Source: Candidatus Obscuribacter phosphatis
GTDB lineage: Bacteria; Cyanobacteriota; Vampirovibrionia; Obscuribacterales; Obscuribacteraceae
Reading direction: 5' to 3'
Assembly: GCA_001899315.1 (NCBI GenBank)
Contig: MOYA01000001.1
Coordinates: forward strand, 310,001-374,000
DNA length: 64,000 nt
Part shown: positions 1 through 64,000 of the stretch, piece after piece
Numbering within the stretch: position 1 is the first letter of the stretch
Layout: every line of letters begins with the position of its first letter
The notes under the pieces: model-generated
The model's input: the letters and a program-made list of their open reading frames with translations, nothing else
Told to the model about the DNA's origin: nothing
The model's database searches: none
Program-made: the position numbers and the translations under genes

Positions 1-14
1 TGGCGCTGCGATAA

Positions 15-671
15 ATGATATTGAATGTGGTGAACGAGATAGCAGCAAATGGTGTTTTGGGTGGAGTGGTATACGCTCAGGCTGTCGCTGTCAAGGAAAC
101 AGGACCTGATTTGAAATCGGCACTGGATGCCCTTGTCGGCGACAAGGCGCAAACTGAATTTGCCGCAGAGACTAAAGAGGCGGTGCGCAGTCTTCTTAAG
201 ACCGGCGGCTTTAAGCCGAGTGGTCGCAACAAGCCCGCCAGCGAATACTTGGCTCAAGCCGCTAGAGAGGGACGTTTCCCTTATATCAATAACTTGGTCG
301 ACATCAATAATTTGATTTCGCTAGAGACCGGCTTGCCCATAAGCCTGCTTGATGCCTCTGCCATCGGTGGCACCCTAAAGATTCGCTATGGGCGCCCCGG
401 TGAGCGTTATGTTTTTAACGCTTCTGGTCAAGATATCGACCTCGCCGGTCTTGTTTGTGCTTGCAGTGGCGAAAGAGATGAGCCATTGGGTAATCCGGTG
501 AAAGATTCGATGGCCGGCAAGATCAAAGACAAGACTACCAGTGTGGTTGGCGTTATTTATTCGCCGGCGGATGCGCATTGGCGGTCGGTGACAGAGCGTG
601 CCGTCGCCCAATTTGCCCATTGGCTTAAGTTAGAAGGCGGCGCCACGCAAGTGGATAGCTTTGTGGTTTAG
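15..671 (+). CDS. Stand-alone B3/B4 (tRNA-editing-like) domain protein
   Basis: This 218-residue protein resembles the B3/B4 domain of the phenylalanyl-tRNA synthetase beta chain, which removes mischarged tyrosine from tRNA-Phe. Visible family-like stretches are FPYINNLVDINNLISLETGL (about residues 89-108), IRYGRPGE, FNASGQDIDLAGL and PLGNPVKDS. Free-standing copies are usually annotated as PheT-related proteins and are thought to act in trans or on other ligands; the substrate here is unknown. The ATG follows an in-frame TAA directly, so the gene is complete. An unseen upstream gene could end at TGA 16-18, overlapping this ATG. The 3' end overlaps the convergent kinase gene by 4 bases. The fold assignment is fairly secure, the function is inference. 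Confidence 0.75.
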   Translation: MILNVVNEIAANGVLGGVVYAQAVAVKETGPDLKSALDALVGDKAQTEFAAETKEAVRSLLKTGGFKPSGRNKPASEYLAQAAREGRFPYINNLVDINNLISLETGLPISLLDASAIGGTLKIRYGRPGERYVFNASGQDIDLAGLVCACSGERDEPLGNPVKDSMAGKIKDKTTSVVGVIYSPADAHWRSVTERAVAQFAHWLKLEGGATQVDSFVV

Positions 672-3247
672 TAACGTTTTTGGCTTTTATTTGATCCTTG
701 ATTTGGTTCAAGAATTATGGTCGGCCTTACATCTAGAATGACAGTCAGATCTGGATTGAGCTTTTTCAGTTTATTCAATTCGTCAATTTGTTTGCCTTTG
801 AGTGGAATTGCCAAAGTCAATTTCAATGTTTCTAGAGAGGGTAGTGGTCCAAGTCTGCTTAGACTGCCTGGTGGAACCGCAATTGTTCTTGTGTCCCAAG
901 TGAATTTGCGAATGGTCGTTTTTGCAAGAATATCAGGAATCGCGCTATGAGAACCGAGATTACAGTCTGCAAGTTCTAGATTTCGCAGTCTCGGTAAGTC
1001 GCGAATCATTTCCATATCTTTTGCTGAGATTGAACATCTATGCAATCGTAAAGATTCTGGTGACTTAGAGGAAGAGGAGCTGTTGAGAAGCTTGTTGAGA
1101 CTGCCTCGACAGTAATTTATGATCAATGTTCTTAGCTTGAAATTTGCAAATGGCTCTTCTTCTAGTTTGTCGAAGTCACAATTGTCTAAAAGGACTACTT
1201 CTGGTTTGAAGTCGGTGATTATTTTGCTGCAAGCAAGAAGTTGCTCGTTTCCGGATAGAGTTAAACCCTGAATTTTTTGGAAGGCTGAGGGAACAAGGCT
1301 TAATACTTGTTTGGGTGAAGCAGTAAGGGTATGAAGACTGAGGGCATCGACGCTCTCCGGTCCGAATCCTAGAAGTAGCGATTCATTTCCGATAATCGGA
1401 TCTAGTGGTAGTAAGGTGACTAAACGGTTGCTTTCAAATGAGACATCGCCAAAACCACCGTATATGGTGATTTGTCCTTCATCGTCAAGCTTTATTAGAT
1501 TCTTTATGCCAATATTCTGACTATATGTTTTGGGCAGGCAAATGTTAACATTTCCCACGTCCACAAAGAATAGGTATCTTAAAAACACTTCCTGAAAATC
1601 AAGCCTACGGTCAAAAGTTAACAGTGCAAATGGCACGCCTTCTCCCTTTAGCGGAGGAAAAGAAAAATTCCTGTAGCGTTTTCCCTTCGAACTAATTGTG
1701 TTGGGGTGCTCAAAAGCTCTGTAATACTTTACAGAAGGAATTTTTTTGCTCTCTGTAATTGGATAATCTTGAGCTATTGGATTCTCTAATCTAGAAAGGG
1801 CAGCAATCTCTGAACTCGAGGTTTTCCTAATCTTATTTTTGGTTGGGGTCCGCAAGAATAATCCCATCAGAGAGACAAAGCAAATAGCTGTTAGCACTCC
1901 TAGAATGAGAAAAGTTCGCGGTTTTATGGCGCTTGCTGAGTTTTTATTTTCGCTTTGATCTTCCAGAAACTTCAACTCGGCTGCCGCATGTTGAAGGGCT
2001 TTGTCCTCCATGATGCGCTTTAGGTCGATAATCAGTTCACTGGCATTTTGATAGCGGCGGTCTGCTTCTTTGTGCATACACTTTTGTACGACGGCATCGA
2101 TTTCGATGGGCATATCGATATCGGTACGATCGGCGAGCAAGGGTGTATCATCATCAAGATGCATTGCTACTGTTGTGTCGTAATCGTCGGCGACGAAGGG
2201 CGGCTCGCCGCAGAGCGTTTCAAAAATAGAGCAGCCCAGGCTGTAGATGTCTGATCTGGCATCGAGGGGCTCGCCCCTGATTTGTTCGGGGCTCATATAG
2301 GGGGCGCTGCCCACGACCAGGTCTTGTTTTTCTTGCTTACTATTTTTGTCGTTTAACTGAGAAATGCCAAAGTCGAGAATTTTGACCAAGATATCGCCTT
2401 CGTCAGTTTTTTCAACCATGATATTGGCTGGCTTGATATCTTTGTGCACAACACCCTTGCGGTGGGCATAGCTTAGACCTTCGGCGGCTTTGATAAAGAC
2501 TTCCAGGGTGGCGCCGATACTAAGAGAACCAACCTGCAAGATAATCTCTTCGAGGGTGAGACCGTCCACATAGTCCATGGCATAGAAAGGTAAGACGCCT
2601 TGGTGCAGACCGAGGTCATAGATTTGACAGATGGTCGGGTGGGTGAGAATGCTGTTGAGCTTAGCCTCTTGTTTGAACTGAGACCAGCTTTCTTGCGAAA
2701 CCATCGAGGGCAAGAGAAACTTTAGGGCGACAGTGCGAGCCAGTCTTTCATGTCTGGCTCGGTAAACAAGTCCCATACCGCCTTGACCGGCTTGTTCAAT
2801 GAGCACAAAGTCACCGCCGATGCGGTCGCCGGGTTTGAGTTCGATTAGGGCGGTATCGGCTTTAGTAAGAGTGACGCCGCGGGTGCGCATGCGAGTGGCG
2901 TTGTCGCGCCGGCGCTTGGTAAGAGAAGCTGGCGGCTTAAAGCGGGTCTGCATATCGAAGCGCGGAGTCTTGGGTTTAGGATTGGCACAACTGCAGCGCA
3001 AATCGACCAAGAGCATGCTGGTGAGGCTGCCGGCGCGTTTGGCTTTGGCGATGACTTTGCCGCAGTTGGCGCAAGACTGAGATTCTACTTTGGCTTTACT
3101 GGCTTTGCGGGCGCCAGCCGTGGCGGTGTCTTGAGCAAGATGGCACTGACAGTGCATATCGATAAAGACAAAAGAAGTGAACGAACCACGCCTTTCTTTC
3201 GATAGAAAAGGCAGGTGGCAGTTTTTGCAGACTTCTTGGTTTGGCAT
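668..3247 (-). CDS. Ser/Thr protein kinase with duplicated N-terminal Cys motif and leucine-rich C-terminus
   Basis: This 859-residue protein carries a Hanks-type kinase domain at about 140-415: Gly-rich loop GQGGMG (154-159), Lys176, VVHKDIKPAN (266-275, with Lys replacing Arg of HRD), DFG 292-294 and YMSPEQ. N-terminal to it are two copies of C-x2-C-x22-C-x-C (Cys 7/10/33/35 and 59/62/85/87), likely metal knuckles. One membrane segment lies near 444-465 (FLILGVLTAICFVSLMGLFL). The outer part ends with leucine-rich-like segments (LRTLIINYC, LRLHRCSIS, LRNLELADC). This suggests a membrane receptor kinase with a cytoplasmic kinase and an external leucine-rich sensor. The ligand and targets are unknown. 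The gene converges on and overlaps the preceding one by 4 bases. Confidence 0.9.
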   Translation of the reverse strand: MPNQEVCKNCHLPFLSKERRGSFTSFVFIDMHCQCHLAQDTATAGARKASKAKVESQSCANCGKVIAKAKRAGSLTSMLLVDLRCSCANPKPKTPRFDMQTRFKPPASLTKRRRDNATRMRTRGVTLTKADTALIELKPGDRIGGDFVLIEQAGQGGMGLVYRARHERLARTVALKFLLPSMVSQESWSQFKQEAKLNSILTHPTICQIYDLGLHQGVLPFYAMDYVDGLTLEEIILQVGSLSIGATLEVFIKAAEGLSYAHRKGVVHKDIKPANIMVEKTDEGDILVKILDFGISQLNDKNSKQEKQDLVVGSAPYMSPEQIRGEPLDARSDIYSLGCSIFETLCGEPPFVADDYDTTVAMHLDDDTPLLADRTDIDMPIEIDAVVQKCMHKEADRRYQNASELIIDLKRIMEDKALQHAAAELKFLEDQSENKNSASAIKPRTFLILGVLTAICFVSLMGLFLRTPTKNKIRKTSSSEIAALSRLENPIAQDYPITESKKIPSVKYYRAFEHPNTISSKGKRYRNFSFPPLKGEGVPFALLTFDRRLDFQEVFLRYLFFVDVGNVNICLPKTYSQNIGIKNLIKLDDEGQITIYGGFGDVSFESNRLVTLLPLDPIIGNESLLLGFGPESVDALSLHTLTASPKQVLSLVPSAFQKIQGLTLSGNEQLLACSKIITDFKPEVVLLDNCDFDKLEEEPFANFKLRTLIINYCRGSLNKLLNSSSSSKSPESLRLHRCSISAKDMEMIRDLPRLRNLELADCNLGSHSAIPDILAKTTIRKFTWDTRTIAVPPGSLSRLGPLPSLETLKLTLAIPLKGKQIDELNKLKKLNPDLTVILDVRPTIILEPNQGSNKSQKRY

Positions 3248-3316
3248 ATCTCTTGTTTTTGCCTTCAGAATTCCGCTAGATTATAGCCTGATTTAAATCT
3301 TCATTGCTTTGCAAAG

Positions 3317-3344
3317 AAGGAGAACCTTCGTTTCGGTTCTCCTT
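3317..3344 (-). terminator. Hairpin terminator after the beta-helix gene
   Basis: AAGGAGAACC (3317-3326) pairs perfectly with GGTTCTCCTT (3335-3344) around an 8-base loop. It lies just after the stop of the leftward beta-helix gene, and on the minus strand it is followed by a short T-rich stretch. A Rho-independent terminator is likely, though the T tract is weak. Confidence 0.6.
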
Positions 3345-3367
3345 CCTTCTTCCCATCTATTTCGGCT

Positions 3368-4741
3368 TTAGGCGAGTTTGACGCCGTTGAAATAGATGTC
3401 CTGCCAGACGTCGTTATAAGCGTACATCTGCCAGGCTCCGACCGAGCGATCGCCATTGACGATATTGTTGTTGGCGCGGTGATTTCTGCCGCCCAAAAGA
3501 CCTGGTGGCACATTATTGCCGACTGGATAGTTGATCACATTGTTTGAGACTTCGATATTGTAGGCGGAGTTTCCTTCTACCATCAAGGGGGCAGAAGACC
3601 ACTCATCTATAGTGATATCTATATTGTTGCCGGTGCAAACAAGATTTTGGCTTTCGTACATACTGACTGAATCACTCTTGAATAGTCCGTTGATGCGATT
3701 GCCTTCGATGCGTCCGCCGTTGACATGATCGAATTCCACTGCGGTGGTATCAAACTTTTCTCTCCAATCAAAGTCGTGCAACCAGTTGTTTTTTACGGTT
3801 ATATTGCTCGATCTGTCGGCGAGAATGCCGCGACTACCGCCGGTTATTTCAGAGTCTTCTATGGTGACGTTGTCGGCTCCATTAATTGATACTGCCGGTC
3901 CTTGATCGCCCTTGATGCGGGCATTGCGAATCACCACATTGTCGCTGGTGATTGAAAGTGGTGGAATCTCGTTGCCTTTGGCATCGATGACCAACATGCC
4001 TCCTTCGTATCTGGCATATTCTCTCAGCCCTTCCGGTAATGACTCTGGACGCGATCCTCTGCCGATTTCCACTCGCGCTCTGCCTCCTTCCAAACCGGGG
4101 CGTGGCTGAAAGTCGATAGTGTCGCCAACGGTGTCACCGCCGGTGTCGGAAACGGGGGGCTCTTCCGGTCTGATTGTTGGGGTGTCGACCGGCGGAGCAA
4201 TAGGTGTCGTTTCTGGTGGATTCGGGGGTGGCGATATTGTACAGTCGCCATCAGGAATGCATGAATCTATAGGTGGGCATTGGTCGTCGGTCTCTGTCGG
4301 CTGTGGCGGCAAAATAGTGCAATCGTATTCAGTTTGTTCAATGGGAGTGCATTCACCGTCGGGCGTACATGACTCCATAGGTGGGCAATAAGTGGTCTCG
4401 TCTGTCGGCTGTGGCGGTAAGATAGTGCAGTCGTATTCAGCTTGTTCAATAGGAGTACATTCACCGTCGGGCGTGCATGACTCCAGGGGTGGGCAATAAG
4501 TCGTCGTATCTGCATGTTGATTTTGACTAGGCGTGCTTGCGCAATTGTCGTCACCAAAATCGATGACACAGTCAGGCAGAACGCCGCAGTGCACCAGTGC
4601 TTCGCTGTTGCCTCGGTTGTCGCTTAGGCAGCTGCTTTCTTGCCAGTCGTTTATGCAGTTGCTTGATAAGTTGCTTTCTTGGGCTTCGGTAGGTTTTATG
4701 GGCGAGTCAAATTGCGCTTCTGCGCAGGAATTTTGGCGCAT
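3368..4741 (-). CDS. Cys/Pro-rich protein with right-handed beta-helix domain
   Basis: This 457-residue protein has two parts. Residues 1-170 hold 17 cysteines and a 36-residue tandem repeat built on SCTPDGECTPIEQ and YDCTILPPQPT (two full copies at 82-153 and a shorter third). After a Pro/Thr linker comes a parallel beta-helix region at about 245-430 with typical short strand steps (DNVVIRNARI, DNVTIEDSEITGG, SNITVKNNWLHDF), as in pectate-lyase-like folds. The start is well supported by CAGGAG 8-9 bases before the ATG. No signal peptide is visible, which is odd for such a Cys-rich protein. No catalytic residues can be assigned; carbohydrate binding or cleavage is only a guess from the fold. 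Confidence 0.75.
   Translation of the reverse strand: MRQNSCAEAQFDSPIKPTEAQESNLSSNCINDWQESSCLSDNRGNSEALVHCGVLPDCVIDFGDDNCASTPSQNQHADTTTYCPPLESCTPDGECTPIEQAEYDCTILPPQPTDETTYCPPMESCTPDGECTPIEQTEYDCTILPPQPTETDDQCPPIDSCIPDGDCTISPPPNPPETTPIAPPVDTPTIRPEEPPVSDTGGDTVGDTIDFQPRPGLEGGRARVEIGRGSRPESLPEGLREYARYEGGMLVIDAKGNEIPPLSITSDNVVIRNARIKGDQGPAVSINGADNVTIEDSEITGGSRGILADRSSNITVKNNWLHDFDWREKFDTTAVEFDHVNGGRIEGNRINGLFKSDSVSMYESQNLVCTGNNIDITIDEWSSAPLMVEGNSAYNIEVSNNVINYPVGNNVPPGLLGGRNHRANNNIVNGDRSVGAWQMYAYNDVWQDIYFNGVKLA
4214..4498 (-). repeat. 108-bp in-frame tandem repeat in the beta-helix gene
   Basis: Two near-identical 108-bp units (4391-4498 and 4283-4390) and a diverged shorter third encode the Cys/Pro-rich 36-residue repeat. 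The period is a multiple of three and keeps the frame. The high DNA identity of the two full units suggests a recent duplication or ongoing recombination. Confidence 0.85.
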
Positions 4742-4864
4742 GAGAATACTCCTGAAAGAGGGGATGGGGCAGGAGGCTTTTAGTAAGCTTAGGTTTTAAG
4801 GTTTCCGCCGTTCAATGGCATGATGCATTATGCCGATTGATTTTGGCATTATTGTGACTATGAA

Positions 4865-7486
4865 TCAGTAGACAGCGATGCCGCTTGCCAGTGCTGATGG
4901 ACAGTAATCTTCCAGACTAATAGTTATGTTCTTGAACTGTACTTTTCCTTTAGTCTTGGCTTTATAAAAGTCTCTCATTAGAGGCTCATGCGCTTTCAGT
5001 GTAAGCTCGATTTTTTCTAGGCTAGGTCTGTCTTTGCTGGCAGCATCATTAAGTAGAACCGGCACGGCAAAGTCGAACCGGTATGAGTGCTTGTCTAATT
5101 CTTTCACTCTGTGGGGGTAGAGCGGCGCGCCCAAGGAGCGTGTCGCACCGCCGCAGTCATAGGTGAGAGTGACGTCCATACCCGGCTCTATGGCTGAGCT
5201 TGCGCTCTGAATTTGAGTTTGGCTGCCGGCAATTTCGCCCTTGATTCGCAGTATAGATTGACCAAATAGTGACTCTTGTGCTGATTTGTCTAAGGGAGCA
5301 GCAATGGTTTCTGGCTTGTCGGCAGATACCTCTAGACTTATTGAATCTTTTAAAATGATTTGTCTTGACGGATGCGGCACTGCCGGTAGTGCCACAATTC
5401 TCGCCATTGGTTGTTTCTCTATGACAGTACCGCTGCCTTTTTCCAGCTTGTGGCTATATTCCAGTCGGCAGTCGGAAAAGCCGAGGCTGTTTTCAACACC
5501 ATAGAACATTTTGTCCCATGAGTAATATCGGGGATCGAACATTTGCAGTCGGTCTTTTGCCGCTCTCGCCGCCGGTAGCTCTGTCCCTTCACTACTGGTT
5601 GGCGATAAGACCAAGCTTTCGATTTCTTTTTTGTCGCGGCAAGGCAGCTTAATGAGGAAGTATTGATTGGCTTCGATGAGGTTTAAGTCGGCGGCTGTGC
5701 AAAGACTTGAAAATATATATTGGTAAGGCATGATTAAGTGATCATTGCCAATGGGGGCGAGTGTTTTTTGATCATCAAGTAAAGCTATCGTGCTTATCGC
5801 GGGTGCAGAAAGTGCTTCGCCGTTGTATTTGATTTTGAACCTGTTGAAAAGATTTTGATATGGTCCAGGCGCGATTAGCAAATAGAGTTCTTTGCCCTGC
5901 AAGCTTGCATCGCTAGTTTGTTCTAGATTTTGCAGCGAAATTGCATAATCATTTTTTAGAGAATAGCTATCATAGATGCGTCCGTTGGCTGCCAATGGCA
6001 GACTGTTTATAGCTGTTAACACAACAATCGGGACGCCGAAAAGCCAATATTGAAGCGATTTTTCCTCTCTTGGTCTTATGGCGATAAGAGAGATGATGGC
6101 GCCGCTTGCCGCCAATAAAGTATTGAGCCAGCCGGCATGCAGCCGGAGAGAAAGCAGGCAAAGCAAGGTGGCTACTGCCAGTGGCATTACCAGGGCTTTG
6201 TTTTCGCTGCGGCAAAGGGCGGCGATTGCTCGGGCAGCCAGCATGATAAGCACCGGCATGGCTGTGACGAAATAACGAGGCATGGCTACAAAAGGAATAT
6301 AGACAAAATGCAGGGCATTTATTGCCAATGCTACCTTTAGCGAGATATGGCGGCGTTCGTCTTTGGCGGCGGCGGCGAGGAGAATGCCGATGGCCGCCAG
6401 CGCCAAGATAAGTTGATGATAAAGCGTCTGATTGGCATAGCTAAATGCACCGATGGCGGTGCGGAAGTCGTTCCATGGCGCCTTGATTAGGCGAGGGATT
6501 TTCCCTAATGTCAGCTCAAGCCATTTGCGGGTACTTGTTTTGATGCTCAACTTGAGGATAGACAAGGGTTTTTCATTGACTAGCCCGGCATAAATTGGGT
6601 AGGGGGCTCGGGTCCAGCCATCACTCTCGGTATCATTGCCTACTGCCACATTAAGGTTGCCAGCTCGGTCTGGGCAAAGAGAGAGGGGTGCTTTGACGGC
6701 GCATTCGAAAAGCAGCCAGGGGCTTATTGATAGCGATGCCGCCATGAGAAATAGAGCGGCTTTTTTCTTTTCTTTCTCGGCAATTAAGATAATCAAGGTG
6801 GCTAAGCCAAATAGTAATGATAGCGGCAGCAAGGCCGAGCGCAATAATTGCAATAAAATGAGTGATATTGCTAGTAGTATCAGGCTCGACAGGCTTCTTT
6901 TGCGCTCTTTGCTTACTCTCAAAAAGGCAAAGAGGGCGAGGGTAACTAGAAAAATAGCTAGGCTTTCGGTGGTCAGTCTGTGGCAGTTGATGATAAAGCC
7001 CGGATAGAGAGAGGCTAGCAGAGCTGCTATCTTGCCTGTGCCTTTGTAGAGTTTTTCGCTGCAGGCGCCAAGCAAAGCCACCGTGGCCGATGATACAAAG
7101 ATTTGGATGAGCAAAGGGGCTGTCTGAATGGGCAGAAACTGCTGGAAAGTTTGCAGCCAATGACCTATGGCGAGGCCGAAAGCGAGATAAAGAGGAAAGA
7201 CCGGACCGGCCATTAGCAATCCACTCACCAGGTTCTTGGTGTTGTCTATAACTGTATGGCTATCTAGACCTACAGAGCCATTTAAGGCGATTTGATATAG
7301 TTTTTCTGCAAGCTCTTTGTACTCGTAGGCATCACCTACCAAGCTGAGGTCGGGGTGCAGGCCGCAGATATCGAGCCAGTTGAAAACAAAGGCGCCGCGA
7401 ATAGCAAAAGCCAAGGCAAACCAGGTTATGGACACTGTCATAATTGACCGGTTGCTGACAGCCGGGTTGTCTTTATTTTCCTTCAT
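4865..7486 (-). CDS. Multi-spanning GT-C type glycosyltransferase-like membrane protein
   Basis: This 873-residue protein has about a dozen hydrophobic segments in residues 15-500 and a soluble C-terminal part of about 370 residues. Soon after the first helix it has LVGDAYEYKELAE, matching the acidic first-loop motif of GT-C enzymes such as the ArnT/PMT (GT39/GT83) group, which use polyprenyl-phosphate sugars at the outer face of the membrane. SLYPGFIINCHRLTTESLA resembles the segment these families carry after the luminal loops. The C-terminal domain is not recognised and may bind the acceptor. The sugar and acceptor are unknown. It lies near two other glycosyltransferases, which points to envelope glycosylation or polysaccharide synthesis. 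Confidence 0.75.
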   Translation of the reverse strand: MKENKDNPAVSNRSIMTVSITWFALAFAIRGAFVFNWLDICGLHPDLSLVGDAYEYKELAEKLYQIALNGSVGLDSHTVIDNTKNLVSGLLMAGPVFPLYLAFGLAIGHWLQTFQQFLPIQTAPLLIQIFVSSATVALLGACSEKLYKGTGKIAALLASLYPGFIINCHRLTTESLAIFLVTLALFAFLRVSKERKRSLSSLILLAISLILLQLLRSALLPLSLLFGLATLIILIAEKEKKKAALFLMAASLSISPWLLFECAVKAPLSLCPDRAGNLNVAVGNDTESDGWTRAPYPIYAGLVNEKPLSILKLSIKTSTRKWLELTLGKIPRLIKAPWNDFRTAIGAFSYANQTLYHQLILALAAIGILLAAAAKDERRHISLKVALAINALHFVYIPFVAMPRYFVTAMPVLIMLAARAIAALCRSENKALVMPLAVATLLCLLSLRLHAGWLNTLLAASGAIISLIAIRPREEKSLQYWLFGVPIVVLTAINSLPLAANGRIYDSYSLKNDYAISLQNLEQTSDASLQGKELYLLIAPGPYQNLFNRFKIKYNGEALSAPAISTIALLDDQKTLAPIGNDHLIMPYQYIFSSLCTAADLNLIEANQYFLIKLPCRDKKEIESLVLSPTSSEGTELPAARAAKDRLQMFDPRYYSWDKMFYGVENSLGFSDCRLEYSHKLEKGSGTVIEKQPMARIVALPAVPHPSRQIILKDSISLEVSADKPETIAAPLDKSAQESLFGQSILRIKGEIAGSQTQIQSASSAIEPGMDVTLTYDCGGATRSLGAPLYPHRVKELDKHSYRFDFAVPVLLNDAASKDRPSLEKIELTLKAHEPLMRDFYKAKTKGKVQFKNITISLEDYCPSALASGIAVY

Positions 7487-7570
7487 CTTTGCTCATGCGC
7501 CGAGGCAGCTTAGGATTATAGACGAACTAATTTGCCGTTGTCGCTTGCTTCTACATATATAATTGAAGCA

Positions 7571-8590
7571 ATGAAAGTTCTGCTCAACTTAATGGAAACC
7601 CTTAGCCGCTATTTGCCTTTACTGGCAAGCATGCTGGTGCTTTGCTCGGCACCGGCTAGGGCATCAGATGTAAGCGAGAACATCGCCGAGGTGAAGATGC
7701 CCTTGCGACCGGCTCGTTTGCTCAAGTTTCCGGTGCAATCGGTTGGTGGGCTGGCAATTTATAAGTACCATAAAGATCACAGTCAGCCTCTCAAGTTAGA
7801 AGGCAATGTCAAAGCCAGCGGCATGGTCAAGGTGCCGGAAGGTCGCTATGTGGTTTATTTCCCCAACCACTTTTTCTTTGCTAACCCCTCGTGCATCAGT
7901 AATCTAGCCCCCGATAGTTTGGATTTTGTGGTAGTGCGTTATGCTTCTTTGCAGGACTCTGAAGAAGGTCGCTCCGACCCTGCCGTTGCCAGCTTGGCTC
8001 GCTTTACCGGCCTTACCGGCTTAGATTTAGAGCAGTCCGAGCTTACCGACAAAGGTATTATCCCTTTGAAGTCTTTGAAAGATTTGCAAGTTCTCTATCT
8101 TTTCGGCAATATGGTAGAGGGCGATTTTTTCAAAGATTTTGCCGCCTTGAAGAAACTAAGAATATTGGGATTGCAAGGCAATACGATTGCACCGCGCAAC
8201 ATGCCTTATTTGGCTGGTTTGCAAAGCTTGGAAGTGCTTGCCATTTCGCGGGCGCATTTGACTGCAGCCAGTGCCGCCCCCATAGGCAAGCTAAGCAATT
8301 TGCAGAGCTTGCATCTTGCCGGCAATACAAAATTGTCTGATGATTTTCTTCCCACCCTGAAAGCTCTTAAGAAGCTTAGTTCGCTTAATGTTGATGGCTG
8401 TGGATTTACTAAAGAAGGTTTCAAAAAAATTGAAGCTTTGCCGATCGCCAAGATCATACCGTCGACCAAGCATGCCAATGCCCGCGCCGAAAAGGAAAAG
8501 GCTGCTGCTGCAAAGTCTGAAAGCTACGGCAAGAAATTGCAGAGTAACGAGTATATTTTTAGCCCGATAAGCCGAGATAAAGGGCTTTAG
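7571..8590 (+). CDS. Exported leucine-rich-repeat protein
   Basis: This protein has about 339 residues. I start it at the ATG giving MKVLLNLMETLSRYLPLLAS, which begins a signal peptide ending near ARASDV; an upstream TTG at 7532 would bury that signal. From about residue 130 it shows repeats of roughly 24 residues (LTGLDLEQSELTDKGIIPLK, LQVLYLFGN, LRILGLQGN, LEVLAISRAHLT, LQSLHLAGNTKLSDD, LSSLNVDGCGFTKEGF). This is the bacterial LRR type that also appears in the kinase at 0.7-3.2 kb. The likely role is protein binding in the periplasm or at the cell surface. It ends one base before the convergent GT87-like gene. Confidence 0.8.
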   Translation: MKVLLNLMETLSRYLPLLASMLVLCSAPARASDVSENIAEVKMPLRPARLLKFPVQSVGGLAIYKYHKDHSQPLKLEGNVKASGMVKVPEGRYVVYFPNHFFFANPSCISNLAPDSLDFVVVRYASLQDSEEGRSDPAVASLARFTGLTGLDLEQSELTDKGIIPLKSLKDLQVLYLFGNMVEGDFFKDFAALKKLRILGLQGNTIAPRNMPYLAGLQSLEVLAISRAHLTAASAAPIGKLSNLQSLHLAGNTKLSDDFLPTLKALKKLSSLNVDGCGFTKEGFKKIEALPIAKIIPSTKHANARAEKEKAAAAKSESYGKKLQSNEYIFSPISRDKGL

Positions 8591-8591
8591 A

Positions 8592-9881
8592 CTATTTTGC
8601 TGTAAAGGGTTTGATAGCTTCTGTTTTGTCTAGAAAATAGAGCAGTCGGCAATGGGCAAGAGTGAGTATTGCCACCAAGATTATTGGACCAAAGTTGCCC
8701 ACCGAGCCAAAAAGATAAAGGGTTGTATAGAGCGACGTAAACAGCAAAACAGCGATTGCATGCATACGTAAGTTGAGATCGGTGTTTTGAAAATGGTGTC
8801 CGAAGATGAGCATGCCGGCAATGGTCATGATGCAGAGGTCATAAAAAAGAAAATGAGGCAAGACTAAGGGCAGCACCGAACAGCCGAGCATAATCACCGC
8901 CGGTAGTGCTTGTTCTTTAAAGCGGTTTTGATACTGCAAAGCTTTATATAATGCATGCAAGCCGAACAAACCGCCTAAGCCATAGGTTATTAATTTGGCG
9001 GTCTGTCTCATTTCCACCGGCACTGCTTGCACCACCACCCCTGGCAGAGAAGAAACTAGATAATGCGGATAGTTGTAACGCGGGTCCGAGAATATAGTGT
9101 CGCTGAGTCGAAAAGATGAGAGCCAGGCCTTAATGATATCGATGCCGAATACTCCTATAGTTAAAGCGACAAGAGCAAGCAGTCCTGCTATTAGACCGAC
9201 TAAGCTTTTGTAGCGCCCTTTTAGGCAGTCTGCACCGCTTGCCAGCATGGCGATAGGCAGAAATTGTGGTTTTAAAATAAAAAGCGAATAGCAGAGACCG
9301 GCAAGGAAAGGTCTTTGCTTTTGGGCGGCATAATAGGCGAGAGCTAAAGGTAGTATGCCCAAGACGATGCCTAGATGCCCAATCAGCAAGGTGGCAAAGA
9401 CAGGCAAGAAATAGACCGAAGCAAAAAAGTACATTGCCGCACTGCGGCCGGTGGCACTCTTAATAAGAAAGGCGGAGAGCGCCAGGCAGATTATTGAAAA
9501 AATTTGCCAGGCAAAGAGGGCATAGCGAGTGTCGAAAAAAGCAAAGGGCACCATCAAGAGGGCATTGAGCGGGCTGTACATGTAAATAGCCGTAAAGCCC
9601 TGCCCTAGTGCATCTAGGGTCTGATGCGCAAACTGATTGAAAGGTGTATTGAAAAGGTCTTGAGCGCTTACTGGTGGATAGAGCTGTGCAAATTTGCCCT
9701 GGGCGGTAAGTTTGCCGGCTAGATAGAAAGTCATCAGAAAATCTGAGGCTTGCATCAGCTTTGGTTGTGACAAGGCAGCGGTTAGGGGCACAACAAAAAG
9801 AAAGATTGCGAAGATTCTCTTGTAGAGAAGTCCGGTGGGCGGCATTTTCTTTTGGCTGGACTCTTCCGGGGCGCTGGTCAT
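8592..9881 (-). CDS. GT87-like (DUF2029) polyprenyl-sugar glycosyltransferase
   Basis: This 429-residue integral membrane protein has about ten helices. Features of the GT87/DUF2029 mannosyltransferase group are ASDFLMTFYLAGKLTAQGKF with LYPP in the first outer loop, the segment YMYSPLNALLMVPFAFF, and LKPQFLPIAML. Known members move mannose from polyprenyl-phosphate-mannose onto lipid-linked glycans. The donor and acceptor here are unproven. The divergent neighbour at 9961 encodes a dolichyl-phosphate-glucosyltransferase-like GT2 that could make the lipid-linked sugar donor for this enzyme. Confidence 0.75.
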   Translation of the reverse strand: MTSAPEESSQKKMPPTGLLYKRIFAIFLFVVPLTAALSQPKLMQASDFLMTFYLAGKLTAQGKFAQLYPPVSAQDLFNTPFNQFAHQTLDALGQGFTAIYMYSPLNALLMVPFAFFDTRYALFAWQIFSIICLALSAFLIKSATGRSAAMYFFASVYFLPVFATLLIGHLGIVLGILPLALAYYAAQKQRPFLAGLCYSLFILKPQFLPIAMLASGADCLKGRYKSLVGLIAGLLALVALTIGVFGIDIIKAWLSSFRLSDTIFSDPRYNYPHYLVSSLPGVVVQAVPVEMRQTAKLITYGLGGLFGLHALYKALQYQNRFKEQALPAVIMLGCSVLPLVLPHFLFYDLCIMTIAGMLIFGHHFQNTDLNLRMHAIAVLLFTSLYTTLYLFGSVGNFGPIILVAILTLAHCRLLYFLDKTEAIKPFTAK

Positions 9882-9960
9882 GTTTGGTAAGGCTTCTTAA
9901 GGTGTAAGAAAATGTTAGCATGTGCCCCTATGGTCTAAAGTAGCCAATCAAAAGGATGCG

Positions 9961-10695
9961 ATGGAGCCCCGGATTACACTAATTCTGCCGGCATATAACG
10001 AAGAGAAGCGGATTGGTCCCACCGTTCTGGCTCTTGCAAAGTACCTTGCTTCTAGGCAGTCGGCTTATTCTGCCGAACTCATGGTCGTTTGCGATGGTTG
10101 TAAGGACCGGACAGCCGATGTCGCTCGCGAAAATTTTGCGGAAGCGGCTGTGGGCGATTCGGTCAAGTTTGCAGTACTTGATCTAAAGCCCAATCAAGGC
10201 AAGGGTAACGCTGTTAAAGAAGGCATGCTGGCTGCATCTGGCGACTATATCTTTTTTACCGACGCCGATCTTTCTTTTGCCCCAGAGGTTCTGGAAGATT
10301 TTCTGGGCGGCTTGATGGCAGGGGCTGATGTTTGCATAGCCCAGCGTAAGCGCGAAACCCAGTATCCTAGTTTAGCCAGGCGCTTAGTGGCTCTTGGCTC
10401 TCGTTGGCTTATCGGGAATATCATCTTGCCCGGTATCAGAGATACACAGGCTGGTTTTAAGGGTTTCAAGCGAGAATGCGCCAGAACACTCTTTTCGCTG
10501 ACCAAGATCAAGCGTTTTCTCTTTGACCTAGAAGTTTTGCTTTTAGCTCGCACCAAAGGCTATCGTATCGAGAAAGTCTATGTCGACTGGGTCGACCGCG
10601 AGGGCTCGACCGTCAACATCGCACTCGACACTTCGCGTTCTCTTAGAGACCTTTTCCTTATCCTCTTTTGGCTATATACCGGTCAATATAAGTAG
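9961..10695 (+). CDS. GT2 family glycosyltransferase, polyprenyl-phosphate sugar synthase type
   Basis: This protein has about 244 residues. The start is the ATG preceded by AAAAGGATGCG; the longer GTG form at 9922 adds residues unlike the family. It opens with ITLILPAYNEEKRIGPTVLA, then VVCDGCKDRTADVA, NQGKGNAVKEGM and the metal-binding FFTDADLSF (DxD). IRDTQAGFKGF and DLEVLLLA follow the dolichyl-phosphate beta-glucosyltransferase (ALG5/DPM1-like) pattern. It would transfer a sugar from a nucleotide donor to polyprenyl phosphate on the cytoplasmic face, feeding the GT-C and GT87 enzymes nearby. There is no obvious transmembrane helix, only a hydrophobic C-terminal stretch (LRDLFLILFWLY). 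Confidence 0.87.
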   Translation: MEPRITLILPAYNEEKRIGPTVLALAKYLASRQSAYSAELMVVCDGCKDRTADVARENFAEAAVGDSVKFAVLDLKPNQGKGNAVKEGMLAASGDYIFFTDADLSFAPEVLEDFLGGLMAGADVCIAQRKRETQYPSLARRLVALGSRWLIGNIILPGIRDTQAGFKGFKRECARTLFSLTKIKRFLFDLEVLLLARTKGYRIEKVYVDWVDREGSTVNIALDTSRSLRDLFLILFWLYTGQYK

Positions 10696-10721
10696 CATTG
10701 AGAACCTAGGTCGGCTGCTCT

Positions 10722-12197
10722 TTATAGTGAGTTGAGGAAGGCCAGCAGAGCATCTTGGTCTGCTTTAGGCAAAGCAGCATAGGCTTGTTTAGACTTTTCT
10801 GCTTGTCCGCCATGGTACATGATGGCATCGTGCACCACTTGAGTGCGTCCATCATGCAAGAGGAACTTCTTGAAGCGCAGACCCCAAAGCGGGGTGGTTC
10901 TCCATTCGCCGCCCTTGGCACCTTCTTGTGGGAAGCCGTCAGCCAGCTCTTTGCCCATTTGATGCACAAGGAAGTCTGAATAAGGATAGAACTTCTTGTT
11001 GGAAAGGGCGTCTACTTTCATATAGTTTAGTTTAGGCAGTGGACTGTCGGGGTCTATGACATAGCCGACGGGGGTGGTGTTCATAGAGGGTTGATGACAG
11101 ACGGCACAGTTTGTCTGGGCAAAGAGCTTTTCGCCGCGCTTCACTTCTTCGGTGATTTCGCCACGCTTGGGCGGTGCCAAAAGCGCTTGGAAGTAATTGA
11201 GTTTGACAAGTATGTCACCCTTGTCGTTTGGTCCCGGTGGTATCACCTGATAGACCTCTTTAGGGAAGATGCCGAATGACTTTGATGAGTTTTCGGTGGA
11301 ATTGAGATAAGTGGTCAGACCCAGCTCAATATTCATCGCTCCGGTGGTGAAGTTGAAGAGATTGACGTTTTGGTTCTTCCAACCGAAGCGACCGACTCTT
11401 GGTGCTTCTGTATAACGGTCGACGGCAGAAATGGGGCGACCGGCCATTTCTGGATGCTCAATATTTTGTTTGATTGAGTTGGCGATAATATCGGCGTCGG
11501 CGATATTGTCTATGAGACCGTCGCCAAAAATCGGCGGCGAGTGTCTTGGTGAGATGATGTCGGCATTGGCTGGAATCATGTCGGCATCAACTTGAATGTG
11601 GAAGGGCAAAAGGTCTGGATCTTCAGTTGTAATGGAACGCTTCTGCTGCGATGGTCCGCCCTTTTCAAGAAAGAAATCAACATCTCTTTTGCCGATAGAC
11701 TCAGCCACTTCGGCGAAGGGTTTCTTAGATTTGGGCGATGACGGTAGTCTTCTTGCGAAATTGACTATGGAGGTGCTGGAATTATCGCGACCTTCACCAC
11801 CGACGGCATAGCCTGGCTGACCGTGACATTCAAAGCAACTTTCGCCGTTGAAGAGCGGTCCAAGACCTTCTTTCACTGTAAACTTTTTTTTGAAAAGAAC
11901 TTTGCCTTCCTCGAAAGCTTTCAGTTGTCTGGCGCTTAGACCTTCCACCGGCTCGCCGCGGTTGTCGGTTGGATCTTTTCTGTCTTTGTTCTGAGCATTT
12001 GTAGGCGAGAAACTAAAATAATTGACCGGCACATCTTTATAGGTTGTCCAGACAATCTGCGCCACCACTATTACTGCCAGCACTATGAAGAGCTGGGTGA
12101 ACTTCCTATTTAAGAAAGATAGAACTGGTTTCTTGCTCAAGTTTTTACCTGCGGTTCGTTTTGACCTTGTTCTTACTTTATCATGGGGGAATTCCAC
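10722..12197 (-). CDS. Membrane-anchored di-heme cytochrome c (DHOR/DUF1111 family)
   Basis: This 491-residue protein has one N-terminal membrane anchor (about 34-51) and two heme c motifs: CFECH at 121-125, followed by GQPGYAVGG, and CAVCH at 364-368. The layout, with ISPRHSPPIFGDGLIDNI between the hemes and LLHDGRTQVVHDAIMYHGG near the end, matches the di-heme oxidoreductase or DUF1111 'thiol oxidoreductase-like' family. These are periplasmic electron carriers or peroxidase relatives. It needs cytochrome c maturation, none of which is in the window, although a DsbD-like reductase is encoded at 37 kb. The substrate is unknown. It is divergent from the pseudopilin cluster. Confidence 0.85.
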   Translation of the reverse strand: MEFPHDKVRTRSKRTAGKNLSKKPVLSFLNRKFTQLFIVLAVIVVAQIVWTTYKDVPVNYFSFSPTNAQNKDRKDPTDNRGEPVEGLSARQLKAFEEGKVLFKKKFTVKEGLGPLFNGESCFECHGQPGYAVGGEGRDNSSTSIVNFARRLPSSPKSKKPFAEVAESIGKRDVDFFLEKGGPSQQKRSITTEDPDLLPFHIQVDADMIPANADIISPRHSPPIFGDGLIDNIADADIIANSIKQNIEHPEMAGRPISAVDRYTEAPRVGRFGWKNQNVNLFNFTTGAMNIELGLTTYLNSTENSSKSFGIFPKEVYQVIPPGPNDKGDILVKLNYFQALLAPPKRGEITEEVKRGEKLFAQTNCAVCHQPSMNTTPVGYVIDPDSPLPKLNYMKVDALSNKKFYPYSDFLVHQMGKELADGFPQEGAKGGEWRTTPLWGLRFKKFLLHDGRTQVVHDAIMYHGGQAEKSKQAYAALPKADQDALLAFLNSL

Positions 12198-12266
12198 CCT
12201 TTAGAAAGCGGCTCTTTCGGGTAAAGTAAGTATGTTCGGCTTACACTTCAGTTTTAGTACTTTTCA

Positions 12267-12776
12267 ATGCATAGGGCAAGCAAAATTTCATCTAGAGACA
12301 AAAACAAAAAAGGAGGCGTGCTCGCCGAGAGCCCGTTGGCTTTCTTTGTCATGTCCCTCGTGATCTTCTTCATGATTTCAATGTTCTCGCTCTTGTGCGG
12401 CTACGCTACGCTCAACTTTGCCTGCTCGGCTGCCGCTCGCGAGGCAGGGGCTTCTCAGACTAAGACCGGTGCTCGAGCTGCTATGCAGAGAGTTGGTGCC
12501 GCTATCTTGACGGGACCATTGGGCGCTTTTGGTGGCATCACCCCCCGCAATCCCTCAGGCTTAGCCCTGCGGACTTTTCGGGTGCCCGACGGTGGCAGCC
12601 CCGAGCCTTATGATCTCGGTGTGGGCGCCAACGTGCAGGTAGACCAGAAAATTTATTCATACACTTATGTCGTCGATGCTACTTATTCTATTCAGCCGAT
12701 ACTTTTCCCCTTCAGTTTCCAGGCTAAGGCTCAAAGTACCTGTGCTGTAGAGCATCCGGAGGGAATTGGTCTATAG
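12267..12776 (+). CDS. TadE/TadG-like pseudopilin-type membrane protein
   Basis: This 169-residue protein has a short basic N-terminus, one long hydrophobic helix (about 24-52) beginning SPLAFFVMSLVIFFMISMFS, then AAREAGASQTKTGARAAMQR and a beta-rich outer domain. Single-helix proteins of this shape with 'AAREA' right after the helix are typical of TadE-like minor pseudopilins. It is the first of four codirectional genes of similar style. The stop codon context GGTCTATAG is echoed twice in the short gap that follows. The family call is by shape and is moderately sure. Confidence 0.6.
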   Translation: MHRASKISSRDKNKKGGVLAESPLAFFVMSLVIFFMISMFSLLCGYATLNFACSAAAREAGASQTKTGARAAMQRVGAAILTGPLGAFGGITPRNPSGLALRTFRVPDGGSPEPYDLGVGANVQVDQKIYSYTYVVDATYSIQPILFPFSFQAKAQSTCAVEHPEGIGL

Positions 12777-12798
12777 AAGAAAAAGGTCTATGGTCTAT
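12768..12798 (+). repeat. GGTCTAT repeat beginning at a gene's last codons
   Basis: GGTCTAT occurs at 12768-12774, 12785-12791 and 12792-12798. The first copy is the final Gly-Leu codons plus the T of the TAG stop of the TadE-like gene. It is a small example of the 3'-end-related repeats seen elsewhere in the window. Confidence 0.7.
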
Positions 12799-12812
12799 AA
12801 AGGAATAGGTCA

Positions 12813-13331
12813 GTGATATTTAGCAAGAGGCACTTATCAAAAAGGACAGGAAGAAGAAGCGGTCAGCAACTGGTGGAACTGGCTGCTGGTCTCTTGGTTC
12901 TCATTCCGATATTTCTATTGATAATCGATGTGGTGGTCTTTTATCTTGCTGCCACCCTCAACGATAATGCTTGCCGTGATGCTGCCCGTGCCGCATCAGT
13001 CATTGAGCCTGTTGCCTCCGATTCATCCGGCAACTTGTCCGGCTCCAGCCCCATTAGGCAGCGTGCCGCATCGGTGGTGACAAAGATGCAGCACCTAGAC
13101 GGCTATATCATTGGTCCGCGCCTGCAAACAGTAAGTCTCTCTTCCGACTTTAAGCGCCCTACAAACGCCATTATGGGTGGCAACTTTGAAGGCAGTGTCG
13201 AGGTCACGACCCAAGTCGATTACAGACTGCCAGCAACTATTCCTGGTATCTTGCCCGCCCAGGTCACTCTTACTTCAAGGCAGTCATTTCCACTGACAGC
13301 AGTACTTGCGCCACAGGTCGTTCCGCTCTAG
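12813..13331 (+). CDS. TadE-like pseudopilin family protein
   Basis: This 172-residue protein starts at GTG, preceded by AGGAATAGGT. It has the TadE pattern: a basic stretch, GQQLVELAAGLLVLIPIFLL leading into one membrane helix (about 18-46), then NDNACRDAARAASV. The Glu in VELA is in the place of the conserved Glu of type IV-like pilins. The outer domain ends with strands typical of TadE (TLTSRQSFPLTAVL). It is probably part of a Flp-like surface assembly with its neighbours. The ATPase, prepilin peptidase and secretin are not in this window. Confidence 0.72.
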   Translation: MIFSKRHLSKRTGRRSGQQLVELAAGLLVLIPIFLLIIDVVVFYLAATLNDNACRDAARAASVIEPVASDSSGNLSGSSPIRQRAASVVTKMQHLDGYIIGPRLQTVSLSSDFKRPTNAIMGGNFEGSVEVTTQVDYRLPATIPGILPAQVTLTSRQSFPLTAVLAPQVVPL

Positions 13332-13361
13332 CATCTCTATATTCCTACGGAAAGGTTCAAA

Positions 13362-13823
13362 ATGACTGATAATGCAAATGAAACCCCGGTAGAGGCATCC
13401 GAAAAGCCCGAAGAAGGCAAGCGTATATCTAACTGGGCTGCTTTTGTCGAGTCTTGGAATTATGTCGGCAAAGCTATGAAGGACCCTTCCATTCAAATAA
13501 GATCTGGCGACAAAGCCAGTGCTGCTCTATTGAAAGGGGCAATCTTTGGAGCTTTCTTGTTCTTAGCAGTGCCATGCTTTGGTCCTAAGAGTTCTGCTAT
13601 CTGGTGCTATCTCTTGGCCGACGTCTTATTTTTTGCCGCTGCTTTCTTGTTTGTGGTCAGTCGTTTTGGCGTACTGAGAGTCATGTCTCTGCGTCATGCC
13701 TTGGTGTGCTGGCAGCTCATGATCGGCACCAGTCTGCTTTCGGTGGCGATGGCAGTGAACCTGGTCTTCATAATAGTTGTCTTGGTGGCCGGTCGATATA
13801 TCGCTCAGCTGACGCCGCAGTAG
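13362..13823 (+). CDS. Small multi-spanning membrane protein of unknown function
   Basis: This 153-residue protein has a charged, disordered N-terminus (about 1-22, rich in Glu and Pro) and three or four hydrophobic segments between residues 57 and 147 (LLKGAIFGAFLFLAV, IWCYLLADVLFFAAAFLFVV, LLSVAMAVNLVFIIVVLVAG). I do not recognise the family. Its position between two TadE-like genes and the TadG-like gene, in the same direction with short gaps (30 bp upstream), suggests it belongs to the same operon and may help membrane assembly. Confidence 0.6.
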   Translation: MTDNANETPVEASEKPEEGKRISNWAAFVESWNYVGKAMKDPSIQIRSGDKASAALLKGAIFGAFLFLAVPCFGPKSSAIWCYLLADVLFFAAAFLFVVSRFGVLRVMSLRHALVCWQLMIGTSLLSVAMAVNLVFIIVVLVAGRYIAQLTPQ

Positions 13824-13987
13824 GGGCTCTGGCAAGAATAAGTTAATCTCAAAAGCGCCTGCATTGGCAAAATCACCATTGAAAAATGGCAGCTTTTCCA
13901 TTATTGTTAAAATTGTTTCACGTACTAAGCTGGGCGATCCAACTTGCCGATCGGCGGGTTTCGATTTCCTTGGAGAAGGTCAATCCT

Positions 13988-16690
13988 ATGATGAGAGTCA
14001 AAAGGGGAAGCACCTTGATATACGGGTTGGCAGCGTTTTTAGCTGTCGCTCTTATCTTTGGCTTCATAACCCTCAATTATCAACAGTTATTTGGATTCCA
14101 AAAGCAGGCTCAAAATGCTGTCGATGCTGCAGCTATCGCGGTCGCTAAGGATGTTCAGCGCGTTACTATTCTCGACCCTAGGCTGGGGCGAGTCGGTGTA
14201 GTCGACCAATACGGCACAGGCGGTCTCGAACAAAGACCGATTCTATCTATAAATACCGTATTAGCTACTGCTCGCCTCGATGGTCTTGTGGCCAGCCAGC
14301 TCAATAACACGACGATGATTGCTGCTGCCGGTCAAGATTTGAACAATGCCAAAGCGGCGGCACGCAACTTGGCTCGTTCGATGAACGATTACATCGGCGG
14401 CGGCAGTGCTCAAGATGTAGACGGCAAGTCAATCAACGGCGGCAATCTCCTCAATATTGCTGCAAATGCTTATAACGCCAACAACCGCCGTTCATCTAGA
14501 GGCTATAAAGACCTCAGCCCTTCCGACTTTTCAGTTGAGATAGGCGATCTGCGCTCTACTTTCGGCAGCCAGGGTGTAACCAACACACCTTGTCCCAGCC
14601 CTGAGAGCATGGATGGTCTGGGCGGCAACCAGGCTTATTTCGCCCGGGTAAACGGCACTCGTTTCTACCGCGCCAAAGTTGATATTCCAAGCCCTATCGG
14701 TTCAATCATGCTCTCCAACTTGGCTGAGCAAGTACGCTTAGTTGATAAAGGGCTCTTCGAAGGCTTAGATGCCAATGCCGGCGTTATCCCCGCTGTAATC
14801 AAGCTCACTGCCCGTGAGAAAGCTGTCGCTTCGGCGCCTCAACAAGGCACTGGTGCTCTGCCTTCCGGCACAGTACATTCAGTAGCTTGTGCTCAGATGG
14901 GTGGACCGAGATTGCCTGCCACATCCGGTGTGCTGCGCATCGAGTTCCCTCAGGGCATGCCTCCTGTCGGCGCTCCCGCTCCCTTTGCAAATAATGTGGT
15001 CACACCTCTGACCATCATGAATGCTTCGCAAATAACTTCCATTGGACAGAACGGCAATGCCGCCCCCTGGTCGGGTAACGGTCGCTACTTCACCGCCAAT
15101 GGCGGTGCCTTCCCAGGTTCTGGTTCGATTGCTCCTTCCAACTTTATGGGACGCAACCAGGACAACCCCTCGATCTCACTCAGTCTCTTTGTTTATGACT
15201 GGTTGCGCAACGAAGGCATCAAGCCCAATGTCGATTCGGTTGTCAGAGCCTTGCGCAACGTTGATTTGCGCAACACTCCAGTCGGACAGACTGTGGCTGT
15301 GGTGCCCAGCGATACAGTCAATACCGAGCGCGACATTCTTACAGCCTTCTTGGCTCCCGATGCCCGCGCTCAGAGACCGCCCGTTGGTGATCCAAACAAC
15401 GTCTACGGCGCCATCTTCCGCTTGGTCGATGCCAATGCCGCTATGACTCCCGGTCAAGACGACCGTTCATTGGTGAACTTCAATGGCGCCAATGCCCAGC
15501 GTTATGTAGACCAGGCTTATACATTCAGAATGCAAGCCAGTGTGCCCCAGCAACTTGCTTGGGCTCAGCAGAGTTCTACTCTAGCAACCGGTATGGACAA
15601 AGACGGTAATGCCACCACCACTGATGGTAACCCCGTCACCGATCTATATGATCTTGAGCGTGAACTGCTTGATACCAAGCAGATTGCCAACAATACCGAC
15701 CTGGCTGCTCAGAGAGTGCTGGCTAAGTACAGACCGCTATTGGCTGCTGCCCAAGCTAGGCTGGCTGCCGCTCAAGCGGCATACACCAGAGCCCTGCAGG
15801 CGGCAAACAATGACGAGAATGACTCTACTGTCATTGCCGCCAAGCAAGAAGTTGACGCTGCTCAAGCACTGGTCAACAAATATCAGGCTGTGGTTGACCG
15901 GGCAACCAATGCTGCCAATAACGGCAAGATGGGTGTGCGTGTCGTAGACACTGTCATCAATAACCTGCTGGCTGTGACAGCCATGGGCACCAAGAAGATC
16001 AAAGCCGGTGACTTTATGCTCGCCCGCAGCATTCCTTTCTTTGCGCCCAAGACAGCTGCCACCGATGCTGCCATCGAAGGCACCGACCCGGTTCCCACCG
16101 GTCAGGTCAGCAATGCTCGCGGCTCCAAGAACTGGGTCGATAACGGCATGTATATCATGGGTGGTACCGTTCCTCCCAATATCAACATCGCCATGTCTGA
16201 TGTAACCGGTGTATTCCAGCCGGTCTTCGCTCAGAGTGTCGTACCCTCTTCTCTCACCCGCAACTTCCGCATGATTGTCCGCGGCGATGCCACTGCCGGT
16301 GATGGTAGTGTACTGGTCAGCGTAGCCAATAACGGCCCCAGCGCCACCAGCAATCCGCAGTCGATCTTGCGTGGACAGCTCAACTATCAGGCTTTGAACG
16401 TCTATACTGAGCCGCCCACCAGAACCAATCCTTGCACAATCAACTGGTCGATTATGGCGCGTAACAATGCCTATTCCACCCAGGCAGATTGCCGCAAGCC
16501 TCCCAAGCCCGGTGACCCCGAGTCGGAAGGCAATGTGCTCGATTGTTCAAGAGCACAGGGCCAGACCAACCCTGATGGTTCAGCTAAGGCCTGTGACTCG
16601 GAAGTGGCTCAGTGGCAATTCACATCACCTTTGCCTAACTGCCCGCCTCCTCCGATTCCGCCAGGCGGACCGCCCGGTGAGTCGCACTAA
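13988..16690 (+). CDS. Large TadG-like protein
   Basis: This protein has about 900 residues. I start at ATG 13988 because GGAGAAGG lies 8 bases before it; the upstream ATG at 13886 has no ribosome site and would put 34 residues before the membrane helix. The N-terminus (MMRVKRGSTLIYGLAAFLAV, then NAVDAAAIAVAKDVQR) is the TadG/Tad-like pattern: one membrane helix followed by 'DAAALAAA'-type residues. The long outer part is rich in Asn, Ala, Gly and Thr, and contains a coiled-coil stretch (LAAAQARLAAAQAAYTRALQ, about residues 590-640). It ends in a Pro/Gly-rich tail (PPPPIPPGGPPGE). TadG is usually far shorter, so this may be a surface adhesin anchored like TadG. Confidence 0.7.
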   Translation: MMRVKRGSTLIYGLAAFLAVALIFGFITLNYQQLFGFQKQAQNAVDAAAIAVAKDVQRVTILDPRLGRVGVVDQYGTGGLEQRPILSINTVLATARLDGLVASQLNNTTMIAAAGQDLNNAKAAARNLARSMNDYIGGGSAQDVDGKSINGGNLLNIAANAYNANNRRSSRGYKDLSPSDFSVEIGDLRSTFGSQGVTNTPCPSPESMDGLGGNQAYFARVNGTRFYRAKVDIPSPIGSIMLSNLAEQVRLVDKGLFEGLDANAGVIPAVIKLTAREKAVASAPQQGTGALPSGTVHSVACAQMGGPRLPATSGVLRIEFPQGMPPVGAPAPFANNVVTPLTIMNASQITSIGQNGNAAPWSGNGRYFTANGGAFPGSGSIAPSNFMGRNQDNPSISLSLFVYDWLRNEGIKPNVDSVVRALRNVDLRNTPVGQTVAVVPSDTVNTERDILTAFLAPDARAQRPPVGDPNNVYGAIFRLVDANAAMTPGQDDRSLVNFNGANAQRYVDQAYTFRMQASVPQQLAWAQQSSTLATGMDKDGNATTTDGNPVTDLYDLERELLDTKQIANNTDLAAQRVLAKYRPLLAAAQARLAAAQAAYTRALQAANNDENDSTVIAAKQEVDAAQALVNKYQAVVDRATNAANNGKMGVRVVDTVINNLLAVTAMGTKKIKAGDFMLARSIPFFAPKTAATDAAIEGTDPVPTGQVSNARGSKNWVDNGMYIMGGTVPPNINIAMSDVTGVFQPVFAQSVVPSSLTRNFRMIVRGDATAGDGSVLVSVANNGPSATSNPQSILRGQLNYQALNVYTEPPTRTNPCTINWSIMARNNAYSTQADCRKPPKPGDPESEGNVLDCSRAQGQTNPDGSAKACDSEVAQWQFTSPLPNCPPPPIPPGGPPGESH

Positions 16691-16706
16691 AGCAAGTGAT
16701 AACCAG

Positions 16707-16740
16707 AAAGAGAGCCGAAGTTATTCGGCTCTCTTTTCTT
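16707..16740 (+). terminator. Rho-independent terminator of the pseudopilin cluster
   Basis: AAAGAGAGCCGAA (16707-16719) pairs perfectly with TTCGGCTCTCTTT (16724-16736) over a 4-base loop, and TCTTTT follows. It stands 16 bases after the TadG-like stop and just before the end of the convergent EEP gene, so it may work in both directions. Confidence 0.88.
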
Positions 16741-16749
16741 TTGGGTGAT

Positions 16750-17694
16750 TTACCGGCTCAGCTTCAATGTCGCAACCATGGGTCTGTGGTCCGAACCACT
16801 TTCTGAACCAAAAGCAAAATTTTCAACAGTGAAGTGTTTTGAGACAAAGATATGGTCGAGAGGCAGTCTGAAAGGTGGCGGCAGTTTGACGTGCCAACTC
16901 TGCGGGGCGTATTTAGGCAGAGCGGTGACCTCCTTTAACTGGGCAGCGAAAATTGGTTTCATATGCGGTGACCATGAGGCGCAATTGAAATCGCCCAAGA
17001 CCAAAACCGGGTCTTTAGATTTTGCGGCCCCGGCAGCTAGTTGCGCTATTTCATTGTTTCTACATCTAAAATAGTCATCTAGAACAGGTGGTAGAGTGTG
17101 TACAGAAAATACTTTGATGGACTGTCCATCCTTCACCACTGTGGCTTCTATAGATACGGTCTCTTGCTCGGTCTTGTGCATCTGGCAATCTTTAAGTGGA
17201 TAGCGGCTCAATATATTTGGATAAGCTCCCATCATTTCCTTTTGAGAAAGAAGGTCATTGGTGAATGGTGCAATCTCTTGCAAGCACAGAATATCTGCAC
17301 CGCAATTAAGTGTTGATATTATCTTGTCTTTGGCATAATTGAGATTGTTGATATTGCACTGCATTACCTTGATTTGGCCGCCGGCTTTATCACTTGACGC
17401 AGCCTCTTTTGAAATGGTTTGCACTGCTTGTAATTGCCAAAGGTTGACTAGCAGGGCTAAACCGTTGGCTAGAGCAATAAACTTGTTTGTGCGGCCGCTT
17501 GCTCTAATTGTCTTGCTTAGACCAAGTAAGAGAATGAAGGCGCTGACCAAGATTAGTTGATAGACAAACTGGCAGCATAAATCGCACCAAAAACTTGTTT
17601 GGGCAAATAAGCCAATTAGGGTGGCGCTGATGCAGCCTATGCCAAACAGCCTGTAAAAGGCAAATAAGTAAAGCTTTGCTTGCAAGAGAAGCAC
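16750..17694 (-). CDS. Membrane-bound endonuclease/exonuclease/phosphatase-fold protein (paralog 1)
   Basis: This protein has about 314 residues. The frame is open back to 17928, but that would overlap the upstream gene by 230 bp. I choose GTG 17694, two bases after that gene's stop; TTG 17685 preceded by AGAGGTG is equally possible. Three hydrophobic helices precede a soluble EEP domain: VMQCNINNLN, LQEIAPF, VFSVHTLPP, GDFNCASWSPHMKPIF, DHIFVS and GSDHRP. These are the metal-binding Asn/Glu/Asp/His positions of the DNase I/synaptojanin superfamily. The real substrate could be nucleic acid, a phosphodiester lipid or a sugar phosphate. It is a tandem paralog of the next gene. Confidence 0.85.
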   Translation of the reverse strand: MLLLQAKLYLFAFYRLFGIGCISATLIGLFAQTSFWCDLCCQFVYQLILVSAFILLLGLSKTIRASGRTNKFIALANGLALLVNLWQLQAVQTISKEAASSDKAGGQIKVMQCNINNLNYAKDKIISTLNCGADILCLQEIAPFTNDLLSQKEMMGAYPNILSRYPLKDCQMHKTEQETVSIEATVVKDGQSIKVFSVHTLPPVLDDYFRCRNNEIAQLAAGAAKSKDPVLVLGDFNCASWSPHMKPIFAAQLKEVTALPKYAPQSWHVKLPPPFRLPLDHIFVSKHFTVENFAFGSESGSDHRPMVATLKLSR

Positions 17695-17696
17695 CT

Positions 17697-18707
17697 CTAT
17701 TTGGTAGACCTTAAGCTGAGTTTGGCCAAAATCGGCAGATGATCTGAGCCGGTTTGAGCCCCAGTTTCTACTGAGTGAACAGCAAAGTCTTTTGAAACAA
17801 AAATATGGTCTATCGGTATTTGCGCAGGCATCGGCAGCATGGTGCACCATGTCGGCAACGGTAAAGAGTGGGGCGGGCTTGCTTCTTTCAAGCCGCTTAA
17901 AAAGATTGGTTTTATATGTGGTGACCAAGGCACACAGTTGAAATCACCAGCGATAATTAGGGGTGTTTTAGTCTGGGCTTGAATAGCCAGGTTCTTTATG
18001 TCGCTATTACATGAGCGGTACATACTGCCACTGAGGGGCGGCAAGGTATGCACGGCGCGCACAGTGAGCTTTGTAGTGCCCAGTGAGAGCAAACACTCTA
18101 TTGATGGAATACTCTCTGCATTTTCGATTATCTTAGAGCTTTCAATAGGCAATTTACTAAGAATGCCTATGCCGAAATTGTCTGCCCTGGGCCTGATGAT
18201 CTTGTAGGGATAGGCTTTTGCTACCGGCCCATCTTTGTTGTTTATTGCTTCGGCTAGTTTTGGTGAGATCTCTTCTAGAAAGATGATATCGGCATTTTGA
18301 CTAGCCTTGAGCATCTTTTCTGGATCGCAGTTGGATGAGTTTATGTTGCATTGCATAACCGTTAGCGAGGCAGCGCCTGGCGCCTTTAAATCGGCTTTTT
18401 CTGTCTGAATGCAAAACAGTACAGCCAAAACATTTAGGGCAAGAGCAAGCAGGCAAGCGCCGGCCGTAAGTAAGATCTGTTGCTTGCTTAATGAAGCTCT
18501 GAACTTTCTCACCAAAAGAGGCAGCAGCAAAATTATTGCCGTTAAACTAAGTTGATATCGGAATTGACAAAAAAGGTCGAATACTAGGTCGAAGTCTGCC
18601 AGGTAACACCAGAGGCTGAAGAGCAGAACCAGAGAAACGGCAGCCAGATATTTGGCTGTCTTCTTGACTCTGCCCTGGTTTTTGTAGGGTTCCGGCGGGG
18701 TATTCAT
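17697..18707 (-). CDS. Membrane-bound endonuclease/exonuclease/phosphatase-fold protein (paralog 2)
   Basis: This 336-residue protein has three N-terminal membrane helices (about 20-37, 50-66, 77-100) and an EEP-fold domain with VMQCNINSSN, FLEEISP, AVHTLPPLSG, GDFNCVPWSPHIKPIF, DHIFVS and GSDHLPILAKL. The layout resembles secreted or membrane vancomycin-resistance-associated EEP proteins of the VanJ/teicoplanin-resistance type, which hydrolyse undecaprenyl-pyrophosphate-like lipids; this link is inference from topology. It is the upstream member of a tandem pair separated by two bases. Its start lies 45 bp from the divergent rhomboid gene. Confidence 0.87.
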   Translation of the reverse strand: MNTPPEPYKNQGRVKKTAKYLAAVSLVLLFSLWCYLADFDLVFDLFCQFRYQLSLTAIILLLPLLVRKFRASLSKQQILLTAGACLLALALNVLAVLFCIQTEKADLKAPGAASLTVMQCNINSSNCDPEKMLKASQNADIIFLEEISPKLAEAINNKDGPVAKAYPYKIIRPRADNFGIGILSKLPIESSKIIENAESIPSIECLLSLGTTKLTVRAVHTLPPLSGSMYRSCNSDIKNLAIQAQTKTPLIIAGDFNCVPWSPHIKPIFLSGLKEASPPHSLPLPTWCTMLPMPAQIPIDHIFVSKDFAVHSVETGAQTGSDHLPILAKLSLRSTK

Positions 18708-18752
18708 ATGGTATGGGCTGACTGCATTTCCACTGAGGGTGAGGGCTTACAA

Positions 18753-19685
18753 TTGTTCCCTGTTTCAGATGAGAATCCAACTCACACCTACCCGGTTGTA
18801 AATCATCTGCTTATCTTTGCCAATATTGTCGCTTTTATTGCCCAGTTTCTTTTTTTGCAAGGTGCCGCCGGTGAAGTACTAGAGCGGCAGCTGATGGTGG
18901 TTCCGGCTAGGTTTCTCAATCATTTTTCTCTCACCGAATTTGGCACCATCTTGAGCTCTATGTTCATGCATGGTGGACTGTCGCACCTCTTTGGCAATCT
19001 CTGGTATCTCTATATTTTTGGCGACAATGTAGAAGACCGCGTCGGTCATACCAACTATTTGCTCTTTTATCTTTGTTGCGGCATACTCGCTGACTTGGCG
19101 CATATCATTTCTGATCCTTCTTCCACAATTGGTTCTTTAGGGGCAAGCGGTGCTATTTCTGGTGTACTAGGTGCCTATCTGGTGCTTTATCCCGGCGTTA
19201 AGGTCAATACCTGGATATCTTGGTATTTCAGACCAAAGTTGGATGCCTGGGTCTTGATTGGCTTCTGGTTTGTTTTGCAGGTGGCCTCATCGGCATTCTC
19301 AGATTTGAGCGGCGGGGGGACGGCCTGGTTTGCCCATATAGGCGGATTTGTCGGGGGCATCATCTTGCTCAAATTTGTTTTGAAAGATAACGAGCGGCGC
19401 ACCGGCTCGCCCTATAGTTATGCAAATGTTGAGAAATTGCCTCTGCCGCCTTTTATTGCGGCTTTCTTGGTGCTTTATGGGCTTGCCGCTATCGGCTTTT
19501 CTGCCTATCAGCATCATGCCTTTCGCTTTCAGTTGCAAAATATTGCGCCAGCGGTGCAGCCTCCTTCCAAGGCGCTGCCTCAGCAGGCGCCACACCCTGA
19601 CTATTCAGCGGCGCCATCTAAAAATAAGACTGCGGGCAAGCATAGTCACAAAGTTAAAAGTGCCGCCAGCAAAAGTGTTAAGTAA
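18753..19685 (+). CDS. Rhomboid family intramembrane serine protease
   Basis: This protein has about 310 residues. I prefer the TTG start at 18753, which gives LFPVSDENPTHTYPVVNHLL, the usual rhomboid opening, with GAGGGTGAGGG just upstream; ATG 18708 would add 15 atypical residues. Diagnostic motifs are FMHGGLSHLFGNLWYLYIFG, the catalytic Ser in GSLGASGAISG (Ser133 from TTG) and the catalytic His in AHIGGFVGG (about His195). Six to seven membrane helices are visible. It cleaves substrates inside the membrane. The C-terminus is a basic Pro/Ala/Lys tail. The neighbours give no clue to its substrate. Confidence 0.92.
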   Translation: MFPVSDENPTHTYPVVNHLLIFANIVAFIAQFLFLQGAAGEVLERQLMVVPARFLNHFSLTEFGTILSSMFMHGGLSHLFGNLWYLYIFGDNVEDRVGHTNYLLFYLCCGILADLAHIISDPSSTIGSLGASGAISGVLGAYLVLYPGVKVNTWISWYFRPKLDAWVLIGFWFVLQVASSAFSDLSGGGTAWFAHIGGFVGGIILLKFVLKDNERRTGSPYSYANVEKLPLPPFIAAFLVLYGLAAIGFSAYQHHAFRFQLQNIAPAVQPPSKALPQQAPHPDYSAAPSKNKTAGKHSHKVKSAASKSVK

Positions 19686-19835
19686 TTAGGTAAGCGGTGC
19701 CGCCCAGTAGGTTGATCTGCTTGGTCCGTAGATGTTGATGATTGGGCAAGTCTTGCGATTTTTTGGTAATATCGAAGCATTGAGCCGTTCGCCGGTTCTT
19801 GTGCGACTTTAATAGTTTCGAGTTCGTTAGCTAAG

Positions 19836-21026
19836 GTGTTGCAAAGAATACTGTCGAATATTCGCTTTCCCGGCCCTCTGAGATCCGGGCTAGTTTCTGT
19901 GTCTATATTTACTCTCCTTCTTGGTACAGGCTGGATTGCCGCAGAGGGGCAGCCCCGTGCCGGGGGATTTACTGGTGATCTTGGTGGAGATTCTGGCGGG
20001 GCTCGCTCTACAAGTGCAGGTGGCATTTTTGACCGGCTCTTATTTAGAAAGAGGGCGGCGGCTAAGCGCGGTCGTCTCTTTATTGCCAGCGACCGGGCTA
20101 CCTTAAGGCTTTCCACCGGTAGGGAGACTTTTGTCTTGCCCTCTAAGGCAAGCGACCACCTCGGTACAGTCAGTGAAGATGAGGAAGAAGGAAAGCTTTC
20201 GCGAGAAGGTGAGAAGCGTATTGAGAACAATACGATGACACCCTTGAACAATGCTCTTCCCTCTAAAGAGGGCGGTAAGTTAAGCTCGGCATTTTTCACA
20301 GACAGCGGGCAAGACAGTTTGACTTGGCTGTCGACCGAAGACGGTGTCAATTTTGCTGAAGAGAGCGGTAGTTCCTTTTTGAACAGCTGTCGCGGCAAGA
20401 AAGTTGTTTTGTTTGTGCATGGCTGTTGTGTCAGCTTCAAAGAGATGGAAGGTCAGGCTCGCGATATGGAAGCCGGTCTGCGGCAGTCTATGGGCGATGA
20501 TGTGGTTTTGTTGGCTTACGACTGGGCTACGCCGGCCTGGCTTTATCCTGGTTCGCTGAAAAATATGGAAACTACCCAAATAAGATTCGTGCATTTTATG
20601 GAAACACTGAGAAGGCGCCTTGCCCCTGGTCAGTTGTCTGTGGTTATGCACAGTCTGGGCGGCAATCTCATGGTTCGATATCTTACCGGCCCGCAGTTTA
20701 AGACAACTTATGAAGGCGGCAAAGTTTTCGACACTTTGATTTTCAGCCGACCTGATATGTCTATGGAAAGTTTCAGACCCCACCTGGCCGAGGTTGCCGC
20801 CACAGCCGAGCGCTCAATTGTGCTTGCCGCCGAGAACGATGTCAACATTAATCTTTCCGGTTTTGTGCGCAGTTTGGGCGGTATGACCAAGGGCTCTTAT
20901 CGCCTTGGGCAAATGCACAATGCCCGTGAGCTTTCCCCCCAGCTCAGCGTTATCGATGTGGGTGCTCTCAACCTTGGTCATAAGATTCCGTACACACTTG
21001 TTGGAAACCTGATAGGCAAGCATTAG
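19836..21026 (+). CDS. Exported alpha/beta hydrolase, DUF900-like
   Basis: This protein has up to 396 residues. No ATG fits; the start is GTG 19836 or TTG 19839. A hydrophobic stretch near residues 17-34 (LVSVSIFTLLLGTGWIAA) looks like a signal or anchor, followed by about 130 low-complexity residues. The hydrolase domain begins near 185: VVLFVHGCCVSF (oxyanion region), VVLLAYDWATPA, VVMHSLGGNLMVRYL (nucleophile Ser in GxSxG-like HSLGG), FSRPDMSMESF (possible acid) and LNLGHKIP (catalytic His). This order matches DUF900-type hydrolases. The substrate is unknown; lipase or esterase activity is possible. Confidence 0.75.
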   Translation: MLQRILSNIRFPGPLRSGLVSVSIFTLLLGTGWIAAEGQPRAGGFTGDLGGDSGGARSTSAGGIFDRLLFRKRAAAKRGRLFIASDRATLRLSTGRETFVLPSKASDHLGTVSEDEEEGKLSREGEKRIENNTMTPLNNALPSKEGGKLSSAFFTDSGQDSLTWLSTEDGVNFAEESGSSFLNSCRGKKVVLFVHGCCVSFKEMEGQARDMEAGLRQSMGDDVVLLAYDWATPAWLYPGSLKNMETTQIRFVHFMETLRRRLAPGQLSVVMHSLGGNLMVRYLTGPQFKTTYEGGKVFDTLIFSRPDMSMESFRPHLAEVAATAERSIVLAAENDVNINLSGFVRSLGGMTKGSYRLGQMHNARELSPQLSVIDVGALNLGHKIPYTLVGNLIGKH

Positions 21027-21096
21027 CAACTGCTATAATTTAGTGACCGGCGAGTCATTAAAGCCCGGTCATTATTGGGGTTAAAAGCATACGCCT

Positions 21097-21765
21097 ATGA
21101 CCTACATGCACAACGATTCAACGATAACAGGCGGGCGCAGACCGCCAGGGCGCCCCAAAGACATGGCGCATCTACATCGGCGCCGTGAAGATATTTTGGA
21201 ATGTGCCACTAAATTATTTGCCAGCCGCGGCTTTCGCAACACCGATCTAAAGTCGGTGGCCGATCAGTTGGGTGTGGCAAAAGGCACAATTTATAACTAT
21301 TTCGACACCAAAAACGATTTGTTCTTTGCTTGTTTGGCTTATGGCATGCAGAGAATGCGAGCTTCGATAGACCAAGAGACTGCAGACGCCACTTCTACTT
21401 TTCAGCTTTTGGAAAGAGGAATGCATGCCTACTTTGCTTTCTTTGATGCTAATCCCGACTTGGTTGAGCTTTTGGTGCAAGAACGCGCCGAATTCAAAAC
21501 CCGCGAGACATCCACTTATTTTCAGCATGTTGAACAGCGCAAAGCTCGCTGGGTGGATCTTTACGAAACACTGCGGCGTGACGGCATCTTTAGAGATATT
21601 CCAGGCGAGAAGATTTTTGAATTTGTCAACCATCAGGTCTATGGTGCCTTGTTTGCAAATTATTTTTCAGGCAGAAAGCAATCATTGCAGGAACTTACCG
21701 CACCAATTCTCGACATCTTTTATAGAGGCGTATTGAGCGAGAAAGAACAAATACAGGGAACCTGA
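21097..21765 (+). CDS. TetR family transcriptional regulator of an RND efflux operon
   Basis: This 222-residue protein has a basic N-terminus (GGRRPPGRPKDMAHLHRRR) and a TetR helix-turn-helix: ILECATKLFASRGF, TDLKSVADQLGVAKGTIYNY, FDTKNDLF (about residues 32-76). The C-terminal part is the ligand and dimer domain. Its stop TGA overlaps the ATG of the membrane fusion gene by one base, so it is translationally coupled to the pump genes. By family precedent it probably represses this operon and is released by a pump substrate. No clear operator palindrome is visible in the 70 bp upstream. Confidence 0.9.
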   Translation: MTYMHNDSTITGGRRPPGRPKDMAHLHRRREDILECATKLFASRGFRNTDLKSVADQLGVAKGTIYNYFDTKNDLFFACLAYGMQRMRASIDQETADATSTFQLLERGMHAYFAFFDANPDLVELLVQERAEFKTRETSTYFQHVEQRKARWVDLYETLRRDGIFRDIPGEKIFEFVNHQVYGALFANYFSGRKQSLQELTAPILDIFYRGVLSEKEQIQGT

Positions 21766-23207
21766 TGGAAGTACTGAACGATAAAGAGAAACTGGAAATA
21801 AAGACGAGTCCAGTGCGCAAACGACCAGGCCTATGGTACGGCGTTCTGGCTGTTGTTTTGATTGCCGCCATCGTGCTGGCAGTTGGCTATTTCCGCTCTG
21901 AGAAAAAGCCGGTCGCCGGTGCCGATGGGGCAGCCGCTAAGCCCGATGCTGGCAGCGAAAAGGCTGTTATTTCAGTGCGTCTTTTGCCTGTGCAGGTGCG
22001 CCCTGTCAATATGAAGCTTTTGGTGAGCGGCACAGTATGGTCTTGGGATCACCTCACACTTGGTTCAGAAGTGGGCGGTTTGAAGGTCGACGGTATTTTT
22101 GTAGAAGAAGGCGACAGGGTGAGAAAGGGTCAGGTTCTGGCTACTTTACAGTCTTCTATTCTCAAAGCCCAGCTTGAACGAGAGAAAGCAAGGGCGCTTG
22201 CTGCTTCGGCTTCTTTGGCTAAGTCTATACAACCAAACCGACCGGAAGACCTGACTGCGCTTAAGGCTGCCTATGCCCAAGCCCAGGCAGCGGTGGCTCA
22301 GGAAGAGGCTAATTTAGTGCGAGCCAAAGCCAACTTGCAGGAAGCGGCGGAGAATGCCAGGCGCTACCGCTGGCTGGTGGCCCAGGGGGCGGTGAGCGCT
22401 CAGGAAGCTGATGCCAGAGAGACCCAGTCTAAGGTTGCCGCCGCCGATGTGCGCAATATGGAAGAGCGGGTGAAGGCGTCGCGCTTTTCGGCAGAGCAGT
22501 CGCAGCAGAGACTTTCGATGGGCTTAACTGGTGGGCGCAGCGAAGACATTGCTATTGCCAAGGCTCAGAAGCTCGAAATTGAGGCGACAATAAAGCAGCT
22601 GCAATCTCAAATTGATCAGACAGTAATCAAAGCCCCTTGCGACGGCATTGTTATGAAAAGGCATGTGCACTTGGGTGAGATTGCTTTGAACAATAAGACT
22701 ATGTTTGAGATAGTGCGCGACGGTCGCCTAGAGCTGAAAGCGCAGGTGCCTGAAAAAGACCTGCTTTATGTCAAAGAAGGACAGCCGGTTGAGATGACTG
22801 GCGACAGCGGCAAGATTTTTAAGGGATGCGTACGCGAAATAAGCCCGCTTGTGGAGCAAGAGACCAGACTGGGCACTGTGCGTATCGATATTGATTCTTG
22901 CCCAGACCTCAAGCCCGGCAATTTCTTGCGCGGTGAAATACTCATAGGTAAGGAAAATGTCGCTACCCTGCCTACTTCCTGTGTTACTTACAAGGGCAAC
23001 CGACCCCTGGTCTATCAAGTAGAAGAGAGTCAAGGCGGCAGTCGCGCCCGCATGCTCTATGTGCAGTTGGGCGCTCGCGACGGGGCTTTTGTGCAAGTCT
23101 TGAATGGTCTCAAAGCAGGAGACATGGTGGTTGAGCGCGGCGGCGGCTTCTTGAAGGATGGAGACCCTGTCAGGGTTCTCACCGGGAATGCCCAGAGTCA
23201 GCCATGA
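21765..23207 (+). CDS. RND efflux membrane fusion protein (AcrA/HlyD type)
   Basis: This 480-residue periplasmic adaptor has one N-terminal membrane helix (about 24-44). The barrel-sandwich half-motifs are VDGIFVEEGDRVRKGQVLAT and IDQTVIKAPCDGIVMKRHVH, with a long Ala/Gln-rich alpha hairpin between them (about 130-280), followed by beta-barrel and membrane-proximal domains. It would link the inner-membrane RND pump to an outer-membrane channel. It overlaps the pump gene by 4 bp. No TolC-like gene is in the window, so the channel must be encoded elsewhere. Confidence 0.92.
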   Translation: MEVLNDKEKLEIKTSPVRKRPGLWYGVLAVVLIAAIVLAVGYFRSEKKPVAGADGAAAKPDAGSEKAVISVRLLPVQVRPVNMKLLVSGTVWSWDHLTLGSEVGGLKVDGIFVEEGDRVRKGQVLATLQSSILKAQLEREKARALAASASLAKSIQPNRPEDLTALKAAYAQAQAAVAQEEANLVRAKANLQEAAENARRYRWLVAQGAVSAQEADARETQSKVAAADVRNMEERVKASRFSAEQSQQRLSMGLTGGRSEDIAIAKAQKLEIEATIKQLQSQIDQTVIKAPCDGIVMKRHVHLGEIALNNKTMFEIVRDGRLELKAQVPEKDLLYVKEGQPVEMTGDSGKIFKGCVREISPLVEQETRLGTVRIDIDSCPDLKPGNFLRGEILIGKENVATLPTSCVTYKGNRPLVYQVEESQGGSRARMLYVQLGARDGAFVQVLNGLKAGDMVVERGGGFLKDGDPVRVLTGNAQSQP

Positions 23208-26200
23208 GCTTTAATCTTTCCACCTGGTCGATCAAGAATCCAGTTCCTACCCTGGTTCTCTTTCTTGTGCTGACCATCATGGGTTCTATTTCTTTTATCA
23301 AATTAGGCATTGATGAGAGTCCCAACATCGATGTGCCTGTGGTATCGGTGTCGGTGGCACAGTTAGGCGCCGCTCCCACCGAACTAGAAACTCAGGTCAC
23401 CCGCAAAATTGAAGATGCCATAGCCGGCATAGGCAATATCAAGCACATCACCAGTACTGTCACAGACGGTGCTTCAATGACCAGTATCGAATTTGCCCTC
23501 GGGACAAATACAGACCGAGCCGTGAACGATGTCCGCGATGCGGTTTCAAAAATTAGGCAGGACCTGCCCGAGGGGATAGAAGAGCCAATAATTCAACGTA
23601 TCGATTTTGTCGGCGGACCTTTTGTTACTTATACAGTGCATTCCGACCGTCTTCCTCCAGCCGAACTTTCTTGGGTGGTCGACAATGATATCGCCCGCGC
23701 TCTGCTTTCGGTGCCCGGTGTCGGTCAGGTGCAGCGAGCCGGCGGCGTCGACCGCGAGATTCGCATTAATCTAGACCCTACCAGGCTGGAAGCTTTGGGC
23801 ATTACTGCCGACACTGTCAATAGCCAAATTCGTGCCTTAAATATCAATTTGCCCGGCGGTCGCGGTCAAATCGGCGCTGGTGAACAGTCGATTCGGTTTT
23901 TAGGCAGTGCTTTGTCTGTGGAAGATTTGGCCCGTGAAGAGATTGTTTTGCCCAATGGCAGCCATGCCAGGTTGGATACTTTGGGCACCATCACCGATGG
24001 CACCACCGAACTGAGACAGATGGCTTTGCTCAACAATAAGCCGGTAGTAGCCTTTAGTGTCATTCGCAGCACCGGCTCCAACCTTGTCGATGTCGAAAAA
24101 GGGGTAGACCAAAAGCTGGCAGAGTTGTCTAAAAATCTGCCTGGTCAGGTCAAAATTGAAAAGCTGAGAACCAATAGCCGCTATATCAAAGAGTCTTACG
24201 ATGCTTCGCTGGAGTCGCTTATCATCGGCGCCTTGCTAGCTGTATTTGTGGTTTGGGTGTTCCTGAAAGATTTGCGTGCCACATTGCTTACCGCAATTGC
24301 AATTCCACTTTCGGTCATTCCTACTTTTGCCGTTATGCAATGGGCCGGCTTTACACTGAACAGCATGTCTTTGCTTGGTTTGGCACTGGTTATAGGCATC
24401 TTGGTCGACGACGCCATTGTTGAAATCGAAAATATAGTGCGACACCTGCGTATGGGTAAGGCACCTTTACCGGCGGCTATTGAAGCAGCTGAAGAAATTG
24501 GTTTGGCTGTAATTGCCACCACTATGACCATCGTTGTGGTCTTTGTGCCTGTGGCGGCTATGGGCGGCATTCCTGGGCAGTTTTTCAAGCAGTTTGGCTT
24601 GACTGTGACAGTGGCGGTTCTCTTTTCACTTTTGGTCGCCCGTATGATCACTCCTATGCTGGCTGCATATCTCATGAAGCGTTTGCCCCCTGAGGCCGAG
24701 ACGGTGACGCATAAACCTCGGGGTTTGATGCGCCTCTATTTCCCTCTCTTAGAGCAGGCGATGAAGCACCGCCTTTTGACAGTGATTCTCTCCGTCATTC
24801 TCTTTGCCGCCAGTATTGCTCTATTTAAGGCCATGCCCACATCGCTCATGGCTAACGTAGACCGCGGCGAAGTACTTTTAAATGTCGAGTTGCCTCCGGG
24901 GACTGAGCTTACTGAGACCGAGAAAGTAGTGCGCAAGGTCACCGAGATCATCAGACCTCAGCCCGAGGTGGTCGATGTGGTTGGTTTTGTCGGCACACCG
25001 ACTTCATCGAAGCGCAATTCTGCCGGAAATCAGGGCGATGTTACCCGCGCCACAGTCTATATATCTCTCAAGCCACGTCACGAACGCAAGCGCACCCAGC
25101 AGCAGTTTGAAGAAGCTGTAAGACCCTTACTTAATGCCGTATCCGGGGCGAGATTGAGTTTCTCGCGCTCTTCGGGGCTGTCGGGTAAGCCACTGCGTTT
25201 GGTGCTTACTTCGGCCGATTCAGAGCTCTTAGAGCGCACAGCCGAAGAGATAAAGGACCAAATGCGCTCTATCGATGGACTCTATGATGTTACTTCTAGT
25301 GCTGCTTTGCTGAGACCAGAGATATTAGTGACGCCCGACTTTGATAAGGCAGCCAGGCAGGGAGTTTCTGTGGCTTCCATCGCTCGTACCGCCCTGATTG
25401 CCACCCTGGGAGATTCTGAAGCCAATCTAGCCAAGTTCAACCTTGAAGACCGGCAGGTCAATATCAGAGTGCAGTTAGCCCCGGCTTACAGACAAGACCT
25501 ACGGGTTATCGAGAATCTCAAAGTGCGCACAAACTCGGGTCGTTTGGTGCCTTTGTCTTCGGTGGCTAAAGTGGAATTTGGCTGCGGACCCTTTCAAATA
25601 GACCGTTTTGATAGACAGAGACAGGTTACTTTAGAGTCCGGCATGGAAGCAAAGATTACGCTTGGGCAAGCTCTCAAGAAAGTGCATGATCTGCCTGGTT
25701 TTAAGAACATGCCTAGTACGATAGTCGAGTTGCCCTTGGGTGATGCCGAAATTCAAAGGGACATATTCAGCGGTTTCGGCACCGCCATTGCCAGTGCCGT
25801 CATGCTTATTTATGCTGTTCTGGTCATCTTGTTCGGCGGCTTTCTTTATCCGCTCACGATTATGGTTTCTTTGCCGCTCAGTCTCTGCGGTGCTTTGCTT
25901 GGACTGGTACTTTGGAAGCAATCAATTGGGCTTTATGCTCTCATCGGCATAACTATGCTTATGGGACTGGTGACAAAGAATGCCATCTTGCTAGTGGAGT
26001 ATGCCCTCTTACAAATGAGGGAAGGAGCTAGTCAGAGGGATGCCATCACCAGAGCCGGTGAAACCAGGATGCAGCCTATCTTGATGACCACAATTGCCAT
26101 GATTGCCGGTATGCTGCCGATTGCCATGGGTATCGGCGCCGGGTCGGAAGCTCGAGCACCAATGGCGATATCAGTCATCGGCGGGCTTATCACTTCGACT

Positions 26201-26371
26201 CTCTTTACTTTGGTGGTTGTGCCGGTGGTTTTTACCTATATAGACGACTTTCAGAGCTTTCTCAAGCGCAAATTTTGGAAAGGGAATGACCCGGATGGAA
26301 ACTCTTCATCTCTTGCTAAACTTGACCAGATTGATCCACTTAGCAAAGATCGACCGGCCATGCGCAACTAA
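23204..26371 (+). CDS. RND family efflux transporter permease (AcrB/MexB type)
   Basis: This 1055-residue protein has the full RND layout: first helix in WSIKNPVPTLVLFLVLTIMG, porter loops, a helix bundle with the proton-relay Asp pair in GILVDDAIVEIENIV, LTVTVAVLFSLLVARMITPM, a second porter region and a second bundle (LIGITMLMGLVTKNAILLVE). The length matches the hydrophobe/amphiphile efflux family. It is a proton-driven trimer exporting drugs, lipids or other hydrophobic compounds from the membrane or periplasm. The gene is the third of an overlapping operon. The substrate cannot be read from the sequence. Confidence 0.95.
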   Translation: MSFNLSTWSIKNPVPTLVLFLVLTIMGSISFIKLGIDESPNIDVPVVSVSVAQLGAAPTELETQVTRKIEDAIAGIGNIKHITSTVTDGASMTSIEFALGTNTDRAVNDVRDAVSKIRQDLPEGIEEPIIQRIDFVGGPFVTYTVHSDRLPPAELSWVVDNDIARALLSVPGVGQVQRAGGVDREIRINLDPTRLEALGITADTVNSQIRALNINLPGGRGQIGAGEQSIRFLGSALSVEDLAREEIVLPNGSHARLDTLGTITDGTTELRQMALLNNKPVVAFSVIRSTGSNLVDVEKGVDQKLAELSKNLPGQVKIEKLRTNSRYIKESYDASLESLIIGALLAVFVVWVFLKDLRATLLTAIAIPLSVIPTFAVMQWAGFTLNSMSLLGLALVIGILVDDAIVEIENIVRHLRMGKAPLPAAIEAAEEIGLAVIATTMTIVVVFVPVAAMGGIPGQFFKQFGLTVTVAVLFSLLVARMITPMLAAYLMKRLPPEAETVTHKPRGLMRLYFPLLEQAMKHRLLTVILSVILFAASIALFKAMPTSLMANVDRGEVLLNVELPPGTELTETEKVVRKVTEIIRPQPEVVDVVGFVGTPTSSKRNSAGNQGDVTRATVYISLKPRHERKRTQQQFEEAVRPLLNAVSGARLSFSRSSGLSGKPLRLVLTSADSELLERTAEEIKDQMRSIDGLYDVTSSAALLRPEILVTPDFDKAARQGVSVASIARTALIATLGDSEANLAKFNLEDRQVNIRVQLAPAYRQDLRVIENLKVRTNSGRLVPLSSVAKVEFGCGPFQIDRFDRQRQVTLESGMEAKITLGQALKKVHDLPGFKNMPSTIVELPLGDAEIQRDIFSGFGTAIASAVMLIYAVLVILFGGFLYPLTIMVSLPLSLCGALLGLVLWKQSIGLYALIGITMLMGLVTKNAILLVEYALLQMREGASQRDAITRAGETRMQPILMTTIAMIAGMLPIAMGIGAGSEARAPMAISVIGGLITSTLFTLVVVPVVFTYIDDFQSFLKRKFWKGNDPDGNSSSLAKLDQIDPLSKDRPAMRN

Positions 26372-26375
26372 ATTT

Positions 26376-27134
26376 ATGCAGCCTAACAATCTTCTCTACA
26401 TTTTGCCGATTTTCTTTGTTTTGGCGACTATGGCTGCAGGTTTGCAGGCAGAGGCTAAATCTGCTAAAGCTCAAGTGCAAGCTCAGCTGCAAGCAGCAAA
26501 AATGAACGGCACTGCCGATGTGATTGTGCAAAAAATGCATAATCTCGGCAAGATAAAGTGGACTCTCTTGCCCGATGTGATGAAGATTGAATTGCCCATA
26601 GCCAATCTGGTATATGACGGCAATCTCAAGAGAGCTTCGCTCTATAGTTTTAAGACAAATCGCTACTTTATCACCGATGCTGAAACTTGTATTAGTCAGA
26701 TGAATACAATGCGCAATCGCCGCCGCGAAGTAATGAGTGAATGGCGTAAGGTCGGCGATTCAGTCTTGGAGGGGCGTAAAGTAATAGTGCTGGAGCGCAC
26801 CATGTTGAAAGGCTCAAGGCCGATTCCATCTTATATAACCGTCAAAGAATCTATATTTATTGATCGAGATCTGAAATTTGATAAGAAGTTTGTGGGCGTA
26901 GTCGGGGCTGTCACTGGTGAAGAGTATTCTTTGGGCTTGCCCCTTCGCATAGAAAGACGTTCTTACTCAAAGTATAATAAAGAAATGCACAAGACACCGT
27001 ATGTAGTGCTGGAGACTCTCTCTCTGGGTAAGCATAAGACTAGTGAAGCAGATTTTGCCATCCCAAAAGATTTTGCTGTTGCTACATCAGTGGAGAGCAT
27101 GATGCTGGAAGATTCGGGCTTGGGCTTGCCTTGA
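26376..27134 (+). CDS. Exported protein of unknown function at the end of the RND operon
   Basis: This protein has about 252 residues. I start at ATG 26376, four bases after the pump stop, because it gives a clean signal peptide (MQPNNLLYILPIFFVLATMA, cleavage near QAEAKS); the longer frame would overlap the pump gene. The mature part is beta-strand-rich with a charged middle (NTMRNRRREVMSEWRKVGDS) and ends FAIPKDFAVATS, a pattern reminiscent of LolA/LolB-like lipoprotein-sorting proteins or DUF-type sigma-E regulators. I cannot assign the family with confidence. Its place in the operon suggests it works with the pump in the periplasm. Confidence 0.65.
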   Translation: MQPNNLLYILPIFFVLATMAAGLQAEAKSAKAQVQAQLQAAKMNGTADVIVQKMHNLGKIKWTLLPDVMKIELPIANLVYDGNLKRASLYSFKTNRYFITDAETCISQMNTMRNRRREVMSEWRKVGDSVLEGRKVIVLERTMLKGSRPIPSYITVKESIFIDRDLKFDKKFVGVVGAVTGEEYSLGLPLRIERRSYSKYNKEMHKTPYVVLETLSLGKHKTSEADFAIPKDFAVATSVESMMLEDSGLGLP

Positions 27135-27155
27135 TTTTTTGTGTTTTGTCTTTAG

Positions 27156-29237
27156 TTAACCCTGCTTGAGTCGATTCAGACCAATCTCAATGAAATGCCT
27201 GGCTGATTGAAAAATTGCTCCGTTTTCCCTCAATGCCTCAGCATAGCCCGAGGCAAAGTCTTGCCTAGTCTTGGCTAGAATGGTATTTTCGCGATTGGCT
27301 TTGAGATATTCGGTCAATTTTTGGTAGGTCTTTTCGGCATCGTCCAACTGTTTGTTTTTCACTTGGGCGATAGCTAGTTTGTATAAAACTAGGGCGCGGT
27401 TATAGGCTACTTGCGGCGAAGTTACGCTCTGCCAGCTCTTTTGCGCTTGTTCATAGTAACGAATAGCCTCGGCATAAGATTTTTCGCCAAAGGCTAGATC
27501 GCCGCTTATGCTAAAGCAGAAGGCATAAAGTTCCGATTCCCAACCTTCCATTTTTTCGCCGTTTTTGTCACCTCTAAGATAAAATTCGCGGGCGTCTTTC
27601 AATGCCAGAGCGGCATTCTGATAGTTCTTTGCCTTATAAAAACAATCTCCAGCCAAGGTGCAGAGCATGCCGGTCGATATCTGCTTTTGCCGCGACATGG
27701 TCAAACGATAGGTGCGCAATATCTGCTCAAAGCAGGCCACGGCGCGGTCATAGTCGGCAGCGCTGTAGAGGGCTTGGGCATAGATGACATTGGCTTCTAT
27801 GGTGGGATAACTGAATTCGCCGTTCTCTGCCAGGCTTAGCTTCATGCAGTTTTCGGCCAGGTCGGCGGCATCTTTGCTGAGCCCTAGGCGCATCAGCCGT
27901 CTGGCCATACCTAAACCTTCTTGAATGAGGGGATTATTGCCTGTGTCTGCAACCGAGGTTTTGTGCTTCTCTATATCTTCTAGCTTTCCTTTTAGGGTGT
28001 CGATTAGGCGGCTTTTGTGCAGTTTTTCGACCAGATCTTGGGCTGGTCTTTCCATATCTTGCGACTGGAAGCTGAGTTTCCAACTCGGCAAGGTTTCTTG
28101 GCTCAGGGCCTGGCTGCCCATCACGTAAAGTGTGCCTGCGGCCAGGCTTGATACTGCGAAAATCGAGCAGGCGAAGACTAATAAAGCGGCTGCTGCTTTT
28201 TCTGTCTTTGAAATGCGTTTTCTGCGGCTTTTATAGATACTTAAATTAGTTAGCAATCTCTCAAGCAGACTGCCCCCTTCATTTTGACAGCTATAGAGGC
28301 TTTGGCTCAGTTCTTCCATTGACTGGAAGCGGTCGCGTGGATCTTTGGCCAGACATTTGAAGACCACTGATTCTAGTCTTTTGGGAATAGAAACGCCGTG
28401 ATTTTTTATGGGTGTCGGCATTTCATTCATATGCCGATAGAGTATCTCGAGCATGTTGGCGCCGTTTATCGGCGTCTTGCCGGTCAAAGTTTCGTACATC
28501 AGACAACCCATCGAATAAATATCGCTGCGATTGTCGAGCGGCTCTCCTTTGCATTGCTCGGGGCTCATATAGAGCGGGCTGCCAAAAACTTCTCCAGTCT
28601 GGGTAAGGGCCACGGCATCGGTGCCCTCATGGGGCATTAGTTTAGCGATGCCAAAGTCGAGAATTTTTACCTCTTTGGGCAAGTTGACGATGATATTGCT
28701 GGGCTTGAGATCGCGGTGAATAATGCCGCATTGATGGGTATAGGCCAGGGCTTCGGCTATCTTTTGAAAAATCGATACGGCTGTATCGGTATCAAGCTGC
28801 TGTCCTAGACTGGTTTGCTCTTTGATGACGTCGCTCAAGGAGCGCCCCGATAAATAGTCCATGACTATAAAAGGGCGATTTCCCTCTAAGATGCCGAAGT
28901 CATGAATGCGTACCACGCCGACATGGTCGAGTTGGCTGACCGATTGAGCTTCTTGCTTGAATCTTTCGAGGTTTCTTTTGCTTGAGACCAGGTGTCGATG
29001 TAAAAGCTTAATTGCCACTGCGCGCTGCAAATGTTTATGTTTGGCACGATAAACCACTGACATGCCGCCTTCGCCGATGCAGTCAATTATTTGATAGTTG
29101 CCGGCGACAGTTTTACCAATCAGAGCTTCTATTTCTTCATCTCTGATTAGTCTGTCTGAGCCGAAAGCCGGACGAAAGTCGAGCGGGTCGTGGCTTGAAC
29201 TGGTCTCAGGTGGGGATTTGTCAGGTGGCTCGGGCAT
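27156..29237 (-). CDS. Ser/Thr protein kinase with C-terminal TPR-like repeats
   Basis: This protein has about 693 residues from ATG 29237. A longer form from 29309 would leave only 11 bp to divergent pyrD and adds an unusual hydrophobic stretch. Numbered from 29237, the kinase domain has GEGGMSVVYRAKHK, Lys77, IIHRDLKPSN (HRD 174-176), DFG 194-196 and GSPLYMSPEQ. A membrane helix follows (ALLVFACSIFAVSSLAAGTL). The outer part has helical repeats of TPR type (YAQALYSAADYDRAVACFEQ, AIRYYEQAQKSW, YNRALVLYKLAIAQ). The likely role is a membrane sensor kinase whose TPR domain binds a protein partner outside the membrane. Confidence 0.92.
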   Translation of the reverse strand: MPEPPDKSPPETSSSHDPLDFRPAFGSDRLIRDEEIEALIGKTVAGNYQIIDCIGEGGMSVVYRAKHKHLQRAVAIKLLHRHLVSSKRNLERFKQEAQSVSQLDHVGVVRIHDFGILEGNRPFIVMDYLSGRSLSDVIKEQTSLGQQLDTDTAVSIFQKIAEALAYTHQCGIIHRDLKPSNIIVNLPKEVKILDFGIAKLMPHEGTDAVALTQTGEVFGSPLYMSPEQCKGEPLDNRSDIYSMGCLMYETLTGKTPINGANMLEILYRHMNEMPTPIKNHGVSIPKRLESVVFKCLAKDPRDRFQSMEELSQSLYSCQNEGGSLLERLLTNLSIYKSRRKRISKTEKAAAALLVFACSIFAVSSLAAGTLYVMGSQALSQETLPSWKLSFQSQDMERPAQDLVEKLHKSRLIDTLKGKLEDIEKHKTSVADTGNNPLIQEGLGMARRLMRLGLSKDAADLAENCMKLSLAENGEFSYPTIEANVIYAQALYSAADYDRAVACFEQILRTYRLTMSRQKQISTGMLCTLAGDCFYKAKNYQNAALALKDAREFYLRGDKNGEKMEGWESELYAFCFSISGDLAFGEKSYAEAIRYYEQAQKSWQSVTSPQVAYNRALVLYKLAIAQVKNKQLDDAEKTYQKLTEYLKANRENTILAKTRQDFASGYAEALRENGAIFQSARHFIEIGLNRLKQG

Positions 29238-29320
29238 TATTGGGCTCGTTATTAACAGTGATAATTTTAATTTGCCCAGTCCAAACCAAAGAGAGTCGCC
29301 TTCTGGCATACTCTAATGAA

Positions 29321-30409
29321 ATGGAACAATTACTAATTTCCACCTATGAAAGCTTGGTAAGACCGGCTCTGTTTCGCATGGATGCAGAAGAAGCGCATCA
29401 TTTAGGGCAGGGTCTCTTGAAAAGTATGGGTTGGCTCTTCGACCTTTCGGGGGCAATTTTAGGAGTCTCAGGGCTCTGTGGCAGCGGTGCCTCATCTTGC
29501 GCCACCTTTGGTCTAGCTGGGGCAAGTTTGAAAAATCCGGTCGGTCTGGCTGCCGGCTTTGATAAGAATGGCACCCTGGTTGATAGTTTAGCCTCATTAG
29601 GTTTTGGCTTTGTCGAGATCGGTTCGGTTACCGCCAGACCGTCCGCGGGTAATGCCAAACCCCGTCTCTTTCGCCTGCCTCAAGACCAGGCTCTCATCAA
29701 CCGCTTGGGCTTGAACGGTGACGGCGCCGAGGCTGTGGCCGATAGGCTGCAAGCCTGCCAGTTTCCTATTCCGGTTGGTTTGAACATCGCTAAAACCAAC
29801 CTGCCCGATCTTTCAATGGAAAAAGCTGCCGAAGATATCGCCTTTAGTTTCAAGACCTTGATGCACTTGCCCTTTGCCTATGTCGTCATCAATACCTCTT
29901 GTCCCAACACCCATGAAGGGGCTTTGTTTGCCGGTGAAGAATTGGAGTTGATACTAAAGGCGGTATCAGAATTGAACCAGGGGCGGCTACCGGTTTTCTT
30001 GAAGATTTCGCCTGATTCGCCTCAGTCTTTTTTAGAGGCGCTAGGCAAGCTCTCTTTGCGCTATGAAATTAGAGGCTTTGTCATAGGCAACACAACCGTC
30101 TCTAGACAGTCACTCAAGACAAGCCCTAAGGTTTTGGAAACAATCGGAAACGGCGGTTTATCTGGTGCGCCACTTTATGCAAATACTTGCCGTCTGGTTA
30201 AGCATTTCGCTTCATCAAAAGCCGGCTATCAAGAAATTATTGCTTGTGGCGGCATAGACAGCGCTGCTTCTGTGAAAGAAATGCTTGCCCTCGGAGCTAG
30301 CGCTGTAGAGCTTTACAGTGCTCTGGTATATAAAGGGCCTTTCTTGATTTACAGCATCTTGCAAGAATTGAAAAAGGAAGGTTTTTTCAATAATCAGGGC
30401 GCAAAATAA
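29321..30409 (+). CDS. pyrD: Dihydroorotate dehydrogenase, class 2-like
   Basis: This 362-residue enzyme oxidises dihydroorotate to orotate in pyrimidine synthesis using FMN. The N-terminal helical extension and NPVGLAAGFDKNG, FGFVEIGSVTARP, GNAKPRLFRLP and INRLGLNGDGA are class 2 (quinone-linked, membrane-associated) hallmarks. FLKISPD, FVIGNTT and GGLSGAPLY complete the FMN and substrate site. At the catalytic-base position class 2 enzymes normally read NxSSPNT, whereas this one reads NTSCPNT, with Cys194 as in class 1. The ATG at 29321 follows TCTAATGAA; longer starts overlap the divergent kinase gene. Confidence 0.93.
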   Translation: MEQLLISTYESLVRPALFRMDAEEAHHLGQGLLKSMGWLFDLSGAILGVSGLCGSGASSCATFGLAGASLKNPVGLAAGFDKNGTLVDSLASLGFGFVEIGSVTARPSAGNAKPRLFRLPQDQALINRLGLNGDGAEAVADRLQACQFPIPVGLNIAKTNLPDLSMEKAAEDIAFSFKTLMHLPFAYVVINTSCPNTHEGALFAGEELELILKAVSELNQGRLPVFLKISPDSPQSFLEALGKLSLRYEIRGFVIGNTTVSRQSLKTSPKVLETIGNGGLSGAPLYANTCRLVKHFASSKAGYQEIIACGGIDSAASVKEMLALGASAVELYSALVYKGPFLIYSILQELKKEGFFNNQGAK

Positions 30410-30412
30410 CCT

Positions 30413-31459
30413 TTAGTTTTGTTCCTGAATTTTTTTGAGATAAAGTTCTTCAGCCAGATAGAGCAGGGCTGTGGCCAAAGGTACGGCAATAAGCGCTCCG
30501 GAAAGCCCCATGAGACTGCCGCCGATAACAACGGCGAAAAGAACCACCAGCGGGTGCAAGTCGACTTGTTTCCCGAGTAGATGAGGCACAATAAAGTTAC
30601 TTTCCAACCACTGCTCGACAACGAAAACACCGAGCACTAGAAGCGCCTTGGTCAGTCCGCCGCTATTGAAGCCGACCAAGATAGAAAAAACAGCAGTGAG
30701 AAGAGAGCCCACAAAGGGGACCAGATTTAAGAGACCCGATACCACCCCTAGTGTCAGGGCTTCTTCGATGCCGACCAGGGCCAAGCCGCAAAAAATAATC
30801 GTAGAGACTGCCAGACTGACTAGAATTTGCCCTCTCACATAGCCGCCCAGCCTGGTTTCCAACCCCGGCAAGAGATCTTTGACTGTCTGCCTCTTATTGG
30901 GCGGCAGCCATTTCAAGAGACCTTCAGTCAAGCCTTTGGCCTCTATGACAAAGTAAGCAGTAAGAAAAAGAACAAAGATTATATTGACCAAAAAGCCAAG
31001 AATATTGCCGGTTAGTTTGAGGGCGCTTGCCGCTACGGTGCCGGCTTTGCCCATAAGTTTGCCCTTTAGTTCGTCGGTGACCAGATTGCCGCTTGCGGCA
31101 TCGGGGAAGAGCGAGGGAAAGAATTCGTGTCCGCGCTCTAATAGAAAGGGCAGGATGCTGTCGCGGGTGGTTATGAAAAGACGACCGGCTTGTTCTTTAA
31201 TAGGTCCGGCAAGATTGACGCCGACAATGTAATAAAGTGCGGCCACCAAGGCGTAAACAGTCAAGACAGTAACAGCCCGAGGAATTTTGCGCGCTTCCAG
31301 TAGACGGGCCAGTGGCGCTAGCGAAGCTGAAAGGGTAAGGGCGGCCACCAGACAGATAAGCATCATGCTTAGCTCTTTCACAAAGAAATAGCCGCAGACG
31401 GCGACAACCAGCCAGAAAATTGGATAGGCAGCTCTTATAAAATCGCGATTTTCGGTCAT
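30413..31459 (-). CDS. AI-2E family (PerM-like) membrane transporter
   Basis: This 348-residue protein has about seven to eight membrane helices with the family layout: two N-terminal helix pairs, a soluble segment (about 85-145), then helices with LLNLVPFVGSLLTAVFSILV, WLESNFIVPHLLGKQVDLHP and GGSLMGLSGALIAVPLATAL. Members include putative autoinducer exporters and sodium/proton antiporters, so the substrate should be left open. It overlaps the upstream GT-C-like gene by 4 bp (its ATG 31457-31459 meets that gene's stop 31456-31458), so the two are coupled. It converges on pyrD, three bases away. Confidence 0.88.
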   Translation of the reverse strand: MTENRDFIRAAYPIFWLVVAVCGYFFVKELSMMLICLVAALTLSASLAPLARLLEARKIPRAVTVLTVYALVAALYYIVGVNLAGPIKEQAGRLFITTRDSILPFLLERGHEFFPSLFPDAASGNLVTDELKGKLMGKAGTVAASALKLTGNILGFLVNIIFVLFLTAYFVIEAKGLTEGLLKWLPPNKRQTVKDLLPGLETRLGGYVRGQILVSLAVSTIIFCGLALVGIEEALTLGVVSGLLNLVPFVGSLLTAVFSILVGFNSGGLTKALLVLGVFVVEQWLESNFIVPHLLGKQVDLHPLVVLFAVVIGGSLMGLSGALIAVPLATALLYLAEELYLKKIQEQN

Positions 31460-33537
31460 TTATTTATCAGTCGCTTGAGCAGGATCTTTTCAATAATTGT
31501 GTTGCCTGGCTCTAGATATACCCCTAGTCTTCCCTTTTGCATCGCCGGAGCGGCCAGCGCCTTAATTGCGCTGAGCGAGACCTCGTTTGTTTGGGGCAGC
31601 CGCGCAGCAAGCTCTCCTTTTTCGTCAATTAATACCACCTGCGGTGTTATGCTCTTGCCGTCTTTTTGGGCTTTCAGTTCTAAGACAAGGTCAATTTCTG
31701 GGCTGTCCAAGAGTGAGGGCAGGGGCAGATCCAAGGTCAGTATATATGGCTTTTCCGCCACCGCCACTTCGAGACTTTCGCCGCCATCGGGGCTGACTAC
31801 TTTTGTCAGCGTGGTTGCCCCTTTATCGACCACCATCCAGTCTTTCTCGTTTGTATTGGCTTGCGCTTGCAAGACGTCCTTCAGGCAATCATAGCCGTTT
31901 TCTGATTTGTTTTCAGATTCTTCTTTAGATTCTCTTTGCTTTAGCCAATTTTGCAGAGAAAGAAGCGGTGCTTTATAGAAATAGAAGTTTTCGGTATTGT
32001 TGTCGAAATATACTAGGGGTGCCCCTTTGCTAAGTTCTTTTACTATTTCCTTCCACTCTTTTTGATCGAAATATTCGCCGGGTTTTTCTGCCGTCAAAAG
32101 ACGTTCGCTCAAAGATCTATCTTTTAGAGGCGGCGAGACTAGAATATCTAGATAGAGCCGTCTGCCGATCATACCTGCGCCTTTGTAATCTTGGGGCAGA
32201 TTGGCCAGCGCCACTTTGGCATTGGTCATGGCTAATTTGGTGATTTGTTCGTCAAATTTTTCCATGCGGCTTGAGGCATGGTGCCAGGCTTGCAAATTTA
32301 TCTGCAGCAGATGGCACCAAATTAGATAAAGCGATGAAAGAGCCAGGCAGCCGCTCATAAGCCAGATGGTCATTTTCTTTTTGTCGACAGCGATATGCCC
32401 CGGTAGGGCTTTCATGGTCAAGACCAGGCAAAGAGGCACACTAGAGAGGAAGAAAAGTCGACTGCCGACTAAATTTGGATATATGTGCCAGATTTGAAAA
32501 GCCGGCAAGAGGGCGACAAAGCACCAGACCATGAGAAGCGGAATGCTGAGTAGAATTTTGAGTTTGCCGGGTGCCCCGTGCAGAAGCGATCTGACCACGG
32601 CCAAGAGAGTTATGAGCGCCACTGGTAAGACAGCTGGTTTGATGGCTTTGCTTAGATAATGATACTCTTCTGAAACCGGCACGATAATTTTTATCAGAGA
32701 ATCTCGGTTGAGAAAATTGCCTAGAGACTGCCAGATATCAGCCCTGCCGTAGCCACCAATAGTGGTGCCTAAGATTAGTTGTCTGACCAAGGCAAAGGCT
32801 AAAAGCAACCCAAGATAGGGTAGGCTGGCCTTGATGGCGTTCTTTGCCGCTGTTAGCGGTTTGTTCTGGGGCAGGTCTAAAATAAAGGTGACGATGAAAA
32901 CAGCAAAAGGCAAGCTGACGGCAATTTCTTTACTGGTGAGGGCAAGCAGGAAAGAAAGCAGTGATAGTCGGCGAAAGTCTTTGGAACCGTGGGTGCGTGC
33001 ACGCAGAAAGAGCAGCAAGGACGCGAGATAGAACAAGGTGGCCAGGCTATCTACTCTGCCGATAATCCAGGCTACGGTCTCGGCGTGCAAGGGATAGGCC
33101 GCAAAGAGTAGACCACCAAAAAGAGCGGCGGCGCCGCAAAGTCGCGGCGCCAGGCGCTGGGTGATCACCAGCGAAAGCGAAGCGGCAAGGGCTGTGCAAG
33201 CGGCGAAGATGACGAGATTGGTGAAATGATAGCCCCAGGGATTGGTGCGATAGAGCAAGTAGTCGAATAATATAGATAGAGAGACCACCGGGCGATAACT
33301 GAGCATCAAGTCTGAGCCGCCCCAGTTGCCGGTGAAATTCATCAGAAAGGGCTGCCAGTCGCCGGCAAGAGCGCGGGCGCAATAATTGAGATGGAGAAAG
33401 TCATCTAAGAGAAAGCCGTCTTTGAGCGTACCGGCATAGTTTATGAAGGCGGCAAAAACGCAGATGACGATAGCTGTAAACAATTGGGTGCGGATTGAAC
33501 CCAAGTCTATGCCTGCTTTTTGCAGTCGTCTTTGCAT
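31456..33537 (-). CDS. Large GT-C type membrane protein, TMTC-like (paralog A)
   Basis: This protein has about 693 residues. The start at ATG 33537 follows AAGGGAAG and lies 34 bp after the upstream gene's stop. The first outer loop holds DGFLLDDFLHLNYC, then MNFTGNWGGSDLMLSYRP, AYPLHAETVAWIIGRVDSLA and LALTSKEIAVSLPF. The Asp-Asp pair, 'PLHxExVxxIxGRxD' and 'SKE' are shared with the eukaryotic TMTC O-mannosyltransferases and bacterial GT-C relatives, which use polyprenyl-phosphate mannose. A soluble C-terminal domain of about 250 residues is unrecognised. It is a paralog of the next gene, in the same orientation. Confidence 0.78.
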   Translation of the reverse strand: MQRRLQKAGIDLGSIRTQLFTAIVICVFAAFINYAGTLKDGFLLDDFLHLNYCARALAGDWQPFLMNFTGNWGGSDLMLSYRPVVSLSILFDYLLYRTNPWGYHFTNLVIFAACTALAASLSLVITQRLAPRLCGAAALFGGLLFAAYPLHAETVAWIIGRVDSLATLFYLASLLLFLRARTHGSKDFRRLSLLSFLLALTSKEIAVSLPFAVFIVTFILDLPQNKPLTAAKNAIKASLPYLGLLLAFALVRQLILGTTIGGYGRADIWQSLGNFLNRDSLIKIIVPVSEEYHYLSKAIKPAVLPVALITLLAVVRSLLHGAPGKLKILLSIPLLMVWCFVALLPAFQIWHIYPNLVGSRLFFLSSVPLCLVLTMKALPGHIAVDKKKMTIWLMSGCLALSSLYLIWCHLLQINLQAWHHASSRMEKFDEQITKLAMTNAKVALANLPQDYKGAGMIGRRLYLDILVSPPLKDRSLSERLLTAEKPGEYFDQKEWKEIVKELSKGAPLVYFDNNTENFYFYKAPLLSLQNWLKQRESKEESENKSENGYDCLKDVLQAQANTNEKDWMVVDKGATTLTKVVSPDGGESLEVAVAEKPYILTLDLPLPSLLDSPEIDLVLELKAQKDGKSITPQVVLIDEKGELAARLPQTNEVSLSAIKALAAPAMQKGRLGVYLEPGNTIIEKILLKRLINK

Positions 33538-33571
33538 TATGTTTCTTACTTCCCTTTCTGCTTTTGCCAAA

Positions 33572-36004
33572 TTAGAGCTGAATTGATAATGGTTCGGAAA
33601 AATAGCCCAGCGGCACTTTGTCTTTGTCCACGGCAATAACTCTTACTTCATAAAAACCATGGGCATTTGCACCTATGCCGACGGCTGAAATCGGAATCAG
33701 ACTGCCTTTTGTTTTGGTGAAATAGCCCTTTACTGCCGCTTCTTTTGAAAATTGATTTTCATGGAAAGTGCCGCTGTAGTGCTCGAACCAAGAGTCTTGC
33801 TTGCTCACTTCGTAGGCGGCGCCGCTGGCACCATCTATAGTGCTGACATCATAGCTGAAGGTCGTTCTCTTGCCTCGCGGGCGGGCGATGCCGTCGTTGT
33901 CGAGCACCAGCTGACCATCGGCTTTGACTTCAGGCTTGTTAGGCAAATTAAGCAGGCGAATGTCTTTTATTTTCAGTGGTTTGTGCTCTGCTTTCAGGCT
34001 TATGCGTGCCAGTTTCTCAAGGCATAGATAGCTTTTGTGTTCGCTCAAATTAAAGAAAGCCTTACCGTCTTTGAGGGCGGCGCTCTTTTGAAAGACTCTG
34101 CCGCTTTCGCCGATTAGTTTGAGGTCGACTGTTTCTCCCTCGCCCTCGACTTCGATGGCATCGATAGCCAGGACTGGAAGATCTAAACGCCTAGATAAAA
34201 GAATTTGATTTTCGGAAAGTGTAGTTGCCTCTTTGAGATTGAGGCTGACTGCTGATCTTGTCTCTCTCTGCTCTTTTTGCAAGTGCAGGGGCACAAGTTG
34301 GTAATTGCTTCTATCGAAGTAAAAGAAAGGCTCACCGGCGCCGACCAGACTGCGTACGCGCCCCGGCGAGATTAAGTCGCTTTGACCATAGGTGGCCGGT
34401 TCGAAGGTGAGCAGGCGACCGCGCTGATCGTCTTTAGAGAGAGGCGGCTTGAAGAGCACCGACATTGTGGCGGCGTTATAGAGCATATGGGCGCCCATAT
34501 AGTTATCGGGAATGTTTAGCAGGGCTAATCTTTGCCCCGGCGGCAGTTTACTGAGGGCTTCATCGACTCGGCGCTTAAAGGTCTTGAGCTCGCTCTGGGC
34601 TTTGATCCAGATATTGTTGTTGACTTTGCTTAGTTGCCAGAAACTAGAAAATAGTACAAGTAGCAAGCCCAGGCTGAGCAGCTTTTGCAGTTTGAGCAAG
34701 GGCTTAAAAGTAATAGTCGAGCCCTTTTCTAGGGCAATTAGAGGCAAGCTGAAGAGCAGTGCCAACAAAAATGAAACTGGGGCGCTGGCAAAGTAAAGAA
34801 AGCGTCCACCTTGCAGGTTGGCGGTAAGGTTCCAGACGCCGTAGGTGGGAGCGAGGAAGAGGATGGTCCAACCTATGGCGAAAAGAAAGAGAAGGGTGAA
34901 ATTTTTGAGAAGAGTAGAATTTTCCTTTTTGTAATTGATGGCTATGAGCACCGCGGCATTGAGCAGACCAAGCTGGTAGACCAGTTTGAGAGTATTTGAG
35001 AGGGCGGAGCGCAAACCGAAGATTTCTATATGAAAGGGGAGGAAGATGCGCAGGATTGAGCCGTCGGTCCAGCGGCGCAGTAAGCTGTTCTTGAGCCCCT
35101 CGCCGATGGAACCTTCATAGCCACCAAAAACGGTGCCCAAGACCAAGAGGCGAAAGAGCAGATAAGCGCCGAGCACAATAAAATAGGGCAGCGCTGCTTT
35201 AGTTGCCCGAGTGAGCGCCAGTTTGATAGATGCCTGACTTATATAAGGCTGACCTATAGATGCCTGACTGAGACCTTGCAAAAAGAGAAAGAAAAAGAGC
35301 AAGGGCGGCAAAGTGATAGCCATTTCTTTGCTCATTAAGGCAAGTACAAAACTGAGGATTGATGCGGTCTTTAGCCAGCCTTTCTTTTCGCTGTCTTCTA
35401 CCGCCAAGAGAAAGAAATAGAAAGAAGCCAGTGTCAATACAAGTGCGACGCTGTCTACGCGGGCGATTATCCAGTTCACCACTTCGCTGTGTAAGGGGTA
35501 GAAAGTGAAAATTAAGGCGGACAGGGCGCCGAACCAGTCTTTTGCCTTTAGACAAAAAGCTTTGCCTATTTCTCTAGAGACCAAATAGAGCAGCACTGCT
35601 GAGAAGGTGTGATAGCAAAGATTGCTTAAGTGGAAAAGAAAAGGTCGCGCTTGACCGATTAGATAATCGCTTGCCAGGGTGAGAGTAATAAGGGGCCTGT
35701 AGAAGGTCGTCCCTTGCGCTTGCATCCAGTTGCCTGTGAAATTTTGCAACAACGCCCCGTAATTTCCCTGCATGACTTTGTGTAGATAATCAATATGAAC
35801 GAAGTCATCGGCGAGATAAAAGCCGCCCAGAGAACGAGAGAAGAGTAGAATATTGCAAATGATGATAGAAAAAGAGATCAAGCAGATAATCAGAGACGAC
35901 CGTTTCTTTGCCGGTGCACAATCTGTGTTACCGTCTGTGTTGCCTTCTGTGTTTCCGCTTCGGATAGGCTCAGCGGGCTCTGTATTTGTGCTGGCAAGGT
36001 TCAT
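33572..36004 (-). CDS. Large GT-C type membrane protein, TMTC-like (paralog B)
   Basis: This protein has about 810 residues. I start at ATG 36004 (MNLASTNTEP); the frame is open to 36247 but would run through the divergent glycosidase gene. After a Thr/Asn-rich tail with GNTEGNTDGNTD it has LGGFYLADDFVHIDYL, NFTGNWMQAQGTTFYRP, FYPLHSEVVNWIIARVDSVA and LALMSKEMAITLPP, the same landmarks as its neighbour. About eleven helices are followed by a roughly 300-residue outer region rich in beta-strands. The likely role is sugar transfer from a polyprenyl carrier at the outer face. The acceptor is unknown. Confidence 0.78.
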   Translation of the reverse strand: MNLASTNTEPAEPIRSGNTEGNTDGNTDCAPAKKRSSLIICLISFSIIICNILLFSRSLGGFYLADDFVHIDYLHKVMQGNYGALLQNFTGNWMQAQGTTFYRPLITLTLASDYLIGQARPFLFHLSNLCYHTFSAVLLYLVSREIGKAFCLKAKDWFGALSALIFTFYPLHSEVVNWIIARVDSVALVLTLASFYFFLLAVEDSEKKGWLKTASILSFVLALMSKEMAITLPPLLFFFLFLQGLSQASIGQPYISQASIKLALTRATKAALPYFIVLGAYLLFRLLVLGTVFGGYEGSIGEGLKNSLLRRWTDGSILRIFLPFHIEIFGLRSALSNTLKLVYQLGLLNAAVLIAINYKKENSTLLKNFTLLFLFAIGWTILFLAPTYGVWNLTANLQGGRFLYFASAPVSFLLALLFSLPLIALEKGSTITFKPLLKLQKLLSLGLLLVLFSSFWQLSKVNNNIWIKAQSELKTFKRRVDEALSKLPPGQRLALLNIPDNYMGAHMLYNAATMSVLFKPPLSKDDQRGRLLTFEPATYGQSDLISPGRVRSLVGAGEPFFYFDRSNYQLVPLHLQKEQRETRSAVSLNLKEATTLSENQILLSRRLDLPVLAIDAIEVEGEGETVDLKLIGESGRVFQKSAALKDGKAFFNLSEHKSYLCLEKLARISLKAEHKPLKIKDIRLLNLPNKPEVKADGQLVLDNDGIARPRGKRTTFSYDVSTIDGASGAAYEVSKQDSWFEHYSGTFHENQFSKEAAVKGYFTKTKGSLIPISAVGIGANAHGFYEVRVIAVDKDKVPLGYFSEPLSIQL

Positions 36005-36052
36005 CGGCTCTATTATATAAAGAGTGTGGAGGGTGTTTGAGGCTATTACCAT

Positions 36053-37438
36053 ATGAATAGCGATAAGAATGACAAAATTCTCAAATTCCCCGAGGGTTTT
36101 CTCTGGGGGGCTGCGACTTCGCATTTTCAGGTAGAAGGGCATCCTAAGGAGATCGGCGGCTCTCTTTCTGATTGGAGCCAGTGGACCAAGGTGGAAGGCA
36201 AGATCTTCGATAAGTCTCATGCCGACGATGCTTGCCAGTTTTATCATCGCTTTGAAGAAGATTTGTCACTTATAAAAGACTTAAACCTCTCAGCTTTTCG
36301 TATTTCGCTCAATTGGCCGGCTTTAGTGAAAGAAGATGGCAGCCTGGACGAAGGCGAAGTCGATTATTACAAGAGAGTGCTCACCGGTCTCAAAGAGAAC
36401 GGTATTAAGACTTTTGTCACACTCTTTCACTTTTGCCTGCCCGAGAAGCTCTCAATGAGCGGGGGCTGGCAAAACGAAGAAACAGCAGTGAGTTTTGGTA
36501 AGTTTAGCGGCATTGTGGCCAAGCGCCTTGAAGGTCTAGTCGATTATTGGCTAACTATCAACGAGCCTCTGGCTTATGTCTATCAGGGCTTTATATCAGG
36601 TCATTGGCCACCCGGTGGTAACCGCGACTATGTCGCCGCTTTTACAGCTTTGCGCAATTTCCTGGTGGGCCATAGTCTTTCCTATGATGCCATCAAAGAA
36701 CACAGCAACAAGCCGGTTTCCTATACTTTGCATTGGCGACCTTTCTATCCCAAGAACCGCTTCAGTCCTCTAGACCATATGGTGCGCTATTACCGCGACC
36801 AGATTTTCAACCATCTCTTTCCTCGTTCAGTTGAGTCGGGCATACTCAAGTTTCCTTGGCCCGTGAGTAGTGGCGTAATCAAAAGTATTGAAGGTGAAAT
36901 CAAGGGGCTGAAGGGTAAATGCGATTACCTGGCAATCAACTATTACACCCGCGAATTATCTCGATTCAAGCCGGCCTGGCCCCTTGATTTGTTCGGCGAG
37001 AGTTCTCCCGAGAACGAATTGGCTGTTTCGGACATGGGTTGGGAAATCTATCCTGAAGGTCTTTATGATTTGCTGGTGCGGCAAACTCTGCCTTATCAGA
37101 CCACCCCTTCCGGTGCTAAAAGACCGGTGGTAATCACCGAGAACGGTTTTGCCAATATGTATCCGCCCGAACTGAGCGAGGGCGACTGGTCTTTGAAGGA
37201 CGAGCAGCGGGTGAATTATCTGATTAGACACCTTGAACAGCTATACCGGGCTATCCGGGGCGGAGTGGATGTGCGGGGTTACCTTTACTGGTCCCTGCTT
37301 GATAACTTCGAATGGGCCGAGGGGTTATCGGCCAGATTTGGCCTGGTGCGGGTCAGTTACCCCACTCAGGAAAGGCTTTTACGGGCAAGCGCCCGTGTTT
37401 ATCAAGAAATAGCGAGGAATAACGCTATTCAGCTATGA
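36053..37438 (+). CDS. Family 1 glycoside hydrolase (beta-glucosidase type)
   Basis: This 461-residue enzyme has the GH1 TIM-barrel signature: FPEGFLWGAATSHFQVEGH at the N-terminus, the acid/base Glu171 in LTINEPLAYV, and the nucleophile Glu363 in VVITENGFANM. FHFCLPEKLSMSGGW replaces the usual HWDLP segment and GYLYWSLLDNFEWAEGL is near the end. It hydrolyses beta-linked glucosides or galactosides in the cytoplasm, as there is no signal peptide. SHFQVEGH instead of SYQIEG, and LNWPAL in place of SWPR, hint at an altered sugar pocket. It is divergent from the GT-C pair with a 48-bp shared promoter region. Confidence 0.93.
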   Translation: MNSDKNDKILKFPEGFLWGAATSHFQVEGHPKEIGGSLSDWSQWTKVEGKIFDKSHADDACQFYHRFEEDLSLIKDLNLSAFRISLNWPALVKEDGSLDEGEVDYYKRVLTGLKENGIKTFVTLFHFCLPEKLSMSGGWQNEETAVSFGKFSGIVAKRLEGLVDYWLTINEPLAYVYQGFISGHWPPGGNRDYVAAFTALRNFLVGHSLSYDAIKEHSNKPVSYTLHWRPFYPKNRFSPLDHMVRYYRDQIFNHLFPRSVESGILKFPWPVSSGVIKSIEGEIKGLKGKCDYLAINYYTRELSRFKPAWPLDLFGESSPENELAVSDMGWEIYPEGLYDLLVRQTLPYQTTPSGAKRPVVITENGFANMYPPELSEGDWSLKDEQRVNYLIRHLEQLYRAIRGGVDVRGYLYWSLLDNFEWAEGLSARFGLVRVSYPTQERLLRASARVYQEIARNNAIQL

Positions 37439-37475
37439 TGTTCTCTTGTTGGAGCTAAAGGGAGCAACAAAGCTT

Positions 37476-39413
37476 ATGTTTCAATGGAAGAAGCGCCGGT
37501 TTTATCTGGCTTTTGCTTTCTTCTCTTTTCTGATTTTGTGCCAGAGCGGCTTTGGTGCAAGACTTGTTGAATCGATTGCCTTGGTGCAACCGGCTCTAGC
37601 CGAGCCGCTTGCCCAAGATACAGCTGAAAAGAAGAATGCGCCTGTAAAGGCCAGATTGGTTTGCCAAAAAACTGCTCTGGTGCCGGGCCGTAAGGTGAAA
37701 GTTGCCCTGGAATTGACCCAGGAGCCTGGTTGGCATACTTATTACAAAGAGGCAGGCGATGCTGGTATGCCAACCTCGATTAAGTGGGAGCTGCCCGAAG
37801 GTTTTAGTGCTGGACCAATTCAGTGGCCGGCGCCGACTAAGTTTGAAGAGAGCGGTTTGACCACTTATGGCTATCTCAATAAAGTGGTTTTGCTGAGCGA
37901 GATTAGTGTGCCGGCTGCACTGCCGGTCGGTGGCAAGGCTCAGATTATCGCCAATGTCAAATGGCTTTCATGCAAAGATGTATGCTTGCCGGGAAAAGCT
38001 AGACTGAGTCTGGAATTGCCGGTTTTGAACCAAGCTAATGATAACGAACCTGGCTTATTTGATGCAGGCAGCGGCGCTGGTGGCGACCAAGCTAAGTCAG
38101 GCTCGGTTTTAGACCTTAAGTTCACCACAGTCGCTGATACCGCCGGTAGTTCGCTTCCCTTTATATTGTTCTCTGCTTTTCTTGGCGGCATGATACTGAA
38201 TGTGATGCCATGCGTGCTGCCTGTCATTGCCATCAAGGTGATGAGCTTTCTAGAACAAGCGGGTGAGGCGCCAGGGCGGGTCAAGGCTCTTGGTCTGGTC
38301 TTTTCTGCCGGTATCTTAGCCAGCTTTCTTTCTTTAGCTCTCTTGGTTTTGGCTGTGAAAGCAGCCGGCCAAAGTGTTGGTTGGGGCTTTCTTTTTCAGT
38401 ACCCGCTTTTCGTCATGGCTATGGCTGCCGTCGTGCTTCTCTTTTCACTCTCGCTATTCGGCTTATTCTATTTCAACTTCAATCTTGGCCAAGACGGGCT
38501 AAACAAACTTTCTTCTTCCGAGGGCTTTGTCGGAACTTTTTTCAAGGGTGTTCTAGCCACTGTTTTATCTACTCCCTGCACCGCCCCTTTTCTAGGCACT
38601 GCTCTAGGTTTTGCTTTCTCTCAGTCTGATCTGACCGTGGTGGGCATTTTTCTAGTGGCCGGGCTCGGTATGGCCTTTCCTTATTTGCTGCTTACCATCA
38701 ACCCGGCTTGGCTTAAGTTCTTACCAAAACCCGGCGCTTGGATGGATAAGTTCAAGCAGAGCCTGGGCTTCATCTTGCTTGGCACGGTCGTTTGGCTCGA
38801 TTTTGTTTTGGCAAGTCAGGTTGGCGATCTGGCTTTGATGTGGATTAATTATTGGCTCTTGGGACTGGCTTTCTGTGCTTGGATTGTATCTGCCAATCTA
38901 GACCTTACTTCTGAGCGAGCTAAGAAGATCAAAGTATGGAGCTCGGCTATATTGGTTTTTTTGTCGATCAGTGCCGTGACCATTTTTATGCAACCGCAGG
39001 TAATGGCAGCACTAGCCGGGCAGGGCAAAGCTACTGCCACTGAAGAGAAGAACTCGATTTGGCAGCCATATAGTGTAGATTCTCTAGACAAGGCGATCTC
39101 GCAAGGCAAGACAGTCTTTTTAGACTTTACTGCCAACTGGTGTTTGACCTGCAAGGTGAATGAAACAACTGTGATTAGTACACCGGAAGTACTGAGTAAG
39201 TTTAAAGAGCTGAAGGTTGTGACTATGAAGGCTGATTGGACCAAGCAAGATGCTGAAGTGACTCAACTGCTTAAGAAGTTTGGACGTTCCGGCGTGCCCC
39301 TCTATGTTGTTTTTCCGGGTGGCAGAGCCAGCGAACCAATTGTCTTGCCTGAGGTAATTACAAAAGAATTGGTCTTACAAGCTCTAGAGAAAGCCGGTGC
39401 TTCTAAACAATAG
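37476..39413 (+). CDS. dsbD: DsbD-type thiol:disulfide reductase
   Basis: This protein has about 645 residues. ATG 37476 is preceded by AAAGGGAGC and gives a signal peptide (FYLAFAFFSFLILCQSGFG); a TTG at 37446 is less likely. Three domains are visible: an N-terminal DsbC-binding-like domain with WLSCKDVCLPGKA, an eight-helix CcdA-like core with NVMPCVLPVIAIKVMSF and STPCTAPFLGTALGFA holding the redox Cys pair, and a C-terminal thioredoxin domain with FTANWCLTCKVNE. It carries electrons from cytoplasmic thioredoxin to periplasmic proteins, including apocytochromes c such as the di-heme protein at 10.7 kb. It follows the GH1 gene by 37 bp. Confidence 0.93.
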   Translation: MFQWKKRRFYLAFAFFSFLILCQSGFGARLVESIALVQPALAEPLAQDTAEKKNAPVKARLVCQKTALVPGRKVKVALELTQEPGWHTYYKEAGDAGMPTSIKWELPEGFSAGPIQWPAPTKFEESGLTTYGYLNKVVLLSEISVPAALPVGGKAQIIANVKWLSCKDVCLPGKARLSLELPVLNQANDNEPGLFDAGSGAGGDQAKSGSVLDLKFTTVADTAGSSLPFILFSAFLGGMILNVMPCVLPVIAIKVMSFLEQAGEAPGRVKALGLVFSAGILASFLSLALLVLAVKAAGQSVGWGFLFQYPLFVMAMAAVVLLFSLSLFGLFYFNFNLGQDGLNKLSSSEGFVGTFFKGVLATVLSTPCTAPFLGTALGFAFSQSDLTVVGIFLVAGLGMAFPYLLLTINPAWLKFLPKPGAWMDKFKQSLGFILLGTVVWLDFVLASQVGDLALMWINYWLLGLAFCAWIVSANLDLTSERAKKIKVWSSAILVFLSISAVTIFMQPQVMAALAGQGKATATEEKNSIWQPYSVDSLDKAISQGKTVFLDFTANWCLTCKVNETTVISTPEVLSKFKELKVVTMKADWTKQDAEVTQLLKKFGRSGVPLYVVFPGGRASEPIVLPEVITKELVLQALEKAGASKQ

Positions 39414-39432
39414 AGTCTTGATACACTAAGTT

Positions 39433-39903
39433 TTAGAGAGTCTTGAGCAAATCGTAGAGCTTTTCATGGTCGGGCATGCCGGTGACCACATGCTTGATTA
39501 TGCCCTCTTTGTCGATGAGGAAGAGCACACGAGAAGCAGTGGATTTGCCATCATCAACGGTGCCATAGGCTCTGCCGACTTTGCCGTTGTCGTCGGCGAG
39601 TAAGGCTTGCTTGAGTGAGTACTTGCCGGCGAACTTCTCGTGTCTTTCCATCTTGTCGCAAGAGATACCGAGAATTTCAGCGTCTAAAGCTTGAAACTTT
39701 TGCAGTTCTTCAGAGAAGCCGCACATTTCGCGGGTGCAGCCTGGAGTGTCGTCTTTGGGATAGAAAGCCAAAATGACATTCTTTTGCCCATGAAAATCAG
39801 AGAGGCTGATTTGGCATTTCTCGCCATCTTTATAAGCGCTCAGAGTAAAGTCGGGAGCTTTCTCTCCGGCTTTGAGCGGTATGGTTGGTTGCGGTGAGGT
39901 CAT
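39433..39903 (-). CDS. bcp: Thioredoxin-dependent peroxiredoxin (Bcp/PrxQ type)
   Basis: This 156-residue peroxiredoxin reduces H2O2 and organic peroxides. [20 protein letters not shown] contains the peroxidatic Cys56 and, five residues later, the resolving Cys61, the atypical 2-Cys arrangement of Bcp/Prx[10 protein letters not shown] near the N-terminus and the Arg in [11 protein letters not shown] are also typical. No signal peptide is present, so it acts in the cytoplasm. Its ATG directly abuts the stop of the Roadblock gene, so the two are probably cotranscribed. Confidence 0.95.
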
Positions 39904-42864
39904 TTAGCCTCCATGAATGGTTTTTTGAATTGTTTCAAGCAGCCCGTCTATTTTGTCTAGGTCTACCTTCTCGAGGAAGACTGCCAGGATACCGACTTCA
40001 ACATCGGTGAGAATAGTGGTGCGCTTATCGCCTGGGCTCACTTCAGTGAGCATGACCATCTGTCTCAATTTACCGATTTCAAGCTTTTTGGTAGCCAGGT
40101 TTGATGTGGAGAGAAGGGCTGTAGAAAGAGCCCCGAGCATGTCTTTGTCCCAGCCCTGACCTACAGTCGAGGCGATAACCAAGCCGTCGTGACCGACTAT
40201 CAAGCTGCCAGCAACGCCTTCGTAAGTGTCGATGGCGGTGAGAATGGCCTTGATACCTTCGCCGCGGGCGGCGCTGATCACTTTGGCGGTGCTCAAGCCG
40301 CTGCCGATTTTCTTTGTTTCGCCAGCTTTGATGATGTTTTCAACTGCCGATACATCAAGCAATAGCTTGCCGATCGTCTTCATCGTGCCGACATTTTCAC
40401 CAGATGTCTTAGGCTGACTGGCTGAGCGTCCCGAAAGACGACCGAACTCTTTTACTTCTTTATATTTTGGTACGGCTGTTTCGTCTTTAGCAGCTTCTTT
40501 AGGAGCTGCAGTCTCTTTAACAGCTTCTTTCGCCGCTTCTTGGGGGGCTTCTTTTGGAGCTTCTTTTACTTCTTTTACAGATTCAGATTTACTCTCGCTT
40601 TCTTCCGCCTGCTTCACTTTGGCGAGAGTCTCGGCGCTCACCTCTTTCTGCTCGGTTTCGGTGAGGGCTGAGAATAAGTTATCGAGGTCTTCGCCGAGGG
40701 AAGCATCGAAAAGACCTTCGCTTTCTTTTTCTTCTTCGCTGTCGGTGGCTATGACATCGATTTTTTCTTTTGCTTTAGGCAGAACATCCTTAACTTCTCT
40801 TTGTACCTCAGGTGGAGCCAGAGTAGAGAAGATATTGTCTATGTCTGCATCCACGCCGCCGGCAAAGAGCGGTTCGCTGTCCTCAGCCTCGGCTTCTGCT
40901 GCTTCTTCTTTGCTCTCTGAATCGCCCTTCTTCTTGAGGAGGTCTTTTACCTCAAGCTGTGCTTCAGCCGGAGCCAAGCTTGAGAAAATATTGTCTATAT
41001 CGGAATCGACGCCGCCTTCGAATAGCGCTCCGGAAGATTCTACTTCTTCTTCAGTGGTATCACCTTCCGAAACCGGTGTTTCTGAGTCGGCGGTACTGTC
41101 GGCTCGGGCACTCACTTCTTGCTGGGCTTCCGGTGGGGCAAGAGTGGTGAAAATGTTGTCTATGTCTTCGTCGACGCCGCCGGCGAAGAGCGGTTCACTA
41201 GCTTCTTCTTCTTCTTCTTCAAGTTCTGCTTGAGATTCTACTTCAGATTCTGCTTGAACCTCTTCTTCGGCTGCTACTAGAGTTCCGCCTTCGTCTGCTA
41301 GTGAAACTGTCTCAGTTACTGTCTCTGTAGCTGCTTCTATTACTGTTTCTGCGCTAATAGATTGGGCTTTCTCAGCTTCGGCCTGCAGGCGCTCTGAGAC
41401 CGAAGTGCGAGTTTTCTCTTCAGTAACTTCTTTACCTTTGAAGAGAAAGTCGAACTCGAATTCAACGGCTTCGGCAATGGGTTCTTTGACCGGCTCTGCT
41501 TTGCTTTCGACCGGAGCTTCGGCTTTGTCATCGTCCAGTCTGTCAAGCAGGCTCTTGAGACTGTCGCTTTCGGTCTCAACTGGAGTCTCTTGCGGTGTCG
41601 GCATCAAAGTGCCGCTAGCTGAAAGCGATTGCAGTTTGGTAAAGGTACTGGTGTTGCGACGTTTCATCGCTTGCATGCGAGCCGCCATGCCGCCTCCGGC
41701 GCTTTCTTCCGCCGGCGCCTCGGCTGCCACTTCTGTTTTCGGCTCAGGCTTAGGCTCTGGTTTGGGTTCGGGCTTAGGCTCGGGCTTTATTTCTGGTTTG
41801 ACAGCATCTTTGCTGACCACAGCTGGTTCGGGATCTGGCTCTCGCTTGGCTGTTTGGGAGGTTAGTTTGAAATTGCCGGATGGCTGCGAGGCTTTCGGGG
41901 AAGTATTGGCCGGCACCGGTGTGGTGTCAACTTTGGCTTCTGCAACAGGCTCTGCCGGTGCAGAGTCTTTGCCTGAATCTGTCTCGTCGTCTTCTCTGTC
42001 GAGAAATTTGGATAGGAAAGAATCGGCTGGAATGTCATCAGCCTTAGGCACAAAATCTTCAGAGCGAACTATGGCGTTTTCGCCCTGAGCAGCTGTACCC
42101 AATTCCAGCGAATCTAGTGACTCTTCTGCAAGTTGATTCTCTACCTGCAGTGATTCTAGAGATGGCGCCGGTTCTTCGTCGATTCGATCGAGTAGGCTGG
42201 CTAGACCGCCTTCTGCAATTTTCGGCTCGGCTTTAGTCTCTTTAGGCTTCTTGGTTTCAGCCGGGGCCGAGGGGCGCAATTCTTGACTGGGGTCGGAAAG
42301 ACTGATCGCCTTGAGATTGGTCATGGTAGAACGCAGGCTGCGTCCTTCCTGATGGCTCTTTTCGGCAGTCGAGGCGGCTTTCTCCCATTTGGCTTGGGTC
42401 TCAGGGTCGACTTTGGCTGCTTTCAATCGACCCAGTTGGGCTTCTGCCACTTTAGAGTCGGCAAAACTGCTCATCTGCTCGACAATCATGATTCGATTGG
42501 CGGCGATAATTGCTGTCAGGAACATAATTCCCAGAGCAATATAGTTGAAGTGCAAGAGCATGCCTTCTTGCACGAACATAATTTGGCTGGTTGTTAGGTT
42601 GCCGACCGCTCCCAAAAGCCCCACAAAGGCTAATGTGACTAGGAAGGCGCTTACTTGCTGGATGAAAGGTACAGCGCGGTAGTGGACGAAAGCAAAAAGC
42701 AGCGGTACCAAGATCAGGGACGGGGCGATATATAGCGCTGGCAGGTCTTGTAGGAAGTCTTTGCCTGAGAAAACTGGATTCATCTGCATTGAACCGATCA
42801 GACCGGCTCCCACGACCAGAGCCCCAATTCCTACGAAATTGCTTCGGAATTTCATTCTGAACAT
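39904..42864 (-). CDS. Membrane-tethered Roadblock/LC7 protein with a long acidic repeat linker
   Basis: This 986-residue protein has three or four N-terminal membrane helices (about 12-29, 43-62, 72-90, 106-121), then about 700 disordered residues rich in Glu, Ala, Ser and Pro. The linker includes a PEPKPEPK run (361-376), LLDR.D motifs (224-229, 439-444) and four copies of a LFxGGVDxDIDNIFSxLAP-like repeat (558-742). It ends in a Roadblock/LC7-like domain (about 826-986) with ILTAIDTYEGVAGSLIVGHD, LVIASTVGQG and VGILAVFLEKVDL. Bacterial Roadblock proteins (MglB-like) regulate small Ras-like GTPases or act as scaffolds. No GTPase lies nearby. I infer a membrane scaffold with repeated partner-binding motifs. 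Confidence 0.8.
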   Translation of the reverse strand: MFRMKFRSNFVGIGALVVGAGLIGSMQMNPVFSGKDFLQDLPALYIAPSLILVPLLFAFVHYRAVPFIQQVSAFLVTLAFVGLLGAVGNLTTSQIMFVQEGMLLHFNYIALGIMFLTAIIAANRIMIVEQMSSFADSKVAEAQLGRLKAAKVDPETQAKWEKAASTAEKSHQEGRSLRSTMTNLKAISLSDPSQELRPSAPAETKKPKETKAEPKIAEGGLASLLDRIDEEPAPSLESLQVENQLAEESLDSLELGTAAQGENAIVRSEDFVPKADDIPADSFLSKFLDREDDETDSGKDSAPAEPVAEAKVDTTPVPANTSPKASQPSGNFKLTSQTAKREPDPEPAVVSKDAVKPEIKPEPKPEPKPEPKPEPKTEVAAEAPAEESAGGGMAARMQAMKRRNTSTFTKLQSLSASGTLMPTPQETPVETESDSLKSLLDRLDDDKAEAPVESKAEPVKEPIAEAVEFEFDFLFKGKEVTEEKTRTSVSERLQAEAEKAQSISAETVIEAATETVTETVSLADEGGTLVAAEEEVQAESEVESQAELEEEEEEASEPLFAGGVDEDIDNIFTTLAPPEAQQEVSARADSTADSETPVSEGDTTEEEVESSGALFEGGVDSDIDNIFSSLAPAEAQLEVKDLLKKKGDSESKEEAAEAEAEDSEPLFAGGVDADIDNIFSTLAPPEVQREVKDVLPKAKEKIDVIATDSEEEKESEGLFDASLGEDLDNLFSALTETEQKEVSAETLAKVKQAEESESKSESVKEVKEAPKEAPQEAAKEAVKETAAPKEAAKDETAVPKYKEVKEFGRLSGRSASQPKTSGENVGTMKTIGKLLLDVSAVENIIKAGETKKIGSGLSTAKVISAARGEGIKAILTAIDTYEGVAGSLIVGHDGLVIASTVGQGWDKDMLGALSTALLSTSNLATKKLEIGKLRQMVMLTEVSPGDKRTTILTDVEVGILAVFLEKVDLDKIDGLLETIQKTIHGG
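40639..41193 (-). repeat. Four-copy coding repeat in the Roadblock protein linker
   Basis: Residues 558-585, 613-640, 665-692 and 717-742 repeat the pattern EPLFAGGVDxDIDNIFSTLA followed by PPExQxEV. Three copies are close and the last is diverged (GLFDASLGEDLDNLFSAL). They are separated by variable acidic spacers. Conserved islands in a disordered chain usually mark binding motifs. Confidence 0.85.
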
Positions 42865-43069
42865 GAAATGCGCTTATCCCTTCCTACAAATAGATTGATT
42901 TTTGGTGTTTCTTTTATACCCACCAATCGGCCCTAAATTTGCCCTAAACCGAAAGCAATTTGGCAATGGTCGCTTTGCAACCCCCGTCATCGTCGCCAGA
43001 AGGCAAATACACAATCAAAGTCTAAATGATCGCGCTTCAAATTTCTTACAAGATTTATTTTGGTTGACG

Positions 43070-45631
43070 TCAAGCGCGGAAGCTTGCATTCAATTGTTTA
43101 GTCAGTTGGCTCTTAACTTCTTTCACCAAGTTGTCTACTTCTTCGCCGGTCAGGGTTTCGGAAGGATTCTGGAAAGTGAGCCTGTAAGTATGAGCGGCGC
43201 CCTCTGACTGATAAACACTGACAAGTTGAACGTCGACAAGATTTTTGGAGCCGGAGCGCATAATCAGTCGCACTATATTTTGATGATTAATGTCGTTCTG
43301 CTTTTCAAGCACTTCTTTGCTGAAGTCAATTGTCAGGTCTCGCACCATGCTTGGGGTGTTGGCAATTTCAGAGAATTTTGCCGCTTTTCTTTCGGCTCCG
43401 ATGCGATCCAGGTCGATTTCAAAGACAAAGGCTTCTTCTTTGATGCCCATGGCATGAGCGTAGCTTGGATGGATCTGACCGACATAGCCCAAAACCATAG
43501 GATTGCCAAAGATTCCCACTTTGTCGCTGTGGTCGCTGCCTTTCTTGGGCGGGCGATTGAGTGCCAGGGCGGCGCATCTGAAAGGATGCAAACCCGGTAC
43601 CGAAGCAGCTTGCCAATTTACTTTATCGGCGGCCAGGCTAATGGCCAGACCCGACAAAAGGTTTTCCAAAACACCTTTCATCGTATAGAAATCAGCTTTT
43701 TCGCTGCTCTGTTTATCAGCCTGACAAATGATGGCTGCCAGGCGATTAATTTCTTTGGCAAAGAGTTTGGCGCTGCGCTCCTGTCTATTATCAGATTTAT
43801 TATCAGGCGCCGGCTCTTCCCAGTCTTTGAAATAGACACGACCACTTTCAAAGAGAGCGACTTTCTTTTGCCCTCTATCAAGGTTATGGGCTAGGGCATG
43901 CACCAGCCCAGGCACTAGACTCTGGCGCAAATATTGGTGATCTTTCGAGAGGGGGTTGAGCACCTGCACTAAATAATCTTCGTTGATGCCGTTTTCGCTG
44001 GCCGGCACCAGGCTGGAACACCAAGCCTCGCTCAGACCCATGCCGACAAGCGCGCCTTGCGCCTTTACAAGGGTATCGTCTTTGGCCTGGCGGCATACAA
44101 TTCCTTTTGGCATGGTGGCTGCAATTGCGTCATAACCGTTCAATCGACAGATTTCTTCGATGAGGTCGATTTCGCGAGTGACATCGGCTTGTCTAAAGCT
44201 CGGCACCGCTATCTTGAGTTGTCCGCTTTCGCCGGCTTCAACCTTAAAGCCCAGCGGACTCAAAAGTTCTCTCACTCTTTCGGCAGTCACCTCTATATCA
44301 AGCAGTCTCTTTACTGCTGAAAGTCGCAGAGTGAGGAACACATCGCTTACTTTGTCCGAGCCGGCCATCATTGCTTTGCCCACCTGCGCCGGCCCAGAGG
44401 CGCCGCAGTAGTGAGCGATGAGGTATGCGGCGCGGCGGGCGGCGTGGAAGACCGAGGCCACATCGACCCGTCTTTCGAAGCGCAAGCTGGCGTCTGATGA
44501 CAGTCCAAGCAGTCTGGAACCGCGGCGCACCACCGCCTGGCTGAAGCAGGCTGCTTCTAAATAGATGTCTGTGGTGCTGTCCGATATTTCGGAATCTTTG
44601 CCGCCCATTATGCCGGCCACACCGATGGCGGTGTCATCATCAACGATCAGCATCACTTCTGGTGTCAATTCCCTCACCTTCTCATCGAGGGTAGTTAGCT
44701 TTTCACCGGCGCGGGCTCTTCTTACACCCATGCTGCTGCCGCTCAGCTTGGCTGCGTCGTAAGCATGCAGGGGCTGTCCCAGTTCGTGCATGACATAGTT
44801 GGTGATGTCGACTACATTGTTTACCGGCCTTACACCGATGGCTTCAAGTCTTTTGCTGATTTCAGGAATTGAGGGACCAACCTTGACGCCCTTGATGGGA
44901 ATCAAGCTGAAGAAGGGGCAGTCTTCTTCGTTTTCGAGTTTGACACTATAGATGGTGCCAACTTTCGCCTCTTTGTTCTCATATTGTTCGAGGTTCCAGG
45001 TCGGCTGTTTCAGCGGTCTATTGAAGAGCGCGGCAATTTCGCGGGCCAGACCGGCAACGCAGAGGGCGTCGCCTCTATTTGAGCGGGGTTCTACATGCAT
45101 TATATGGTCAGGCTTGATCTGCAAAAGTTCTCTGGCATCGGCGCCCAGGGTAAAGCCTGACTTCTTGGGGGAGTCTTTGTCGGCCAAGACCAATATGCCT
45201 TCCCCGAACTTGTCATCGCAGGCGATACCAAGCTCGGCTGCCGAACAAAGCATGCCGTTCGATTTCACCCCTCTAATTGCCGAAGCCTTGATGGGCAATG
45301 GACTGCCGTCGTGTCGATTGACCACTTTGGCGCCGGGCAGGGCTACTGGAATTATTTGACCGACTTCGATATTTTGCGCACCGCAGACAATATCGAGCGG
45401 CTCGTCTCCAGCCTTGACTCTGGTGCGGGTTAGTCTGATTTTGTCGGCATTGGGATGCTGATGAATTTCCAGAATCTCGCCCACTACCACGGGACCTTCC
45501 AGATCGCTGCCGTGTACGGTCACTTCTTCGACTTCGAAGGCACCCATGGTCAGTTTTTCGGCAACTTGCTCATGGCTTAGATCGCTTAGATCTACATAGT
45601 CGCTATTTAGCCAATCGAGGCTTACTTTCAT
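43070..45631 (-). CDS. pheT: Phenylalanyl-tRNA synthetase beta subunit
   Basis: This 853-residue protein has the standard PheT order: an N-terminal OB-fold tRNA-binding domain (VVVGEILEIHQHPNADKIRL), B3/B4 editing domain (ISKRLEAIGVRPVNNVVDIT, YVMHELGQPLHAYDAAK), B5 domain, a catalytic-like domain without ATP-site function, and a C-terminal anticodon-binding FDX-ACB domain ending in LTKQLNASFRA. With PheS it forms the heterotetramer that charges tRNA-Phe. The start METLYS-VAL-SER (MKVSLDWL) is typical. It follows pheS by 13 bp. Confidence 0.97.
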   Translation of the reverse strand: MKVSLDWLNSDYVDLSDLSHEQVAEKLTMGAFEVEEVTVHGSDLEGPVVVGEILEIHQHPNADKIRLTRTRVKAGDEPLDIVCGAQNIEVGQIIPVALPGAKVVNRHDGSPLPIKASAIRGVKSNGMLCSAAELGIACDDKFGEGILVLADKDSPKKSGFTLGADARELLQIKPDHIMHVEPRSNRGDALCVAGLAREIAALFNRPLKQPTWNLEQYENKEAKVGTIYSVKLENEEDCPFFSLIPIKGVKVGPSIPEISKRLEAIGVRPVNNVVDITNYVMHELGQPLHAYDAAKLSGSSMGVRRARAGEKLTTLDEKVRELTPEVMLIVDDDTAIGVAGIMGGKDSEISDSTTDIYLEAACFSQAVVRRGSRLLGLSSDASLRFERRVDVASVFHAARRAAYLIAHYCGASGPAQVGKAMMAGSDKVSDVFLTLRLSAVKRLLDIEVTAERVRELLSPLGFKVEAGESGQLKIAVPSFRQADVTREIDLIEEICRLNGYDAIAATMPKGIVCRQAKDDTLVKAQGALVGMGLSEAWCSSLVPASENGINEDYLVQVLNPLSKDHQYLRQSLVPGLVHALAHNLDRGQKKVALFESGRVYFKDWEEPAPDNKSDNRQERSAKLFAKEINRLAAIICQADKQSSEKADFYTMKGVLENLLSGLAISLAADKVNWQAASVPGLHPFRCAALALNRPPKKGSDHSDKVGIFGNPMVLGYVGQIHPSYAHAMGIKEEAFVFEIDLDRIGAERKAAKFSEIANTPSMVRDLTIDFSKEVLEKQNDINHQNIVRLIMRSGSKNLVDVQLVSVYQSEGAAHTYRLTFQNPSETLTGEEVDNLVKEVKSQLTKQLNASFRA

Positions 45632-45644
45632 TGCTTGTCTCCCG

Positions 45645-46685
45645 TTAGAACTGCTCTAGAAAACGCAGGTCGTTGGTGTAAAAGTGTCTTATGTCGTTAA
45701 CGCCGTATTTCAGCATGGCCAGGCGCTCTAGTCCCATGCCGAAGGCAAAGCCCGACCATTCTTCCGGATCTATGCCGGCGCCTTTGAGAACATTGGGGTC
45801 GACCATGCCGCAGCCGAGAAGCTCCAGCCAACCGCGGCCTCCGCAGGTCTTGCAGCCTTTGCCGTTGCAGAAAGGACATTGGCTATCCAATTCGGCGCTG
45901 GGCTCGGTGAAGGGAAAGAAATCGGGGCGAAAGCGGGTCTTGAGAGGCTTTTTGAAAAGAGCCTGAATAAAAGCGGTGAGTGTGCCTTTCAACTGCCCGA
46001 AAGTAACAGCTTTATCGATCAAAAGTCCCTCTACCTGGTGGAAGAGAGGATATTTGCGGGCATTCACCTCTTCATTGCGATAGACCCGGCCAGGGGCGAC
46101 AATGCGCAAAGGCGGCGGGTTCTTTTCCATGACTCTGATTTGCACTGTAGAAGTCTGACTGCGCAAGAGCACGTTGGCGCCCAAATTTGTATAGAAGGTA
46201 TCTTGCTCGTCGCGAGCCGGGTGCGATGCCGGTGTGTTGAGGGCGTCAAAGTTGTAATAGTCTGACTCGATTTCGGGACCGTCAGCCACTTCGAAGCCCA
46301 TGCTGTAGAAGACACTGAGAATTTCTTCTCTAATTTGGCTGAGTGGGTGCACATGACCAAGGGCTCTGATTCTGCCCGGGGCGGTCACATCAAGGGCTTC
46401 AGCCTTTAGTTTGGAGTCGATATGGCTCTGAAACAAGGCTTCTTTGCGGGCTTCGTGCGCCTCTTCAATTTTGACCTTGACCACATTAGCTAATTGACCG
46501 ATGCGCGGTCTTTCACTCTTGTCGAGAGCGGAGAGTCCTCTCAAAATGCCGGTCAGTTCACCTTTCTGTCCCAATAGATTGAGTCTAACCTGCTCAAGGT
46601 TCTCAAGTGAATCTGCTTTTGCAATTGCTGAAAGTGCCGAAGATTCCAAATCGGCGATATTCTTTTCGAGGTCCTGCGTAGACAT
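45645..46685 (-). CDS. pheS: Phenylalanyl-tRNA synthetase alpha subunit
   Basis: This 346-residue catalytic subunit has an N-terminal coiled-coil arm (about 1-95) and the class II synthetase core: HPLSQIREEILSVFYSMGFE, DNFDAL-like YNFDALNTPASHPARDEQDT, VYRNEEVNARKYPLFHQVEG and the ATP-binding motif 3 in GFAFGMGLERLAMLKYGV. It also carries CPFCNGKGCKTCGGRGW, a Cys cluster often seen in bacterial PheS. It activates Phe and transfers it to tRNA-Phe. It is first in the pheST operon; I find no T-box-like leader in the 421 bp upstream. Confidence 0.97.
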   Translation of the reverse strand: MSTQDLEKNIADLESSALSAIAKADSLENLEQVRLNLLGQKGELTGILRGLSALDKSERPRIGQLANVVKVKIEEAHEARKEALFQSHIDSKLKAEALDVTAPGRIRALGHVHPLSQIREEILSVFYSMGFEVADGPEIESDYYNFDALNTPASHPARDEQDTFYTNLGANVLLRSQTSTVQIRVMEKNPPPLRIVAPGRVYRNEEVNARKYPLFHQVEGLLIDKAVTFGQLKGTLTAFIQALFKKPLKTRFRPDFFPFTEPSAELDSQCPFCNGKGCKTCGGRGWLELLGCGMVDPNVLKGAGIDPEEWSGFAFGMGLERLAMLKYGVNDIRHFYTNDLRFLEQF

Positions 46686-47106
46686 TTACTTACTCGCTTA
46701 ATCGCTGAAACTACCTGACTAAAGATATCAGAGCCAACCCGGACCGAACCGGCAATAGCAGGCAGGGTTTAGATACCTAAACATATTTGCCTGCTTGTAC
46801 ACATTTGCTTGCCTGTATAGATTTTGGTTCTGTTTCTAGCGTGCTTATTTCAAACTTGACTCTGGCTCAGGTCCTTCGAAACTTGCATTTTTGCCGCCCC
46901 GAGACCTGAATTTCTGTACTCTTGATGTCTGCTTGAAGTCTGCTTGAGTTCAGATATGTCTTCCGTCGTCCATTAGGCTATTTCTTGCGGGGGCGTGAGC
47001 GCTGCCTAAATATATATTTATTTATGGGCAAAATTGTCTTAGAATATCTACGAGTTGTTTCAGTAAACGGTGACTAGTAAATAGCAACTAGTAAATAGAA
47101 AACAGT
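46686..47106. other. Intergenic region upstream of pheS and the Nudix gene
   Basis: These 421 bases separate divergent genes. I see no tRNA or convincing small gene. They hold several short direct repeats: an 18-bp pair (46781-46798 and 46799-46816), an 11-bp pair (GTCTGCTTGAA, 46927-46948) and a 14-bp-period pair of ACTAGTAAATAG (47073 and 47087). A small inverted repeat GTTTAG-atac-CTAAAC lies near 46767-46782. An AT-rich stretch around 47010-47025 may be part of a rightward promoter. Confidence 0.6.
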
Positions 47107-47652
47107 TTGCCAATAACTCGCGGTCTCCACTGGTTAGACCAAGTAAATTCCCCAGCAGACACAGAAATTAGCGTTTTGCCAAGAACGAGATTCAAGAAAA
47201 AGCCGATTCAGACCATACCAACCACCAGGGTTTCGGTAATAGTCACTACTGCCGACCAAAAGATCCTTTTGGTCAAACATCGCAAGGGAAATAGGCAATA
47301 CTGGGTTCTTCCCGGTGGTCGACTGGAATACGGCGAAACTTTTTTTGAATGTGCTGTACGCGAAATCCAGGAAGAGACTGGCTTAGATATCGAAGTCGAC
47401 GATCTGGTTTTCCTTTCTGAAGCGATTGCCCCGGATCGATCAAGGCATATAGTCAATGTTTACCTCACTGCTCATGTGGTCGGCGGCGTGCTGCGCGTTG
47501 GTGACGAGCCTGTTCTAGCAGGCGTCGAGTACATGCCCTTGGACGAACTAGACAAGATCACTCTCTTTCCGCCGGTCGGGCGCATAGTTATCGATTCGCT
47601 GCCCAAAGCCACCCGCGGTTCAATAAAGTACCTAGGCAATCTCTGGGTTTGA
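47107..47652 (+). CDS. Nudix hydrolase
   Basis: This protein has up to 181 residues. No ATG fits; TTG 47107 is the first possible start after an in-frame TAA and TTG 47176 is an alternative. The Nudix box is complete: GGRLEYGETFFECAVREIQE followed by ETG, which binds the metal ions for cleaving a nucleoside diphosphate linked to another group. VSVIVTTADQKILLVKHRK before it and the C-terminal EYMPLDELDKITLFPPVG fit the family. The substrate could be a damaged nucleotide, ADP-ribose or a sugar nucleotide. An 11-bp tandem repeat begins right at its stop codon. Confidence 0.88.
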   Translation: MPITRGLHWLDQVNSPADTEISVLPRTRFKKKPIQTIPTTRVSVIVTTADQKILLVKHRKGNRQYWVLPGGRLEYGETFFECAVREIQEETGLDIEVDDLVFLSEAIAPDRSRHIVNVYLTAHVVGGVLRVGDEPVLAGVEYMPLDELDKITLFPPVGRIVIDSLPKATRGSIKYLGNLWV

Positions 47653-47785
47653 GCTCTTTTTGACTGAGCTTTGATTGAGCTGTCGTTCAGCTTTGATTTG
47701 GCTTTCACTCGGCTTTGATTCGGCTTTGATTTTGCTTTGATTCAGCTTTGATTTGGCTTTCACTCAGCTTTGGTTCAGCTTTGAC
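47650..47785. repeat. 11-bp minisatellite starting at the Nudix stop codon
   Basis: From 47665 to 47785 there are exactly eleven 11-base units of consensus TCRGCTTTGAT, for example TCGGCTTTGAT at 47709 and 47720 and TTGGCTTTCAC at 47698 and 47753. A diverged unit TGAGCTCTTTT begins at the TGA stop codon of the Nudix gene (47650-47652). The variation between copies suggests an old array. No open frame or hairpin explains it. Confidence 0.9.
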
Positions 47786-47902
47786 CTTAAGCGGCTGAGT
47801 AAAGCTCCCTTATCAAAATGTTGATGGCGGCCGTCAGCCTTCAACCTATCTGGTAATATGGAGCGCTCATCTGATGAAATTATTGCACTGGAGGATACAG
47901 TC

Positions 47903-48034
47903 ATGGCCCAGCAGAAGGGTATGAAGAGAGCTGCCAAGGTAGTCAAGAGAAAAGAGCGCAAGGCTGCTCAAAAAGTCAAAGCTGACTTCAAAAAGCTCGA
48001 AAAAGAAATAGCTGAAGCTGTCAAAGCTAAATAG
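47903..48034 (+). CDS. Very small Lys/Ala-rich basic protein (43 residues)
   Basis: ATG 47903 stands 8 bases after a perfect GGAGG (47890-47894), the strongest ribosome site I found in the window. The product (MAQQKGMKRAAKVVKRKERK, then AAQKVKADFKKLEKEIAEAV and KAK) is highly basic, lacks hydrophobic segments and should form one long amphipathic helix. It resembles histone-H1-like or ribosome/nucleoid-associated tails in composition only. I do not recognise a family. It has its own spacer on both sides and a strong terminator downstream (48263), so it is probably expressed as a single unit. Confidence 0.75.
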   Translation: MAQQKGMKRAAKVVKRKERKAAQKVKADFKKLEKEIAEAVKAK

Positions 48035-48109
48035 CCAAAAGTCTCGGCTTGCTGGCTGCTGCTTAATCTGATGCTTGCAGGCTGACTCGGGTGTTCTGAT
48101 GCTTGCAAG

Positions 48110-48252
48110 CTGATTTTTGCAAGCCGATTCTTGCAAGGCGCTTCTGGCGACCTGATTCTAGTAAGCTGCTTCTGGCTAGCTGACTAAAGCTGGTCTGGCT
48201 CTGGAAAATGATTCTGGGAAGTCTGATTCTAGGAACTCTGATTCTAGATAAG
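48110..48252. repeat. 14-15-bp minisatellite between the small basic gene and obgE
   Basis: Ten imperfect units of 14-15 bases follow a CTGATTCTNGNAAG consensus: CTGATTTTTGCAAG (48110), CCGATTCTTGCAAG (48124), CTGATTCTAGTAAG (48152), CTGATTCTAGGAACT (48223), CTGATTCTAGATAAG (48238) and others. They fill most of the gap before the terminator. The sequence is unrelated to the 11-bp array 330 bp upstream. Confidence 0.82.
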
Positions 48253-48262
48253 CTGTAATTTT

Positions 48263-48297
48263 AGAAGAGGCGATAAAAGTCGCCTCTTCTTTTTCTT
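48263..48297. terminator. Bidirectional Rho-independent terminator
   Basis: AGAAGAGGCGA (48263-48273) pairs perfectly with TCGCCTCTTCT (48280-48290) around six bases, followed by TTTTCTT. It sits between the rightward small basic gene and the end of leftward obgE, and can serve both. Confidence 0.9.
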
Positions 48298-48313
48298 AGT
48301 CAACCGCTGCAAG

Positions 48314-49645
48314 TTAGTTCAGACCTTCACCGTAGGTGAAGCTAAAGCCGTTTATAACTACTTCGGCGCCGGGTGTAACCCCTTCGTTTATAAGTGCATC
48401 GATCACACCCATTGCCCTCAGTCTTTGGAACAAACTAAAGAGAGAGTCTGGATCTTTCATATCGGTAACTTGCACCAGACGCCCAGCCCGGTCTCCTTCC
48501 ACGACAAAGACACCGCTTTTGCGATAGACGGCAAAAGAGCTGTCTCCATGGTCATAAGCCTTTTCATCGACGAAGATGCGCTTTGGTTGCTTGTCTTGTT
48601 TTTCAGCTTCCTTAATCTGTTCAATCATATCGGCTATGGTTTTGGCCAGAGGAGCAAGTCCTATGCGGCTATAAGCCGAAATACAAAAGATGTTTGCCTC
48701 GGAGGAAACTCCACTGTCGGCTTGTTTTCCTTTAGTTTCTAAGTAAGCAGTCACTTTGGACTTGAGCTCGTCAACTGTCTCGGGAGGCAACATATCGCAT
48801 TTGTTTATCGCCACCAGCTGAGGCAATTTGGCTAAATCAGGGCTGTAAAGCATTAATTCGCGGTCTATTGTGGCAAGGTCTCTCTCTAGGTCTTCACTTT
48901 GTCCGTCAACCATGTGGACGAGCAATCTTGTTCTTTCGATGTGCCTGAGGAAGTTGTGCCCCAAGCCTACACCCTGCGAGGCACCTTCGATTAATCCAGG
49001 TATGTCGGCCAGGACGAAGCCATCGCCGCTTTCGGTGCGCGCCACGCCTAGATTTGGTTCCAAGGTCGAGAAAGGATAGTCGGCAATTTTGGGCTTGGCT
49101 CTGGTCAATGCCGATAGAAGTGTCGACTTGCCGGCATTGGGTAGTCCGATTATGCCGACATCGGCAAGCAATTTCAAAGTCAACTGCAGGCGCCTCTGCA
49201 CTCCGGGTTGTCCCGGCTCGCAGAAATGCGGCGCCCTTCTGGTTGAGGAGGCTAGCTCGGTGTTGCCTCTTCCTCCCATGCCGCCCTCGGCCACCAACAC
49301 TTTTTCACCAGCTTCTGTGAGGTCGGCTATTTCTTTGTCTAGGTCGACATCTCTAACTTGTGTGCCCACCGGTACGCGGATAATTACGTCGGGACCGGCT
49401 TTGCCATGGCGGTTTTTGGGACCGCCCTTCTGCCCTGGCTCAGCGAGAAATTTGTTCTTGAAACGAAAATCTAATAGGGTGTTGAGATCTGACGTGGCTT
49501 CGATGTAGACGCTGCCGCCTCGCCCACCGTTGCCGCCGGCCGGTCCTCCCATCGGTTCATACTTTTCTCTGCGCCAGTTGATAGAGCCATTGCCGCCGTC
49601 GCCTGACTGAATTTCAATTTCTACCTGGTCTATGAACTGTGCCAC
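48314..49645 (-). CDS. obgE: Obg family GTPase (CgtA)
   Basis: This 443-residue GTPase acts in late assembly of the large ribosomal subunit and in stress control. It starts at GTG after AGGTACAA. The Gly-rich Obg fold spans about 1-160 (GDGGNGSINWRREKYEPMGG, AGGNGGRGGSVY). The G domain follows with G1 GLPNAGKST, G3 DIPGLIEG, G4 NKCD and G5 near SAYS. The extra C-terminal OCT domain (about 355-430) is the type found in Firmicutes, Cyanobacteria and actinobacteria relatives. It is divergent from the PC4-like gene across a 344-bp gap. Confidence 0.96.
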   Translation of the reverse strand: MAQFIDQVEIEIQSGDGGNGSINWRREKYEPMGGPAGGNGGRGGSVYIEATSDLNTLLDFRFKNKFLAEPGQKGGPKNRHGKAGPDVIIRVPVGTQVRDVDLDKEIADLTEAGEKVLVAEGGMGGRGNTELASSTRRAPHFCEPGQPGVQRRLQLTLKLLADVGIIGLPNAGKSTLLSALTRAKPKIADYPFSTLEPNLGVARTESGDGFVLADIPGLIEGASQGVGLGHNFLRHIERTRLLVHMVDGQSEDLERDLATIDRELMLYSPDLAKLPQLVAINKCDMLPPETVDELKSKVTAYLETKGKQADSGVSSEANIFCISAYSRIGLAPLAKTIADMIEQIKEAEKQDKQPKRIFVDEKAYDHGDSSFAVYRKSGVFVVEGDRAGRLVQVTDMKDPDSLFSLFQRLRAMGVIDALINEGVTPGAEVVINGFSFTYGEGLN

Positions 49646-49989
49646 TTGTACCTGAATTGACCGATAAGCCTAAATCGCCAGAAATATCAGCCTTGTTTGC
49701 GACGCCTAATGAGGGCTTAGACCTCGTTCTTGCTAATTGGGAAGTGTTTTGCTTCCCTCCCCGACCAAGCCTTGTTCAGTGACCGCCGAGGGGTGTCTAG
49801 CAGCCCCTTAGGAGTTTACTGTATATCGGTCAGTGGGGCTATCAGGTGGCTGATAAATGTGTCTCTCTTTAATACATTCTTTTTTTATTCAAGAATTTAA
49901 CTATACTTCTTATTAGATCTGTTGGATTTTTACTACATCGTGGCATCTGTATATCCGGGACCTATTATTTTCGATCGGAGGAGCAAGCC
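49646..49989. other. Structured-looking 344-bp intergenic region between obgE and the PC4-like gene
   Basis: No gene is visible. Several hairpins are: GGGAAG-tgttttg-CTTCCC near 49739-49757, AGGGG...CCCCT near 49789-49809, and a CTAA...TTAG pair around GAGGGC near 49708-49721. A -10-like TATACT lies at 49902-49907, followed by an AT-rich stretch, and GGAGGAGC precedes the TTG start at 49990. It could be a leader or an unlisted small RNA; neither can be shown here. Confidence 0.45.
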
Positions 49990-50208
49990 TTGGAAGAAAG
50001 AATTACTATTCACGAGAAAGCCCGCGGTGAGACCATAAACGTCTATATCGGCGAATATCGTGGAACCAAGTATCTTCATATCCGCGAGTGGTATGTCGAT
50101 AAAGATCAGGATGAGAAGCCAACCAAAAAAGGCATCGCACTTCCCATCGACAAAATCGAAGCCTTAAAAGAAGCGATTGATCGCCTGGTGCCAAACTCCG
50201 GTAAGTAA
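49990..50208 (+). CDS. PC4/YdbC-like single-strand DNA-binding protein
   Basis: This 72-residue protein starts at TTG, placed by GGAGGAGC 5-12 bases upstream. The core GEYRGTKYLHIREWYVDKDQ followed by KPTKKGIALPIDKIEALKEA matches the PC4 (transcriptional coactivator p15) fold, including the 'IREWY' and 'KPTKKGI' signatures of bacterial YdbC-like members. These bind single-stranded DNA as dimers and may help transcription or repair. A likely terminator follows at 50254. Confidence 0.88.
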   Translation: MEERITIHEKARGETINVYIGEYRGTKYLHIREWYVDKDQDEKPTKKGIALPIDKIEALKEAIDRLVPNSGK

Positions 50209-50253
50209 ACCAGAGCGGGCGTGCCCTCTTTGATAGGAACCTGCAATTAATGT

Positions 50254-50290
50254 CCGTCCGAACCATAAGCTCTGGGTTCGGGCGGCTTAT
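50254..50290 (+). terminator. Probable terminator of the PC4-like gene
   Basis: CCGTCCGAACC (50254-50264) pairs with GGTTCGGGCGG (50275-50285) with one T-G pair, over a 10-base loop, then CTTATTTGG. The stem is strong but the T tract is broken. Confidence 0.65.
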
Positions 50291-50298
50291 TTGGCTAA

Positions 50299-50457
50299 TG
50301 GTTTGCGGTCTTGGTTTGCGGTCTTGGTTTTTTTGTCTTGGTTGGCGGTCTTGATTCGGGCCGATGCTCTCAAGTCCTGGCTTAGGTCTCGAATTGAGAT
50401 TCTGTGCTAAGTCTTGAATTGATATTCTGGATTAAGTCTTGAATTAAGTTTCTGCCT
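50299..50457. repeat. 13-bp and 25-bp tandem repeats downstream of the PC4-like gene
   Basis: Four units of TGGTTTGCGGTCT type (13-14 bp) run from 50299 to 50351; the first two are identical. Further on, a 25-bp unit beginning TAAGTCTTGAATT is repeated at 50408-50432 and 50433-50457, followed by shorter TAAGTTCTC copies. The two sets are unrelated in sequence but share the style of the other spacers. Confidence 0.8.
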
Positions 50458-50787
50458 TAAGTTCTCACGTTAAGTTCTCGCCTGAAGCCTTAAATTCGCG
50501 CTTGTGATGTTTTGATTTTGAGACCGTGCGAGTAGTAGTCAAAGACTGTTCAAATGCTGCCAGCCTCGCTCAGTTTTTGGACTGCCATAATTCGAAGAAG
50601 CTAGTACAATTTGATTGTTATGGACTCTAGCTTCTAGTTTTAGCCTTTAGTTTTTATTTTCTAGTCTTTATTTTCTAGGTTCTATTCTCTAGTTTGGTAA
50701 TTCTAGACTGCAGATTCCAGATTTCAGTCACATCTGGCTTGGGCCGCAGGGTTATTCAAATTGGTTTCATTTGCACACACTTTCAAG
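50458..50787. other. Intergenic region before the M23 peptidase gene
   Basis: No gene, tRNA or clear hairpin is visible. The first part continues short TAAGTTCTC copies. The stretch 50620-50690 is a degenerate T-rich repeat (TTTATTTTCTAG copies). TACAAT at 50605-50610 could be a -10 element, but no good -35 sits at the right distance. Confidence 0.5.
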
Positions 50788-51768
50788 ATGGTTCGTTTTG
50801 TAACTTCACTTAGGCTCTTGGATGGGCGCCAGTTGAAGGCGGCGCTTCTCATTGCCCTCGCATCTTCATGGCAGTTTGTTGCTCCCTTGACCAGTGAGGC
50901 CAAAGGAATCAAGTCTGGTTCTGCGCCTCAATATTTCGCTCAGAATGAAGGCGTTGCCCAAGAGGGTGAAAGTAGCTCGACTAGTCAGGCAACATTTAAG
51001 TTATCTAGTAGCAAAGTCAAGCAAGGGGAGGTAGTTGAAGCAATCTACCAAGGACCGGCCTTGACACTACCAGTGGTGGAATTCAATTCTCAGAAATATC
51101 CACTTTTTGCAGAAGCTGATACAGCAAGTGAGATACGCAGCTATAGAGGGCTAATCTCGGTGCCGGTGGTGCTTAAGACCGGGACTAAGCAGGTCAAGTT
51201 ATCTGGTACTGAATTTTCTGCGCCATTAACTGTAGTCGACGCAAAGTATCCCGTACAAAGAATGACCCTCCCTCCTTCAAAGAATAATTTCAATACTGCG
51301 CCTGGTGAAGAAGAGGCAGTCGATAGGGCAAAAAAGACTGCTTCTGAGAAGCGCTATTGGTCAGGTAACTTTACTGCTCCTTCAAGCGCAAGAGTTTCAG
51401 CCGGTTTTGGACTTCGGCGCATTGTTAATGGAAAGCTCTTAGATGATTATTTCCACAGCGGTCTAGACTACGCAGGCTGGTTGGGTTCTCCGGTCAAGGC
51501 TTGCGCCCCTGGCAAGATTGTTTTAGCTGTTTCCAAAGGATTCAAGTTGCACGGCAATACCGTAGCTATCGACCACGGACAAGGCGTTGTCTCTTTCTAC
51601 ATTCATCTCAACAAAGTTTTGGTCAAGGAAGGGCAGCTTGTCAAAGCCGGTGAGCAGATCGGCGCCATCGGACAGACCGGACGCGCTAACGGACCGCATC
51701 TACATTTCAGCATCTATGTTAACGGTAACGCCTCTTCACCTTGGCAGTGGTTCACTAGAGCATTTTGA
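50788..51768 (+). CDS. Exported M23 family metallopeptidase
   Basis: This protein has about 326 residues. ATG 50788 gives a signal peptide (LKAALLIALASSWQFVAPLT, cleavage near SEAKG); TTG 50761 is possible. The C-terminal LytM domain (about 205-320) has the Zn ligands in HSGLDYAGWLGSPVKACAPG (HxxxD) and GPHLHFSIYVNG (HxH), and the second His in IDHGQGVVSFYIHL. Such enzymes cut peptidoglycan cross-bridges during growth or division. The N-terminal part (SSKVKQGEVVEAIYQG) looks like a beta-sandwich, as in other M23 proteins. The gene lies upstream of the convergent AbiEi-like gene. Confidence 0.92.
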   Translation: MVRFVTSLRLLDGRQLKAALLIALASSWQFVAPLTSEAKGIKSGSAPQYFAQNEGVAQEGESSSTSQATFKLSSSKVKQGEVVEAIYQGPALTLPVVEFNSQKYPLFAEADTASEIRSYRGLISVPVVLKTGTKQVKLSGTEFSAPLTVVDAKYPVQRMTLPPSKNNFNTAPGEEEAVDRAKKTASEKRYWSGNFTAPSSARVSAGFGLRRIVNGKLLDDYFHSGLDYAGWLGSPVKACAPGKIVLAVSKGFKLHGNTVAIDHGQGVVSFYIHLNKVLVKEGQLVKAGEQIGAIGQTGRANGPHLHFSIYVNGNASSPWQWFTRAF

Positions 51769-51799
51769 AACTATAGAAACTCTGCGCAGTATAGGCAAT

Positions 51800-52591
51800 C
51801 TACACCAGCAAACGATTTCCAGGCTTCATGTATTGTTTCGCTTGATTTGCTTTCTTGAGTTGTGGCGCATCAACCAGAATCAATAGGGCTTCAGTAGGCA
51901 TAGGCGGAAGCATTTCTGTCAGCCATTGAGGAATGTATTTCTTGTAAGCGGCTACGCATGCTCTTTCAGCTCTAGTTAGCGAGTTCCAGAATTCCATCAC
52001 GTGCTCCCTCTGGCAGAAATTTTTTTTCATTAGCCACAGGTCTCTGAGCTTTTGTCCAACCTTTGTTTCTCCAAGAATCATCTTTCTATTGCCAATTGCT
52101 CTCATTTTCGACCTGGCAACGCGAAGGCGAGGTCCACTGTTTTGAGTCGCCCAAAGAATCTGTTTGATTTTGAAGTTTGAGCCGCCTGCAAGGCTCAGCA
52201 AATAGATTCTTCTTCGCTTCTTGAAGTCTCTGTTCGCTCGTGTGTATGCAATATCTTCTCCTAGCGCTTTTCTTGAGTTTTCTGTGCTTGCTAGTTTTCC
52301 AGCGAACGCTTTTCTTTTCAGTCCGGCGATTCTTTCCTCTGAGACCATTTTGTTTCTGCGGCTATTTTTACGAAATACGCCCCAAGCCAACCTTTCAAGG
52401 TTGCCGGATTTTACTTCTCTACTCAAGAAAGAATCTAGTGATGCTCTGAATTGAACGAGCGGTAGCAGGTCTCGAGTCGTGAAAATACATTCTTTTGGAA
52501 GTTTGGCTAAATATCGGTGAACCAGGGAGAGAGCCGTGCCATTGCGCTTTTTTCTTGTCCCATTTCCATTATTTTGAGATTTTTCTATCAT
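51800..52591 (-). CDS. Orphan AbiEi/DUF6088-like winged-helix protein
   Basis: This protein has about 263 residues from ATG 52591, preceded by GAGGTG at 8 bases; longer reading of the frame would run through a perfect palindrome and the sepF terminator. Near residues 25-70 it has LVHRYLAKLPKECIFTTRDL, then LDSFLSREVKSGNLERLAWG, VFRK. This is the winged-helix pattern of AbiEi-type antitoxins and DUF6088 regulators. The rest is basic and unrecognised. No AbiEii-like toxin gene is adjacent. A 28-bp palindrome sits 22 bp upstream, suggesting self-control. The identification is by pattern and is moderate. Confidence 0.6.
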   Translation of the reverse strand: MIEKSQNNGNGTRKKRNGTALSLVHRYLAKLPKECIFTTRDLLPLVQFRASLDSFLSREVKSGNLERLAWGVFRKNSRRNKMVSEERIAGLKRKAFAGKLASTENSRKALGEDIAYTRANRDFKKRRRIYLLSLAGGSNFKIKQILWATQNSGPRLRVARSKMRAIGNRKMILGETKVGQKLRDLWLMKKNFCQREHVMEFWNSLTRAERACVAAYKKYIPQWLTEMLPPMPTEALLILVDAPQLKKANQAKQYMKPGNRLLV

Positions 52592-52612
52592 CTTATTGCA
52601 CCTCGTCAATTG

Positions 52613-52640
52613 TGCAAGAAATTTTCGAAAATTTCTTGCA
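52613..52640. promoter_or_regulatory. Perfect 28-bp palindrome upstream of the AbiEi-like gene
   Basis: The half-site TGCAAGAAATTTTC (52613-52626) is followed immediately by its exact reverse complement (52627-52640). It lies between the start codon at 52591 and a possible leftward promoter region. Uninterrupted perfect symmetry of this size is typical of an operator for a dimeric repressor; as RNA it would be a poor terminator because there is no T tract or loop. Confidence 0.85.
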
Positions 52641-52734
52641 ACTAAGTTTGTGGATACAAATACATAGACGTAATTTTTGAAGAAAAAGTTCAATTTCTTC
52701 TTGGCAACCGGACTGTTGTCGCTCTCTATATAAC

Positions 52735-52769
52735 AAGGAGAAGAGCGAGACTGATTTTCTCTTCTCCTT
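52735..52769. other. Second hairpin between sepF and the AbiEi-like gene
   Basis: AAGGAGAAGAG (52735-52745) pairs perfectly with CTCTTCTCCTT (52759-52769) over 13 bases. It lies just beyond the sepF terminator in the leftward direction. It could be a backup terminator or part of the leader of the AbiEi-like gene. Confidence 0.6.
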
Positions 52770-52786
52770 TGTAAATTCTTCAAATA

Positions 52787-52819
52787 AAAAGGGAGGTCTT
52801 CCAAGAAGACCTCCCTTTT
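52787..52819 (-). terminator. Rho-independent terminator of sepF
   Basis: AAAAGGGAGGTCTTC (52787-52801) pairs perfectly over 15 bp with GAAGACCTCCCTTTT (52805-52819) and has a 3-base loop. Leftward transcripts from sepF meet it 22 bases after the stop, and a T-rich stretch (TTTTTATTT) follows on the minus strand. Confidence 0.93.
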
Positions 52820-52841
52820 CTACAACTATCAACGCTGGGCG

Positions 52842-53366
52842 TTAGATTGGCTGTGCCTTATTCCAGAAAGCTTCTTTGATAGCTTTTGAGGAGTTTGACT
52901 CAGAGCTTATTGTTACGCTAGCGGGTGCAAATAGGAAGACGCCGTCGCCGATTCTCTGCTGGTGTCCATCAATAGCCCAGCAGGCGCCGGAAAGGAAGTC
53001 TACTATTCGTTGCGATTGCTCATTATCCAGCATGTGAAGGTTCAGGAGTACGGATTTCCGTCCCCTTAGGTGCTCGACAATGTCAACTGATTCTTCGAAC
53101 TGTCTGGGTTCAATTACCAGAACTTCACTCATGGGTTGGGCATTTGGATGCTCCAAAACTTTAGCACCGCTTCCGATGCTTGGTCCCATGCTCACTTGCG
53201 GCTGTCTGGTCGGCATTACTGTTTCTGCCGGCGCCGCGTCGAGAGCGAGCTGACCATTTGTTGCATAAACATCGTCGGAAGTTTCGAAAAGATCTTCGAA
53301 ATCTTCGCGCTCGTAATTGTCTGCCGGTCCAAACCAAAAGCTCTTGAACTTTTGTACTATGCTCAC
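52842..53366 (-). CDS. sepF: Cell division protein SepF
   Basis: This 174-residue protein starts at GTG with GGAGG 8 bases upstream. The N-terminus (MSIVQKFKSFWFG) is the amphipathic membrane-targeting helix. A disordered acidic linker (about 18-78) leads to the SepF domain: VLVIEPRQFEESVDIVEHLR, KSVLLNLHMLDNEQSQRIVD, FLSGACWAIDG and IGDGVFLFAPASV. SepF polymerises on the membrane and tethers FtsZ, replacing FtsA in Firmicutes, Cyanobacteria and relatives. It lies downstream of yggS, the usual partner, with an 82-bp gap. Confidence 0.94.
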   Translation of the reverse strand: MSIVQKFKSFWFGPADNYEREDFEDLFETSDDVYATNGQLALDAAPAETVMPTRQPQVSMGPSIGSGAKVLEHPNAQPMSEVLVIEPRQFEESVDIVEHLRGRKSVLLNLHMLDNEQSQRIVDFLSGACWAIDGHQQRIGDGVFLFAPASVTISSESNSSKAIKEAFWNKAQPI

Positions 53367-53448
53367 TGCCTTCCTCCTTACCCTGCGGTCCTAAATATAA
53401 ATGTCTCTACCTAATCCCTACTCTTATTTTGTCTGATAAAACTTTTTG

Positions 53449-54147
53449 CTAATTTCCGAAGATTGCTCTTCCTAATCGAATCATTGTGGAACCGTATTTG
53501 ATGGCATCACGCCAGTCGTCGCTCATGCCCATAGATAGCTCCTGCAATTCGATTTTGAATTTCAGAGCAAGTTCATCGCGGAGTTGCTTGAGTCCGATGA
53601 AGCTTTTGCACCAAATTGTTGCATCGTCACTAAGGGGAGAAATAGTCATCAGCCCTTGAATTTGCAGTCCCTTAAGGGAAAGGAGTTCGGGCATGCAGTC
53701 CTTTAGTTCTGCCGGTGAGAAGCCACCTTTGTTCTCGTCTTCCTGCATCTTTACTTGCAAGAGGATGGCTTGCACCGAATTCTTGCCCTCGGCAATACGA
53801 GAAACTTCTTTGGCTAGTCTCAAGGAGTCGATTGAATGAATGAGAGCAAAGTTGCCGACGGCTTGTTTTGCCTTATTCGTTTGCAAATGTCCGATAAAGT
53901 GCCAGCGAATGTTTTCGATAAGTTCAGGCGAAAGTTGAGCTCTCTTCTTCAGGGCGTCCTGAATTTTGCTTTCACCGAAGTCACGCACTCCCAGTCTGTG
54001 TGCTTCTTCCAATTGATTAATTGAGGCGTGCTTAGTTACGGCGATCAGCTTGACCGGGCTAACTCCGTTCAAGTTGATAACATCGTTCACTTTTGCCAGA
54101 TTGGCAGCCACGTCGCTCGAATATCCTTGATATGGGGAAGGGTTCAT
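53449..54147 (-). CDS. yggS: YggS/PLPBP family pyridoxal-phosphate homeostasis protein
   Basis: This 232-residue TIM-barrel protein binds pyridoxal phosphate at Lys39 (KLIAVTKHAS). Other signatures are DFGESKIQDALKK, WHFIGHLQTNKAKQAV, IHSIDSLRLAKEV, VQAILLQVKMQEDENKGGF and the C-terminal LSMGMSDDWRDAIKYGSTMI followed by RLGRAIFG. It controls free pyridoxal phosphate and amino-acid balance and has no known catalytic turnover. It sits just before sepF as in Firmicutes and Cyanobacteria. Confidence 0.95.
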   Translation of the reverse strand: MNPSPYQGYSSDVAANLAKVNDVINLNGVSPVKLIAVTKHASINQLEEAHRLGVRDFGESKIQDALKKRAQLSPELIENIRWHFIGHLQTNKAKQAVGNFALIHSIDSLRLAKEVSRIAEGKNSVQAILLQVKMQEDENKGGFSPAELKDCMPELLSLKGLQIQGLMTISPLSDDATIWCKSFIGLKQLRDELALKFKIELQELSMGMSDDWRDAIKYGSTMIRLGRAIFGN

Positions 54148-54495
54148 TTGCGCATATTTAGCAGAGCCCCGCTGGTCTCTTTATCTTTAATACAGACCTA
54201 AGCTGGGCAGTCGAAAAGGTGCTTTCCGAACTGGTTTTGGTTTCGGTTCGTTGAAGGCAGGCATCAAATACGATGCCAAATCTTAACGCCTACTATTAAC
54301 TCTCGCACAGGATCTGTTTGTCAAGTCTCTACAGAAAATTTTTCTCAGCGGTACTGCCTTTGGTGTCATTTGTCAGTGGGCGGGTTGTATATAGAAAACT
54401 ACGACATGCCTATGTCGAAATTTGTTCCTGGTATCTATAAAAAATATTTGTCGGGCACAGGTGGCGTGATATTGAAAATGGTGCCCGCAAAAACC
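54148..54495. other. Intergenic region between rsmE and yggS
   Basis: These 348 bases hold no supported gene. They contain the probable rsmE terminator hairpin (54452-54487) and a small inverted repeat CGACAT-gcct-ATGTCG (54402-54417). The rest is unremarkable and probably carries the yggS promoter. Confidence 0.6.
54452..54487 (-). terminator. Possible terminator of rsmE
   Basis: CGGGCAC (54452-54458) pairs with GTGCCCG (54481-54487) around a 22-base loop. Read leftward it is followed by ACAAATATTTTTT. The stem is short and the loop large, so support is modest. Confidence 0.42.
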
Positions 54496-55407
54496 TTAGT
54501 ATTTGCTCATTTTTGTCAGTGTTTGGGCGGCCGTGGCTATCGCGACGATCGCCGCGGTTTCAGCTCTCAAGATATTTTGTCCCAGACTCACAGGCGAGAA
54601 ACCGCTCATTTCTAAGAGCGCGACTTCGCTTGAATCCAGCCCACCTTCCGGTCCTAGTGCGACCACCAAAGTTGCGCTCTTGCATGTTTTTGAGTTGCAA
54701 AGCGCTGATAATGCTGTAACCATATCTGGTGCGTTACTTCTTTCACTCAAATGCAATAGTAGAAGCTGATCGAGGCTGTTTGACTCGCTTTCATCCTTGA
54801 TGGCTTGCGTCATTTTTTTTATCGGACGCAGTATGGGCAATCTGTTTCTTTCGCACTGTTCGGCGGCTTCTTTGATAATCGAATGCCAGCGAAGAAATTT
54901 TGATTCGTTGTCTGCTTTATTGAAATCTTGATGAACACTCCGATTGCAAATGGTTGGTTGCACGATATCGACACCTACTTCGGTAAGTTTCTCGAGCGCC
55001 CATTCGAATCTTGCCGGCTTGATCACTGGAAGCAATATCAAAACTTTTGGTCTACTAAGGTCAGTTTTTTCTGCAAGCCGACCTTCGGCCTTGCAGTCGT
55101 CCTTGACTGAGGCAATACGAAAGCGAAGCGGTTCTGGTTGACCGGCTCTGTTGGCACCTTCCACCTGCTTGCGGACTGGCTTGGCGCCAGCCTGCTTTCT
55201 TTGCAAAGAAGCTCTTTGCGGTAAGCTCTCGATTATGCAATGGCAAGCGCGACCGCTGTTGTCCAAAAGCGTCACTTGGTCTCCGGCTTGCAATCTGAGC
55301 ACCTTGCTTAGCTGGTGAGCCAAGTCGGGGTCGTGTAAAGCCAAGATTGAGCCTGGCTCAGCTTCATTGAGGCTGCCTTCTTCGATAAAGAAACGATATT
55401 GGCGCAA
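54496..55407 (-). CDS. rsmE: 16S rRNA m3U1498 methyltransferase RsmE
   Basis: This protein has about 303 residues from TTG 55407, which gives RQYRFFIEEG, the usual RsmE opening; the open frame goes on to TTG 55491 with atypical residues. The N-terminal PUA-like domain has HQLSKVLRLQAGDQVTLLDN. The C-terminal SPOUT methyltransferase domain has VLILLPVIKPARFEWALEKL, TEVGV, the deep-knot motifs VVALGPEGGLDSSEVALL, and SLGQNILRAETAAI. It methylates U1498 of 16S rRNA with S-adenosylmethionine. It begins a leftward cluster with yggS and sepF and is divergent from accD. Confidence 0.94.
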   Translation of the reverse strand: MRQYRFFIEEGSLNEAEPGSILALHDPDLAHQLSKVLRLQAGDQVTLLDNSGRACHCIIESLPQRASLQRKQAGAKPVRKQVEGANRAGQPEPLRFRIASVKDDCKAEGRLAEKTDLSRPKVLILLPVIKPARFEWALEKLTEVGVDIVQPTICNRSVHQDFNKADNESKFLRWHSIIKEAAEQCERNRLPILRPIKKMTQAIKDESESNSLDQLLLLHLSERSNAPDMVTALSALCNSKTCKSATLVVALGPEGGLDSSEVALLEMSGFSPVSLGQNILRAETAAIVAIATAAQTLTKMSKY

Positions 55408-55451
55408 AGTCTTCGGTGAATCCTTACTTATGTTTGGTTTCAATATTAAGG

Positions 55452-55457
55452 TATAAT
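55452..55457 (+). promoter_or_regulatory. Possible -10 element upstream of accD
   Basis: A perfect TATAAT stands about 100 bases before the accD ATG, in the spacer between divergent rsmE and accD. No good -35 hexamer lies 16-18 bases upstream, so this is only a candidate promoter. Confidence 0.4.
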
Positions 55458-55557
55458 TCCATGCTGCATACCTCTTGTTTCGTAAAGCCAAAAGAGTGCG
55501 CGGCTAGGTTCGGCGTTTGCTGCTTAGCCACCTCCCCAATAAGGCAGGAAGTTAATT

Positions 55558-56511
55558 ATGGACCTCAAAGAATGGTTTGCCAGCCGCCAGAAGCGCAAAG
55601 AGCTTCAAGAGAATATCAAGCTACCTTTGACAACTGAAGATTACTGTGCGCTATGGACCCAGTGTTTTCAGTGCCGGGAGCTTCTTTATACTAAAGACTT
55701 AAGGGCCAACCTGCAGGTCTGTCCTAAATGTCAATATCATTTCAGAGTGGGCGCCCTTGACCGCATCGATCAGATTGCCGACCCGGGCAGCTTTGTCGAA
55801 CTCGATGCCGAGATGACCTCGGCCGACCCTCTCAATTTCTTCGACACTGAAGCTTATGCCAAGAGGCAGAAGGAAGCCTGTCGCAAATCGGGACTGAAAG
55901 AAGCCGTACTGACAGGCATTTGTGCCATCGATAGTCAGCCTGTTGCTCTCGGAGCTATGGACTTCGGTCACTTTGGCGGCTCGATGGGTTCGGTGGTAGG
56001 CGAGAAAGTTACTAGACTGGCTGAAGAAGCTACCAACAACAAGATTCCTTTGATTGTGGTGTCCAGTTCCGGCGGCGCCAGGATGCAGGAAGGTATTCTC
56101 AGCTTGATGCAGATGGCTAAGACCAGCTCTGCTTTGAAGTCGTATCATGAAGCCGGTGGGCTCTACATATCTATCCTGGCCGAACCAACATTCGGTGGTG
56201 TCACTGCCAGTTTTGCCATGCTCGGCGACTTGGTGATTGCCGAACCGGGCGCCCGCATCGGCTTCGCCGGTAGGCGAGTTATTGAGCAGACCATCAGGCA
56301 GAAACTGCCTGCCGACTTCCAAACAGCTGAGTATCTGCTCAAGCATGGTCAGGTCGACATGGTTGTTGAGCGTGCCCGTCTGAAAGAAGTACTTTCGCGC
56401 TTGGTCTCATTTCACGATGTAAATCAAGCCGGCAAGAATGCAGCCGATGCAAATGGTGCAGGCGAAAACAATAGAAACGGCGCCGTCAAAAGTGAACAGT
56501 TGGCAAAGTGA
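55558..56511 (+). CDS. accD: Acetyl-CoA carboxylase carboxyltransferase beta subunit
   Basis: This 317-residue subunit has the N-terminal zinc ribbon (CFQCRELL and CPKCQYHF, about residues 38-63) and the crotonase-like carboxyltransferase domain with VVSSSGGARMQEG, LAEPTFGGVTASFAMLGD and GARIGFAGRRVIEQT. With AccA it moves carboxyl from biotin to acetyl-CoA, the first step of fatty-acid synthesis. GCAGGAAG precedes the ATG by 7 bases. The last 25 residues are an Asn/Ala-rich tail. The final codons and stop form the first unit of a 16-bp tandem repeat. Confidence 0.97.
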   Translation: MDLKEWFASRQKRKELQENIKLPLTTEDYCALWTQCFQCRELLYTKDLRANLQVCPKCQYHFRVGALDRIDQIADPGSFVELDAEMTSADPLNFFDTEAYAKRQKEACRKSGLKEAVLTGICAIDSQPVALGAMDFGHFGGSMGSVVGEKVTRLAEEATNNKIPLIVVSSSGGARMQEGILSLMQMAKTSSALKSYHEAGGLYISILAEPTFGGVTASFAMLGDLVIAEPGARIGFAGRRVIEQTIRQKLPADFQTAEYLLKHGQVDMVVERARLKEVLSRLVSFHDVNQAGKNAADANGAGENNRNGAVKSEQLAK

Positions 56512-56612
56512 GTAACTGGCAACTTGAATAGCTGGCAAAGTAAACAGCTGGCAAAGTAAATAGCTGGCAAAGTAAACAGCCGGCAAAGTGAGTAACTGGC
56601 AAAGTGAGTGAT
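56501..56612 (+). repeat. 16-bp x 7 tandem repeat seeded by the accD stop codon
   Basis: Seven exact-length 16-base units start at 56501, 56517, 56533, 56549, 56565, 56581 and 56597, for example TGGCAAAGTAAACAGC. The first unit contains the last accD codons (TTG GCA AAG) and its TGA stop. Every unit carries a stop triplet, and since 16 is not a multiple of three the stops rotate through all frames. The array fills the gap to accA, leaving no ordinary ribosome site before the accA ATG. Confidence 0.95.
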
Positions 56613-56617
56613 GAGTG

Positions 56618-57589
56618 ATGGCTAGTACAGAGAAAAAGATTGTTCCCCTAGAGTTTGAGCAACCGCTGGCGGTGCTGGCTCAACAAATCGAAGCACTGGA
56701 GCGCCAGCTCGGTGACAATCCAGATCTAGAGGGCGATATCGACAGACTGCAAGAGCAATACAACTTGCTCAAAAAGTCTCTTTACGTTAACTTGCGTCCT
56801 ATCGATCATTTGGCTATCGCGCGGCACAGTCAGAGACCTTATAGCCGTGATTATTTTTCTCTTTGGGATCCGCAGTTTATGGAACTGCATGGTGATCGTA
56901 AAGGTGCAGACGATGCCGCTATGGTTGGTGGTTTGCTCAACCTGGGTGGTATCAATATGGTGGCGGTCGGCACCCAGAAAGGTCGATCAATTAAAGAGAA
57001 GCAAGCTTGCAACTTTGGTATGCCTCAGCCCGAGGGGTACAGAAAAGCTTTGCGTCTTTTCAAACATGCCGACAAATACGGTCTGCCTATACTTACCTTG
57101 ATAGATACACCTGGTGCCTATCCGGGTCTGTCTGCCGAGGAGCACAATCAAGCGCAAGCCATCGCTGAGAATCTCTTTGAACTTGCTGGTCTGAGGGTGC
57201 CTGTGGTTGCCGTCGTTACCGGCGAGGGTGGCTCCGGCGGCGCCCTTGCTATTGGTGTCGCTAATCGTATCTTGATGCTTGAGCATTCGGTTTATTCGGT
57301 GATTTCGCCCGAAGGCTGTGCCTCAATTCTATGGCGTTCCAACGACAAGGTGCCCGATGCCTGTCAGGCTATGAAAATGACTGCTCGCGAGATTTTGCAA
57401 TTGGGCGTCATCGACGAGGTTATTGATGAGCCCTTGGGCGGTGCCCATCATGACCATCAGTTGGCTGCCAGAAATCTCGGCGAAGCCATAGTCAGACAAA
57501 TGAAGTCTCTGCTGAAGATGAGCAAAGACGAGATTCGCATAGACAGGCAAAGCAAGTTCCGTGCTTTCGGAGCTTTTGCTGAGAACTAG
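56618..57589 (+). CDS. accA: Acetyl-CoA carboxylase carboxyltransferase alpha subunit
   Basis: This 323-residue subunit has the standard length and motifs: LEFEQPLAVLAQQIEALERQ, an N-terminal helix pair, ARHSQRPYSRDYF, FMELHGDRKGADDAAMVGG, GRSIKEKQACNFGMPQPEGY, RKALRL, LTLIDTPGAYPGLSAEEHNQ, GEGGSGGALAIGVANRI and SVISPEGCASILWR. It partners AccD next door. I choose ATG 56618 over GTG 56615. No purine-rich ribosome site precedes it, because the upstream 112 bp are the 16-bp array, so translation may rely on coupling from accD or on an unusual site. Confidence 0.97.
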   Translation: MASTEKKIVPLEFEQPLAVLAQQIEALERQLGDNPDLEGDIDRLQEQYNLLKKSLYVNLRPIDHLAIARHSQRPYSRDYFSLWDPQFMELHGDRKGADDAAMVGGLLNLGGINMVAVGTQKGRSIKEKQACNFGMPQPEGYRKALRLFKHADKYGLPILTLIDTPGAYPGLSAEEHNQAQAIAENLFELAGLRVPVVAVVTGEGGSGGALAIGVANRILMLEHSVYSVISPEGCASILWRSNDKVPDACQAMKMTAREILQLGVIDEVIDEPLGGAHHDHQLAARNLGEAIVRQMKSLLKMSKDEIRIDRQSKFRAFGAFAEN

Positions 57590-57612
57590 ATTGATGGCGT
57601 CTTCTAGAGACT

Positions 57613-57794
57613 AAAGCCCAAAGCCAAAAGCCTAAAGCCCAAAGCCTGAAGCCCAAAGCCAAAAGCCTGAAGCCCAAAGCCAAAAGCCCAAAGCCTGAAG
57701 CCCAAAGCCAAAAGCCTAAAGCCCAAAGCCCAAAGCCAAAAGCCTAAAGCCCAAAGCCTAAAGCCCAAAGCCAAAAGCCTAAAGCCCAAAGCCA
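57613..57794. repeat. 26-copy heptanucleotide array between accA and the kinase gene
   Basis: Exactly 26 units of AAAGCC plus C, A or T fill 182 bp with no length change; three units begin with G instead of A. Writing the last base of each unit gives CATCTCATCACTCATCCATCTCATCA, so units 1-10 and 17-26 carry the same order, a 70-bp higher-order repeat. It lies 23 bp after accA and 29 bp before the end of the convergent kinase gene. The minus strand is partly open (LALGFRLWALGF-like peptides), but this is a by-product of the repeat. Confidence 0.97.
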
Positions 57795-57823
57795 CAGTGC
57801 AGAGCCGATGCTTGCCGCCCTAG

Positions 57824-59527
57824 CTACTTGGATTGTCCGCGCTTGGCTTTCTTGAGCAGATCTTTTGCTTGCTTGCTGTAAGTAGATTTGCTGGAAACTT
57901 CTTTCAGTAAGCTGATGGCATCGTTGAACTTTTTGTCTTTCATGTGCTGTTTTGCTACAGATAGACAACATAGTTCGTATTGACCGAGCTCTTCTTCGCT
58001 TAGCGTGCCGTCTTGTTTGTCTTGCTTAAGTAGGGTCAAGGCTTTCGAAAACTTGCCGGTTTTGATCAGTTGCTCAACGTCTTCTTCGTCTTCTTTGGTG
58101 GCGGATTTGGTGCTGTCAGCGGGCTTGCCTGAGAGCAAACCTTGTACATTGCCGGCATTGGTGGCAAACATAATGACGGCACCAAGCAATATCAAGCTTG
58201 CTACTATAGGTAGTGCTACCAAGGCTTTTCTAGCCATGCCGCCGTCGCCACTGCCGGTGCGTCCGGCCGAGAAGGTTACGCCCGGTTGGCTGGAATGTTC
58301 AGCGTGTCTTTGCGCTTCACGATAAGCTTGCACTTGCTCTGCATAATTGCTGGCTTGGGTGCGCACCGGCTGCGGTGGTACTGCTTCCTGTGGACCGGTC
58401 GTACTCATTGCTTCATAGCCCAGCCCGCCACCGGTCATTTCTCTCGTGTTGGGCCGAGCGCCCAGCATATCCCTTGATTCTTTTCGAGGATGCAAGGTGT
58501 CGTCTTGGGCGAGCGGACCGGGAATGATGGTATCTCTCATCGCTTCCCTTTGCACGGTCGGAGTTGGTTTCTCGGGTTCGAGCGAGATTTTTTCTAGGGC
58601 TTCTATTAGTTCGTCCATGGTCTGATAACGATCAGCTGGACTCTTTGAGAGAGTCTTATTGACCAGAGCCACCAGATCTGGAGGGAAAGGAAGGTCGGGA
58701 CGCATCTCGTCTATTGGTTTGGGTGCGTCGGACAACTGCATGGCCATTACTCGCACCAGTTCTTCGTGCTGGAAAGGTACTTCGCCTGTGAGGGTTTCGT
58801 ACATGACGATGCCGAAAGAATAGATATCGCTGCGATGATCGACCTTACTCGAGGTGCACTGCTCGGGGCTCATATATGTAGGGCTGCCGCATACGGTACC
58901 GGTGCGGGTGATCTTGGCTTGGTCCGATTCTTCTTGCACCAAGCGGGCGATACCAAAGTCGACCACGATAGGAAAATTCTTCTGACCGCCCCGCTCCACT
59001 AAGACAATATTTTCGGGCTTGATGTCTCGGTGCACGACCCCTTGTCGATGCGCTTCTCCTAGAGCAGCGCAGACCTGGGTAAAGACCGGAATGGAATCTT
59101 CCACCGAAAGGTGATTGATTTCTGAAATGACGTCGGAAAGAGGAATACCGTTCAGTAAGTCCATGGCGATGTATGGTCTTCCGCCGCCTTGGGGGATTAC
59201 TCCGAAGTCGTAAATAGTAATGATGTTTGGATGGTTCAGGCGAGACGATGCCTTGGCTTCTTGTTTGAATCGCTTGATGAATTCATCGTCAGAGACGAGG
59301 TAGTCGTGCAGCACCTTGACTGCTACTTCACGTCCGATAAGTTCTTGCACCGCTCTATAGACGGTACCGGCCGAGCCCTGGCCGATTACAGATTGAATTT
59401 TGTAGCGACCTTCAACCACCATCCCGAGAAGGGGATCGTCACCGACGGTGACCATGGAGGAACCGTCTCTGGGACAGATATCCTGGTCTCCGGCAGTCTG
59501 AAAGTTACATATCAGACAGAGTTTCAT
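57824..59527 (-). CDS. Ser/Thr protein kinase with N-terminal Cys motif
   Basis: This 567-residue kinase has an N-terminal CLIC...ICPRDG segment (Cys 4, 7, 18) resembling a zinc ribbon with one missing ligand. The catalytic domain (about 40-310) has GQGSAGTVYRAVQE, Lys71, VVHRDIKPEN (HRD 166-168), DFG 190-192, GSPTYMSPEQ and DRYQTMDELIEAL. A Pro/Gln-rich linker leads to one membrane helix (ALVALPIVASLILLGAVIMF), then a short helical outer domain with TPR-like pairs (FSKALTLLKQDK, FNDAISLLKEVS). It is likely a membrane signalling kinase. Its 3' end faces the heptamer array. Confidence 0.92.
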   Translation of the reverse strand: MKLCLICNFQTAGDQDICPRDGSSMVTVGDDPLLGMVVEGRYKIQSVIGQGSAGTVYRAVQELIGREVAVKVLHDYLVSDDEFIKRFKQEAKASSRLNHPNIITIYDFGVIPQGGGRPYIAMDLLNGIPLSDVISEINHLSVEDSIPVFTQVCAALGEAHRQGVVHRDIKPENIVLVERGGQKNFPIVVDFGIARLVQEESDQAKITRTGTVCGSPTYMSPEQCTSSKVDHRSDIYSFGIVMYETLTGEVPFQHEELVRVMAMQLSDAPKPIDEMRPDLPFPPDLVALVNKTLSKSPADRYQTMDELIEALEKISLEPEKPTPTVQREAMRDTIIPGPLAQDDTLHPRKESRDMLGARPNTREMTGGGLGYEAMSTTGPQEAVPPQPVRTQASNYAEQVQAYREAQRHAEHSSQPGVTFSAGRTGSGDGGMARKALVALPIVASLILLGAVIMFATNAGNVQGLLSGKPADSTKSATKEDEEDVEQLIKTGKFSKALTLLKQDKQDGTLSEEELGQYELCCLSVAKQHMKDKKFNDAISLLKEVSSKSTYSKQAKDLLKKAKRGQSK

Positions 59528-59624
59528 GTGTTTTGCCCAGCTTTAAGCCAGTCTTTCTAGTAAGTCACGCCAACGCAGTTAACAAAAGATTCCCGACGCC
59601 TTTATATTACTTTTAATTACCCTC

Positions 59625-59642
59625 GGTTTGGAATACCAAACC
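59625..59642. promoter_or_regulatory. Inverted repeat upstream of the MFS gene
   Basis: GGTTTGG (59625-59631) and CCAAACC (59636-59642) flank AATA in the divergent spacer between the kinase gene and the MFS gene. It could be an operator for either gene. There is no T tract, so it is not a terminator. Confidence 0.4.
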
Positions 59643-59758
59643 TGCATATCGGTGCAAGCTTAATATCACTACAAACTGTAACACTCGGTCATAGGGTCCT
59701 AGATGCTAAGGTGGATAATTTAGTTCGGCTAAGACTATCCGACGAGTAAGGCAAATAA

Positions 59759-60964
59759 GTGGAAGTGAAAGAGAAAAGCAGCAAATCGGCCCTGTTCCTC
59801 ATATTCCTGACGGTCTTTATCGACCTGGTGGGTTTCGGGCTTGTCATACCCATTTTGCCTACCTATGCCCGTGAACTAAAGGCTAGCGAAAGCACGGTCG
59901 GCTGGTTAATCGCCAGCTATTCGATCATGCAGTTCTTGTTTACTCCCTTCTGGGGACGTCTGTCTGATAAAGTCGGCCGTCGCCCGGTTCTGCTCCTCAG
60001 TTTGGCGGCTTCTTTCTTTGGCTATCTCATTTGGGGTTTTGCTCATTCATTAGTTTGGCTTTTTGTCAGCCGCATTGTCGCAGGCTTTGGCAATGCCAAT
60101 ATTGCTGTTGCTCAAGCCTATATTTCTGATGTCACCACTGAAGAAAACCGAGCCAAAGGCATGGGTCTGGTTGGTGCGGCTTTCGGTTTGGGCTTTGTGC
60201 TCGGACCGGCGCTTGGTCTTGGGGTTTGCTATCTCTCCAATGACTTGCACACGGTTGGTCTGGTGGCTGCAGGCTTTAGTCTTATCGACTTGATTTTGAC
60301 CGCCATGCTCTTGCCTGAGCCTAAAGATCGCGGCGACTTCGGCAAAGATCGCTTTGGTCTATCGCCTGAGTTCATCTTCAAAACCCTGAATAGCGACAAG
60401 CTGAGAGTTTCATTCTTGATATTCTTCGTTTCCACTTTTGCCTTCGCCAATATGGAAGCGACCTTGGTTCTTTTGACGATGAAGCAGTTTCAGTGGGGAC
60501 CGCGTGAGAACATGTGGATGTTTCTCTACATCGGTTTCTGGATAATCGTGGTGCAGGGCGGCTTGATTCGCCGCTTGACCAAGAAGAACAACGAAAAGGG
60601 TTTGATTTCAGTAGGCACCCTGCTTACTGCACTTGGTTTAGCAATTGTTGCCTTTTCAGGCAATCCCACTATGCTTTATGTGGCTCTCGGCGTGCTTTCA
60701 ATTGGGTCAAGCATAAACAACCCTTGCAATCAAAGTATGATTTCAAAGTTGGCTGAACATCAATATGTCGGTGGTGTCTTGGGACTCGGTCAATCTCTTT
60801 CCACCCTCGGTCGCATACTCGGACCAATTGTCGGCTGCTTCCTCTTCGAGAAAGTAGGCAGTGCCAGTCCCTATTATGCCGGTGCCGCTTTCATGCTCCT
60901 TGCCTGTCTATTGAGCTTTGCCTTGCCTAAGCTTGGCCAAGAGAGTCAGCCCGCCCAGACCTAG
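59759..60964 (+). CDS. MFS transporter, TetA/DHA1-like
   Basis: This 401-residue protein starts at GTG after TAAGGC and has 12 predicted membrane helices. Family signatures are FIDLVGFGLVIPILPTYARE in helix 1, the loop 2-3 motif GRLSDKVGRRPVLLLSL and the helix-5 exporter motif GLGFVLGPALG. The best match by eye is the drug/proton antiporter group that includes TetA. The substrate is unknown; antibiotic export should not be assumed. The nearest genes are a kinase and, 252 bp downstream, a 56-residue protein. Confidence 0.9.
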   Translation: MEVKEKSSKSALFLIFLTVFIDLVGFGLVIPILPTYARELKASESTVGWLIASYSIMQFLFTPFWGRLSDKVGRRPVLLLSLAASFFGYLIWGFAHSLVWLFVSRIVAGFGNANIAVAQAYISDVTTEENRAKGMGLVGAAFGLGFVLGPALGLGVCYLSNDLHTVGLVAAGFSLIDLILTAMLLPEPKDRGDFGKDRFGLSPEFIFKTLNSDKLRVSFLIFFVSTFAFANMEATLVLLTMKQFQWGPRENMWMFLYIGFWIIVVQGGLIRRLTKKNNEKGLISVGTLLTALGLAIVAFSGNPTMLYVALGVLSIGSSINNPCNQSMISKLAEHQYVGGVLGLGQSLSTLGRILGPIVGCFLFEKVGSASPYYAGAAFMLLACLLSFALPKLGQESQPAQT

Positions 60965-61216
60965 CGCGAACCGATAGCTCTTATCTTTCACTTGTTTGGG
61001 TTTTCTCTTGGCAAGGCTGGCTTTTTATGAGCCTCTTGTATGACTTATGTGATATATTATTTTTGACTCAGCTTGAGTTTTCTATGTGAAGTCTTGAGGG
61101 GAGCAATTTTCAAGTTGACCTGTGGGTTTGCTTGTCAATTGACTGAATGGAACAAATGCCATAGGTCCGGCGTCTCTTTTAAAATCCTTCAAATAAAAAA
61201 CAAAGAAAAGCGAATT

Positions 61217-61387
61217 ATGAGTAAGAAAAAGAACGATAAAAACCAAAAGAAGAGGCTGAACGAAGCTAGCCTCAAGCCTAACTGTCTAGTTTCGCAAGAT
61301 GTGCAAAAGCGCTATCAGCAGGAACTAAGTCGTTATCAACTCCAGATCAAGAAAAAGTTGGAGTTGGACTCTTTCAAAGCGGCCTGA
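61217..61387 (+). CDS. Small charged protein upstream of the ArgH-like lyase (56 residues)
   Basis: I start at ATG 61217 (MSKKKNDKNQKKRLNEASLK), since the longer frame from 61073 has an atypical Cys-rich start and no ribosome site. The product is Lys/Gln-rich with a helical C-terminal half (SQDVQKRYQQELSRYQLQIK). It ends nine bases before the ATG of the lyase gene, so it is cotranscribed and possibly coupled. I do not recognise a family. Confidence 0.6.
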   Translation: MSKKKNDKNQKKRLNEASLKPNCLVSQDVQKRYQQELSRYQLQIKKKLELDSFKAA

Positions 61388-61396
61388 TAGGACGAT

Positions 61397-62914
61397 ATGA
61401 CCGGCATCAGCGATAAGACAGAGAAAACCGGCAAGCGCGCTCTCGATCTTTATTATGGTATCTCTAGTAGTGGCGGCCAAATAGCGGCTCCCCTCATCGA
61501 TACTCATTTGCCGAGGCTTCCCGAGAATGTCCATCAGATTCGGCGCTTCTGGTTGACTCCAGAAGTGGAAGAAGCTCTGCGCGATCACAGCCTGGTTTCA
61601 TCCATCGCCCATGTGCGTATGTTGGGCGCCACCGGCATTGTCCCTAAAGAAGTGGCTACCAAGGTGGAAGAAGGTCTTTTGACCATCATGGAAGAATGCC
61701 GCGGCGGCATCTGTCTGCTCACCGCTCTCGATACCGATATCAATCAGTCGATCAGCCGGCGGCTTTATGAACTGGTAGGCGAACTGGCTGCTGTTATTGA
61801 TCTGGCGCGTTCGCCGAATGACTCGCTAGCTGTCAATATTAGACTCTATTTGAGACAGGCTGTCGTAGAAATTTTTGCCAAGCTTCTGAGGGTGCGAGAG
61901 ATTTTGCTCAAGCTGGCCGAGCGTGATATGGACGCGCCCATGCCTGGTCATACTCATATGCAACCGGCTTGCGCCATTTTGCTTTCGCATTTTTGGTTGG
62001 CTAACGAGGCTCGCTTTGCCCGTGATTTCGATAGACTGACCGACCTTTATAAAAGGCTCAATCTTTCTCCTCTCGGCGCTGCCTCATTAGCCGGCACCAG
62101 CAAGCCGATCGACCGAGAAATGGTGGCTTTTGAGCTTGGTTTTGATGGTTTGGTGGAAAACAGCATTGATGCTGTTTCAGATCGCGACTTTGTGGTTGAG
62201 TTTGCCAGTTTCGCAGCTATCTGCGGCATTCATTACAGTCAGTTAGCCAGTGAGCTATTGCTCTGGTCTACTCAAGAGTTTGACTTTGTTCGTCTACCCA
62301 GGGCTCTGACAATCAAGAGCCCCAATATGCCCCACAAGCGAAACCCCGAGCTGCTCGAACTTTTGCGCGCCCGTACCGCCTTATTCAGCGGCCGTCTCAG
62401 CGAATTTATCTGTGAGCTTAAGGGGTTGCCTGTCAGCTATTCCGGTGATTTGAAAGAGTGTTTGCCTGGTCTGGTTGATGTGGTGGAGAATTTGCGCTTT
62501 GTCACCGAAGTGGCCGCCACAGTTTTGCCGGCCTTTAAGTTTAATTTGGCTCGCATGCAGGCTCAGGCTCATTCTGATTTGACTAATGCCTCGATGGCTG
62601 TCGATTATCTTATTGAAAGAGCTACGCCTCAAGAGAAGGCGCGCGAAGTCGTGGAAAACCTAGGCGACTATTGCAAGAAACGGCACCGCCAATTGACCGA
62701 CCTCACTCTTTCGGAATGGCAGCAGTTTTCTCCTGCCTTCGAAGACGATATATACGGCTATTTGCAGTTGGAAGTTTCGGTGGAGTCGCTCACTTCCAGA
62801 GGGGGCACCGCCACACCGCGGGTGATGGAAGGGCTTTCAAGAGCTGCTTCGCTCTTTAGTCAAGATAGTGAGCGTTTGCCGCCCTTAGTGAAAGAGTTGC
62901 TCGCCGCAAAATAG
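61397..62914 (+). CDS. ArgH-like lyase with altered active-site motifs
   Basis: This 505-residue protein belongs to the fumarase/aspartase superfamily and looks most like argininosuccinate lyase: PMPGHTHMQPA (His187), SPLGAASLAGTSKPIDREM and AVSDRDFVVEFAS. It differs at key places. The mobile-loop signature GSSxMPxKxNP reads KSPNMPHKRNP, retaining Ser308 but losing Gly and the second Ser, and MPHKRNP is the adenylosuccinate-lyase form. The usual RSRNDQ reads RSPNDS. An extra N-terminus of about 40 residues is present. It may be a diverged ArgH or a lyase for another fumarate-releasing reaction. No other arginine gene is near. Confidence 0.8.
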   Translation: MTGISDKTEKTGKRALDLYYGISSSGGQIAAPLIDTHLPRLPENVHQIRRFWLTPEVEEALRDHSLVSSIAHVRMLGATGIVPKEVATKVEEGLLTIMEECRGGICLLTALDTDINQSISRRLYELVGELAAVIDLARSPNDSLAVNIRLYLRQAVVEIFAKLLRVREILLKLAERDMDAPMPGHTHMQPACAILLSHFWLANEARFARDFDRLTDLYKRLNLSPLGAASLAGTSKPIDREMVAFELGFDGLVENSIDAVSDRDFVVEFASFAAICGIHYSQLASELLLWSTQEFDFVRLPRALTIKSPNMPHKRNPELLELLRARTALFSGRLSEFICELKGLPVSYSGDLKECLPGLVDVVENLRFVTEVAATVLPAFKFNLARMQAQAHSDLTNASMAVDYLIERATPQEKAREVVENLGDYCKKRHRQLTDLTLSEWQQFSPAFEDDIYGYLQLEVSVESLTSRGGTATPRVMEGLSRAASLFSQDSERLPPLVKELLAAK

Positions 62915-63051
62915 GCTGGTTTTCTTGTTTTGCCACTTTTCAACCTTCTTAAATTAGTCAAAGCTTTACCGGCATTTACTATTTACAAGGGTGTCGGATG
63001 TTAACTTTATAACAGTGTTCTTTTGGACTGTGTTTTCGCGGAGACTTTTTG

Positions 63052-64000
63052 ATGAAGGCAATGGTGCTGGCGGCCGGTGTCGGTTCGCGTCTTGACCCTC
63101 TTACCACCCAATTACCAAAGCCGCTTGTGCCGGTAGCCAACATTCCTGTAATGGAGCACATTCTCACTCTACTCAAGCATCACGGCATAAGAGATGTTGT
63201 GGCTAATTTGCATTATCTTCCTGAGAAATTGGTTGAGTATTTTGGTGACGGCTCGCGTTTTGATATGAATATCGAAATGCGCCAAGAAGAAAAGCTCTCA
63301 GGTGATGCCGGCGGCGTTAGATTTTGCCGAGATTTTCTCAGCGACGGAACCTTTGTGGTCTTGATGGGCGACTTGCTCACCGATGCCGATCTCGGCTATG
63401 TCATTGCCGAGCATAAGCGCAAAGGGGCGCTTGCCAGCATTGGTCTAAAGCGCGTGCACGATGTCACCCGCTTTGGTGTGGCTGTTCTGGACGAAGATGG
63501 TTTTATCACCGGCTTCCAAGAAAAGCCTAAGCGCGAGGAAGCTCTCTCTGATCTGGCATCCACCGGCATTTATGTCCTTGAGCCGGAAGTTTTCCAGTAT
63601 ATGCCGGCTACCGGTGAATTTGGCTTTGGTCGCCAGCTCTTCCCCATGCTTGTCAAAGAGGGCAAGAAAGTTTTGGGTGTAGAGATTGAAGCTTATTGGT
63701 CGGATGTAGGCACAATTGAGCAGTACTGGCTTTCAAATTTTGATGTGCTCAAGGGCCGTCTCAAATCTGAGTTGCAAGACTATAAGAAAATAGTTTATGG
63801 CTTTTTCAATGTCTATCTTGCACCATCGGCGGTGGTAGCACCCGGTGTAGAGATTATGGCCAACGTCATCATTGGACCAAACTGTCTTTTGGAAGACAAT
63901 GTTGTACTGAAGGGCAATGTAGTCTTGGGCGAAGGCACTATTGTCGGCGCCGGTGCTCAGTTGGAAGATGTCATTCTTTGGCCCGGTTCGCGGGTTGAGG
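63052..64000 (+). CDS. Sugar-1-phosphate nucleotidylyltransferase (partial, runs off the window)
   Basis: ATG 63052, with GGAG nine bases upstream, opens a frame that is still open at the window end (316 codons seen). The N-terminal NTP-transferase domain has MVLAAGVGSRLDPLTTQLPK followed by PLVPVANIPVMEH, then VVLMGDLLTDAD and DLASTGIYVLEPEVF. From about residue 250 hexapeptide repeats begin (VVAPGVEIMANVIIGPNCLL, NVVLGEGTIVGAG), forming a left-handed beta helix. It probably makes GDP-mannose or a similar nucleotide sugar. In Cyanobacteria such proteins often continue into a phosphomannomutase-like domain; that cannot be seen here. Confidence 0.92.
   Translation, partial: MKAMVLAAGVGSRLDPLTTQLPKPLVPVANIPVMEHILTLLKHHGIRDVVANLHYLPEKLVEYFGDGSRFDMNIEMRQEEKLSGDAGGVRFCRDFLSDGTFVVLMGDLLTDADLGYVIAEHKRKGALASIGLKRVHDVTRFGVAVLDEDGFITGFQEKPKREEALSDLASTGIYVLEPEVFQYMPATGEFGFGRQLFPMLVKEGKKVLGVEIEAYWSDVGTIEQYWLSNFDVLKGRLKSELQDYKKIVYGFFNVYLAPSAVVAPGVEIMANVIIGPNCLLEDNVVLKGNVVLGEGTIVGAGAQLEDVILWPGSRVE

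Follow-up and report, generated by a model that had tools for sequence, protein, structure and literature searches.

The genes accD and accA of Candidatus Obscuribacter phosphatis are separated by a tandem array of 16-bp units, which begins inside accD and includes its stop codon. As judged from sequence comparison, this array is very probably a lineage-specific minisatellite, close to neutral, that would have been produced by replication slippage and have grown from the 3′ end of accD. It is a known kind of slippage repeat, comparable to the tandem repeats of Borg elements, and one of more than 100 arrays sampled in the genome; nothing suggests that it controls accD or accA.

The array and its flanking genes

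The window analyzed here is the whole stretch of 64,000 nt, in which both genes lie on the forward strand. accD (55558–56511) encodes the acetyl-CoA carboxylase carboxyltransferase beta subunit of 317 amino acids, in an open reading frame that matches the NCBIfam equivalog TIGR00515 above its cut-off; accA (56618–57589) encodes the alpha subunit, of 323 amino acids counted from the ATG, and matches the equivalogs NF004344 and TIGR00513 above their cut-offs. These matches confirm the gene identities proposed in an earlier note on this DNA.

TRF locates the array at 56489–56607 on the same strand, with 7.4 copies of the 16-bp unit (consensus AAAGTGAATAGCTGGC), 80% matches, no indels and a score of 140. 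When the window was dinucleotide-shuffled 40 times, the best score was 60, so chance is excluded as the origin of the array. The earlier note correctly recognized a 16-bp tandem array, but described it as seven units at 56501–56612, which starts one unit late and ends 5 bases beyond the end of the array. It had also placed the accD stop codon in unit 1, whereas one full unit (AAAGTGAACAGTTGGC, 56489–56504) already precedes the stop inside accD, where it is part of the in-frame C-terminal tail ..KSEQLAK*. The final 23 bases of accD, including the stop TGA at 56509–56511, fall within the array, which ends 10 bases short of the accA ATG at 56618. The last partial unit and the residual spacer (AAAGTGAGTGATGAGTG, 56601–56617) contain the Shine–Dalgarno (SD)-like pairing of accA that is described below. 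Across the family, the tail of AccD past the conserved domain is variable in both sequence and length (12–40 amino acids).

Each unit carries a stop triplet, TGA or TAA, at unit positions 5–7, and several carry a second one (TAA or TAG). The stops step through all three reading frames, as had been noticed earlier; this is a matter of arithmetic, and is automatic for any period that, like 16, is not divisible by 3. The copies differ from each other by point changes. Allowing up to two mismatches, the unit has no match outside the array in the 5.49-Mb genome, and a dispersed repeat family or mobile element was rejected on the grounds that there are no copies at other loci.

The same junction in related genomes

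The accD–accA junction was taken from 30 genomes of the family, including two congeners of our genome (G000), of which G002 is the nearest and G001 is more distant. Among 39 relatives, the 16-bp unit is found only in G002, at the accD–accA junction, and is absent from the 38 others; the array is restricted to two of the three species of one genus. In G002 (protein identity to our genome 97% for accD and 99% for accA) there are 3.5 copies, with the unit and its phase identical, and the spacer is 64 bp shorter, which is exactly four units. G001 (87–89% identity for accD and accA) has no array: its accD end is unexpanded, and the sequence AAAAGCGGTCAGTTGACCAAGTGAGAATATAAGTAATGATGG can be aligned to our array at its first unit and at its last, partial one. 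This comparison of copy number in related genomes, which the earlier note had proposed, bears out its suggestion that the expansion was seeded by the 3′ end of a gene, as does the uniqueness of the unit within the genome. The copies of the unit lie head to tail and close relatives differ by whole units, both of which are characteristics of slippage. The array was probably gained in the lineage of G000 and G002 rather than lost in G001, as indicated by G001 itself and by the array-free members of the family.

At the accD end of both our genome and G002 the heptamer AAAGTGA occurs twice, 16 bases apart, an arrangement that would account both for the period of 16 and for the presence of a stop in each unit. 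We propose that the ancestor of the two species had this direct repeat at the 3′ end of accD (the first copy within Lys-Ser-Glu, the second forming Lys-stop), and that misalignment of the two copies led to a duplication of 16 bases. Because the first stop codon keeps its place, the copies added downstream would not alter AccD, and the length of the array would be free to drift; the observed difference in copy number between G002 and our genome would then be neutral. The stop in each unit would be a legacy of the accD stop.

Tandem repeats are a known cause of assembly errors, but it is extremely unlikely that our array is a repeat collapsed or inflated by assembly. G002 is a separate genome with the identical unit, in phase, at the same junction; the contig that carries the array is 3.23 Mb long; and the units are distinguished by point changes, which argues that they are not one unit duplicated in error.

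The accD stop codon is also covered by an array in another genus. G006 has an 11-bp array (GCAAAGGTCTA, 4.6 copies) with the accD stop within its first unit, and its congener G027 has no array at this position. Because the G006 array is unrelated to ours and G027 has none, arrays arose at least two times, independently, across the accD stop codon.

Arrays elsewhere in the genome

We carried out a census of arrays in 1.19 Mb of the genome (G000:C1:1–1200000), using a TRF score of at least 60 and gene calls from a home-made hexamer caller, which placed accD and accA correctly. A 13.5-kb CRISPR locus was left out. This locus, which is outside the window (G000:C1:438910–452398, loci L081–L082), is a very long CRISPR array in which a 28-bp repeat, TTTCTGAGCTGCCTGTGCGGCAGTGAAC, occurs every 60 bp over approximately 13.5 kb; we take the repeat to resemble type I-F.

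The census yielded equal numbers of noncoding and coding arrays, 103 of each. The period is divisible by 3 in 102 of the 103 coding arrays, compared to 37 of the 103 noncoding ones. No unit is shared between the noncoding arrays, there being 103 distinct units in 103 arrays, and most array units in the genome are 12–25 bp long. By score, the accD–accA array is 15th among the noncoding arrays. All 14 of the arrays that are comparable with G002 differ from it in length, and several are missing from G002 altogether.

Other arrays were seen within the window. One at 57613–57794, with units of 7, 14 and 21 bp (AAAGCCCAAAGCCA × 13), starts 23 bases past the accA stop, and the interval it occupies exceeds its counterparts in G002 and G001 by 158 bp and 226 bp, respectively. 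Clusters of intergenic arrays with unrelated units of 11–25 bp are found at 47659–47784, 48096–48247 and 50299–50695, and the arrays compared among them differ in length from G002.

Arrays are unevenly placed with respect to genes: 29 of the noncoding arrays lie over stop codons and only 4 over starts (binomial 1e-5). Their density is 1.82 per kb in convergent gaps, 0.86 in codirectional gaps and 0.24 in divergent gaps. Against a null that ignores gap type, the 29 stops covered are in excess (16.0 ± 3.6 expected; 0/2000), whereas a null that keeps gap type predicts 22.9 ± 3.9 (P 0.07). With this second null, the 4 starts covered are too few (14.6 ± 3.4 expected; P 0.001). The deficit at starts, together with stop counts close to the expectation for gap type, indicates that placement is for the most part a matter of arrays keeping away from starts and promoters; in addition, they may slightly favor gene 3′ ends, to a degree that tolerance alone would not explain. 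Arrays would therefore accumulate where inserts are tolerated, which is to say past stops, seldom over starts, and in multiples of 3 within genes.

Translation of accA and possible functions

According to the earlier note, the array had displaced the ribosome site of accA. This does not hold. The 20 nt upstream of the accA ATG pair with the tail of the genome's own 16S rRNA (..GGATCACCTCCTTT) at −8.3 kcal/mol, which is stronger than approximately 83% of the genes in the genome, compared to only −4.0 kcal/mol for accA of the array-free G001; loss of the accA SD was rejected on this evidence. The SD-like match is partly formed by the last partial unit of the array. The use of SD sequences in this genome is weak, with a median of −5.1 kcal/mol compared to −4.1 kcal/mol for random 20-mers. 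The predicted RNA fold of the spacer is not unusual (z −1.06), the coding strand of the spacer has no promoter or terminator, the numbers being as in shuffles, and Rfam gave no match over the whole window.

The earlier note also suggested that array length tunes the ratio of AccA to AccD, which would make the array a regulatory element whose length sets reinitiation at accA after accD. The array does sit between two genes whose products act jointly, and the distance from the accD stop to the accA ATG grows with the number of units, from 14 nt in G001 to 42 nt in G002 and 106 nt in our genome. A longer spacer may have a small effect on reinitiation, and nothing demands selection on it. The 30 genomes of the family, most of which have no repeat, show values of this distance between −1 and 224 nt, with a median of 37, which implies that no spacing is maintained. 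The SD-like match of accA is kept or even improved in our genome, the unit is not common to other genes, and the array is limited to two species; we therefore regard tuning as very unlikely.

Least likely of all is that the array was selected as a multi-frame stop cassette, acting against read-through or frameshifted ribosomes that pass from accD into accA. It is true that each unit has a stop and that all frames are covered, and there is a parallel in the TAACTGA heptamer direct repeats of Beggiatoaceae, Cyanobacteria and Bacteroidetes (MacGregor 2015, PMC4679880). These are intergenic, with stops in three frames; 13 sets overlap the upstream stop codon, few canonical SD sites occur near the repeats, and close strains differ by whole units (PMC4679880). 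The accD–accA array is like them in its intergenic position, its all-frame stops, its overlap with the upstream stop and its whole-unit differences between relatives. However, among those repeats a single 7-mer is common to 169 sets in one genome, and the position of most sets directly upstream of start codons led to the suggestion of a translational role in Beggiatoaceae (PMC4679880), whereas ours is a unique 16-mer at one locus, with no sharing of units among loci. The stops are a free by-product of a unit copied from the accD stop, and unit positions 5 and 7, which belong to the stop triplet, are conserved no more than the other invariant columns. The array is absent from the congener G001 and from most relatives, and approximately 100 other arrays with unrelated units adjoin unrelated genes in the same genome, which speaks against the earlier idea that this one blocks read-through. 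A near-neutral slippage repeat is thus the preferred reading, and a regulatory effect on AccA is unnecessary to explain any of the observations.

Comparison with known repeats and density across the lineage

MIRUs are longer units that are related to each other and form a dispersed family, unlike the arrays of our genome, where each locus has a private unit. Our arrays do resemble bacterial VNTR/MIRU minisatellites (M. tuberculosis MIRU, PMC3635867) in that copy number differs between relatives. Long simple sequence repeats in prokaryotes, as summarized in PMC4679880 from the survey of Mrazek et al. 2007, are likewise made by slippage, with multiples of 3 favored in genes; as cited there, the survey dealt with units of 1–11 bp, rather than the longer units that predominate here.

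The tandem repeats of Borg archaeal elements are recent, arose independently, and are different or absent in close relatives (Schoelmerich et al. 2023, PMC9879509). Units internal to ORFs are multiples of 3 while few intergenic ones are, the copies are perfect, the units have an A bias, the carriers are extrachromosomal, and regulatory RNA roles have been suggested for the intergenic repeats (PMC9879509). The arrays of our genome are similar in being independent of each other, each noncoding array with its own unit, in being absent or different in G001 and G002, and in having multiples of 3 within ORFs but mostly not in noncoding sequence; the likeness also includes flanking partial repeats (PMC9879509). 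They differ in that the copies are approximately 80% alike rather than perfect, that they are on a bacterial chromosome, and that no regulatory RNA role is indicated for the accD–accA array.

Noncoding arrays occur at 8.7 per 100 kb in our genome, 4.5 in G002 (712 kb), 1.7 in G006 (240 kb) and 0.5 in 400 kb of G039, a single-contig relative at the level of class, and there are none in 77 kb of G001; because some arrays may be lost from short-read assemblies, the difference from G002 is uncertain, and the difference from G039 less so. A mutator cause involving mutS1 or recJ was rejected: of the 13 genomes compared, all have mutS1 and 12 have recJ, and both are intact in our genome, so neither explains its richness in arrays. 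No paper on tandem repeats in Obscuribacter was found among the literature searched. We suggest, tentatively and with more doubt than confidence, that the genus might have a heightened, chromosome-wide production of private minisatellites of approximately 12–25 bp, as a bacterial counterpart of the Borg repeats. The preferred seeds would be gene 3′ ends that contain a short direct repeat, so that arrays that swallow stop codons would recur independently, even at one gene.

Significance

The series from no array to 3.5 and then 7.4 units suggests how a housekeeping gene can seed a minisatellite from its stop codon and the codons just before it while the protein is unaltered. It also provides a caution, in that stop-rich intergenic arrays should not be taken for regulatory cassettes. 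The unusual point is the high density of arrays in this genome, which merits a survey of slippage across the lineage.
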